Source of the DNA: a virus
Reading direction: 5' to 3' (one strand)
Virus record (IMG/VR): IMGVR_UViG_3300021957_000188
Coordinates: 1 to 30,388 of that record
DNA length: 30,388 nucleotides
Below the pieces are notes generated by a model, which saw nothing but the letters and a program-made list of their open reading frames with translations, had not been told where the DNA came from and ran no database searches. A program made the translations under genes and the position numbers. The number at the start of each line of letters is the position of its first letter. Within the stretch, counting starts at the first letter, position 1. Below, one piece after another: positions 1-30,388 of the stretch.

Positions 1-148
1 ATGCAGCCAACGAATCCCGAACAGCACACAGGGGCAGCGTTCTTCCGGCTCTATATATAACCCCTGTTGTACCCTTTTGACATTTAGGGTTAGCACACCG
101 TATCCTGAGAGACAGAACAAATCAAATCAAAAAAGAAGCCCTATACAG
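1..148. repeat. Terminal redundancy, left copy
   Basis: Bases 1-148 recur at 30241-30388 in the same orientation with only two differences (C7 versus G30247, A129 versus G30369). The simplest reading is that the window is one full turn of a circular map, or of a head-to-tail concatemer, with the unit about 30,240 bp long. The repeat holds the late promoter and the 3' end of a small possible gene that crosses the junction. Confidence 0.93.
77..106 (+). promoter_or_regulatory. Sigma-70-type promoter for the late (structural) arm
   Basis: A perfect -35 hexamer TTGACA (77-82) is followed after 18 bp by TATCCT (101-106), matching four of six -10 positions. It lies about 100 bp in front of the first right-going gene. 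No other comparable promoter is obvious in front of the 24-kb late arm, so it is a good candidate for the main late promoter. Just downstream is a GAGAGACAGAACA leader resembling those before many left-going genes. A second copy is at 30317-30346. Confidence 0.6.
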
Positions 149-203
149 CACGAGGCAAAGGATTCACCGTACTGCTGACAATGGCTACATTTTGAAAAAG
201 GAT

Positions 204-518
204 ATGAAGGCACTCGTCCCCAACAGCATCGACGCAAAAGCCATCGGATACATCCAGAGGCGATTAAAGCGGACGCTGACGTACAACGAGAAGGAGGCGC
301 TGGTCGGCAACATCGAGCCGGGATCTGGGAAGGAGTTCAAGGATACCGTCGACTTCTGGTTCGACCACGGTCTGTCCTTTGAGGGACGCGAAAACATGGA
401 AGACTTCCGCACGAACTACCTGACCCGCTGCGCTGACCGCAGAGAACGCGAGTGGGCAAAAGAAAAGGCGCAACTACATAACACCAAGATCATTGACCTC
501 TTCGACGTTAGCATATAA
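204..518 (+). CDS. Hypothetical phage protein, first gene of the late arm
   Basis: I do not recognise this 104-residue protein. It is charged and mostly helical in appearance, with a basic N-terminal half (Q-R-R-L-K-R-T near residue 20) and an Arg/Glu/Lys-rich C-terminal half, and no membrane segment or signal peptide. The start is uncertain: ATG 204 has an AAAAGG four bases upstream, and a TTG at 192 would add four residues. The frame stays open back to base 81 without another standard start. It is followed eight bases later by a second unknown gene, and both precede the lysis genes. A small-terminase-like or DNA-binding role is possible, but nothing proves it. Confidence 0.6.
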   Translation: MKALVPNSIDAKAIGYIQRRLKRTLTYNEKEALVGNIEPGSGKEFKDTVDFWFDHGLSFEGRENMEDFRTNYLTRCADRREREWAKEKAQLHNTKIIDLFDVSI

Positions 519-525
519 CGCAGAG

Positions 526-930
526 ATGCTCTGCCACAAAATTACCGGGATGTCCATCGCTCAATGGGAGCAGTCCATGAAAGCCCGTAGGGAGCGCGCT
601 CTGCGCTCTGGGAAACTGCATGGGCTACCCATCAGCCAACACCAACGCGACGAGTGGATCGCCTTCTACGACCTCGCTCCTGAGGACTTTGAACTTATCT
701 GCATCAACCGCGAAGGCGGCTACGAACAGAACGCCGTGGTGCGCTCCGAGAACAAGGCTCGCTCCGAACTGGGAGATGTGGCAAGACCCGGCGAGGCGCT
801 GCCAGTACCAAACGTCGAGGACGTGTCCGATCATTGGTGGTCCTACTACGACCGCAACCAGAAATCCCAGACCCCGCGATGCACGAGCAGGCTGGGTTAC
901 AGGCTACGAACAAGGCATGAACATAGATGA
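526..930 (+). CDS. Hypothetical phage protein upstream of lysis cassette
   Basis: This 134-residue reading frame has the ordinary codon choice of the late arm, but I do not recognise the product. The N-terminal half has a W-E-Q-S-M-K-A-R-R-E-R segment and an acidic centre; there are no membrane segments. ATG 526 is preferred, seven bases after the previous stop, although an upstream TTG at 493 would overlap the first gene. The last twenty residues turn Arg/Thr-rich and look less protein-like than the rest, while another frame reads better from about base 870. A shifted C-terminus (indel or natural divergence) is therefore possible. Confidence 0.55.
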   Translation: MLCHKITGMSIAQWEQSMKARRERALRSGKLHGLPISQHQRDEWIAFYDLAPEDFELICINREGGYEQNAVVRSENKARSELGDVARPGEALPVPNVEDVSDHWWSYYDRNQKSQTPRCTSRLGYRLRTRHEHR

Positions 931-951
931 CCGCGCAAGCGTTATATTGAC

Positions 952-1215
952 ATGGATAAAATCAAGCCACACCCGCCGGAGCAGATACCCGTTGCGGCAC
1001 TTGTACCACCAAACGTACTACCTACGATGATAAAGAAACTACTTGACCGCCTCAAAGAAGCATCTACATGGGCAGGTCTTGCCATCATCGCCCAGTTCCT
1101 GCCGCTGGAGGTAGGAGAATTGCAGGTTATCTGGGAAGCCGTGACAGCACTTGCTGCCGTTGCCGCGATGCTGATCCCAGAAGGCAAGCCGGAAAAGGAA
1201 GCCGAGCAGGGATGA
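952..1215 (+). CDS. Holin-like small membrane protein
   Basis: An 87-residue protein with a proline-rich N-terminal stretch, a basic helix (K-K-L-L-D-R-L-K-E), then two hydrophobic segments at about residues 40-52 and 58-78 and a charged tail. This is the usual plan of small phage holins, which open the inner membrane so that the endolysin reaches the cell wall. The stop overlaps the start of the amidase gene (ATGA at 1212-1215), the classic holin-endolysin order. A second in-frame ATG at 1027 gives a 62-residue form beginning M-I-K-K-L-L, more typical of holin N-termini. Either start, or a lambda-S-like dual start, is possible. The assignment rests on topology and context. Confidence 0.7.
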   Translation: MDKIKPHPPEQIPVAALVPPNVLPTMIKKLLDRLKEASTWAGLAIIAQFLPLEVGELQVIWEAVTALAAVAAMLIPEGKPEKEAEQG

Positions 1216-1649
1216 ACGCTCCCGAGTACATCATCCTGCATACGCTGGCGTTCGACGGAGAAGCGGACATCGAGCGGGTGCGGCGCTGGCATCTCGACAG
1301 GGGCTGGAACGATGTCGGATACCATTACCTGATCCGCAGAAACGGTACGTTTCAGATGGGCAGGGACGAGGATACGGAAGGCGCTCACACGATGGGCTAC
1401 AACAAGCGCAGCATCGGCATTGCCTTTGAGGGTCATGGAGATCACGAGATGTGGACGCTGCCGCAACTGTTGTGCGCCGTCAAGATGTGCGACCGCCTGA
1501 CGGACGAGTACGGCATACCGCCACACAACATACTTGGACACCGGGAGACAGGAGCCAAGAAAACCTGCCCCGGCAGCAAGATCGACATGGACGCATTTCG
1601 CGCCCTGTTCTTTATGCTACTACCAGAGGACGAATGGCAAAACGATTAA
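1212..1649 (+). CDS. N-acetylmuramoyl-L-alanine amidase endolysin (Amidase_2 / T7-lysozyme type)
   Basis: A 145-residue protein close in size to T7 lysozyme. It cuts the amide bond between muramic acid and L-alanine in peptidoglycan to release progeny. Zinc ligands expected for this family are visible: His10 in I-I-L-H-T, His110 in I-L-G-H-R-E and Cys119 in K-T-C-P-G. The accessory Tyr37 (V-G-Y-H-Y) and Lys117 correspond to the catalytic Tyr and Lys of T7 lysozyme. There is no signal peptide and no separate wall-binding domain, so release depends on the holin just upstream. The ATG at 1212 overlaps the holin stop, which fixes the start. The 3' end overlaps the next gene by 16 bases. Confidence 0.93.
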   Translation: MNAPEYIILHTLAFDGEADIERVRRWHLDRGWNDVGYHYLIRRNGTFQMGRDEDTEGAHTMGYNKRSIGIAFEGHGDHEMWTLPQLLCAVKMCDRLTDEYGIPPHNILGHRETGAKKTCPGSKIDMDAFRALFFMLLPEDEWQND

Positions 1650-2176
1650 AAATAGCCGACCTAAAGTTCGACCCGCAGAACGCTCGCGTTCGAACGGCGA
1701 AGGGGGAGGCGATGATACAAGAGTCGCTCCGGCAGGTTGGCGCGGCTCGGTCCATCGTCATTGACGAGGATGGGACGATTCTTGCAGGAAACGGGACGGT
1801 CGAAGCCGCAGGACAGGTTGGCATTGAAAACGTGGTGATCGTAGAAGCCTCTGGGGATGAGATCATCGCGGTCAAGCGGGTTGGGCTGACGGACGAGCAG
1901 AAGAAGAAACTGGCGTACTACGACAACCGCACCGGAGACGAAGCCGAGTGGGATATGGAGCAGGTGGCTCGTGACCTTCTGGGCGGGTATGAGTTTCTCG
2001 ATGAGTTGTTTGAAGAACTTAAAATGCCCGAAGAAATGGAAGTTGGTTCAGAAGATCAGTCTCACTTGCTGGATGATTCTTTTGAAATAATTGTTACTTG
2101 CTCTGATGAGTCAGATCAAGCAAAATTGTTGGAGGAGTTTGAACAAAGAGGGTACGAATGTCGAGCAATTTTTTAG
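1634..2176 (+). CDS. ParB-like (ParB/Srx superfamily) N-terminal domain protein
   Basis: A 180-residue protein. Residues 1-110 resemble the ParB/sulfiredoxin N-terminal domain: L-K-F-D-P-Q-N-A-R near residue 9 corresponds to the usual N-P-R box, and I-L-A-G-N-G-T-V-E-A to the G-H-R nucleotide-binding box. Such phage proteins are often encoded beside DNA methylases or other base-modifying enzymes. A separate C-terminal piece of about 40 residues (I-I-V-T-C-S-D-E-S-D then G-Y-E-C-R) follows an acidic linker. The DNA is visibly richer in A and T from about base 2030, so the tail domain belongs in composition with the next gene, whose start it overlaps by 19 bases. There is no helix-turn-helix or plasmid-partition neighbour, so DNA segregation is unlikely. 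Confidence 0.8.
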   Translation: MAKRLKIADLKFDPQNARVRTAKGEAMIQESLRQVGAARSIVIDEDGTILAGNGTVEAAGQVGIENVVIVEASGDEIIAVKRVGLTDEQKKKLAYYDNRTGDEAEWDMEQVARDLLGGYEFLDELFEELKMPEEMEVGSEDQSHLLDDSFEIIVTCSDESDQAKLLEEFEQRGYECRAIF

Positions 2177-3273
2177 AACTTAAGACAAACATAGAGCGAA
2201 CGCCTCGAATCGCACAACTGGAAGGTATTTTTGATGTGCCCAAAGCATCAGAGTCTGTCGTACGTATTCAAAAAATACCAGACACGCTTGGCGAGTGGAC
2301 TGTCGGTTTGATAGTTGGTCATTCCGGATCGGGCAAAACAAGCGTAGCCAGAGAAAAGTGGGGAGATTGTATTGTTGATGAATACGAATGGCATCAACAC
2401 AAATCTGTGGTAGATTCTTTTGATCCCAATTTGTCAATGAAAGCAGTAACGGGCGCTTTGTCGAGCGTTGGTTTTTCTTCGCCCCCATCATGGATGAGAC
2501 CATACAAGGTTTTGTCAAATGGAGAAAAGTTTAGAGCAAACATGGCACGGGCGCTGCTCGACGAGCGCGAATTAATTGTCATAGATGAGTTCACATCCGT
2601 AGTTGATCGACAGGTTGCAAAGATTGCATCAACAGCAATACAAAAAGCATTTAGGCGAAAAGGTAAAAAATTGGTGGCTGTTTCTTGCCACTACGATATT
2701 GCAGAATGGCTGCAACCTGATTGGACTTATGAACCATCAACCGGCACGCTTGCGCGTGACTGCCTTCAACGACCACAAATTGAAATCACCATACAGCAGG
2801 TTGATCGTTCAGCGTGGCAACTATTCAAAAAGCATCACTATTTGAGCAGCGATATTAATAAGGCAGCACGATGTTTTGTTGGGTTTGTTTGGGGTCAACC
2901 CGCCGCATTTATGGCTGTTTTGCCTTTTCCACACGCACATAGAAGCGGCTGGCGCGATCATAGAACTGTTTGTCTGCCTGATTTTCAAGGCGCTGGCATA
3001 GGTAACGCCATGAACGCCGCAATATGCTCAATATATAGAGCAACTGGGAAGCCCGTGTTTTCAACCACCTCCCACCCTGCCATGATATACAGTCGGGCAA
3101 AATCTGAGATGTGGAAAATGAACAGAAAGCCATCGTACACAAGTAGAGACACAAAAAGCATCTCACTCAACAAATCAAGAGCAAAAAACAGGAAAACAGC
3201 CGGTTTTGAGTATGTGGGCAAGCCTGACCAGCAGTCAGCAATCGGCTTTGGTCTCAAAAATGTAACGGTATAA
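2158..3273 (+). CDS. ABC-type ATPase fused to GNAT/Mom-like acyltransferase (COG2401-like)
   Basis: A 371-residue two-domain protein. Residues 1-215 form an ABC-type ATPase: Walker A G-H-S-G-S-G-K-T at 54-61, signature L-S-N-G-E at 119-123 followed by R-A-N-M-A-R-A-L, Walker B L-I-V-I-D-E at 139-144, and a switch-like C-H-Y-D-I-A-E near 180. There are no membrane partners, so it is not a transporter. Residues from about 225 form a GNAT-like domain with H-H-Y-L-S, A-V-L-P-F-P-H, R-D-H-R-T-V-C-L-P and the acyl-CoA loop D-F-Q-G-A-G-I-G. The architecture matches the COG described as an ABC-type ATPase fused to a predicted acetyltransferase. Phage Mu Mom, which modifies adenine, also has a GNAT-like fold, so DNA or protein acylation against host restriction is plausible. 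The gene is AT-richer than the late arm and coupled to the ParB-like gene. Confidence 0.85.
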   Translation: MSSNFLELKTNIERTPRIAQLEGIFDVPKASESVVRIQKIPDTLGEWTVGLIVGHSGSGKTSVAREKWGDCIVDEYEWHQHKSVVDSFDPNLSMKAVTGALSSVGFSSPPSWMRPYKVLSNGEKFRANMARALLDERELIVIDEFTSVVDRQVAKIASTAIQKAFRRKGKKLVAVSCHYDIAEWLQPDWTYEPSTGTLARDCLQRPQIEITIQQVDRSAWQLFKKHHYLSSDINKAARCFVGFVWGQPAAFMAVLPFPHAHRSGWRDHRTVCLPDFQGAGIGNAMNAAICSIYRATGKPVFSTTSHPAMIYSRAKSEMWKMNRKPSYTSRDTKSISLNKSRAKNRKTAGFEYVGKPDQQSAIGFGLKNVTV

Positions 3274-3275
3274 AA

Positions 3276-3623
3276 ATGGCATACGAGAAAGAACAATTTA
3301 TTAAAGCAATCGCCGGAAGCGGTGGCTATGTCTCGTTAATAGCAGACAGGATTGGTTGTGCGCCAAAAACCGTATATGATTGGATTAACAAAGACGAAGA
3401 TGTCGCAGAAGCGATAAAGCGGGAAAAAATTAAGCAAGTCGATTTTGCCGAAGGCAAGTTGCAGTCTCTTATTAAACAAGAAAACCCGACCGCCATCATC
3501 TTCTATTTGAAAACGCAGGGCAAGGACCGAGGCTACTACGAACATCGTACGCAGGACATTACCTCTGGCAATCAGCCGATAACGATTAACATGGTTCCTG
3601 TTGACCCCGACCATGACGGTTGA
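3276..3623 (+). CDS. terS: Terminase small subunit (helix-turn-helix)
   Basis: A 115-residue protein whose N-terminal half holds a helix-turn-helix (G-G-Y-V-S-L-I-A-D-R-I-G-C then K-T-V-Y-D-W-I-N) as in small terminases that recognise viral DNA. The centre contains E-N-P-T-A-I-I-F-Y-L-K-T-Q-G, a stretch common in small terminase subunits and thought to lie in the oligomerisation region. It is followed by, and overlaps by 11 bases, the large terminase, the usual arrangement. The ATG lies two bases after the preceding stop. The first two-thirds keep the AT-richer composition of the ABC-GNAT gene, which suggests they arrived as one block. Confidence 0.87.
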   Translation: MAYEKEQFIKAIAGSGGYVSLIADRIGCAPKTVYDWINKDEDVAEAIKREKIKQVDFAEGKLQSLIKQENPTAIIFYLKTQGKDRGYYEHRTQDITSGNQPITINMVPVDPDHDG

Positions 3624-4767
3624 TGCTCAATACAACCGCGCCTATACACCTTTTTTTACCAGCCAAGAAAGGTATACCGTCCTATTTGGCGGCGCAGGCT
3701 CTGGCAAATCCTACTCGGTAGCACAGAAACTTGTCCTGCGTTGCCTTGCCGATCCTGCCGAGCGGATACTGGTCATCCGTAACGTGTACCGCACCTGCCG
3801 AGAATCCACGTTCCGTCTGCTGATAGAGGTTGCAGGCACCTACGGCATCACGGCGTCAGCCAACCGCTCCGACCTGTCCATAACCTTTCCGAACGGGGCG
3901 CAGATTATCCACGCCGGACTGGATGACCCGGAGAAACTCAAGTCCATCGCAGGCATCACCTCCGTCTGGATAGAGGAAGCAAGCGAGGTCAAAGAGGATG
4001 CTTTCCGGCAGGTGGACCTGCGACTGCGTGGCGATGTGCCGACGTACAAGCAAGTAACGCTGACGCTCAACCCGACCGACTCGCGGCTCTGGGTGCGGCG
4101 GTGGCTCGACGAAAACCCTGACATCTTCGTCCTGCGGACTACGTGGCGCGATAACGCTTTCCTCGACAAGCAGTATATCGACGTACTCAAGTCGCTGCCA
4201 GAGGATCTGAGAGCCATCTACGAGCGCGGGGAGTGGGGCGAAGCGCTTAAAGGTGTCATCTTCCCTAATTGGAAAACGTACAACGAACACCGTGAGCCGG
4301 ACTTCTACGGCATCGACTTTGGCTACAACAGCCCGTCTGCCGTGGTAGCCGTCACCGTGACCGATCCTGATGTCTACGTCCGTGAGGTAATTTATCAGAG
4401 CGGTCTAACAAACTCTGATCTAATTGCTGAGTTAAAGAAAGCGGTCAGCAACAAAAACCTGCCAATTTACTGCGATGCAGCCGAACCGGACCGGATCGAA
4501 GAATTGATCCGCGAAGGATTGCAGGCGTATAAAGCCGACAAGAGCGTAAAAGATGGTATCGACTTTGTAAAACGTTATAACGTCAACGTCCATGCAGGGT
4601 CGCAAAACTTACAAAACGAACTACGGGAATACCGATGGGACGAGGACCGGAAGTCGGGAGAACTGAAGGACGTTCCTCTAAAGCGGCACGACCACGCCGT
4701 TGATGCCATGCGGTATGCCATCTATACGCACCTGAAAGGCGCAACTAACACTTGGGGAGTCTGGTAA
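3613..4767 (+). CDS. terL: Terminase large subunit (PBSX/Terminase_3-like)
   Basis: A 384-residue DNA-packaging motor. The N-terminal ATPase has Walker A G-G-A-G-S-G-K-S at 26-33, Walker B with catalytic glutamates V-W-I-E-E-A at 118-123 and the coupling motif T-L-N-P-T. The C-terminal RNase-H-like nuclease has acidic residues in Y-G-I-D-F-G-Y, I-Y-C-D-A-A-E-P-D and D-H-A-V-D-A-M-R-Y-A, all expected for headful or cos nucleases. It converts ATP hydrolysis into DNA translocation through the portal, encoded immediately downstream (TAATG overlap). ATG 3613 is favoured; a TTG at 3601 would add four residues. Length is slightly short but within the family. Confidence 0.96.
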   Translation: MTVDAQYNRAYTPFFTSQERYTVLFGGAGSGKSYSVAQKLVLRCLADPAERILVIRNVYRTCRESTFRLLIEVAGTYGITASANRSDLSITFPNGAQIIHAGLDDPEKLKSIAGITSVWIEEASEVKEDAFRQVDLRLRGDVPTYKQVTLTLNPTDSRLWVRRWLDENPDIFVLRTTWRDNAFLDKQYIDVLKSLPEDLRAIYERGEWGEALKGVIFPNWKTYNEHREPDFYGIDFGYNSPSAVVAVTVTDPDVYVREVIYQSGLTNSDLIAELKKAVSNKNLPIYCDAAEPDRIEELIREGLQAYKADKSVKDGIDFVKRYNVNVHAGSQNLQNELREYRWDEDRKSGELKDVPLKRHDHAVDAMRYAIYTHLKGATNTWGVW

Positions 4768-6170
4768 TGCCAAAGCCCGATTTTTACGTACTGGGGTCAT
4801 CTACGAAGGGCGTGAGCCTAAATGATCCAGAATGGCTCAACATCTTCAACCTGCATGGTCACGAACACGTTGCCAAGATGTCCCCGGCGGTAGCATGGAC
4901 AGATGAAGGTTGGACACGGCGATGTGTAGACGTTAGGGCAAAGGCGATCGCAGCCTTGCCCTTTGTCGTTCACAAGGGTGACATGACCAACGTGGTGTGG
5001 TCGGCAGGCGAGGAAGCACCCGAGGAACTGGCGTGGCTTGACCTGTTCGACTACCTGTACCGAGCCGAGGCATCGCTTGCCCTTGTCGGTGCAGCCTACG
5101 CCATGAAGGAAGGCACGTTCAACAAAGATGGCATCATCACAAAAGCGGACGGGCTGTCGTGGATCAACCCGACAAGCATCAAGCCCAACTTCGAGGATGG
5201 CAAGTACGGACCCGACGAGCGCGGCAACTTTCAGTACTACGAGCGCAAAGCCAACGATCGCAAATTCCAAGTACCACGCACTCGCATCCTCGGCACGTTT
5301 CAGCCTTCGCCCTTCGTAGAGCAGGGACCGGGATCGGCAGACGCTCGCTCGGCGAATATGCACAGCCAGATCCTGCATGACCTCGCAGAGTACACGAGTG
5401 GACAGTTGCGCTCTGGTCTCGTCAAAAAGACTGTCTGGGTTGCCGACAAGGACGCACGTCAGCCGGACGAGTTGACGGTCAAGCGGTGGCAGCGGTGGGT
5501 GCGCCGCAACATCCTCGGCACGAAGCCAACGCCCGATGACCCAATGGTCATGCAAGGGTTGTCAGCGCAGGAGGTAGGTTCTGATCTGTCCGACCTGCAC
5601 AGCGATGTGATTACTCGGGACGCACGGGAAGCCATCGCCTCGACGCTTGGCGTACCGCACTCGCTCGTCATGTCTAACGCTGCCAACTACGCCACAGCCA
5701 AATCGGACCAGTTGGCATTCATGGCAAACACGGTAGTGCCGCAGGCACGGCTACTCGCCAACGCTATCAACCAACAACTGCTGATGCCGCTCGGCTACCA
5801 CTTGGAGTTTGAGCCGCACAAGACAGAGGTCATGCAGCAGAGCGAGTTGGAGAAGGCGCAGGCAATCGCTCTTGCTGTAGGCGGTCCGGTGCTGTCCGTC
5901 AACGAGGGGCGCGAGTTGCTCGGGTACGAGCCGATACAGGGACAGGACGTAGTGGCAGAACAACCGCAGGAAGTCCGCTCGGCTGATGCTGTATCTGATA
6001 CCAAGAACCTCGACATTCAACGGTGGCGCACCAAGATCAACCGCAAAGGACGGGACGTGAAGTTTACGCCGGACGCTCTGGCTGATTACGAGGCTGACAT
6101 CATCCGCGAGCGTCTGGCAACAGGCGCTGATCTGGACGAGGTATTCAGACCGCCCTTCGTGGGTTTTTAG
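4767..6170 (+). CDS. Portal protein (HK97-type), probable first half of a frameshift fusion
   Basis: A 467-residue portal, the dodecameric ring at the head vertex through which DNA enters and leaves. Family traits include W-T-R-R-C-V-D-V-R-A-K-A-I-A-A-L-P near the N-terminus, the K-P-T-P-D-D-P-M-V-M-Q-G segment, S-T-L-G-V-P-H-S-L-V near residue 300 and N-A-A-N-Y-A-T-A just after. The ATG overlaps the terminase TAA (TAATG). The gene ends at a TAG preceded directly by the slippery heptamer GGGTTTT (6161-6167), and the -1 frame runs without a stop into the minor head gene. The last residues (V-F-R-P-P-F-V-G-F) end abruptly, so a portal-minor-head fusion of about 742 residues is likely made by slippage, unless a T is missing from the sequence. 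Confidence 0.94.
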   Translation: MPKPDFYVLGSSTKGVSLNDPEWLNIFNLHGHEHVAKMSPAVAWTDEGWTRRCVDVRAKAIAALPFVVHKGDMTNVVWSAGEEAPEELAWLDLFDYLYRAEASLALVGAAYAMKEGTFNKDGIITKADGLSWINPTSIKPNFEDGKYGPDERGNFQYYERKANDRKFQVPRTRILGTFQPSPFVEQGPGSADARSANMHSQILHDLAEYTSGQLRSGLVKKTVWVADKDARQPDELTVKRWQRWVRRNILGTKPTPDDPMVMQGLSAQEVGSDLSDLHSDVITRDAREAIASTLGVPHSLVMSNAANYATAKSDQLAFMANTVVPQARLLANAINQQLLMPLGYHLEFEPHKTEVMQQSELEKAQAIALAVGGPVLSVNEGRELLGYEPIQGQDVVAEQPQEVRSADAVSDTKNLDIQRWRTKINRKGRDVKFTPDALADYEADIIRERLATGADLDEVFRPPFVGF

Positions 6171-6202
6171 AAGCCGACCGGAGCGAAGCCGAACCGGAAG
6201 GC
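6161..6202 (+). promoter_or_regulatory. Putative -1 programmed frameshift site between portal and minor head protein
   Basis: In the portal frame the codons read gtG-GGT-TTT-TAG, so bases 6161-6167 form a canonical X-XXY-YYZ heptamer (G GGT TTT) next to the stop. Five bases downstream an imperfect stem can form: GCC 6173-6175 with GGC 6200-6202, and CCGG 6178-6181 with CCGG 6194-6197, around a 12-base loop. The -1 frame is open from base 6131 to the minor head stop and contains no ATG, GTG or TTG before ATG 6263, although the sequence upstream of 6263 looks coding. A homopolymer sequencing error in the T run would give the same picture. Confidence 0.5.
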
Positions 6203-6262
6203 ACAAAGGCACTCAATCCGCTTGCCCGAACGCAGGCGGGATGGCGTGAACACGCAGAGGCG

Positions 6263-6994
6263 ATGGAGCGCCTGATCGACAAGGAGGTTGATTCCTTTGT
6301 CGGGGATATGGAGCAGGCGATAACCAAGCAGATCGATGCAGCGGCGCGAGCAGTACGCAACAATGCCGACACGGATGCCGCCATTGATTCCGAGCCGATT
6401 GCAGGGGTGTATCTCGATGCTTGGAAAAGCGCAGCCCTAACGATTACAGGCAAGGTATACAACGCCATCGACGCGAGCCGTAAAGAGTTTACCGATGAGC
6501 AGTATACGTCATGGGAGGACAACGTTGATGAGTACCTCGCGCGAAAAGGTGGCGAGCAGATTGTCCTCATCGACAACTACACGAAGGAGTGGGTCCGCGC
6601 CACGGTAACGGCAGCGACACAGCAGGCTGCTGAACTTGGTCTGGGTACAGATGACATTGCACTACTGATGAGGGATCGATGGGGCGAACTGTCAAGAAAC
6701 CGCGCCCTTCGAATTGCTCAAACGGAAATGAACGCCGCCGCCAACTACGGGGCGATGGAAGCCGCCACCGCCGCAGGCATGACGAAAAAGTTTTGGATAA
6801 CCGCAGGCGATCAGAGGGTGCGACCAGACCCACGGAAGAAGCCACGTGCGGGAGACGCTAACCACCGCAGACTCAACGGCGAGGAAAGACCGATTGGCGA
6901 GCCGTTCAGTAACGGTCTCATGCAACCATCGCAGGCGGGTGGTCCTGCGGGCGAGGTAATCAACTGCCGCTGTCAAATGGGCTTCTTGCCTTAA
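6263..6994 (+). CDS. Minor head protein (SPP1 gp7 / Mu gpF-like)
   Basis: A 243-residue protein from ATG 6263, or about 275 residues of continuous frame if entered by frameshift at 6167. The C-terminal domain is diagnostic of the Mu F / SPP1 gp7 family: R-I-A-Q-T-E-M-N-A-A near the middle, then K-F-W-I-T-A-G-D-Q-R-V-R, N-H-R-R-L-N-G-E, and the ending V-I-N-C-R-C-Q. These proteins sit inside the head near the portal and help assembly or DNA ejection. The N-terminal half is helical. ATG 6263 has only a poorly spaced AGAGG two bases away, and the upstream in-frame sequence (L-N-P-L-A-R-T-Q-A-G-W) is protein-like, so the true N-terminus is probably upstream and joined to the portal. Confidence 0.88.
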   Translation: MERLIDKEVDSFVGDMEQAITKQIDAAARAVRNNADTDAAIDSEPIAGVYLDAWKSAALTITGKVYNAIDASRKEFTDEQYTSWEDNVDEYLARKGGEQIVLIDNYTKEWVRATVTAATQQAAELGLGTDDIALLMRDRWGELSRNRALRIAQTEMNAAANYGAMEAATAAGMTKKFWITAGDQRVRPDPRKKPRAGDANHRRLNGEERPIGEPFSNGLMQPSQAGGPAGEVINCRCQMGFLP

Positions 6995-7005
6995 TTATTT
7001 AACCA

Positions 7006-7299
7006 ATGGACACAGTAGAACAGACCGGGAAACTGATCGAGGTGGGCAAGTTGCTTGCCGGAGTGATCGTCGTGTCGATGCTTGTCGGCGTAGCGACAGC
7101 CGGGTATCGTGAAATTCCCGACCGAGTTGGTGCGGTGGAGATGGCACATGGAAGTATGCTGACCAATATGCAAACAATGGAGGACCGCATCGAAGCGGTA
7201 GAGCGAACGCAAGCCGACATCAAGAAGGAATTGCAACTGATTACCTGCCTGCAACTCGCAGAAGCCAAACAACTCTTTTACCAAGACTGCCTACAATGA
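7006..7299 (+). CDS. Small membrane protein with coiled coil
   Basis: A 97-residue protein with one hydrophobic segment at residues 14-33 (K-L-L-A-G-V-I-V-V-S-M-L-V-G), then a heptad-like helix of about 50 residues (M-E-D-R-I-E-A-V-E-R-T-Q) and two cysteines near the end. Single-span coiled-coil proteins of this kind occur among phage head genes, and some are spanin-like. Here it is far from the lysis genes and has no overlapping second spanin, so a spanin role is unsupported. It begins 11 bases after the minor head gene and overlaps the next gene by four bases. No ribosome-binding site is visible (TTATTTAACCA before ATG). Function unknown. Confidence 0.72.
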   Translation: MDTVEQTGKLIEVGKLLAGVIVVSMLVGVATAGYREIPDRVGAVEMAHGSMLTNMQTMEDRIEAVERTQADIKKELQLITCLQLAEAKQLFYQDCLQ

Positions 7300-8156
7300 A
7301 ACGTGCCGCCGCCATCATACTACTCTGCCTCTTCGCAACCGCCGCACATGGACAGGTGGGCATTGAGCGCGATCTGTCGGGAAACCAGATAAACGCCGAG
7401 TTCTATTTGGAGGTGGCTAAGGGTGATGTCAAGGGTCACAGCGTGGTCAACAAGTTCGGCGAGGCTGACGCTATCGGGACAACGTGGACGGTCATCACAG
7501 ACAGCAAGACGTACCCAACGCCCACCTCTCCCGTATCGCTTGAGATACTGTCCTCGTCTGACGTAGACAGCACAGGCAACGCAGGAGCGCAACAGGTTAT
7601 TGTTCAGGGCATTGGTTCAGATTGGCGCGAGCAGACAGAGACGGTATCCCTGCAAGGAACGCAGGCGGTGGATCTCGGCAACACGTGGCTGCGTGTCTAC
7701 CGTATGTACGTTGTCAACACAAACACCTACGCCTCAACCTCAGCCAGTACCCACGCCGGGACGATAACGCTTCAGGTAGATGGCGGTGGCGCTACGTGGG
7801 GGCAGTTAACAAAAGATGGCGTGTTCGGCTATGGGCAAAGCCTGATCGGTGCGTATACTGTGCCAAAAGGAAAGACCGCCTTTTTAACCTCCTACTCGGC
7901 AGATATTGAGCCAACAAAGAACGCCAACCTTGCCTTCTTTCAGCGTTGCGGAGCGGATGATGTTGCTTCTCCCTATGAGCCGATGCGCTTACAGGCACTA
8001 CACAAAGGATTGCAGAACACGCTTGTCATAACCAACCATGTCTCACGCGGTCCGTTTGTCGGACCCTGTGACATCGGCTTTTTTGGCAAGGTGGCAAACA
8101 ACACCGCCAACATCTCTCTTCAGTTCAACCTCGTGCTGATCGATAACGGTGACTGA
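7296..8156 (+). CDS. Exported beta-rich protein in the head module (putative decoration or fibre)
   Basis: A 286-residue protein starting with a clear signal peptide: M-K-R, a hydrophobic core A-A-A-I-I-L-L-C-L-F-A-T-A-A and a likely cut after A-H-G. No lipobox is present. The mature part is rich in Gly, Thr, Ser and Val and looks all-beta, with segments such as T-T-W-T-V-I-T-D-S-K-T-Y-P-T-P and Y-T-V-P-K-G-K-T-A-F-L-T-S-Y. I recall similar sequences in environmental-phage structural genes, but cannot name a function. A signal peptide is unusual for a virion protein; it could be a periplasmic or surface protein made late in infection. Its start overlaps the membrane-protein stop (ATGA at 7296). 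Confidence 0.8.
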   Translation: MKRAAAIILLCLFATAAHGQVGIERDLSGNQINAEFYLEVAKGDVKGHSVVNKFGEADAIGTTWTVITDSKTYPTPTSPVSLEILSSSDVDSTGNAGAQQVIVQGIGSDWREQTETVSLQGTQAVDLGNTWLRVYRMYVVNTNTYASTSASTHAGTITLQVDGGGATWGQLTKDGVFGYGQSLIGAYTVPKGKTAFLTSYSADIEPTKNANLAFFQRCGADDVASPYEPMRLQALHKGLQNTLVITNHVSRGPFVGPCDIGFFGKVANNTANISLQFNLVLIDNGD

Positions 8157-8304
8157 ACATGATAAAAATATCAGGAGCGTTGAATACTTGGCGTTGGTCA
8201 TTGCCGCCTACTACGCCGAACTGATACGCCTCGGCATACCGGAAGGAGAGGCAACGATAATCGCCGCAGCATTACAAGACATCATCTTTGAGGGAATGGG
8301 ATGA
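8149..8304 (+). CDS. Small hypothetical protein (51 aa)
   Basis: A GTG-started frame that overlaps the exported-protein gene by eight bases and ends with an ATGA overlap on the next gene. The 51-residue product reads M-T-E-H-D-K-N-I-R-S-V-E-Y-L-A then a helix L-V-I-A-A-Y-Y-A-E-L-I-R-L-G and a second helix I-I-A-A-A-L-Q-D-I-I-F-E-G-M. It looks like a compact two-helix protein rather than a membrane anchor. Overlap at both ends and sensible composition support it as a real gene. Function unknown. Confidence 0.6.
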   Translation: MTEHDKNIRSVEYLALVIAAYYAELIRLGIPEGEATIIAAALQDIIFEGMG

Positions 8305-8468
8305 CCTACACCTACGAACGCAAAGACGGGACACGCTTCGAGCATTTCGCTTCGATCAAGAGCGCACCGCTGACCAAGTGTCCAACGACCGGACAGGATT
8401 GCCGCATTGTCATCACAGGCGGCAGCGGGACGGTGTTCAAGGGCGGCGGTTGGGTAGACAAAAAATGA
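8301..8468 (+). CDS. FmdB-like small protein with degenerate zinc ribbon
   Basis: A 55-residue protein resembling the FmdB putative regulatory family often found among phage head genes. It begins M-T-Y-T-Y-E-R-K-D-G-T-R-F-E-H-F and continues S-I-K-S-A-P-L-T-K-C-P-T-T-G-Q-D-C-R then V-I-T-G-G-S-G-T-V-F-K-G-G-G. The usual four-cysteine zinc ribbon is reduced to two cysteines, so metal binding may be lost. The ATG lies in an ATGA overlap with the preceding small gene. Role unknown. Confidence 0.65.
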   Translation: MTYTYERKDGTRFEHFASIKSAPLTKCPTTGQDCRIVITGGSGTVFKGGGWVDKK

Positions 8469-8533
8469 GAGCGCCAGACCTTTTTTGGGCAACCTGCTTT
8501 TGCGTTGTCATGGCTACGCTCGCCATCATTTAG
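8465..8533 (+). CDS. Possible 22-residue membrane peptide
   Basis: An ATG overlapping the preceding stop (ATGA) opens a 22-residue frame (M-R-A-P-D-L-F-W then a hydrophobic A-T-C-F-C-V-V-M-A-T-L-A-I-I) ending before the protease-capsid gene. It would be a minimal single-span peptide. The overlap and clean hydrophobic profile favour it, but its size makes it easy to arise by chance. Confidence 0.3.
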   Translation: MRAPDLFWATCFCVVMATLAII

Positions 8534-8566
8534 CGAACTCGCAATAAGACAGGCGGTATAACCGGC

Positions 8567-10696
8567 ATGGAAGAACTCGACGAGGTATATCGCAAGTGGA
8601 ACAGGCTCGCCAATATGAGCGCGTCCGATCTCCGGGCGTGGTCCGAAACCGAGTGCAGCCGCTTGGCATCAGTAGACCCGGCGGCAGTCATTGCTCGGAA
8701 TCTTGAACTGCTTGAAACCAAGAAAGACGATTGGACGGAGAAGCACATCAAGAACGCCAACCGCGCCATCTCCTTTATTGAAAGGATGCGTAACGGCGAG
8801 CAGGGCGAACCCGCAAAGGAGGGTTGTCCAAGCAAGCGGGATATATCATTAAAGAACTGGGCGCATGATCCGCGTAAGCCGCTCAACAAATCGACAGACA
8901 CAATGAACGACAACGAACTGCTCATCGCCTACGGGGGCGAGGTTAAGGCTCTGGGTGACGGTCGAATCGGCGGCTATCTGGTGAGGTTTAGCGGACCGAC
9001 TGACCCCGACCTATACGGTGACTTCTTCACTAAGTCCACCGACTTCGGCATCCAAGCAACCCTCCCCGTTTACTATCAGCACGGCTACGACGATACGCTG
9101 AAGAACAGGCAGATCGGCGTGGGCGAGATCAGTAGCACCGATGCCGGACTGTGGTTCGAGGCGCAGTTGGAGAAGCGCGACGAGTACGAGAAGATGGTCA
9201 ACGAACTGGTCGACAGGGGCAAACTCGGCTACTCGTCCGGCGCAGTTGGACACCTCGTCAGCCGCAAGGATGCGGATAACGGGTCAAAAGAAATTGAGAC
9301 ATGGATACTTGGCGAAGCATCGCTTGTGCTGAACCCTGCCGAGCCACGCAACCACGTCATGTCCATTAAGGAATTTGTCGAGGCATCAGCCCCGGCAACC
9401 AGTATTGCATCTGATGTAGTGGAGCCAGAGGCAGAAACGGCAGAGGCGGGGAATGATCACCCTGCGCCAACTGCGGCAGAAGCCAAATCGGAAGCAATCG
9501 AAGAAGCGCCTGACATGGGCGCTGAGGAAGCAACTCCACACACAGAACAAGAGGACACTACAATGTCTGAACAGAACAACGACGTTCTGAAAAGCATCGA
9601 GTCCATGCTCGAAGCACAGAACGCACGTCTCGACGCTATGGAGGAAGCCAAAGCCGCTCCCGCCATCGTCGAAGTACCTGCCGAAGCCAAGTCCGCTCCG
9701 GCTATCATCGCAAGCACCGGAGACTCCGAAGCCAAAGCATACGCCGCATGGGTACGCGATGGTGACGCAGGCGGTCTCCGTGGCGCTAAGGGATTCGAAG
9801 TTGATGGACGTGAAGTTGAGATCAAAGCATCCAACAATACGGACATGAACATTGGCACCGCCGCCGATGGGGGCAACTTGGTCCCGACTGGTCACTTTGA
9901 AGGCATCTTCGCCAAGAAGTCCGAAGCCGACCTGACGGACCTGCTCGGTCTGACCCGCATCCCCGGTGTCGGAACGACTGTCAACGTGCCTTTTGACAAC
10001 GAAGCCGATGGCGAGTTCGTCAGCACTTCGGAAGCCAACTCCTACGACCGCGATGCTCCGGCAGTCGGTCAGCAGGCTTTCACGCTTGTCAAGTACACGA
10101 AGAAGGTACAGTTGAGCGAAGAACTTCTTGAAGATGAGACGAGCAACCTGCTTGCCTTCATTGAGAACTTCGTTGCTCGCGGCATGGCGAAAACGAACAA
10201 CAGCCTGATCGTTGCCGAGGCTGCTGCCTCTGGTACGGAAGCAAAAGTATCGACCGCCGCAGGCATCGCCGCCGGTGAGATCGAGGACATCGCTTTCAAC
10301 GATACGGTCCAGTTCTACCTCGACAGCCCGAACATCGCTTGGTTGACTCGTGGCTCCACGTACGGCAACATCGCTGCCCTGACGGGAAACGAGCGTCTGT
10401 ACGCAGAGCAGGGCATCCGCTCCACGTTCGGTCAGTACGCCAACCGTCCGAGCCTGCTCGGATACCCCGTCATGTTCTCGGCTAAAGTCGACGCTGACGG
10501 TACGGGTGACAACAAGCCGATCTTCTTCGGTGATTGGTCGCAGATGGGTTACTACATGGCACCGACCATGAAAGTCCTGCGTGATCCTTACGGAGACGCT
10601 GCAACGGGACAGGTCAACCTGTTCTACTCATACCGTGTAGACTACGAGATCCTCCAGCCGGAGGCTATCGTATACGCTCGCGTATCTAACACCTAA
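8567..10696 (+). CDS. Prohead protease-major capsid protein fusion (HK97 type)
   Basis: A 709-residue polyprotein. Residues 1-105 form a helical domain ending in S-K-R-D-I-S-L-K-N-W. Residues about 113-275 form an S78-like prohead protease: H172 in Y-Y-Q-H-G and S223/S224 in G-Y-S-S-G fit the catalytic His and Ser, and L-G-E-A-S-L-V matches the domain end. Residues about 275-370 are Ala/Glu-rich, like a delta (scaffold) domain. The rest is an HK97-fold capsid protein, with G-G-N-L-V-P, the K-K-V-Q-L-S-E-E-L-L-E-D helix and the ending E-A-I-V-Y-A-R-V. In HK97 protease and capsid are separate genes; here one frame encodes both. An internal ATG at 9563 with good spacing to AAGAGGA probably also yields free capsid protein (377 residues). 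Confidence 0.94.
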   Translation: MEELDEVYRKWNRLANMSASDLRAWSETECSRLASVDPAAVIARNLELLETKKDDWTEKHIKNANRAISFIERMRNGEQGEPAKEGCPSKRDISLKNWAHDPRKPLNKSTDTMNDNELLIAYGGEVKALGDGRIGGYLVRFSGPTDPDLYGDFFTKSTDFGIQATLPVYYQHGYDDTLKNRQIGVGEISSTDAGLWFEAQLEKRDEYEKMVNELVDRGKLGYSSGAVGHLVSRKDADNGSKEIETWILGEASLVLNPAEPRNHVMSIKEFVEASAPATSIASDVVEPEAETAEAGNDHPAPTAAEAKSEAIEEAPDMGAEEATPHTEQEDTTMSEQNNDVLKSIESMLEAQNARLDAMEEAKAAPAIVEVPAEAKSAPAIIASTGDSEAKAYAAWVRDGDAGGLRGAKGFEVDGREVEIKASNNTDMNIGTAADGGNLVPTGHFEGIFAKKSEADLTDLLGLTRIPGVGTTVNVPFDNEADGEFVSTSEANSYDRDAPAVGQQAFTLVKYTKKVQLSEELLEDETSNLLAFIENFVARGMAKTNNSLIVAEAAASGTEAKVSTAAGIAAGEIEDIAFNDTVQFYLDSPNIAWLTRGSTYGNIAALTGNERLYAEQGIRSTFGQYANRPSLLGYPVMFSAKVDADGTGDNKPIFFGDWSQMGYYMAPTMKVLRDPYGDAATGQVNLFYSYRVDYEILQPEAIVYARVSNT
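9549..9565 (+). promoter_or_regulatory. Internal ribosome-binding site and start for capsid protein
   Basis: Within the protease-capsid gene, AAGAGGA (9549-9555) lies about eight bases before an in-frame ATG (9563, codon 333). The product would begin M-S-E-Q-N-N-D-V-L-K-S-I-E, the expected N-terminus of an HK97-type capsid protein with its coiled-coil delta domain. Good Shine-Dalgarno sites are rare in this genome, which makes this one stand out. Confidence 0.55.
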
Positions 10697-10706
10697 TAGG
10701 TGGGCA

Positions 10707-10776
10707 AGCCGGGTGGTGTAAAGGCGCACACCTTTCCTCTCTCGGGGTGGAGCGGGTTCGATTCCCGCCCCGGCTT
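10707..10776 (+). tRNA. tRNA-like element, possibly degenerate tRNA-Glu (CUC)
   Basis: This 70-base stretch folds like a tRNA. The acceptor AGCCGGG (10707-10713) pairs perfectly with CCCGGCT (10769-10775), and the T arm is GCGGG-TTCGATT-CCCGC. The D arm GTGT-AAAGGC-GCAC (or -ACAC) has the usual GG. The anticodon arm is poor: placing U33 at 10738 gives anticodon CTC (Glu) but a stem made mostly of G-U pairs with one mismatch and U at position 37. No CCA is encoded. It fills the gap between the capsid gene and the first connector gene on the coding strand. It may be a functional tRNA, a decayed one, or an RNA-processing or attenuation structure. Confidence 0.5.
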
Positions 10777-10799
10777 CTACATTTCAACAACCATCTGCC

Positions 10800-11378
10800 A
10801 TGTCGCTTACCGTTACATCTGCACCATCTGTTGAGCCAGTAAGCACAGCAGAAGCTAAAGAATGGCTCCGTATCGACTCGTCCGATACGAGCCAAGACGC
10901 TATCCTGACGATCCTTATTAAAGCGGCTCGTGTCCGCGTTGAGGAATATCTGCGGCGCTCGCTCATTACCCGTTCCTATTCGTGGGAGATGAACGGGGAC
11001 GATATGCGGGACAGGATTGAGATTCCAAGACCTCCGGTGCAGTCGGTAACGTCTTTGACGATCTACGACGAAAACAGCGCAGGCGTGGAGACATCCTACA
11101 CCGAAGCCGCTGAGAACTGGCAACTGATTGAGGCATCCTATCTAAAACACCGCAACGATGGTTGGGAAGTTAACCGCATGGACCGCTCAGGTACGTTGGT
11201 ATACGTTGCCGGATATGGTGACGCATCTACCGATATTCCTGCTGACATCCTGATTGCTACGCTGAAACTGCTCGCCCTATGGTACGAGCGCAGAGGCGAT
11301 GAGAGCCGCGACAACGTAGAGGAGCGGGAGTTTAGGATTCTTGGCGAGATTGCCCACCACAGAACCATCGGTTACTGA
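10800..11378 (+). CDS. Head-tail connector protein (HK97 gp6-like)
   Basis: A 192-residue protein of the gp6 / phiE125 gp8 connector family, which forms a ring beneath the portal. Family features are visible: an N-terminal P-V-S-T-A-E-A-K-E-W-L-R-I-D, a helix A-A-R-V-R-V-E-E-Y-L-R-R-S-L with I-T-R-S-Y-S-W, the P-R-P-P-V-Q-S-V-T-S-L strand, and near the C-terminus I-P-A-D-I-L-I-A-T-L-K-L-L-A-L-W-Y-E-R-R. It is the first gene after the capsid gene and the tRNA-like element and overlaps the next gene by one base. No Shine-Dalgarno is seen upstream of ATG 10800. Confidence 0.88.
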   Translation: MSLTVTSAPSVEPVSTAEAKEWLRIDSSDTSQDAILTILIKAARVRVEEYLRRSLITRSYSWEMNGDDMRDRIEIPRPPVQSVTSLTIYDENSAGVETSYTEAAENWQLIEASYLKHRNDGWEVNRMDRSGTLVYVAGYGDASTDIPADILIATLKLLALWYERRGDESRDNVEEREFRILGEIAHHRTIGY

Positions 11379-11710
11379 TGATAGGAAAGATGCGGCATAG
11401 GGTGGCGGTACAGGCTGCTACGGCAACGAACAACCTCGGTGTCATTACGGAGACATGGGCAACCATTGAGACCGTGTACGCCTCTGTGCGGACGCTGACG
11501 GGGCGCGAAGCCGAGGACGCAAGTAAACCCGAGGGCATCTACACGCACGAGTTTACGATGCGATACAGGGACGATCTCGGGTCTGCTGATACGCAGATGC
11601 TGAACAAGTATCGCCTTGTATTTCGTAGCGAGAACCATGATGTGCGCTCGGTCGATAATGTGGACTTCCGCGACAAGTTTATGATCGTCAAGACAGAGAG
11701 GCAGGTCTGA
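11378..11710 (+). CDS. Head closure / head-tail adaptor protein (SPP1 gp16-like)
   Basis: A 110-residue beta-barrel adaptor. The start M-I-G-K-M-R-H-R-V-A-V-Q and the W-A-T-I-E-T-V-Y-A-S-V-R-T-L-T-G-R-E segment are the family signature, followed by the F-T-M-R-Y-R-D-D-L strand and a C-terminal F-M-I-V-K-T-E-R. Such proteins cap the connector after packaging and give the joining surface for the tail. The gene is packed between the connector and gp10-like genes with one-base overlaps at both ends, as in HK97 and SPP1 type phages. Confidence 0.87.
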   Translation: MIGKMRHRVAVQAATATNNLGVITETWATIETVYASVRTLTGREAEDASKPEGIYTHEFTMRYRDDLGSADTQMLNKYRLVFRSENHDVRSVDNVDFRDKFMIVKTERQV

Positions 11711-12177
11711 TGGCAAAAGTGGAAGTTGAGATCGCAGGTCTTGAGAAAGCCCTCAGCGACATTTCCAAGTATACCGAACAGGCTCAAGATCGGATCGTGC
11801 AGGAGATCAATACAACCAAGCAGTTGGTCCGCAACGATGCCATCAAGAACGCCCCGGTTAACAAGCAAAGCGGAAGCGGCATGGGCGCTCGTGGTGGCTC
11901 CCTGCGCCGTATGATTGTCGCAGAGCCTACCCGCAACTACGAAGCCTATGTCGTAAGCAAGGCGCATTACTCTGAGTTCGTAGAGTTCGGTACTGGTGTC
12001 TATGGCGAAAACCCGAAAGGAGGACACCGCACAACGCCGTGGGTCTACTATAACGAGGCAACGGAATCGTTCGTTATAACACGAGGCAACAAGGCACAGC
12101 CATTCATGAACCCGGCGGCAGAGGCTAACCGTGCAGACCACCGTCGCAGAATGATTGCAGCACTCAAACTAAAATGA
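11710..12177 (+). CDS. HK97 gp10-like tail component
   Basis: A 155-residue protein of the HK97 gp10 family, needed for tail assembly or joining. Typical traits are the N-terminal V-E-I-A-G-L-E-K-A-L helix, A-I-K-N-A-P-V-N-K-Q-S-G with G-S-L-R-R-M in the middle, H-Y-S-E-F-V-E-F-G-T-G-V, and Q-P-F-M-N-P-A near the end. Between them is a T-T-P-W-V-Y-Y-N-E insertion also common in the family. It overlaps the preceding gene by one base and the following gene by four (ATGA). Confidence 0.88.
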   Translation: MAKVEVEIAGLEKALSDISKYTEQAQDRIVQEINTTKQLVRNDAIKNAPVNKQSGSGMGARGGSLRRMIVAEPTRNYEAYVVSKAHYSEFVEFGTGVYGENPKGGHRTTPWVYYNEATESFVITRGNKAQPFMNPAAEANRADHRRRMIAALKLK

Positions 12178-12575
12178 AAGACCCACGCAAAGCCGTACAG
12201 GATGAAATCTGGACCCTGCTCAATGCGGCAGGGATAACTGCGTATGTCAACCCGCCCGAAGGTCTTACGCCGCCCTATACGGTATTTGGCGATGCAACGT
12301 TTATACCGGGACCGCTAACGACCAAAACAACCGAAGGGGCAGAGGTCACGCACACCTGCATCTCTTGGGCAACAGACCCGAACACAGCACAGGCAAACGC
12401 ATCGACAGGGCTTGCCGCCCTGACCGACCGTGACGTAGCCTACACCGTTACCGGGTACGAGGTGTCGGATGTCTATCCAGACTTCGGCGGTCCAATCTTG
12501 CGCGATGACATGAGAGCCAACGAGGTCTACTGGGGAGTCCCGTACCGGGTGCGCTTCATCCTCACGCAAATATGA
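12174..12575 (+). CDS. Tail completion / tail terminator protein (DUF3168-like)
   Basis: A 133-residue protein resembling SPP1 gp17 / DUF3168 tail-completion proteins: a first helix V-Q-D-E-I-W-T-L-L-N, the motif P-P-Y-T-V-F-G-D, a strand with H-T-C-I-S-W-A-T-D, and the C-terminal V-P-Y-R-V-R-F-I-L-T. These proteins terminate the tail tube and form the tail side of the head-tail joint. The position as fourth connector gene after capsid is the expected one. It overlaps both neighbours by four bases. Confidence 0.78.
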   Translation: MKDPRKAVQDEIWTLLNAAGITAYVNPPEGLTPPYTVFGDATFIPGPLTTKTTEGAEVTHTCISWATDPNTAQANASTGLAALTDRDVAYTVTGYEVSDVYPDFGGPILRDDMRANEVYWGVPYRVRFILTQI

Positions 12576-13285
12576 CGCTTGGTATACTTACGACACTATG
12601 GAAACGACACGCCATCGCTCGCATTGTTCTGGAGCATTATGCCCACTTGGACCTATCGCCTGTCCACTCTGTCCGCTTGGCGGTCGGTAGCGAGGGCGAT
12701 GTCAGCAGGAGCGTTGCAGAAGAAGCAGGATGGGAATACCTCGAACACAACAACCTGCCGCTGTCTGACAAGTGGAACGCAGGAATGGCGGCTCTGAAAG
12801 GTCGGGTGGATGCAGTCTTGATTGTAGGCTCGGATGATATAATGACCGCGAGCGCTATACGGTTGTCCCTGTCCCACATCGATCTGGGCGCTGATGTGGT
12901 CGGACTGAAAGACCTCTACTATTACGACACTCGCAACAGGCAGGCGTACTACGGAGAGCGCCACAACCCCGGCGCGGGGATGATTGTGACATCTGATGTA
13001 CTTGACCGGGTAAACTGGCAACCGTGGGATTTAGGTCTGAACAGATACCTCGACAGATCGTTTACCAACCGTATGCAAACAAAGGCATACCCTTGCAAGT
13101 TTAAGTATATACAAAACTGCCGCGAGCAAGCCGCCGACTTGGTGGACATTAAGACGAACACGAATATGTGGAGCGTTGAGCAACTGGCAGAAGCAACGGG
13201 TCGGGTTTATTCCGTAGACTCGTCTGTTTTCGAAAACACGTTTCCCGACCTACGGGATAAACTAAACCAACAGGACAATGGCTAA
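12572..13285 (+). CDS. Glycosyltransferase (GT-A fold, family 2-like) in the tail module
   Basis: A 237-residue protein with the plan of a nucleotide-sugar-dependent GT-A transferase: a short N-terminal Rossmann-like part, the motif N-N-L-P-L-S-D-K-W-N-A-G-M at 60-72 (the acceptor/donor loop typical of family 2), and a metal-binding D-D in V-L-I-V-G-S-D-D-I-M at 82-91. There is no membrane anchor. It lies between the tail terminator and major tail protein and overlaps both, so it is co-translated with tail parts. Glycosylation of a virion protein is a natural suggestion, and some mycobacteriophages are known to glycosylate capsid or tail. It could instead act on a host surface sugar. Catalytic activity is not proven by sequence. 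Confidence 0.72.
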   Translation: MTLGILTTLWKRHAIARIVLEHYAHLDLSPVHSVRLAVGSEGDVSRSVAEEAGWEYLEHNNLPLSDKWNAGMAALKGRVDAVLIVGSDDIMTASAIRLSLSHIDLGADVVGLKDLYYYDTRNRQAYYGERHNPGAGMIVTSDVLDRVNWQPWDLGLNRYLDRSFTNRMQTKAYPCKFKYIQNCREQAADLVDIKTNTNMWSVEQLAEATGRVYSVDSSVFENTFPDLRDKLNQQDNG

Positions 13286-13733
13286 AAACAAATCCGCACG
13301 GGATTACTGGCTGTACGTTGCGACATCCGCACCGGCAGCAGCAGACGAAGCCAATGATGCCAACTACTCGCTCGTAGGTCTGGCAACTGAGCATTCGCTG
13401 TCGCGCTCCCGTGGCGCAATCGACGTATCAACGAAGGACAACGGGGATGACTCCGCGTTCATTGCAGGGCGGCGCAACCAGACGGTTTCCATGTCCGGTA
13501 TCTTCGATCACACCGAAGATGCAGGATATACAAAACTGTCGGACGCTTACGAGGCTGCAAACGGTACGGTATACTTCCTGCTCACCTCTACCAACTCCGG
13601 TGACACGGAATGGTACGGTAGTGGCGTGATTACTGACCTTTCGCTTACATTTAGCGATGAATCGCCTTCGACGTTCTCGACAACCATTCAGGCATCTGGA
13701 ACGGTAACGGAGGCAACCGGCACCACCAGTTAA
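13278..13733 (+). CDS. Major tail protein (tail tube)
   Basis: A 151-residue protein of the phage major-tail family (TP901-1 / lambda V type). It begins M-A-K-N-K-S-A-R-D-Y-W-L-Y-V and contains the characteristic centre with S-R-G-A-I-D-V-S-T-K-D-N-G, G-R-R-N-Q-T-V-S-M-S-G and Y-T-K-L-S-D-A-Y, then F-L-L-T-S-T-N-S-G-D-T-E-W-Y-G-S-G-V-I-T-D-L-S. The tube protein polymerises around the tape measure. Position before the chaperone and tape measure genes is invariant in siphoviruses. The ATG overlaps the glycosyltransferase gene by eight bases. Confidence 0.9.
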   Translation: MAKNKSARDYWLYVATSAPAAADEANDANYSLVGLATEHSLSRSRGAIDVSTKDNGDDSAFIAGRRNQTVSMSGIFDHTEDAGYTKLSDAYEAANGTVYFLLTSTNSGDTEWYGSGVITDLSLTFSDESPSTFSTTIQASGTVTEATGTTS

Positions 13734-13744
13734 TCTGAATAACG

Positions 13745-14074
13745 ATGAAAGACAACCACCCTGAAGCCGTAACCATTGAAGTCGGCGAAAAAGAGTACAC
13801 GCTAAAACTCGGACCCGCTGCCTTCAGGATTGCAGAGATCAAGCACAACCTGACCTTCACGTTTGAGCAGATGGCAAGCCCAAGCCTCGCAGACCTTGCA
13901 CGTATCGCATACGTGGGCTGCTTGGTAGACGCTCCGACTCTCAAGGAGGACAAGTTTATGATTGCGATGGCTAACTCCGATGAAGGCGCTGTACTCGCCG
14001 CCGTTGGTAAAGCCCTACGCCGCATGACGGATGGTCTATCTTCTATCGGTGAAACTGATGAGGGAAAGGGGTAG
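13745..14074 (+). CDS. Tail assembly chaperone, upstream frame (lambda G-like)
   Basis: A 109-residue protein in the position of lambda gpG, between the major tail gene and tape measure. It has a beta N-terminus (V-T-I-E-V-G-E-K-E-Y-T-L-K-L-G-P-A) and helices with T-F-E-Q-M-A and A-R-I-A-Y-V-G-C-L-V. In lambda, G and the G-T frameshift product hold the tape measure before tube assembly. The 3' end carries the slippery sequence GGGAAAG two codons before the stop, so most ribosomes make this short form and a minority continue in the -1 frame to give a product of about 232 residues. Confidence 0.86.
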   Translation: MKDNHPEAVTIEVGEKEYTLKLGPAAFRIAEIKHNLTFTFEQMASPSLADLARIAYVGCLVDAPTLKEDKFMIAMANSDEGAVLAAVGKALRRMTDGLSSIGETDEGKG

Positions 14075-14097
14075 CCGAGGGTAAAAAACCCTCGGCT
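14062..14097 (+). promoter_or_regulatory. -1 programmed frameshift site with hairpin (G/GT)
   Basis: Bases 14062-14068 are GGGAAAG, read G-GGA-AAG in the chaperone frame, the same heptamer used by phage lambda for G-T. Four bases downstream a perfect 9-bp stem follows: AGCCGAGGG 14073-14081 with CCCTCGGCT 14089-14097, loop TAAAAAA. The stop TAG (14072-14074) lies at the foot of the stem. After slippage the next codon starts at 14068 and the -1 frame is open to 14442. Sequence, spacing, structure and gene order all agree. Confidence 0.92.
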
Positions 14098-14442
14098 CCC
14101 TTTCCTGATTTAGTAGCCATTGACAAGATGTGCGCCGCTTATCTCGGCATGACACCATCGCAGGTCGATGAGTGTTCGCTCCGGGATATTAACGTCATGC
14201 TTGCAGGCGTTAAGGAGCGCATCGAACAGCAGGAGGAAGCAGAGTGGCAGCGCACCTTAATCGTAGCGCAGCAACTTGAAAACCTGATGTTGTTCAGAGC
14301 GGGCAAACGGCAGAAGCCTCTTGATGCCATGTACCGCGAACTGAAAAAACAGGAAACGCCTGTGATGCGGATGGCTGAATATCAGCAACTGCGGCAACGG
14401 GCAAAAGCAATACTGGAAGATGGCTACGGTAGCAAATCTTGA
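14068..14442 (+). CDS. Tail assembly chaperone, -1 frame extension (lambda T-like)
   Basis: This is the T-like extension reached by -1 slippage at GGGAAAG. It adds about 124 residues to the 108-residue G part. It reads G-V-A-E-G-K-K-P-S-A-P, then M-C-A-A-Y-L-G-M-T-P-S-Q-V-D-E-C-S-L-R-D-I, a motif typical of siphovirus T domains, and a helical end with M-R-M-A-E-Y-Q-Q-L-R-Q-R-A-K. An internal ATG at 14128 could only give a truncated product and has no ribosome-binding site, so independent expression is unlikely. It overlaps the tape measure start by 23 bases. Confidence 0.85.
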   Translation, partial: GVAEGKKPSAPFPDLVAIDKMCAAYLGMTPSQVDECSLRDINVMLAGVKERIEQQEEAEWQRTLIVAQQLENLMLFRAGKRQKPLDAMYRELKKQETPVMRMAEYQQLRQRAKAILEDGYGSKS

Positions 14443-17400
14443 CGTAAGAATTGGAGCAGACATAAAGTCATTCCAACAAGGAATGGCAAGTGTTGAGCAG
14501 CGATTCAAGCAGGTTGGTGCGAATCTTCGCAGCGCTGGGCGTCAGTTATCTACCTCTATTACTCTTCCGCTCATTGGCATTGGCGCGGCTGCCGTAAAAG
14601 CCGCCTCTGATGCCGAGGAAATGCAGTCGAAGTTTAACACCGTATTCAAGACGGTGGGCGGCGATGTCACAAAACAACTCGACGCCTTTGCTCGCGCAAC
14701 CGGAAGGAGCCGCTATGAGTTGAGGGGAATGTCGGCGCAACTTGGCGATATTTTTAAGCCGCTTGGATATACAGAACAGCAGGCGGGTGATTTATCGGTA
14801 CAGGTTTCAAAACTCGCCGTTGATCTTGGCTCCTTCAACAATATGCCGATGGACGAGGCGCTTGCTCGTCTACGTGGTACGCTTGTAGGTTCGCACGAGA
14901 ACGCCCTTGCGTTTGGCGTGGTAATTAACGAAGCGTCCCTCAAGCAAGAGTTGATGCGCATGGGCGCAGACAAATTGACGGGCGCACAACTCAACCAGGC
15001 GAAGGTACAGGCACGTCTCAATCTGCTTATGGCAGGTACTACTGATGCACAGGGCGATGCGATCCGCACATCCGATTCCTTTGCAAATCAGTTTATTGCG
15101 CTTAAGAATGCAACCTACGATCTCGGCGTTACGATTGGCGAGTTGCTTCTGCCTCACGCTCGCGAACTGGTGCAGCGGCTGCAAAGCCTCGTCCAATATG
15201 TCACGGACCTTTCGCCCGAAACGCAAAAACTTGCACTAAGATTTGCCTTCCTTGCAGGCGTTATTGGTCCGGCACTTTTTGCCATTGGGGGCATGGCTTC
15301 GGGCTTGTCTGCAATTTTCAGATCAATGACGCTGCTTGTATCTGTGGTTAATCCATACGTGGCAGCGGTGGCGGCTATTGCAGCGATTGCTTTAGTCATT
15401 ATTCGAAACTGGGATGGTGTCAATGCAACTCTTAAAAACACCAAAGACAGTCTTGGAGATGTTGTTGATGCCGTAGGAAGTGGATTCAGCGAGTCTATAA
15501 GCGCAGCATCAGACGCTGCGGGAATGGCACTAAATGGTGAATGGTCGGGTGCGCTTGATTTAATGCTCACAACGACGAAGGAAAAAGCAGCGGCAATCAT
15601 TGGTGAAATTGCCTCAATATATCTTGCTGCTAATGGACAGACAGGCGAAGGGTGGGAGGATACAACAACCGATCCTTTTGGGATTGGGTTTATGACTGCG
15701 CAGGCTACAACAGACCTTGAGACATTTAAGAATGACGCAAAGGCTTATCTCGACACCGACGAGGATTCTGTATCAAAGAGCGCTAAATCCGCAAAGGAAT
15801 CTTTTGAAAGCATCCGGACAGAAGTAGGCAATATTGAGGCTCTAAACCCGTCATTTACTTTAATTGATACTGCCTTAAATGGCACAAAAATATCCGCAAG
15901 CGATCTCAACGGTGCATTCGCAAGTATTCTCACCTCTGTAAATGATGCCGACCTACTTGCTCCTGCCTTTGCTACCATCAAAAGCGCGTTAAGCAGCACT
16001 CAAGTAGATGCTGATGAATTAGAGGCAGCGTTTACGGCTATTAAAACTGCCGTTGGTAATGCAGACCTGTTGGCTCCTGCTTTTGCTACCATTAAGAGCG
16101 CGTTAAGCGGCACTCAAGTAGATGCCGATAAATTAGAAGCTGCATTTACTGCCATCGAAACTGCCGTTGGTGACGCCGACCTGCTTGCTCCTGCCTTTGC
16201 TACCATTAAGAGCGGACTGGGTAGCGCTGAGGTTGACGCGGGTGATCTTAAAGGGGCATTCGATGATATTACTGCCGCTGTCAACAGCACAGATATTCTT
16301 GCTCCTGCTTTTGCTACAATTAAGAGCGCCTTAAGTAGCACCGAAATAGATGCCGATGATTTAGAGGCAGCATTTACTGCCATCGAAACGGCTGTTGGTG
16401 ATGCAGACCTGTTGGCTCCTGCTTTTGCTACAATCAAGAGCGGACTGGGCAATGCAGAGGTTGACGCCGGTGATCTTAAGGGAGCCTTTGATGACATTAT
16501 TAGTGCTGTCAACAGCACAGATATTCTTGCGCCCTCTTTTGCTACTATTCTGAGTGCGCTGCGAGGAGCCGAAGTTGACGCCGATGATCTTGAGGCAGCC
16601 TTTACTGCCATTGAAACGGCGGTGGGCGATGCTGACTTACTCACTCCATCTTTTGCGTTACTCAAAACTGGGCTGTCTGGTGCAGAGTTATCAGCCGGCA
16701 GCGTCAATACTGCCCTCGCAAATATCGCCACAGAAATATCTGGCGTAGAGGGAAAACTACCTGACTTCAGCAACATCGTCAAAGCACTTAGTGGCACAGC
16801 ACCATCTGATGACTCTTTAGTTGTTGCTGCCGGAAGTGCCGTGCTTGGAGTCAAGGGAGTTAAGGACGATATAATTGCGCTCGAAAAGGTTGCCCCAGAC
16901 TTCAGAAGCATTCGCCTTGCTTTGGACGGTGACACCAACAGTATCAAGGACTCTGCTGATGAGGCATCGGATTCGCTTGGCGGCATCTTCAGCCTGATAC
17001 CAACAGAGTTGACGCTGCCGGAAGGCTATCAAGACATAATTGACAGCGTTGTGCCAACTGAGGAAGAGAACCTTAGATGGAGCCAGTTCGTCGTCAAAAT
17101 GAGCGAGTTGAAAACAGACCTCAACAATGCCTCGCATTTTGCCTTCAAGATGTCTGGTAACTTGAGCGATGTTGAGGAAGCGTGGAGACCATTGTTTGGG
17201 ACAGACTCACCACAATGGATGAAGGACTTGACTAAATATGCTACTGATGCAGGCTTGATTGTGAAGGGGCTTGAATCAATGGTAACGCTACTTCAGCCTG
17301 AAACTTGGACGAATGCTTGGAAAGTCCTAACAGATTTGGGCGGTCACCTCGGAAAAATACTTGACTTCCTAATTGACATAGTAGTTAAGATCGGAGAGTG

Positions 17401-17983
17401 GATTCTGGCACAGGCTGGCATTAACATGGGTGGCGGTGCAGCCGGTGTAGCCGGTGTCACAGGCACAGCGGGAGCAGCCGGTGCAGCCGGTGCAGGGGGT
17501 TCGGCAGCGGGAGCAGGTGCAGCAGGAGGCGGCGCAGGTATGTTAGCAGGGATACCAGTTGCCACACAACTCGCTTTGGCTGGGGTGTTTGGATATAGCA
17601 TATATAGGCTTGCCGGTTTTGGAGGAAGCGAGACTCCGTGGGTATCAATGGGGATGACTCGCGACGAGTGGATCTCCCAAGCGATTGCGACAGGTGGCTT
17701 TGGTTTGATTGCAGGAAACCTTATGGGCGGTGTGGATCTGTCTTGGCTATCCGGGACTGCCGGAGGTGGTAGCATGAATGGGGCAGGGACACCATCTTGG
17801 CTGTCAGGGTTGCAGGGATATATGGGTACAGGTGGATCGGCTAATACATCAGGTATTATGGGCGGCATGGGCATGACCACAGGAGGTCAGACCATCAACG
17901 TCAACCTCGACGGTCAGACCATCGCAACCGCCACCATGCCGTACTGGTCACAGGAACTGGAGATTTACGGGACCAACCGCTAA
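14420..17983 (+). CDS. Tail tape measure protein
   Basis: A 1187-residue protein, the largest in the genome, in the expected place after the chaperone. The N-terminus (V-E-Q-R-F-K-Q-V-G-A-N-L-R-S-A-G-R-Q-L-S) and the domain with F-N-T-V-F-K-T-V-G-G-D through L-S-V-Q-V-S-K-L-A are typical of tape measures. Hydrophobic segments lie near residues 275-330 (A-G-V-I-G-P-A-L-F-A-I-G and later A-A-I-A-A-I-A-L-V-I-I) and near 1045-1070. About eight copies of a 38-residue unit occupy residues 474-777. The end is Gly/Ala-rich and finishes with T-I-N-V-N-L-D-G-Q-T-I-A. At roughly 1.5 angstrom per residue the tail would be near 180 nm. It overlaps the T frame and the hub gene. Confidence 0.95.
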   Translation: MATVANLDVRIGADIKSFQQGMASVEQRFKQVGANLRSAGRQLSTSITLPLIGIGAAAVKAASDAEEMQSKFNTVFKTVGGDVTKQLDAFARATGRSRYELRGMSAQLGDIFKPLGYTEQQAGDLSVQVSKLAVDLGSFNNMPMDEALARLRGTLVGSHENALAFGVVINEASLKQELMRMGADKLTGAQLNQAKVQARLNLLMAGTTDAQGDAIRTSDSFANQFIALKNATYDLGVTIGELLLPHARELVQRLQSLVQYVTDLSPETQKLALRFAFLAGVIGPALFAIGGMASGLSAIFRSMTLLVSVVNPYVAAVAAIAAIALVIIRNWDGVNATLKNTKDSLGDVVDAVGSGFSESISAASDAAGMALNGEWSGALDLMLTTTKEKAAAIIGEIASIYLAANGQTGEGWEDTTTDPFGIGFMTAQATTDLETFKNDAKAYLDTDEDSVSKSAKSAKESFESIRTEVGNIEALNPSFTLIDTALNGTKISASDLNGAFASILTSVNDADLLAPAFATIKSALSSTQVDADELEAAFTAIKTAVGNADLLAPAFATIKSALSGTQVDADKLEAAFTAIETAVGDADLLAPAFATIKSGLGSAEVDAGDLKGAFDDITAAVNSTDILAPAFATIKSALSSTEIDADDLEAAFTAIETAVGDADLLAPAFATIKSGLGNAEVDAGDLKGAFDDIISAVNSTDILAPSFATILSALRGAEVDADDLEAAFTAIETAVGDADLLTPSFALLKTGLSGAELSAGSVNTALANIATEISGVEGKLPDFSNIVKALSGTAPSDDSLVVAAGSAVLGVKGVKDDIIALEKVAPDFRSIRLALDGDTNSIKDSADEASDSLGGIFSLIPTELTLPEGYQDIIDSVVPTEEENLRWSQFVVKMSELKTDLNNASHFAFKMSGNLSDVEEAWRPLFGTDSPQWMKDLTKYATDAGLIVKGLESMVTLLQPETWTNAWKVLTDLGGHLGKILDFLIDIVVKIGEWILAQAGINMGGGAAGVAGVTGTAGAAGAAGAGGSAAGAGAAGGGAGMLAGIPVATQLALAGVFGYSIYRLAGFGGSETPWVSMGMTRDEWISQAIATGGFGLIAGNLMGGVDLSWLSGTAGGGSMNGAGTPSWLSGLQGYMGTGGSANTSGIMGGMGMTTGGQTINVNLDGQTIATATMPYWSQELEIYGTNR
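15839..16750 (+). repeat. Tandem 114-bp (38-residue) repeats inside the tape measure gene
   Basis: Units start at 15839, 15953, 16067, 16181, 16295, 16409, 16523 and 16637, each 114 bp. The protein consensus is L-L-A-P-A-F-A-T-I-K-S-A-L then V-D-A-D-D-L-E-A-A-F then A-I-E-T-A-V-G-D-A-D. The first and last copies are more diverged. Units alternate between an E-A-A-F-T-A-I-E and a K-G-A-F-D-D-I type, giving a higher-order period of 228 bp at 16181-16636. Reading frame is kept throughout, so gain or loss of units would lengthen or shorten the tail without breaking the gene. Confidence 0.95.
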
Positions 17984-19494
17984 TGGCGATTGCAATCAAA
18001 AACCAAGCAGGGACGAGCGTCGACTTTGTAAAGGAGTCTTTCCGTTACGAGGACGCGGTTACGCAGCGCGGTACGTTGTCCTTTCAGGAGATAGGCACAA
18101 GCCCGTCATGCACTTGGGGCGAGGATGTCTTTGTATACGATGATGGAGGCTTTCCTCTTGCTCTGGCAGGCGGTGGGAATCTTGAACTTGCGGCAGGTGG
18201 CAATCTTGAATTGTCACAGAGTACCGTGTATTGGGGCGGGACTGTCGAAAGCATTACAGAGGATGATATAACTGTTGGCGAGACCACGACCATACGCTTT
18301 ACCTATCGCTGCATTGACTTCTCTGAGTTTGCCGGTCGGCTCATCATAACTGATGAAACGGCGAACGAAACCGCCGGGGCATGGATAAGATCAACGCTGA
18401 CAGGTCCGCTGGGCTTGGCTGCTTATGGTGTAACAGAGGGCGATATTGATGACGGGGCATACGTTGATTATATGCCGTGGAACTACGTGACGCACGAACT
18501 TGCCTACGATGAATTGGCAGAAATCAGCGGTTTCTTTTGGAATATCGACAAGGACAAGAAACTCAACTTCCGTTCTGTTGATGCTGCCGCTGCTCCATTT
18601 GCAATAACAGGGTCAAGCAGACCCTACAAATCAATACAGTTCTCGACGGTGCGAGGCTCATACCGAAACCAAGTATTTGTTAGGGCAGGAACGACCGTCA
18701 ACACAGACAATACCGTAGAGGTTCAACTGGGGGATGGCAATAAAAGAGCCTTCGTTGTTGGGTCATATATAGGAGAGCCGCCAACGGTTGAAGTAGATAC
18801 TGGCAGCGGATACTCGGCACAAACGGTCGGCGTGGACGGCATCGGAACGATCAGCCAATGGTACTACAACACAGGCGGTAACTTCGTTATCCAAGATCCG
18901 GCAGAGACCGTTCTTTCTGCTACCGATAAAGTCAAGATCACTTACAAGGCGCAATATCCGATCATCGTTTCTGCTACTAATGATGAAGAGGTGGTGTCTC
19001 GTACTGCAATAGAATCGTCATCGTATGCCATCTATCAGTCTGTCGTTGATGCTTTAGATGTTGACAACGCAGATGCTGCTGAACTAAAGGCGCAGTCTAT
19101 TCTCAACCAGTATTCACAGCCACGTATTACCTGCCGATACACAACCGATCAAGTCAACCTCGAAGCCGGACAAGCGCAGTATATAGACCTTCCTGAGCAT
19201 GGTATACAAGCGAACTTCCTAATTGAGAAGATCGGTGCATCTTTACGACATGATGGACAGTTATCTTTTGACGTAACTGCCGCAGCGACACAGACGGTTG
19301 CCGGGTGGTCATTCTGGAAGCAAAAGACCAGACAGGACAGAAAGTTTGTTTCCCGGGACAATGAGGTACTTCGGTTGTTAAATAGCGAGAAGGACAACGC
19401 AACGGCAGCCGATGCCGCAACAGGAACGACCTTCACAGGAGCCTACACAGTCAATGGCACAGACACATACATTGATGGATTCCATGTCGGATAA
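17983..19494 (+). CDS. Tail hub / baseplate protein
   Basis: A 503-residue protein directly after the tape measure (one-base overlap). Its plan matches phage tail-tip hub proteins: an N-terminal beta domain with a short Gly-rich duplication (G-G-N-L-E-L-A then G-G-N-L-E-L-S), a gp27/Tal-like middle with Y-R-C-I-D-F-S-E-F and Y-D-E-L-A-E-I-S-G-F-F-W-N-I-D, a loop with G-D-G-N-K-R-A-F, and a C-terminal domain with I-T-C-R-Y-T-T-D-Q-V-N-L-E-A-G-Q. The last 50 residues after W-S-F-W-K-Q-K-T-R-Q-D-R are helical, then variable. It probably forms the ring on which fibres attach. No peptidase or lysozyme motif is seen. Confidence 0.78.
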   Translation: MAIAIKNQAGTSVDFVKESFRYEDAVTQRGTLSFQEIGTSPSCTWGEDVFVYDDGGFPLALAGGGNLELAAGGNLELSQSTVYWGGTVESITEDDITVGETTTIRFTYRCIDFSEFAGRLIITDETANETAGAWIRSTLTGPLGLAAYGVTEGDIDDGAYVDYMPWNYVTHELAYDELAEISGFFWNIDKDKKLNFRSVDAAAAPFAITGSSRPYKSIQFSTVRGSYRNQVFVRAGTTVNTDNTVEVQLGDGNKRAFVVGSYIGEPPTVEVDTGSGYSAQTVGVDGIGTISQWYYNTGGNFVIQDPAETVLSATDKVKITYKAQYPIIVSATNDEEVVSRTAIESSSYAIYQSVVDALDVDNADAAELKAQSILNQYSQPRITCRYTTDQVNLEAGQAQYIDLPEHGIQANFLIEKIGASLRHDGQLSFDVTAAATQTVAGWSFWKQKTRQDRKFVSRDNEVLRLLNSEKDNATAADAATGTTFTGAYTVNGTDTYIDGFHVG

Positions 19495-19927
19495 CATACG
19501 ACCACACGGACGGGTAACTGTCGAAGTCATTAGCGACGAAGGCACGACCGTATACGAGCAGAACAACGTTGTTACCAATAACGGGGTGGCTCGTATTGCT
19601 GCTGTCTGGGCGCAGGACTCGACAACGTTTCCGTCTCACATTGGCATCGGCACAGATGACACGGCGGCGGCTACGACCGACACGGCGCTCGGCACAGAGG
19701 TAGATCGAAACGCCATCGTCACGGACTTTGCCTCTGGCGCAGTTGCTACCTTTAAGGCGTTCTTCTCTAAAGCAGAAGCCAACGGCAACACTATCGCCGA
19801 GTTGGGAATGTTTGACGCTGCATCTGGTGGGACGATGTTCTGCCGCTCCGTCTTGGCAACCGCTATCGTCAAGGATGCCACCAAGAGCATCAACGTAACA
19901 TGGACAATAACCTTCGCTGACGCATAA
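19484..19927 (+). CDS. Tail-tip / fibre attachment protein
   Basis: A 147-residue protein starting M-S-D-N-I-R-P-H-G-R-V-T-V-E-V. It has the pattern seen in many phage tail-tip genes: a short strand with E-Q-N-N-V-V-T-N-N-G-V, a H-I-G-I-G-T-D-D-T-A-A-A-T-T-D-T-A-L-G-T-E-V segment and a final beta domain ending T-W-T-I-T-F-A-D. The ATG at 19484 overlaps the hub gene by 11 bases; one at 19475 would add three residues. It lies at the head of a run of fibre genes and probably connects hub and fibres. Confidence 0.72.
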   Translation: MSDNIRPHGRVTVEVISDEGTTVYEQNNVVTNNGVARIAAVWAQDSTTFPSHIGIGTDDTAAATTDTALGTEVDRNAIVTDFASGAVATFKAFFSKAEANGNTIAELGMFDAASGGTMFCRSVLATAIVKDATKSINVTWTITFADA

Positions 19928-20682
19928 TGGCTACCACAGTTTTTCCAGAGGCAGGCGATCAGATCACCGAGGCGGCATGGACTTCGGCGAATAAGACCGT
20001 ATCCGTTGCTCCTGAATATCGGGTGAGCGGTTACGCTTTGTCAGCAGGTACTGGTCTCAATGTTGACATCGACCCCGGCACTTGTTTCGTCAACGGATTT
20101 GAGATAGTCTCTGACGGTACGCAAGTGGAGGCGGTGTCTCCTAACTCTACCAATTACGTGTATCTAAATGACGATGGCACGTTCACGGTTAACACGAGCG
20201 CAACGCAGCCTGCCGATTCTCTTTTTCTTGGTACAGCGACAACGGATGCGTCAAGTGTCACAGCGGTATCTCACGAGAAGGACATCGCCAATGATTACAA
20301 CGTAGTAAAAATCAAAACCGCTGACGAAACTGTAACGTCAAGCACAACGCTTCAGGATGACGATTCCCTCGTTTGGACTGCGGGTACAGGTGAAGTCTAC
20401 GAGGTGGTAATCGCGTTGGACATTGTCTCTACTGCCGGTGACTTCAAGTGGGATCTTAAGGGCTTTGATAGTTTCTATACCTACCACGACAACAACGTTA
20501 TCAACTTTGCGGAAACAGGTACACCGGAGAATACCGGCAATAGCAAAATCATTGTCAGGGGCGTACTAACCACAAACGTCACGGGTACGGTTGGGCTTGA
20601 ATGGGCGCAGAACGTAAGCGATGCCTCGAATACTACGGTCAAGGCAGGGTCGTTTTTACACGCAAGGAGGCTGCTTGGCTGA
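19927..20682 (+). CDS. Tail fibre / receptor-binding-type protein
   Basis: A 251-residue beta-rich protein. The N-terminal half (W-T-S-A-N-K-T-V-S-V then Y-A-L-S-A-G-T-G-L-N-V-D-I-D-P-G-T-C-F-V-N-G) resembles an attachment domain used by phage fibres; the second half is a Thr/Val-rich beta sandwich with V-R-G-V-L-T-T-N-V-T-G-T-V. Codon use matches the tail genes. It shares its first residues M-A-T-T-V-F-P with the next gene's M-A-T-T-I-F-P. TAATG overlap upstream and TGATG overlap downstream indicate coupled translation. A specific ligand cannot be inferred. Confidence 0.66.
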   Translation: MATTVFPEAGDQITEAAWTSANKTVSVAPEYRVSGYALSAGTGLNVDIDPGTCFVNGFEIVSDGTQVEAVSPNSTNYVYLNDDGTFTVNTSATQPADSLFLGTATTDASSVTAVSHEKDIANDYNVVKIKTADETVTSSTTLQDDDSLVWTAGTGEVYEVVIALDIVSTAGDFKWDLKGFDSFYTYHDNNVINFAETGTPENTGNSKIIVRGVLTTNVTGTVGLEWAQNVSDASNTTVKAGSFLHARRLLG

Positions 20683-21263
20683 TGGCAACAACGATCTTTC
20701 CGCAAACTGATGATGTCGTGACGAGAACGGCATGGCAATCTCTACACGCCACAATCAACCGTGGTGATTACAAGATTGCCAACTCTGACCACGACACCAA
20801 TCTGCTCAAATATCAGCAGGATATAACAGGCGACACAGCGAGTGGCACTGCTATTGTAACGCATGAAGAACTATCGTTGGATGCCGGTATCATGTACCAC
20901 GTCCGAGGTTGCTTGGTTATGCAAAAAACAGCGGTAGATACCACCGATGATTATATGCAAGCAGGCGTTAAACTGGGCAGCGCAATGAAGGCATATATTG
21001 CCGCCGCTTATAGAACGCAAAGCGATACAACTGCGCTTGATGTGCAGACATTAACGGGCGCAGGTCAGGTCCAGATCGCGCAGTACAGAGGCACAAACAA
21101 CGTTGCTTTTTTTGACCGACCTATTGTCTGGGTCGATATGATTGTAGACGCAGATGAGGATGGCGTAGTATCTTGGTACTACACAAAGGCAACAGACGCA
21201 CACAGCACCTTTTACAGCGCCGATGGTCTTTCATGGTTAAAGGCAACACCTATTAAGGGATAG
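20682..21263 (+). CDS. Tail fibre-like protein, N-terminus related to the preceding gene
   Basis: A 193-residue protein beginning M-A-T-T-I-F-P-Q-T-D-D, clearly similar over its first residues to the gene before it, then diverging to a beta-rich body with H-E-E-L-S-L-D-A-G-I-M-Y-H-V-R-G-C-L-V and V-W-V-D-M-I-V-D-A-D-E-D-G-V-V-S-W-Y-Y. Shared head-piece residues and different bodies suggest two fibre or tip subunits built on one attachment peptide. The start ATG overlaps the previous TGA. An upstream start at 20601 seen in the frame is rejected because it lies inside the previous gene. Confidence 0.64.
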   Translation: MATTIFPQTDDVVTRTAWQSLHATINRGDYKIANSDHDTNLLKYQQDITGDTASGTAIVTHEELSLDAGIMYHVRGCLVMQKTAVDTTDDYMQAGVKLGSAMKAYIAAAYRTQSDTTALDVQTLTGAGQVQIAQYRGTNNVAFFDRPIVWVDMIVDADEDGVVSWYYTKATDAHSTFYSADGLSWLKATPIKG

Positions 21264-21266
21264 ACA

Positions 21267-21995
21267 ATGGCAACAGTACACGACTTAACAGAAAACACCG
21301 CGCCTGCCGGGACTGATCGGTTGTACGTGACCGATGGCGTAAACGATGAGGGCGTCCAGATTGCCAACCTTCTTAAAGGTAGTGGCGCAGAAGTGCCTGC
21401 GTCTAAGATTACGGGTACAATAGCGGCATCTGCCCTGCCCGTTATAACGCATGAAAAGGGCGGGCTTGAAGCGGACGTTTCTGCATATAGCGGGTTGGTA
21501 AAAATAAGCGGCGGCGCAACGTCAGCAGTAACTGCTCCTACTGGTGATATTGTTGGAACGAGCGACACGCAGACGCTGACAAACAAGACCATTGATACGT
21601 CAGCAAATACGCTTACTTTTGCGGCAGAGGCTAATCTGCAAGACAACCTGCTGACTCGTCCACTCGTCAAGGACTACGCGATGGAGGTGTATGCACACGG
21701 TAGTATCACCACAGCCACGACCATTGATCTTGAAAACGGCAACGTTCACACGGCAACGATTGGCGGCAACCTGACGCTGACGTTCTCAAATCCTATTGCA
21801 TCGGGTGACGCTACCAGTTTTGTTCTTGAGTTGACTAACGGAGGCGCATATACGCTAACCTTTCCTGCTGCCGTAGATTGGGAAGGCGGGACCGCTCCAA
21901 CGCTTACAGCCGCAGGCGTGGACATCCTCGTGTTTTACACTCGCGATGGCGGTACTACGTGGCACGGTATTGTCTCATCCCTAGACAGCAAGTAA
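21267..21995 (+). CDS. Tail fibre protein
   Basis: A 242-residue fibre-type protein. It starts M-A-T-V-H-D-L-T-E-N-T-A-P-A-G-T-D-R-L-Y-V and contains the recurrent fibre motif S-D-T-Q-T-L-T-N-K-T-I-D, found in many siphophage side fibres. The C-terminal domain (G-N-L-T-L-T-F-S-N-P-I-A, Y-T-L-T-F-P-A-A-V-D-W-E-G-G and F-Y-T-R-D-G-G-T-T-W-H-G) is a common beta fold of phage tail spikes and fibres. It follows the previous stop by three bases and precedes the beta-propeller-like gene by one base. Confidence 0.78.
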   Translation: MATVHDLTENTAPAGTDRLYVTDGVNDEGVQIANLLKGSGAEVPASKITGTIAASALPVITHEKGGLEADVSAYSGLVKISGGATSAVTAPTGDIVGTSDTQTLTNKTIDTSANTLTFAAEANLQDNLLTRPLVKDYAMEVYAHGSITTATTIDLENGNVHTATIGGNLTLTFSNPIASGDATSFVLELTNGGAYTLTFPAAVDWEGGTAPTLTAAGVDILVFYTRDGGTTWHGIVSSLDSK

Positions 21996-21996
21996 A

Positions 21997-22833
21997 ATGT
22001 TTACACCCGAGATGATGAGTATGCGGCGAGCGACGGCGGCAGCCTCTTACACTAGGACCGACCTTGACGTCACTGCGCTCACGACGGATTCCATACAAGA
22101 CCCGGGGCTAGGAGTGAGCAACCCCCGAGGTGGGGCAGTAACAATAGATGGGTCCAAGTTCCTGTGGACCGTAGAGGCTGAGGACCGTGCAAGGATCTGG
22201 GATCTGGCTACCGCCAACGACATGACAGACGTTAGTGGGGTGCAGGACGAGACTACCGTCAACTGGCAGACTGCGCTTGGCGCGTCGGCAAATCAGGAAG
22301 ACCCCTCTGGGTTGATGATACTGGCTGACATGAAGACGTTCTACCTGTTCTCCAGAAAGGGCGACAACGTAACCAAGTTCGTGTATTCCACCGCACTCGA
22401 CTACGACGGGACAACACCGACGTATGACTCGCATGTTGCGGTTGGTGGAGATGGGTTTACCGCGTCGAGCGGGATTTGGGTTCCTGATGATGAGACGGGG
22501 TTCTACATCGCGTACAACGGCAAAATTGGTGAGTACGCCATGAGCACGGCGGGTGACCTGTCGACGGCTACCCTAACAAGGACGCAAAGCATCTCTGGCG
22601 CTTATGGTATTTGGTTTCAGGACGACCTGTCTGTTTGCTGGGTAAACGACGTAAGTAGCAAGCAGATAGAGGAGTATTCGCTCTCCACGCCGGGAAACAT
22701 AAGCACCATGAGCCTTTCAAGTAGTTATACGTATACCTCAACCGGAGCAACGTGCTATGGTCTGTCTGTTACTGCCGACATGCAAGCGCTCGTTTTCGAT
22801 GGGTCAAACGATGAGATTGTGGTAATCAGTTAA
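21997..22833 (+). CDS. Beta-propeller-like fibre-tip protein, candidate receptor-binding protein
   Basis: A 278-residue protein with recurring blade-like motifs of about 45-50 residues: G-S-K-F-L-W-T-V-E, L-A-D-M-K-T-F-Y-L-F, W-V-P-D-D-E-T-G-F-Y-I, W-F-Q-D-D-L-S-V-C-W-V and A-D-M-Q-A-L-V-F-D. Several are followed by I-E-E-Y-S-L-S-T-P-G-N-I-S-T-like segments. This pattern, W..D plus Y.ST.gD.ST, occurs in propeller-type phage fibre tips. Four to five blades are visible, fewer than the usual six or seven, so trimers or partial propellers are possible. Being the last fibre-class gene it is the leading candidate for host binding. Confidence 0.62.
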   Translation: MFTPEMMSMRRATAAASYTRTDLDVTALTTDSIQDPGLGVSNPRGGAVTIDGSKFLWTVEAEDRARIWDLATANDMTDVSGVQDETTVNWQTALGASANQEDPSGLMILADMKTFYLFSRKGDNVTKFVYSTALDYDGTTPTYDSHVAVGGDGFTASSGIWVPDDETGFYIAYNGKIGEYAMSTAGDLSTATLTRTQSISGAYGIWFQDDLSVCWVNDVSSKQIEEYSLSTPGNISTMSLSSSYTYTSTGATCYGLSVTADMQALVFDGSNDEIVVIS

Positions 22834-22857
22834 ACACAAAATCTGCCTTTTTAAACC

Positions 22858-23418
22858 ATGAGTGTATTCGTAGTAGAAAAACAAGATGGTACCATTGAGT
22901 ACCCGCTGGCGGCAATAAACATTCGCAGGATGTTTCCAAACGTATCCTTCCCGAAGGCTATGGGTTCGTATAGCAACCCTGCCCTCGGCATCTACCTGCT
23001 GCAAAGAACTGATCCACCGAAAAGCAAGTGGTCGCATGACAATGTCGTTGTGGACCCCGTAAAGGTTGCGGATCATTACGTGCAACAATGGGGAGCGGCA
23101 ACACCTAAGCCGCAGGCTGATATCGATTACCTATATGAGCAGATTTTCTTACAGGTCAAGCAACACGCCCATGAAAAGATAGAAGCCGTATATCCAGATT
23201 GGAAGCAGCGCAATATGACCATGCGCGTCCTGACCTTGCAGAACGTCAGCCCATTGACCGATGACGAGCAAGCAGAACTGGCAAGTATCTCGGTTGCATG
23301 GGATTGGATCGAAGCGGTACGGACCGCATCCGATCAGGTAGAAGCAGACCTTTTGGCGATGGGGATCGCGGCGGCGATGGAGTACGATATAAGCACCTCC
23401 GCTCATTGGAATCAATAA
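22858..23418 (+). CDS. Tail-associated protein with fibre-assembly-like features
   Basis: A 186-residue protein in the position of small tail-fibre assembly or adhesin-linked proteins. The C-terminal half (P-D-W-K-Q-R-N-M-T-M-R, L-T-D-D-E-Q-A-E-L and W-D-W-I-E-A-V-R-T-A-S-D-Q-V-E) matches the style of phage tail proteins with a helical domain after a fibre, in which W-K-Q-R-N-x is conserved. The N-terminal part (I-E-Y-P-L-A-A-I-N-I-R-R-M-F-P-N-V-S-F-P) is globular. No Shine-Dalgarno is visible before ATG 22858, only an A/T-rich leader. I infer a chaperone-like or structural role. Confidence 0.6.
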   Translation: MSVFVVEKQDGTIEYPLAAINIRRMFPNVSFPKAMGSYSNPALGIYLLQRTDPPKSKWSHDNVVVDPVKVADHYVQQWGAATPKPQADIDYLYEQIFLQVKQHAHEKIEAVYPDWKQRNMTMRVLTLQNVSPLTDDEQAELASISVAWDWIEAVRTASDQVEADLLAMGIAAAMEYDISTSAHWNQ

Positions 23419-23430
23419 CCCACCGACACC

Positions 23431-24285
23431 ATGTGGAACGTCTCCCGGCTTGGACCTGATGCCCACCAGATAGAGTTCGACGATGAGTTCCAAAACAACA
23501 ACTGGGAGCAATGGGTGCTGCTGACGGGAGACCGTCATTGGGACAACCAACACTCCGATTGGTCGCTACAAAAGAAGCACTTGGAGTTGGCGAAGGAGCG
23601 CAACGCTCCGGTGATCGATGTCGGTGACTTCTTCTGTCTTATGCAGGGGAAGTATGACAGGCGCAAGTCCTCGGATGCGCTGCGACCAATCCACCGTGGA
23701 GAGGAATACTTTGATGACGTGCCGAACACGGCGGTTGATTTTTTCAAACCGTACGCCCACCAGTTCGCCGTCCTCGGATATGGCAACCATGAGACCGCGA
23801 TCATAAAACATCACCAGACGGACATCCTGTCCCGCTTTGCCTATCGGCTAAACAAGGAGACGGGGAGCAACGTTCAGGTTGGCGGCTATGGTGGCTATAT
23901 CAAACTGCGCTTTGCTACACCAAGCAAGCGGCGCAGTATCTGGCTGCGATATTATCATGGCAGCGGCGGCGGTGGACCTGTTTCCAAGGGAGTTATAGGC
24001 ACGAATCGCCGTCAGTACTACGATGCAGACATCGTGGTGACCGGACACATTCACGAGCGGTGGCGCGTCGAGTTGGTCAAGGAATCAATCTCGGACTACG
24101 GCACGTTATCGCTCAAGCCGCAGGTGCATCTTTGCGTGTCCACGTACAAGCAGGAGTACAACACGCAGGGAGGATGGCACGTTGAGCGCGGCGCTCCCCC
24201 AAAGCCGCTCGGTGGGTGGTGGCTGCGCTTCACTTTTGACCACAAGACGCAGCAGGTTGTATTCCAGACGATGGAGACGCTCTGA
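23431..24285 (+). CDS. Calcineurin-like metallophosphoesterase
   Basis: A 284-residue protein with the full metal-ligand set of the calcineurin-like family: D34 and H36 in G-D-R-H, D66 in V-G-D-F, N119/H120 in Y-G-N-H-E, H176 in Y-Y-H-G, and H206 and H208 in G-H-I-H-E. It hydrolyses a phosphomonoester or diester in a two-metal site. Substrate is unknown; relatives act on DNA, cyclic nucleotides or protein phosphate. It is the last right-going gene, 12 bases after the previous one. That late position suggests a nucleic-acid or anti-defence role made with the structural genes. No signal peptide. Confidence 0.87.
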   Translation: MWNVSRLGPDAHQIEFDDEFQNNNWEQWVLLTGDRHWDNQHSDWSLQKKHLELAKERNAPVIDVGDFFCLMQGKYDRRKSSDALRPIHRGEEYFDDVPNTAVDFFKPYAHQFAVLGYGNHETAIIKHHQTDILSRFAYRLNKETGSNVQVGGYGGYIKLRFATPSKRRSIWLRYYHGSGGGGPVSKGVIGTNRRQYYDADIVVTGHIHERWRVELVKESISDYGTLSLKPQVHLCVSTYKQEYNTQGGWHVERGAPPKPLGGWWLRFTFDHKTQQVVFQTMETL

Positions 24286-24343
24286 GGCTTTGCAGAATCG
24301 CCTGTAACGAACGATCTGTCTTTGCCCGATAAGTTAACCGCAT

Positions 24344-24370
24344 AAAAAAAGGACGCCTTACGGGGCGTCC
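24344..24370 (-). terminator. Rho-independent terminator of the early (left-going) arm
   Basis: On the minus strand the stem GGACGCC / GGCGTCC (7 bp, loop CCGTAA) is followed by seven T residues (A run at 24344-24350 on the plus strand). It lies between the convergent ends of the two arms, 31 bp beyond the stop of the last early gene. No T run follows on the plus strand, so termination of the late arm here is less certain. The loop is shared with the intergenic hairpin family. Confidence 0.8.
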
Positions 24371-24373
24371 TGT

Positions 24374-24391
24374 GCTGCCTTACGGGGCGGC
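24374..24391. repeat. GCC-CCGTAA-GGC hairpin repeat, copy 1
   Basis: GCTGCC-TTACGG-GGCGGC (plus strand) forms a 6-bp stem with one G-U pair. The loop matches that of the neighbouring terminator and the hairpins at 27966-27983 and 29357-29374. It is only three bases from the terminator, so two stems stand in tandem at the convergent ends. Confidence 0.8.
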
Positions 24392-24401
24392 GGGTTAATC
24401 A

Positions 24402-24608
24402 TTAGGAAAGACTGCCGATCTTTTCCTCGTTGCGAATAAGGGAGGCTTCATTTTTTACCCGCTCGCGCTGATAAACGTTGTTCGTAATAAGATCTGCTGC
24501 GATGGTCAGTATTTCTCCTGACTGTTCGCCGCTAAGTTCTCCGTTCTCAACAGCCAAGTTTGCATAGCGGATGAGTTCGTTTGCGAGGTCTGCGGTAGAA
24601 ATAATCAT
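24402..24608 (-). CDS. Small hypothetical protein, last gene of the early arm
   Basis: A 68-residue helical, acidic protein starting M-I-I-S-T-A-D-L-A-N-E-L-I-R-Y-A, then E-N-G-E-L-S-G-E-Q-S-G-E-I-L-T-I-A-A-D-L-I. ATG 24608 is chosen because it follows the recurrent leader CCGAGAGTGACA; the frame upstream of it is leader sequence shared with other genes and not coding. It has its own copy of the early promoter module and the clear terminator just downstream. Function unknown. Confidence 0.62.
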   Translation of the reverse strand: MIISTADLANELIRYANLAVENGELSGEQSGEILTIAADLITNNVYQRERVKNEASLIRNEEKIGSLS

Positions 24609-24704
24609 TGTCACTCTCGGTTTGTGATGGCTTGCGCCGTTTTGTTGATACAAAGGTCGGGCTTTTTTTTTATATATCCTATCACTTCACAAACCTTTCA
24701 CAAA
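24609..24704 (-). promoter_or_regulatory. Early promoter module 1 with 11-bp-spaced repeats
   Basis: On the minus strand TTTGTGAA occurs at 24704-24697 and again at 24693-24686, 11 bp apart, followed by an A/T-rich core (GGATATATAAAA), CTTTGTATCAACAAAACGGC and the GAGAGTGACA leader of the downstream gene. The same order is seen at 28229-28313 and 29994-30112. The first repeat overlaps the stop of the VRR-NUC gene. The core is taken as -10-like, but exact hexamers are not clear. Confidence 0.6.
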
Positions 24705-25075
24705 CAAAGATCAGGCAGGGCGTTCTGGATGTGGTCTGTGATCGCCTTGTACGCTTCCTCTGCCGAATAGCATACCACGCAGTCATACCCAGATGCTTCG
24801 AGGCGGTCCATCCACGCCTGCTGATGCTTGCTCGGCTTGTTCGGCTTGATCTTCATCTCGACAAACAGCCCGGCGGCGTGGTCGGTCGGCACGGCAACGA
24901 AGATGTCCGGGACACCTGCCTTCACTCCCTCGGCTTTTAGTTTGGCTGCAACCTTTATGTGGCGCTGCCCACCGTTCGGGATGGCAAAGATGTTGGCGTA
25001 TAGCGGGTTGGTCCGCTCTTGGATCTTGAGCAGCCTAAACAACGCCTTCTGTTCGAGGTGTTCTCTCTGGTTCAT
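24698..25075 (-). CDS. VRR-NUC domain nuclease
   Basis: A 125-residue single-domain protein of the phage VRR-NUC family (PD-(D/E)XK-like fold, Holliday-junction or structure-specific nuclease). Signature pieces are visible in order: the leading E-Q-K-A-L-F, I-P-N-G-G-Q-R, K-L-K-A-E-G-V-K-A-G-V-P-D-I-F with the first catalytic Asp, G-L-F-V-E-M-K with the Glu-x-Lys pair, and K-P-S-K-H-Q-Q-A-W-M with the downstream helix. It probably resolves branched replicative or packaging DNA. The gene has a long 196-bp upstream region with iterons. It ends inside the promoter module of the next gene. Confidence 0.92.
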   Translation of the reverse strand: MNQREHLEQKALFRLLKIQERTNPLYANIFAIPNGGQRHIKVAAKLKAEGVKAGVPDIFVAVPTDHAAGLFVEMKIKPNKPSKHQQAWMDRLEASGYDCVVCYSAEEAYKAITDHIQNALPDLCL

Positions 25076-25110
25076 AGTTCGTCAGTTGTGATGATATACA
25101 CCTGTTTTTG

Positions 25111-25133
25111 CCGCTAAAGCGTCAATTTAGCCG
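25111..25133 (-). promoter_or_regulatory. Inverted repeat around a possible -35 box
   Basis: GCTAAA (25113-25118) and TTTAGC (25126-25131) form a perfect inverted repeat around seven bases. Read leftwards, the centre contains TTGACG (25125-25120), a five-of-six match to a -35 hexamer, with TGTATA 19 bp downstream. This looks like an operator placed on the promoter of the VRR-NUC gene. The spacer is longer than ideal. Confidence 0.45.
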
Positions 25134-25230
25134 ACTTTCCTTTGGTTTGTGCGACATTTGCGGTACAAGCGCGACATTTTTCCTGCTTACGCGACAAAAG
25201 ACTATGTTTCGCGACATTCCATATTCAAGA
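25131..25230. repeat. Iteron-like array, 20-bp period (core GCGACA)
   Basis: GCGACA occurs at 25151, 25171, 25191 and 25211, exactly 20 bp apart. A degenerate unit (CCGACTTT) at 25131 fits the same period. Three units are preceded by C (CGCGACA) and three continue with TT, while the spacers differ, so the core is conserved as a protein-binding site. The array sits in the 196-bp gap between the Gp157 stop and VRR-NUC start. That gap holds no gene. It also has the inverted repeat at 25111-25133 and a small hairpin CACTT-TTGCAT-AAGTG at 25251-25266. Confidence 0.85.
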
Positions 25231-25271
25231 ATGTAGCATATAACGTACATCACTTTTGCATAAGTGTAGCC

Positions 25272-25814
25272 CTATCTCAGCACCACGTATTCCTTGCCTT
25301 CTCCGAGCGCAGCGAAGTCACATTCCAGACCAGCAGCAAGCGCCTTGCCGATGGCGGTCTTGTCTGGTCGGCGTGTGATCTTGGCGAACTCATCCGGCAC
25401 GAGCGTCTCATCTTCGATGATGACAGGAGCCTTTGCCTTGCGTACTGATACGCTGACGTGGTTGGGTGTCTCTGCCTTCTGCATACCGAGCATCTTCATC
25501 GACAGCATGATGCGATCTTTGAGACCATCCACCACGCGGCGCTTGCTGTTGGCGCGAGCCTTCATCGCGTCCATACGTTCGCGCAGGTACGCGGCTTTCG
25601 CTTCGTAGGCTTCGGCATCCATTTCCATCTGGGCGATGACCACGGCGTAGCGGTCGAGTTTGGCAAGGATGTCATCCTCGCCTTGTGCGATCTGGTCGAG
25701 CAGCGCCTCGGCATCCTCGGTTATCTCGCCGCCTGTTTGCTCAAGCAGTTCCTCCAAGTTGGCAAGGTCTGCCAGTTGTGTGTGGGTCAGGTCAAATAGG
25801 TTTTGGTTATCCAT
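25272..25814 (-). CDS. Gp157-family siphovirus protein
   Basis: A 180-residue protein of the siphovirus Gp157 family (named after a streptococcal phage Sfi21 protein linked with phage resistance). It has a coiled-coil first part (L-A-N-L-E-E-L-L-E-Q and I-A-Q-M-E-M-D-A-E-A-Y-E-A-K), then the conserved R-R-V-V-D-G-L-K-D-R-I-M-L-S-M, V-S-V-R-K-A-K-A-P-V-I-I-E-D and P-D-E-F-A-K-I-T-R-R-P-D-K-T-A-I-G-K-A-L. Many phages encode it beside replication or recombination genes and its biochemical role is unclear. The ATG at 25814 follows the recurrent GAGAGAGACA leader. Confidence 0.9.
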   Translation of the reverse strand: MDNQNLFDLTHTQLADLANLEELLEQTGGEITEDAEALLDQIAQGEDDILAKLDRYAVVIAQMEMDAEAYEAKAAYLRERMDAMKARANSKRRVVDGLKDRIMLSMKMLGMQKAETPNHVSVSVRKAKAPVIIEDETLVPDEFAKITRRPDKTAIGKALAAGLECDFAALGEGKEYVVLR

Positions 25815-25832
25815 TGTCTCTCTCTGTCTGTG

Positions 25833-26072
25833 TTATCGTTTAGGGTATCCACCGTTTCCGTACCGGGCGAGCCTGCCTCTTGCATTGGTCAGCACATCGC
25901 CACAATGCCGGGTTACTACGTCAAGATATGAATCGGCTGCGGTCATTCCATCCTGCGGCTCGTTGAGACATGACAGGACGATCCACGTTGCTACGTTCAG
26001 TTTTTCTTTCTGTGTGGCATCACGCAGCACGAAGCCCACCTGCCGGAATATCTTGTCTCTGTTATCGGTCAT
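25833..26072 (-). CDS. Small hypothetical protein
   Basis: A 79-residue protein beginning M-T-D-N-R-D-K-I-F-R-Q-V-G-F-V. ATG 26072 is chosen because it forms an ATGA overlap with the preceding 37-residue gene; a start at 26084 would add four residues but destroy this arrangement. It has V-L-R-D-A-T-Q-K-E-K-L-N-V-A-T-W-I-V-L-S-C-L and an Arg/Gly-rich end. No motif is recognised. It is followed by the Gp157 gene after 18 bases. Confidence 0.6.
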   Translation of the reverse strand: MTDNRDKIFRQVGFVLRDATQKEKLNVATWIVLSCLNEPQDGMTAADSYLDVVTRHCGDVLTNARGRLARYGNGGYPKR

Positions 26073-26182
26073 CGCTTTAGCCACCTCTTAATGGTTAGTA
26101 TTGACCACGCTTTGACACGCCACATGAGCGCATCCTGTTCGGGCGTTGATTGCGGTTCTTCGGTCCAGTCTAATCGTACCAT
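26069..26182 (-). CDS. Small hypothetical protein (37 aa)
   Basis: A 37-residue frame starting ATG 26182 inside the end of the regulator gene and ending in an ATGA overlap with the next gene. The product is M-V-R-L-D-W-T-E-E-P-Q-S-T-P-E-Q-D then W-R-V-K-A-W-S-I-L-T-I-K-R-W-L-K-R, with a tryptophan-rich amphipathic second half. It is too short for routine ORF calling, but the coupled overlaps at both ends match the style of this operon. Confidence 0.55.
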   Translation of the reverse strand: MVRLDWTEEPQSTPEQDALMWRVKAWSILTIKRWLKR

Positions 26183-26370
26183 TGTACAATCCTGTTTGGT
26201 TCGGTTTTCAGTATGCGGCACAGGCTGACAAGCGTCCGCAGGCTGGGCTTTGCCTTGCCCGTCTCAATCCTGCACACCTGATCCACGCCAAGTCCGATTG
26301 CGCCGGCAACATCCTTCTGGGTCATGCCCAGAGCGTAGCGCCTGCATACAATGTGGTCTGTGTTAATCAT
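26170..26370 (-). CDS. XRE-family helix-turn-helix regulator
   Basis: A 66-residue protein that is almost only an XRE/Cro-type DNA-binding domain: R-R-Y-A-L-G-M-T-Q-K-D-V-A-G-A-I-G, recognition helix region L-G-V-D-Q-V-C-R-I-E-T-G, then K-P-S-L-R-T-L-V-S-L-C-R-I-L-K-T-E-P. It is likely a repressor or Cro-like switch for early genes. Its last codons contain the palindrome ATTGTACAAT (26181-26190), which also occurs near the early promoter at 30102-30111 and may be its operator. It overlaps the genes on both sides (ATGA upstream). Confidence 0.88.
   Translation of the reverse strand: MINTDHIVCRRYALGMTQKDVAGAIGLGVDQVCRIETGKAKPSLRTLVSLCRILKTEPNRIVQWYD
26181..26190. promoter_or_regulatory. Palindrome ATTGTACAAT, copy 1
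   Basis: A perfect 10-bp palindrome inside the 3' end of the XRE gene and at the start of the 37-residue gene. An identical copy lies at 30102-30111. It may be an operator, although here it also encodes protein, so coincidence cannot be excluded. Confidence 0.4.
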
Positions 26371-26672
26371 TGCTTTGCCTCTTTTACCATCTGGTCATAG
26401 AGCGCCTGAGCCTTGTCGTAGACTTCCGGTTCTGCCTTGTTGAAACCGATACCGCTGAGGTTGACGGACTCGAACTTGTAACCCAGTTGCCTGCCGATCC
26501 ACCACTTTCCCATGAATCCGAGGTTGCAAACGTACAGGTCCACGGCAAGTCGGCGAGCCATCTGCTGCTTCTGCTGATCGTTGCCAACCATGAAGTCGGG
26601 AATCCCAACACCCGTTGCGATTGCCACGGCTTCCTTTATTATCTGGGAGCGCTCGGAAATACTTTCGATCAT
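26367..26672 (-). CDS. Hypothetical early protein (101 aa)
   Basis: A 101-residue protein starting M-I-E-S-I-S-E-R-S-Q-I-I-K-E-A-V-A-I-A-T-G, with a Gln-rich helix N-D-Q-Q-K-Q-Q-M-A-R-R-L-A-V-D, then N-L-G-F-M-G-K-W-W-I-G-R-Q-L-G. The composition is soluble and mixed, and no family is recognised. It overlaps the genes on both sides by four bases (ATGA), so it is part of the tightly coupled block from 27420 down to 26069. Confidence 0.62.
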   Translation of the reverse strand: MIESISERSQIIKEAVAIATGVGIPDFMVGNDQQKQQMARRLAVDLYVCNLGFMGKWWIGRQLGYKFESVNLSGIGFNKAEPEVYDKAQALYDQMVKEAKQ

Positions 26673-26923
26673 CCCTCGACCTCCAGCATCAGGTCGATCA
26701 GTTCGCCATCGACGAACGCTTGCATGGCATCCTCTATGTGCAGTTTGGCAGCGTCGAGACCGGCTTCGAATCCCTCAAAGTATCCTTCATCCTTTCCCTT
26801 CCAGAAGGTCTGGGCTTCCTGCATACCGAGCGCCGCCATCTTGATCTTCATGTGGATCAGGTTGGCAGCCTGCCGCATTTGCGGCTCGATGGCTTCTCGG
26901 TGAACTCCATTGTGTCTCGTCAT
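26669..26923 (-). CDS. Hypothetical early protein (84 aa)
   Basis: An 84-residue protein with a helical pattern: A-A-N-L-I-H-M-K-I-K-M-A-A-L-G-M-Q-E-A, an aromatic centre K-D-E-G-Y-F-E-G-F-E-A-G-L-D-A-A, and an acidic end. ATGA overlaps on both sides support the start at 26923. No known domain is recognised. Confidence 0.62.
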   Translation of the reverse strand: MTRHNGVHREAIEPQMRQAANLIHMKIKMAALGMQEAQTFWKGKDEGYFEGFEAGLDAAKLHIEDAMQAFVDGELIDLMLEVEG

Positions 26924-27420
26924 TTCAATTCCTCAATGAGTTTAGACAGGGCGGTTGCGTCTGCCGACTTCGCCCGTTCGATGTATGCTCCCTGCTTGTC
27001 CTCTGGCAGTTTCTTGATGAGCGACCACGCAAAGTTCTTTTGCTTCTGCGTTGCCTCGCGTGGACCCTGCTGCGCCTGCTTGCTGACCGCCTGCGCCACC
27101 TCGTCGGCTGATGCGTACTCTGTCCCGGCGTAGCCTGCTGCTGCCAGAGCGCGTCCGATGGCGCTCGTCTCGGCGTTCTCCAATGCGCTCGTGCTATTGA
27201 TGCCACGCTGTGAGCGCTCTTCCTCGGCGTAGCCAGTAGCCACCACGCGACCCTGTGGATCTGTGATGATGGCTCGCATGATGACGGTTTGTACGTCAAC
27301 GGCGTAGCATTGGGTTTCGATGCCCCAACCATCGTCGATCTTGTAGGCTTCTCTAAACTCGCCCACGCGGAGCGCCACGGTCTTGTACTGCTTGCCGTGG
27401 ATGTTAACGATACCGCTCAC
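26920..27420 (-). CDS. Phage early protein with ETSAIGRALAAAGY motif; ssDNA-annealing-like role possible
   Basis: A 166-residue protein with a GTG start at 27420 (GTGA overlap). The N-terminal beta domain (Y-K-T-V-A-L-R-V-G-E-F-R, T-V-I-M-R-A-I-I-T-D-P-Q-G-R-V-V-A-T-G-Y-A-E-E) leads to the conserved N-S-T-S-A-L-E-N-A-E-T-S-A-I-G-R-A-L-A-A-A-G-Y and A-S-A-D-E-V. This motif recurs in many uncharacterised phage proteins near recombination genes. It is slightly reminiscent of single-strand annealing proteins, but I cannot place it in a named family. The C-terminal helix-rich region (Q-K-Q-K-N-F-A-W-S-L-I-K-K-L) suggests a separate small domain. As the longest early gene after Gp157, a DNA replication or recombination role is plausible. 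Confidence 0.82.
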   Translation of the reverse strand: MSGIVNIHGKQYKTVALRVGEFREAYKIDDGWGIETQCYAVDVQTVIMRAIITDPQGRVVATGYAEEERSQRGINSTSALENAETSAIGRALAAAGYAGTEYASADEVAQAVSKQAQQGPREATQKQKNFAWSLIKKLPEDKQGAYIERAKSADATALSKLIEELK

Positions 27421-27641
27421 TTTGCCACCTCTTTGTTTTTGATTGCTGTCAGGTTGGCGAGAAACAACTCCCGATAGCCTGATGCTGCTCCTGCCATTAA
27501 AGCCCTACGGTCTGGTCCGTCAAGGTCAGGGTCGTTCTCGATCTCATCTATTCTATTTACAAACCGATTGACGTCTGCAATCAGCAGTTCTTTTAGGACT
27601 GCAAGGATGACATCGTTTCCTATTTTCTCTGTGTTAGTCAT
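27417..27641 (-). CDS. Hypothetical early protein (74 aa)
   Basis: A 74-residue helical protein: M-T-N-T-E-K-I-G-N-D-V-I-L-A-V-L-K-E-L-L, then an acidic loop E-N-D-P-D-L-D-G-P-D-R-R and R-E-L-F-L-A-N-L-T-A-I. The ATG at 27641 follows the GAGAGAGACCA leader. The stop overlaps the GTG of the next gene. Function unknown. Confidence 0.65.
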   Translation of the reverse strand: MTNTEKIGNDVILAVLKELLIADVNRFVNRIDEIENDPDLDGPDRRALMAGAASGYRELFLANLTAIKNKEVAK

Positions 27642-27771
27642 TGGTCTCTCTCTCTTTGTTTGTTTCTGTTTTGGTTGTGGTACGAGCCTCTGGATTGTTC
27701 TGCATTATCTCGTACATACGCTCGCGCTCGCGCCTGCGGATCTCCTGATACCAGTCCTCATGCGTTTCCAT
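27634..27771 (-). CDS. Small hypothetical protein (45 aa)
   Basis: A 45-residue frame from ATG 27771: M-E-T-H-E-D-W-Y-Q-E-I-R-R-R-E-R-E-R-M-Y-E-I-M then a Thr/Lys/Glu-rich tail. It overlaps the upstream gene by 14 bases and the downstream gene by eight, filling what would otherwise be a 116-base gap. Its end is coded by the GAGAGAGA leader of the next gene, so the tail may simply reflect that regulatory sequence. Confidence 0.5.
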   Translation of the reverse strand: METHEDWYQEIRRRERERMYEIMQNNPEARTTTKTETNKERETND

Positions 27772-27949
27772 TGTGTACCTCGTTCATCTCTTGAAGGATT
27801 GCCGCCATGCGGTCGAGGCTACGCTGCAAAGACGTGGTGTCAATCTGGCGTAGTGTGGGGAAGTCTTCCTGCTCCTTCCACGTTGCGTACTGCTCGTCGG
27901 CAATCTCGTCGTAGTAGGTGTCGAAGTTGTCTGTCTCTCTCTGTGTCAT
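27758..27949 (-). CDS. Small hypothetical protein (63 aa)
   Basis: A 63-residue acidic helical protein: M-T-Q-R-E-T-D-N-F-D-T-Y-Y-D-E-I-A-D-E-Q-Y, then L-Q-R-S-L-D-R-M-A-A-I-L-Q-E-M-N-E. The start at 27949 lies just downstream of the hairpin repeat copy 2. It could be a coiled-coil partner protein, but no function is seen. Confidence 0.6.
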   Translation of the reverse strand: MTQRETDNFDTYYDEIADEQYATWKEQEDFPTLRQIDTTSLQRSLDRMAAILQEMNEVHNGNA

Positions 27950-27965
27950 TGTGGTATAAGGTTGT

Positions 27966-27983
27966 GCCGCCTTACGGGGCGGC
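27966..27983. repeat. GCC-CCGTAA-GGC hairpin repeat, copy 2
   Basis: GCCGCC-TTACGG-GGCGGC gives a perfect 6-bp stem between the stop of the gene at 27992-28228 and the start at 27949. There is no T run on either side. It may be an RNA-stability or attenuation element. Confidence 0.8.
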
Positions 27984-27991
27984 AGGTTGGT

Positions 27992-28228
27992 TTAAAAGTT
28001 TGGGTTGGCTGTTTTGACACCGATTCCCGGCTTGTCATGTGGGTGGATGTTCTTGACGCTTACCGTGTGACCATTGTCCCACATTACGTCAAACCATGTT
28101 CCGAACTGGTCGGTGGTCGACCCAAGAACAACACCTGTCATGTCGCACATTCCATCGGCGGCGAACTCGCCGGGTCCACAGATTGCAAAAACTTTCGTGC
28201 CGGGTGTGATTGTCGTTGTGTTGGTCAT
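27992..28228 (-). CDS. Small SH3-like/KOW-like hypothetical protein
   Basis: A 78-residue protein with short strands typical of a small beta barrel: I-T-P-G-T-K-V-F-A-I, G-V-V-L-G-S-T, G-T-W-F-D-V-M-W-D-N-G-H-T-V-S-V and I-H-P-H-D. The layout resembles the gene at 29712-29993, so the two may be distant relatives. The gene is preceded by early promoter module 2 and followed by the hairpin repeat. Function unknown. Confidence 0.65.
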   Translation of the reverse strand: MTNTTTITPGTKVFAICGPGEFAADGMCDMTGVVLGSTTDQFGTWFDVMWDNGHTVSVKNIHPHDKPGIGVKTANPNF

Positions 28229-28313
28229 TGTCTCGTCCTGTTGTTTGTTTGACTTGATACAAAGATCGAGGTTTTTTTTGACATAGACAATTCCTTCACA
28301 AACCTTTCACAAT
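28229..28313 (-). promoter_or_regulatory. Early promoter module 2 with 11-bp-spaced repeats
   Basis: On the minus strand ATTGTGAA (28313-28306) and TTTGTGAA (28302-28295) are 11 bp apart, followed by GTCTATGTCAAAAAA and CTTTGTATCAA, then the GACGAGACA leader of the gene starting at 28228. The same layout occurs at modules 1 and 3. The 3' end of the upstream gene overlaps it by one base. Confidence 0.6.
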
Positions 28314-28594
28314 CAATCTCGAAGGTATCGGTAGGTGTACGTCTTGCGGCGGTACGGTCCGGCGTATACCGAATCATCGCGCTCAATCTTCCCTGCATCA
28401 TGCAGGTCCGTGATGGCTCGCCTGACGCTTGTAATCGGCACATCGCCACGCAGGAAGGTCTTGATCGTCCACGCATGGATGGACGTGTTGGGCATGGACC
28501 TGAACAGGTCAAGGATGCGCTTGGTCTGTGAGGCGGCTGACCGGGTTGCGGTTGCCAGTTCTTCGCCTGCCTCTCTCGTTGTGTTGTAGTACAT
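28313..28594 (-). CDS. Winged-helix-like DNA-binding protein
   Basis: A 93-residue basic protein. It contains the helices Q-T-K-R-I-L-D-L-F-R-S-M, S-I-H-A-W-T-I-K-T-F-L, T-S-V-R-R-A-I-T-D-L-H-D-A-G-K-I and a strand pair with R-R-K-T-Y-T-Y-R-Y, which is the winged-helix plan of small phage regulators. ATG 28594 is chosen; an upstream TTG at 28600 would overlap the previous gene. It probably acts as a regulator or replication-initiation-like protein. Confidence 0.68.
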   Translation of the reverse strand: MYYNTTREAGEELATATRSAASQTKRILDLFRSMPNTSIHAWTIKTFLRGDVPITSVRRAITDLHDAGKIERDDSVYAGPYRRKTYTYRYLRD

Positions 28595-28596
28595 GG

Positions 28597-28782
28597 TCAA
28601 TCGTTTTTGGTGAGGTGTACGTTGTTCTCGTCAAGCAGTCGGTGAAGCATCTCCACATCGCTGCCGGAGAAGGTTGTGCCTTGCGGCTTATGGGCTGCTG
28701 TCAGCACGAGCGTGATGATGGAGATCACCACGGCGGCGGTCAGAAAGCCTGCGGCAAATATGGTCAATTCGTCATACGTCAT
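28597..28782 (-). CDS. Small single-span membrane protein
   Basis: A 61-residue protein with one clear hydrophobic segment at residues 7-28 (I-F-A-A-G-F-L-T-A-A-V-V-I-S-I-I-T-L-V-L) and a soluble acidic tail with V-E-M-L-H-R-L-L-D-E-N-N-V. ATG 28782 is coupled to the preceding gene by ATGA. The much longer frame upstream is the shadow of that gene and is rejected. Role unknown. Confidence 0.65.
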   Translation of the reverse strand: MTYDELTIFAAGFLTAAVVISIITLVLTAAHKPQGTTFSGSDVEMLHRLLDENNVHLTKND

Positions 28783-28940
28783 CGTCTCTGTTGTCTGGTT
28801 TTTCGTTCCTTGTATCGGCGCTCCCAAAAGGTCAGCGGATCTTCGTCCTTGCACCATTGAAACCACCAAGCGAAGTTGTCCTCTTTGTCGTTGTGGTAGT
28901 TGGAAATATCGAGCCTGTCCCAATCTATCTTCTGTGCCAT
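28779..28940 (-). CDS. Small hypothetical protein (53 aa)
   Basis: A 53-residue frame: M-A-Q-K-I-D-W-D-R-L-D-I-S-N-Y-H-N-D-K-E-D-N then F-A-W-W-F-Q-W-C-K-D-E-D-P-L-T-F-W-E-R-R-Y. It is unusually rich in tryptophan and charged residues. It overlaps the gene before it (TAATG) and after it (ATGA), which strongly supports a real gene despite its size. Confidence 0.62.
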   Translation of the reverse strand: MAQKIDWDRLDISNYHNDKEDNFAWWFQWCKDEDPLTFWERRYKERKTRQQRR

Positions 28941-29059
28941 TATCCGATAAGGGTTCTGATGATGAAGTAAGCGCTGCCGATGGCGAGCGTCCAGAAGAAC
29001 ACCTTGTCTGGTATGTCAAACAGGCGCTCGACTTTGCGGAGTAGTTGTGTCTTTGTCAT
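28940..29059 (-). CDS. Small membrane protein (39 aa)
   Basis: A 39-residue frame M-T-K-T-Q-L-L-R-K-V-E-R-L-F-D-I-P-D then hydrophobic F-F-W-T-L-A-I-G-S-A-Y-F-I-I-R-T-L-I-G. It has a basic N-terminus and one membrane segment. The stop overlaps the start of the next gene (TAATG). Only 11 bases separate it from the preceding gene. Confidence 0.55.
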   Translation of the reverse strand: MTKTQLLRKVERLFDIPDKVFFWTLAIGSAYFIIRTLIG

Positions 29060-29070
29060 GGTCTTTTGAT

Positions 29071-29340
29071 TTACTTGCGGTCTGAAAGAATGATGGCAAC
29101 CGATGTATTGCTTTCCCACACGGCTTCGTAAGCAATGCGTCCATCTCTAAATCGAGTCTTGTCGTAGAAATTGCCTATATACTTTCTGCCTCCTTCAGTT
29201 AGAAAGTAGCGAGAATCACCACATATTGAACCCCTGTCACCAAGCACAAGGGTAAGTCCGTCTGATCTCCTTATCAGTTCACCTTCTTTTACGCGGTACA
29301 CTCCCTCGTAGGAAGCCGCTTTATTTGTTGATCTGCTCAT
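29071..29340 (-). CDS. Hypothetical early protein (89 aa)
   Basis: An 89-residue basic protein with M-S-R-S-T-N-K-A-A-S-Y-E-G-V-Y-R-V-K-E-G-E-L-I, then strands such as L-T-L-V-L-G-D-R-G and G-R-I-A-Y-E-A-V-W-E-S. Its DNA is AT-richer than the neighbouring genes. The start follows an ACCGAGAGATACA leader and, further upstream, hairpin copy 3. No domain is recognised. Confidence 0.6.
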   Translation of the reverse strand: MSRSTNKAASYEGVYRVKEGELIRRSDGLTLVLGDRGSICGDSRYFLTEGGRKYIGNFYDKTRFRDGRIAYEAVWESNTSVAIILSDRK

Positions 29341-29356
29341 TGTATCTCTCGGTTGT

Positions 29357-29374
29357 GCTGCCTTACGGGGCGGC
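29357..29374. repeat. GCC-CCGTAA-GGC hairpin repeat, copy 3
   Basis: GCTGCC-TTACGG-GGCGGC is almost identical to copy 1, including the following GGG. It sits in the 60-base gap between two small early genes. The 60 bases hold no gene. Confidence 0.8.
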
Positions 29375-29400
29375 GGGTTGTTCTTGGTTCAGGCATTGAA

Positions 29401-29625
29401 TTATCGACGAGCAACTTCAGGTGCGGCGAAGGTTATCACGCCCATCCACTCATCGGAGCATCGGTCAATTTTGCCTGCTGCGTACAGTTTGCGAAGGTAA
29501 ACGAAGTGGGATGCAGGCGCTTTGCTCAAATCAATCTGAATAGCGTGTCCCTCAACAATAGCGGCATCAACAAGTGCGATGAACTGGTCGCGGCTATTGA
29601 GCGGCGAAGGGTTGCAAATAGTCAT
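29401..29625 (-). CDS. Small hypothetical protein (74 aa)
   Basis: A 74-residue protein from ATG 29625: M-T-I-C-N-P-S-P-L-N-S-R-D-Q-F-I-A-L-V-D-A-A-I-V, then I-D-L-S-K-A-P-A-S-H-F-V-Y-L-R-K-L and D-R-C-S-D-E-W-M-G-V-I. It has an alpha/beta look. The 29766-based longer frame is rejected because ATG 29625 follows the CCGAGAGAGACA leader, which recurs in the same position elsewhere. Confidence 0.6.
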   Translation of the reverse strand: MTICNPSPLNSRDQFIALVDAAIVEGHAIQIDLSKAPASHFVYLRKLYAAGKIDRCSDEWMGVITFAAPEVARR

Positions 29626-29664
29626 TGTCTCTCTCGGTTGGTGGTTTGAGGTGTCTGCCTCATC

Positions 29665-29703
29665 AGCACCGGGAGACGATCCCCGGTGGACGCCCCGAAG
29701 GGC
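29665..29703. other. Two adjacent hairpins in an early intergenic gap
   Basis: CACCGGG (29665-29671) pairs with CCCGGTG (29680-29686), and directly after it ACGCCC (29688-29693) pairs with GGGCGT (29698-29703) around CGAA. The second is followed by TTT on the plus strand. On the minus strand there is no T run, so this is not a clear terminator for the early genes. It may be an attenuator or RNA-stabilising element between the genes at 29993 and 29625. Confidence 0.6.
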
Positions 29704-29711
29704 GTTTCGGC

Positions 29712-29993
29712 TTAGATGATCTGGAAGTGAAGGCGCCGAGCCCGTGTGAAAGGCTTGATAAGCCATTCGAGCGTGTAAGGAATTGCCGTGGGATGCAGGG
29801 AATCAACTTTAAGCCATGTTCTTGGTCTTTTTCTTTCCAAGACTTCCCCGTCTGGGTATGAGTGTTGGTGAGTCCAGTCAACGCGGGCACGTTCGCCATC
29901 CATCTCGATGACCGTTCCAATGCGACCGATGAAATCGTCCTTACCTTTTGTCCGAACAACTTCGCTGCCGATTGTGATGTTTTTCTGTGTCAT
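29712..29993 (-). CDS. Small SH3/KOW-like hypothetical protein, first early gene
   Basis: A 93-residue protein with a small beta-barrel pattern: I-T-I-G-S-E-V-V-R-T-K-G-K-D-D-F-I-G-R-I-G-T-V-I-E-M, A-R-V-D-W-T-H-Q-H and R-T-W-L-K-V-D-S-L. This is a KOW-like layout similar to the gene at 27992-28228. ATG 29993 follows the CCGAGAGAGACA leader. It is the first gene of the early arm, which often encodes host-takeover proteins. The last 25 residues are basic. Function unknown. Confidence 0.65.
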   Translation of the reverse strand: MTQKNITIGSEVVRTKGKDDFIGRIGTVIEMDGERARVDWTHQHSYPDGEVLERKRPRTWLKVDSLHPTAIPYTLEWLIKPFTRARRLHFQII

Positions 29994-30112
29994 TGTCTCT
30001 CTCGGTTGGTTATGGCTCGCGCCGTTTTGTTGATCGCAATATCGAAATCCTTTTTGACATATGCATACCACTTCACATACAGTTCACACAAACCGCTCAC
30101 TATTGTACAATT
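29994..30112 (-). promoter_or_regulatory. Early promoter module 3 and leader (main left-going promoter region)
   Basis: On the minus strand, TTTGTGTGAA (30092-30083) and TATGTGAA (30079-30072) have starts 11 bp apart on the plus strand, followed by TGCATATGTCAAAAA, GATCAACAAAACGGCGC and the CCGAGAGAGACA leader. The palindrome ATTGTACAAT lies immediately upstream (30102-30111). This is the most upstream of the three related modules and probably starts early transcription. The module and the 3' adjacent 30113-30168 hold no supported gene. Confidence 0.62.
30102..30111. promoter_or_regulatory. Palindrome ATTGTACAAT, copy 2
   Basis: A perfect 10-bp palindrome about 10 bp upstream of the repeats of early promoter module 3. 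It is identical to the copy at 26181-26190. This position fits an operator for the XRE regulator or another dimeric protein. Confidence 0.5.
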
Positions 30113-30168
30113 GCACCGTTTCAGGGCTTGAACCGATCCGCTGCACACGATTATCATGTATCTGGCTG

Positions 30169-30300
30169 ATGCAACAGGTGTCCGTGGTTATGGAAGCGGA
30201 GCCGCTCGAGGTGCAGGAGGTCAACCGGAACACGTTGGGGATGCAGGCAACGAATCCCGAACAGCACACAGGGGCAGCGTTCTTCCGGCTCTATATATAA
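30169..30300 (+). CDS. Possible 43-residue protein across the circular junction
   Basis: A right-going frame from ATG 30169 to TAA 30298-30300 (equivalent to 58-60) encodes M-Q-Q-V-S-V-V-M-E-A-E-P-L-E-V-Q-E-V-N-R, followed by L-G-M-Q-A-T-N-P-E-Q-H-T-G-A-A-F-F. Composition is protein-like but there is no ribosome-binding site and it precedes the late promoter. The overlapping frame is Gly/Arg-rich. Low confidence. Confidence 0.25.
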   Translation: MQQVSVVMEAEPLEVQEVNRNTLGMQATNPEQHTGAAFFRLYI

Positions 30301-30388
30301 CCCCTGTTGTACCCTTTTGACATTTAGGGTTAGCACACCGTATCCTGAGAGACAGAACAAATCAAATCGAAAAAGAAGCCCTATACAG
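30241..30388. repeat. Terminal redundancy, right copy
   Basis: The second copy of bases 1-148, with G at 30247 and G at 30369 where the left copy has C and A. It includes the repeated late promoter (TTGACA 30317-30322, TATCCT 30341-30346). The two differences show that the ends are not an exact assembly duplicate. Confidence 0.93.

Follow-up and report, generated by a model that had tools for sequence, protein, structure and literature searches.

A ParB-like gene overlapping a predicted ABC ATPase-GNAT acyltransferase gene ahead of phage packaging genes: a probable DNA-base modification module

What might a phage do with an ATPase fused to an acetyltransferase-like domain, encoded by a gene that starts inside a ParB-like gene and lies just ahead of the packaging genes? 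Such a pair occurs in the DNA considered here, a virus record of 30,388 bases (the whole stretch is called the window below), where it sits upstream of the terminase genes. A sequence-only reading had proposed a Mom-like, ATP-driven module that acylates DNA bases or a host protein, probably against restriction, by a chemistry taken to be undescribed.

The gene pair and its protein

The relevant features of the window are these:

1212-1649, Amidase_2 endolysin gene, first of the mapped series and followed by the ParB-like gene
1634-2176, plus strand, ParB/Srx-like gene, 180 aa (ORF; phrog_620, E 6e-22)
2000-3600, no strand, low-G+C block holding the ParB tail, the ABC-GNAT gene and most of the small terminase gene
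2158-2176, plus strand, overlap of both reading frames, 19 nt (from the sequence)
2158-3273, plus strand, ABC-GNAT fusion, 371 aa, ATG start (ORF; phrog_11143, E 3e-112)
2158-2772, plus strand, ABC-type ATPase domain, residues 1-205 (AlphaFold2 residues 3-204 on ABC NBDs, Z about 14)
2317-2340, plus strand, Walker A GHSGSGKT, residues 54-61 (G54, S56, G57, G59 and K60 invariant in 236 relatives)
2512-2526, plus strand, ABC signature LSNGE, residues 119-123 (L119, S120 and G122 invariant, n=236)
2572-2610, plus strand, Walker B LIVIDE and D-loop SVVDR, residues 139-151 (D143, E144, S147, D150 and R151 invariant, n=236)
2689-2691, plus strand, H-loop histidine H178 (invariant, n=236)
2773-3222, plus strand, GNAT domain, residues 206-355 (GNAT-only model pLDDT 92, RimI/Naa50-like fold, Z about 13)
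2833-2847, plus strand, HHYLS, residues 226-230, predicted active-site element (Y228 invariant, n=236; H227 in 204/236)
2962-3003, plus strand, GNAT motif A, R269 to Q277-G-A-G-I-G282, predicted CoA pyrophosphate loop (QxxGxG)
3109-3204, plus strand, basic C-terminal segment, residues 318-349, candidate nucleic-acid-binding tail
3276-3623, plus strand, small terminase-like gene directly downstream of ABC-GNAT (phrog_309, E 3e-9)
3601-4767, plus strand, large terminase gene (PF04466, E 1e-42)

Portal and then head genes come next. The position before packaging described by the sequence-only reading is borne out, with the small terminase gene starting at 3276 and the large one at 3601. Its 19-base overlap is exact, and the motifs it named in the 371-residue protein (GHSGSGKT from residue 54, LSNGE from 119, LIVIDE from 139, HHYLS from 226 and DFQGAGIG from 275) are where it placed them. 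The interval it drew, 2030-3273, ends correctly with the ABC-GNAT gene, but its start falls inside the ParB-like gene, whose ATG is at 1634.

The ABC-GNAT ORF is not a chance one: 75 phage records are matched by tblastn, its catalytic residues are conserved, and dN/dS is low. For both it and the ParB-like gene, dN/dS is 0.03-0.07 against relatives at 85-96% identity, and on these codon comparisons both genes are under purifying selection. G+C content is about 37-46% across 2000-3600 (with one interval at 52%) and mostly 55-60% in the flanks; since this block takes in the ParB tail, the ABC-GNAT gene and the greater part of the small terminase gene, joint acquisition is suggested, and the three were probably acquired as one block. 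The drop is sharp, and its upstream edge lies within the ParB-like gene, past the conserved core. The position of this edge suggests recombination between a ParB core and a tail plus ABC-GNAT.

By sequence, the ATPase part matches PF00005 (E 1e-6). It has every hallmark of the ABC superfamily, both in its motifs (Walker A, LSxGE, Walker B with its catalytic Glu, D-loop and H-loop) and in its modeled NBD fold. The GNAT-like domain said to be fused to it is recovered by sequence (PF00583, E 0.0016), and structure agrees: in an AlphaFold2 model built with 89 relatives (pLDDT 94.6, pTM 0.89), residues 206-355 superpose on GNATs with Z 13.7. The GNAT superfamily's Q/RxxGxG/A CoA loop is present in addition to the fold (QGAGIG, 277-282); within motif A, R269, P274 and G278 are invariant in the 236 relatives and Q277 is kept in 233 of them, and W319, further on, is invariant as well. 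Averaged over 169 relatives, the C-terminal segment carries a net charge of +19 per 100 aa, vs +3.4 for the whole protein. Because the residues of both domains are conserved, both ATPase activity and CoA-dependent acyl transfer are predicted for ABC-GNAT.

Family, ParB partner and neighborhoods

The protein belongs to phrog_11143 (residues 6-359), to which no function is assigned, and is 37% identical across 97% of its length to QAX98348.1, a protein of AsFcp_2. The latter has been given as an example of an ABC-ATPase/GNAT family predicted to carry out DNA acyl-modification (PMC7824862), and, according to the passages of PMC7824862 on this family, Iyer et al. (2013) had predicted that a GNAT coupled to an ABC ATPase puts an uncharacterized acyl modification on a DNA base. 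The ABC-GNAT match found in phage PX29 is PX29p085, which “presumably modifies DNA, unknown base” (PMC8056088). By its sequence, the window pair is a member of this published family of predicted DNA-modification proteins. The idea of DNA acylation is therefore not itself new, and the earlier view of it as undescribed is not supported; demonstrated chemistry for any member is reported neither in PMC8056088 nor in PMC7824862, as far as their passages on the family go. What is added here to those accounts is two exact slot swaps, a quantified coupling to ParB together with a fusion, and a formyltransferase clade.

Relatives turned up in both sets of contigs scanned, over 595 among the viral ones and 452 among those from genomes, the family extending over phages of Actinobacteria, Firmicutes, Proteobacteria, Bacteroidetes and Spirochaetes and over prophages of Planctomycetes. 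A terminase gene lies within 3.5 kb downstream of ABC-GNAT in at least 70 of 159 loci and upstream in 3, these counts being lower bounds because the terminase seeds were four single sequences. Members remote from packaging genes occur in PX29, pT24 and Nonlabens. Some records call for correction: QAX98348.1 is assigned in PMC7824862 to Tenacibaculum pT24, although the accession is actually from Aeromonas phage AsFcp_2, and pT24 carries its own, apparently frame-split, copy (L011). ORF024 of Enterococcus phage 9184 (L023:4031-4861), annotated as a DNA polymerase, matches the GNAT part of the family.

The ParB-like/Srx identity given to the upstream gene holds: in addition to phrog_620 it matches phrog_723 (2e-12), and its relatives match Pfam ParB_N (PF02195), which the window copy itself does not at E 1. 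The G-x-x-R phosphate-binding motif kept in the family consensus (iaGh.r..aa) reads AGNGTVEAA in the window, with T for R. At its C-terminus the window protein ends in the tail EIIVTCSDESDQAKLLEEFEQRGYECRAIF, a motif retained in ABC-GNAT partners (alignment consensus of 188 partners), and the ATG of ABC-GNAT is placed within the conserved Glu-Cys codons of this tail. The overlap is exactly 22 nt in 70 loci and 19 nt in 11. Co-conservation of the pair, a check proposed earlier, is found: in 157 of the 184 loci a ParB-like gene precedes ABC-GNAT by no more than 700 nt (several of the others are cut by a contig end), a count biased to close relatives because loci were picked by similarity to the queries, and one Gemmataceae bacterium contig (L116:5257-7092) has a natural single-gene ParB-ABC-GNAT fusion. 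Even where ABC and GNAT are separate adjacent genes, as in the Firmicutes phages P335, Javan141 and unk162, they still stand behind ParB. The branches of PX29, pT24, Vibrio, Nonlabens and Porphyromonas have no ParB, which makes it an accessory and not a requirement.

ParB-like genes also precede other modification genes. That of Microbacterium phage Antuna (L190:969-2121) overlaps a true Mom gene by 8 nt, an arrangement paralleling the ParB/ABC-GNAT pair of the window. Microbacterium phage Gina (L016:2953-5152) combines a ParB-like gene with a TAGT-like glycosyltransferase (a distant relative) and a UDP-glucose dehydrogenase, likely one more DNA modification cassette coupled to ParB. Serratia phage eta, with modified guanine and a ParB homologue, was set aside, having no stated link to the ABC-GNAT family, as was a PADLOC mad3 match (1e-9, 62 residues around the ABC signature), which is generic ABC similarity.

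Two other neighbors recur. An ASCH-domain gene, usually convergent, stands beside ABC-GNAT in 27 loci (for example L100:1771-2202, L109:1981-2424 and L002:5702-6160, all on the minus strand); gp89 of Jace, called a helix-turn-helix protein, is actually ASCH. YqfB-type ASCH proteins hydrolyse N4-acetylcytidine, and a role as eraser or reader was considered and downgraded: ASCH occurs in 147 phage records, nearly all lacking ABC-GNAT, and the closest solved relatives are TRIP4. A gene for PanD (aspartate decarboxylase) is found in 5 loci, directly downstream of ABC-GNAT in 4 (L002:4598-5023, L093:1796-2143, L121:7205-7495 and L123:1508-1891). Rhodococcus phage Jace combines ParB, ABC-GNAT and PanD. 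PanD is known to be activated by a GNAT (PanZ); here it might provide beta-alanine, tailor an acyl group, or itself be what the GNAT domain activates, five loci being too few to build on.

Slot swaps, Mom and a formyltransferase clade

Two unrelated phage groups place ABC-GNAT in the slot of a recognized modification gene. Ten Porphyromonas gingivalis transposable phages have a common terminal tail gene (83-100% identity), behind which come ABC-GNAT plus a formyltransferase in five (006a, 007a, 008a, 009a and 011a) and Mom in four (012a-015a; PF25680, 2e-55), so that the two are mutually exclusive in this slot, 5 vs 4; phage 010a has room for neither. Between phage007a and phage013a, the DNA alignment resumes on either side of the swap, up to the phage end. 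Aeromonas phages PX29 and Aeh1 differ by a single gap with continuous alignment on both sides, holding ABC-GNAT only in PX29 and a TAGT glycosyltransferase (PF20691, 3.6e-44) plus a small ORF in Aeh1; the flanking proteins, two per side, are 73-87% identical. The gene thus trades places with recognized DNA-base modification enzymes, which is circumstantial but specific evidence for DNA as the substrate. Caution is in order: morons differing in function also occupy common slots, and slot and neighborhood evidence is circumstantial. PX29, moreover, has both ABC-GNAT (L273:4641-5819) and Mom (L188:532-1416) at separate places, AsFcp_2 also carries both, and the two are consequently not simply interchangeable everywhere.

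Is ABC-GNAT then a Mom? The link to Mom drawn by the sequence-only reading survives in its functional sense, through the P. gingivalis replacement, and fails in its phylogenetic one. The window protein has no match to PF25680 at E up to 1 (Mu Mom scores 2e-75), and two hhalign runs against six Mom proteins gave probabilities of 0.1-0.2%. The structural comparison proposed earlier did find a GNAT, but one that, among the matches listed, is nearest to RimI, Naa50 and other ordinary GNATs such as 1y9k, with Mom no specific neighbor: Mom 8bv8 is not among the best 50 structural matches listed, an absence that does not speak for a different fold, and a Mom model ranked 45 in a BFVD fold search (E 3.7e-4). 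With Pfam, hhalign and fold searches giving no specific link, homology to Mom was rejected. Where the GNAT fold begins, both have an HHY/HYS motif at the same position; the QxxGxG CoA loop of ABC-GNAT is absent from the Mom alignment. ABC-GNAT is not a Mom, then, though it may work like one.

One deep, fully supported clade bears on the acyl group: in it a Formyl_trans_N gene overlaps ABC-GNAT or lies directly behind it in 62 of 66 assessable loci (coupled examples are L018:1823-2473, L013:4568-5185, L020:4523-4996 and L024:3698-4186). Conversely, all 18 of 18 phage records with a clearly similar formyltransferase also carry ABC-GNAT. ParB is found in 44 of 67 formyltransferase loci; Gordonia phage BiggityBass has all three genes, Pseudomonas phage Komp_PAO1_1 ABC-GNAT and the formyltransferase. 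The formyltransferase is annotated as a purine-synthesis gene or phosphoribosylglycinamide formyltransferase (phrog_9240), or as a tRNA-methyltransferase. Among solved proteins it comes closest to the N-terminal domain of ALDH1L1 (E 1e-27, vs 1e-16 for amino-sugar and Met-tRNA formyltransferases); the catalytic His and Asp of the N-H-D triad are kept in 67/67, its Asn (two positions ahead of the His) in 0/67. ALDH1L1 moves a formyl group from 10-formyl-THF to a phosphopantetheine thiol (PMC8748788), and by this likeness the phage enzyme would make formyl-CoA or an equivalent for the GNAT. By analogy, the donor in this clade is most likely a formyl thioester derived from 10-formyl-tetrahydrofolate, which suggests formyl-CoA feeding DNA formylation; alternatively, the formyltransferase formylates an amine already on the base. 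The window has no formyltransferase partner and its copy lies outside the clade, so the enzyme there probably draws on an acyl-CoA of the host, for example acetyl-CoA.

Mechanism, rival readings and known systems

Modification of DNA against restriction is the most likely role for the pair, as the sequence-only reading had it, on the strength of the slot swaps, the ParB pairing and the published prediction. Stated more fully, the module is probably an ATP-dependent acyl-CoA:DNA-base acyltransferase with a ParB accessory, serving anti-restriction; the substrate, this role, the ATP-gating and the part played by ParB are what we infer. In the manner of other ABC NBDs, ABC-GNAT would dimerize on ATP through its Walker A and signature motifs; it would grip DNA with its basic C-terminal segment helping, and would spend ATP on bringing a base to the GNAT domain. 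This domain would bind acyl-CoA by the conserved QxxGxG loop and acylate an exocyclic amine of the base, at adenine N6 or cytosine N4. The ParB-like protein may be a nucleotide- or DNA-binding accessory directing or licensing the modification, and modified phage DNA, once packaged, would escape host restriction.

For DNA acylation there are the slot swaps, the ParB pairing and fusion, and ParB ahead of Mom or a glycosyltransferase elsewhere; it is also favored by catalytic conservation, the basic tail, formyltransferase coupling, terminase proximity and an independent published prediction. Against it, the modeled GNAT fold is nearest, among the matches listed, to protein and small-molecule acetyltransferases and not to Mom, some members lack ParB, and PX29 and AsFcp_2 hold Mom too. 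That the nearest solved folds are the protein N-acetyltransferases RimI and Naa50 invites another interpretation, in which a protein is acylated (for instance the RNA polymerase of the host, a protein of the nucleoid, or one that takes part in restriction or defense), much as Rac, a GNAT of phiKMV-like phages, acts on RNA polymerase (PMC7824862). Rac-like hijackers, however, need no ATPase, and a protein target leaves unexplained the replacement of Mom and TAGT, the ParB partner and fusion, and the formyltransferase coupling; it is considered unlikely. A tRNA, nucleotide or small-molecule target, whether of a GNAT toxin attacking aminoacyl-tRNA or of a sugar or amine N-acyltransferase working with the formyltransferase in the way of sugar N-formylation, is distinctly improbable: GNAT toxins such as AtaT are among the structural matches and Met-tRNA and amino-sugar formyltransferases are related to the partner gene, but there is no antitoxin-like partner, the formyltransferase is nearer ALDH1L1 and lacks the triad Asn throughout, and ParB and the slots favor DNA.

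Could the protein instead be an ATP-driven accessory of DNA handling or packaging, its GNAT fold non-catalytic or CoA-sensing? ABC ATPases are common in DNA metabolism and many loci put the gene before the terminase genes, but such a role fits poorly with the strong conservation of the CoA loop and HHY motif, with the PX29, pT24 and Nonlabens copies far from packaging genes, and with split versions that retain GNAT as a gene of its own, and we give it very little credence.

If acylation of DNA is the right reading, CoA-carried acyl groups, and perhaps folate formyl groups, join the chemistry by which phages hide their DNA. It is a more tentative and rather doubtful proposition that a previously undescribed chemistry is at hand, in which an ABC-GNAT N-acylates DNA bases at the expense of ATP and the formyltransferase clade has a two-enzyme route from 10-formyl-THF via formyl-CoA to an N-formylated base. 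On that view, genes annotated “phosphoribosylglycinamide formyltransferase” or “tRNA-methyltransferase” would belong to DNA modification and not to metabolism. Two natural allele swaps and a near-obligate formyltransferase make the 2013 prediction directly testable, and the formyltransferase names a candidate donor group.

Among known systems, the published ABC-GNAT family has the same domain order and the same predicted function as the window protein; the window copy has an overlapping ParB gene, whereas the Aeromonas copies have none. Phage Mu Mom resembles ABC-GNAT in its GNAT fold and in being a late-expressed phage DNA modification enzyme, but has no ATPase. COG2401, named by the sequence-only reading, is an archaeal group that joins an ABC ATPase to an acetyltransferase. 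TAGT (PF20691), which occupies the ABC-GNAT slot in Aeh1 and has a distant relative behind the ParB-like gene of Gina, differs in its unrelated fold and its chemistry, sugar transfer. The formyl-removing domain of ALDH1L1 is the best solved relative of one clade's partner gene, although the phage formyltransferase stands free beside the GNAT and has no carrier domain. TmcA/NAT10, an ATP-using NTPase-GNAT fusion that acetylates the exocyclic amine of RNA cytidine, matches ABC-GNAT by profile at E 0.5-0.8, weakly enough to make this an analogy and not whole-protein homology; its ATPase is helicase-like and its substrate RNA, whereas the ATPase of the window protein is of the ABC type.

Follow-up and report, generated by a model that had tools for sequence, protein, structure and literature searches.

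A strictly phased array of four GCGACA words lies in a non-coding insert between a Gp157/Mu Gam-like gene and a VRR-NUC nuclease gene of one phage genome, and the array is absent from ten related contigs. The array is real and non-random. From its sequence and setting we give about an even chance that it is a lineage-specific regulatory (operator) array that would give the nuclease gene its own control, and a local gene switch appears more likely than a replication origin, the other role that had been predicted for it.

The phased GCGACA array and its setting

The window, that is, the whole stretch of DNA that was analysed, is 30,388 bases long. Its two ends, 1-148 and 30241-30388, match over 148 bp with 2 mismatches and therefore the record covers all or nearly all of a genome, which maps as a circle of about 30.24 kb. 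The first 24.3 kb carry rightward genes (amidase, ParB-like, ABC/GNAT protein, terminase, portal, head and tail) and the region from 24.7 to 30.4 kb carries small leftward genes. None of the window proteins that were scanned could be recognised as a polymerase, helicase, primase or initiator, and small ORFs without assignment remain. Thus the premise of the original prediction that there are no replication genes elsewhere holds for the scanned proteins of a near-complete record. The features that matter for the analysis are as follows.

24698..25075, minus strand: VRR-NUC nuclease gene, 125 aa, directly downstream of the array (PF08774, E 1.3e-10; phrog_824; Holliday-junction-resolvase family phrog_5702)
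25076..25271: non-coding insert carrying the array, 196 bp, 42% G+C against about 53% for the window, absent from ten related contigs
25131..25136: degenerate fifth copy in register, CCGACT, 4/6 bases
25151..25216, plus strand: four exact GCGACA cores with a 20-bp period (TGTCGC on the minus strand)
25211..25237: imperfect inverted pair GCGACATTC / GAATGTAGC, 8/9, which puts a partner in inverted orientation at the array's upstream end
25272..25814, minus strand: Gp157/Mu Gam-like gene, 180 aa, upstream of the array (PF05565, E 1.9e-24; phrog_253)
26170..26370, minus strand: gene for an XRE (HTH_3) regulator, 66 aa, the candidate putative binder (HTH_3, E 4.6e-10)

The exact cores occupy 25151-25156, 25171-25176, 25191-25196 and 25211-25216 on the plus strand, and this verifies the predicted positions and the strict period. 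The fifth core that had been claimed at 25131 is indeed in register but it is weak, and next to it GCCGAC begins at 25130, one base before the register. The extended core is YGCGACAWW, or WWTGTCGCR in the sense of the nuclease gene. The description of the array as lying upstream of a nuclease gene was borne out as well because the product of 24698-25075 is a VRR-NUC protein; the four cores are 76-141 bp 5' of its ATG. The lowest-G+C 30-mer beside the array, at 25221, has 27% G+C.

The word itself is not enriched since GCGACA was found 21 times in the window against 22.9 expected by chance, and the only unusual feature is its phased cluster. When the whole window was searched, only this 6-mer, among all non-simple ones, came up four times with a fixed period between 8 and 60 bp. 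Summed over every word and period, the number of such phased arrays expected from the window's own 6-mer frequencies is 1.6e-4, and a phased four-copy 6-mer was seen in 0/300 genomes simulated with a second-order Markov model. Pairwise identity among the four good copies is 6-9/9 bases in the core versus 1-5/11 bases in the spacer, so that the spacers differ as had been stated. Cores that are alike with spacers that are unlike point to placed binding sites rather than to a recent tandem duplication, and the GCGACA copies are thus a cluster of probable protein-docking sites. Tandem Repeats Finder did not report the array, which is to be expected with unrelated spacers. It had also been claimed that the sites face the same side of the helix; a period of 20 bp is 1.9 turns of B-DNA and hence adjacent sites come close to sharing one face without quite doing so. 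When the two strands of the insert were folded as RNA, they were no more stable than shuffled sequences (z -0.09 and -0.47), which leaves control at the RNA level without support. An Rfam scan of the window gave no match at the array, and a search of the literature on phage TGTCGC or GCGACA arrays found nothing on point.

The same junction in related contigs

Relatives were collected by IMG/VR scans with the nuclease, Gp157, the 166-aa protein at 26920, the terminase, the phosphoesterase and the 83-aa protein as queries. Ten related contigs span the Gp157-nuclease junction and the array is present in none of them. In eight of the ten, the Gp157 stop overlaps the nuclease start (TAATG) with zero gap; these eight hold near-identical pairs and amount to about five independent genotypes. 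The other two, L097 and L020, have a PAPS-reductase-like gene, or its end, at the junction. This gene lies between the Gp157-like and nuclease genes at 6545-7409 of L097 and at the contig start of L020, and it looks PAPS-reductase-like by eye from its translation. L097 is the nearest relative that covers the junction, with 96% identity in the nuclease and 97% in Gp157. L187 is closer by its terminase (99% identity) and its 10.8-kb contig stops before the array.

Nowhere in the ten related records are there two TGTCGC words at 20 bp with at most one mismatch. Pairs with two mismatches do occur in the relatives at scattered positions, with an overall frequency not above that of a reversed control pattern. 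A phased 6-mer array of any sort was not seen in the loci checked. Phage and plasmid records, queried by BLAST with the insert, returned chance matches only, and the loci from other contigs that were searched for it contained no copy. Conservation of the 20-bp GCGACA spacing in relatives, which the original prediction had put forward as a check and whose lack it had named, beside a lack of binding, as a ground for refutation, is therefore absent, and in the present data the array is private to one genome.

Operator, origin and other explanations

In most relatives the two genes overlap, and the pair is thus probably translated in coupling; the usual state would be a nuclease start on the Gp157 stop with both genes in a leftward early operon. 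The gap in the window splits genes that are otherwise coupled, and the 196-bp insert between them would break this coupling. In the mechanism that we propose, one DNA-binding protein on four TGTCGCR sites about two helical turns apart would set the expression of the nuclease; it would either stop transcripts that run on from Gp157 or act on a promoter within the insert. Protein binding, regulation and the direction of the effect are what we infer here from anatomy and comparison only. As expected of an operator, like sites with conserved cores and free spacers lie 5' of a gene. The unique phased word, the contrast between cores and spacers, and the AT-richer non-coding place 5' of a single gene argue for the operator. 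The array resembles the direct-repeat operators of phages (TTGC repeats of the lambda CII type and other tandem operators) in having short helix-phased half-sites 5' of a phage gene; it differs from them in having four sites at 20 bp, a different word and a putative binder. Against the operator, a minus-strand scan in or near the insert for sigma-70-like promoters, which does not extend to phage-specific ones, gave none at threshold, and the gap is known from a single genome. If the operator is true, a gain of about 200 bp would have been enough for this lineage to regulate one member of a tightly coupled operon separately.

The first candidate for the binder would be the phage's own XRE protein and the second a host regulator. 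The alignment to relatives has a gap at 26170-26365, at the XRE gene, with continuous flanks in L097. A search with the XRE protein gave no match in close relatives; its only three matches are distant (29-38% identity) and come from phages further removed. The relatives that lack the array thus lack the XRE gene too, and this is why XRE is put first. This link is weak because it comes from one genome which has other indels relative to the same relatives. Six distant XRE homologues (34-47% identity) were found in other viruses and no TGTCG pair near 20-bp spacing is present in their loci. XRE proteins usually bind palindromes, and the direct half-sites of the array therefore count against XRE and the operator. 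A more specific proposal, which we consider a long shot, is that the phage recently gained XRE along with a multi-site operator and that this freed the VRR-NUC nuclease from its coupling to the Gam-like protein; the protection of ends and the action of the nuclease would then differ in timing.

The original prediction offered two readings, protein-bound sites that form an operator for the nuclease or a replication origin, and the first fits the anatomy while the second went unsupported. In an origin, an initiator would bind the 20-bp repeats as iterons and open the adjoining AT-rich stretch. The geometry does suit this, since the four cores give at least three direct repeats of about 17-22 bp at near-constant spacing, the period is about two turns, and the AT-richer flank falls to 27% G+C in one 30-bp stretch. 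The iterons at the origins of theta plasmids, and of P1 and similar prophages, are likewise a series of direct repeats with a spacing of about two turns in AT-richer non-coding DNA. A near-complete genome of 30.24 kb without a recognised replication gene must also use some origin, and unrelated phages carry GCGACA at a 10-bp period in phage genes, most clearly in a Prim-Pol gene. But plasmid iterons usually conserve most of the repeat unit, whereas the window units share only about 9/20 bp, and no linked initiator (Rep) gene was recognised beside the array among the window proteins scanned. DnaA-box-like words are common throughout the window (31 with at most one mismatch) and not concentrated at the array; the two exact ones are near 2.9-3.1 kb, and the vicinity of the array has only those with one mismatch. 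The proposed check by cumulative GC skew also went against an origin: the minimum is at 1103 and the maximum at 24661, beside the array, which by the usual rule puts the array on the terminus side, and gene orientation confounds this. The array is absent from all ten related contigs, and this comparison makes an origin unlikely and means that the family's origin is to be sought elsewhere. We therefore regard an origin at the array as improbable. If it were true, against this evidence, it would explain where replication starts in phages without a recognised replication gene.

Three other explanations were considered beside the favoured operator. Chance, or functionless decay of tandem repeats in a non-coding gap, would agree with the single genome, the lack of conservation and the variable content of the junction, but it has to face the expectation of 1.6e-4 for any word at any period and cores that stay intact while the spacers are unrelated; it is unlikely, yet it is the least unlikely of the three. 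The TGTCGC repeats could also be end sites of a TnsB/Mu-type transposase left behind after a deletion, since the insert is in one lineage and at a junction that also took the PAPS-reductase-like gene in L097 and L020. Direct repeats starting with TGTC are known at the ends of Tn7/Mu-type elements, but an exact 20-bp period is not typical of them. Further against such a remnant, a target duplication was not seen, a transposase gene was not found, and neither phage and plasmid records nor the loci searched for the insert contain a second copy. A transposon end of the Tn7/Mu type was rejected because there is no inverted partner end, GCGACA on the minus strand being found only at 28141 and below 13.5 kb; a mobile remnant is slightly less probable than an origin. 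The least probable explanation is a site for a host redox regulator of the RegA/PrrA type. In its favour, RegA ChIP sites in Rhodobacter include 15-mers that begin with GCGACA, namely the listed peaks GCGACAGGACGCCGC and GCGACATGGCCACGC (PMC5359404), and a Rhodobacteraceae phage carries one of two distant Gp157 matches (30% identity). Most listed RegA sites, however, resemble an inverted pair of halves that end in CGC or CGG (PMC5359404), and the second half is in place in 0/4 of the window copies. The RegA/PrrA site was rejected because the inverted GCG-type pair within 15 bp is missing in all four.

Phased GCGACA elsewhere and other features of the genome

An IMG/VR search for GCGACA three times at 20 bp gave 14 stretches. 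Most of them are arrays with a 10-bp period, several inside phage genes, and such words were observed in the unrelated phage contigs L004, L005, L006, L008, L010, L011, L013 and L015. The clearest case within a gene is the Prim-Pol replication gene of L005/L010 (PF09250, E 8.9e-38), and L004 has a weak DnaT match; these in-gene words are possible origin repeats. They share the word and the helical phasing with the window array and differ from it in their 10-bp period and their place inside coding sequence.

A GTDB genome search with a stricter pattern gave 13 stretches, of which 10 are in Caldilineaceae. The Caldilineaceae arrays (L270-L272, L274-L278, L280 and L282) read GCGACATACGTATACTTGGC-GCGACATTTGTAGACATAAC-GCGACAT, and one of them precedes terminase-like genes. 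Like the window array, they have the core YGCGACAWW and a 20-bp period and are non-coding and upstream of genes. Unlike it, their 20-bp units are conserved well past the core, they occur at several places per genome, and their orientation to the downstream gene is the opposite, the arrays being oriented towards unrelated genes. Arrays before several unrelated genes are as expected of regulator sites, and the likeness to the window array is one of analogy and not of homology; by themselves they look like an unexplained regulon or a dispersed element. Outside the core, neither the IMG/VR nor the Caldilineaceae set is related in sequence to the window insert. GCGACA thus serves in phased arrays on more than one occasion, and the proteins that use it are presumably unrelated. 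A Chloroflexota host, which the Caldilineaceae arrays suggested, was rejected because 201 genomes of the phylum gave only distant terminase matches (at most 31% identity).

Several other features of the genome were observed. Next to the ParB-like gene, the gene at 2158-3273 codes for a protein (phrog_11143, E 3e-112) with an ABC-ATPase part (Pfam ABC_tran, 1e-6) and a weak match to GNAT acetyltransferases. A type II hammerhead ribozyme (RF02276, 62 bits, E 9.4e-11) is present on the minus strand at 29649-29712, just 5' of a small leftward gene, and the stretch 29640-29714 is 96-97% identical in the relatives L101 and L103. Terminator-like hairpins of the GCCGCCTTACGGGGCGGC type recur across the leftward region at 24350-24371, 27965-27984 and 29356-29375. 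Dispersed promoter-like repeats, made up of direct repeats of about 11 bp, lie at 24605-24713, 28254-28322 and 29990-30099; on the minus strand they have TTTGTGAAAGGTTTGTGAAGTG followed by a TATATA-like box. Related sequence is present in the relatives, and these repeats are possible phage-specific promoters.
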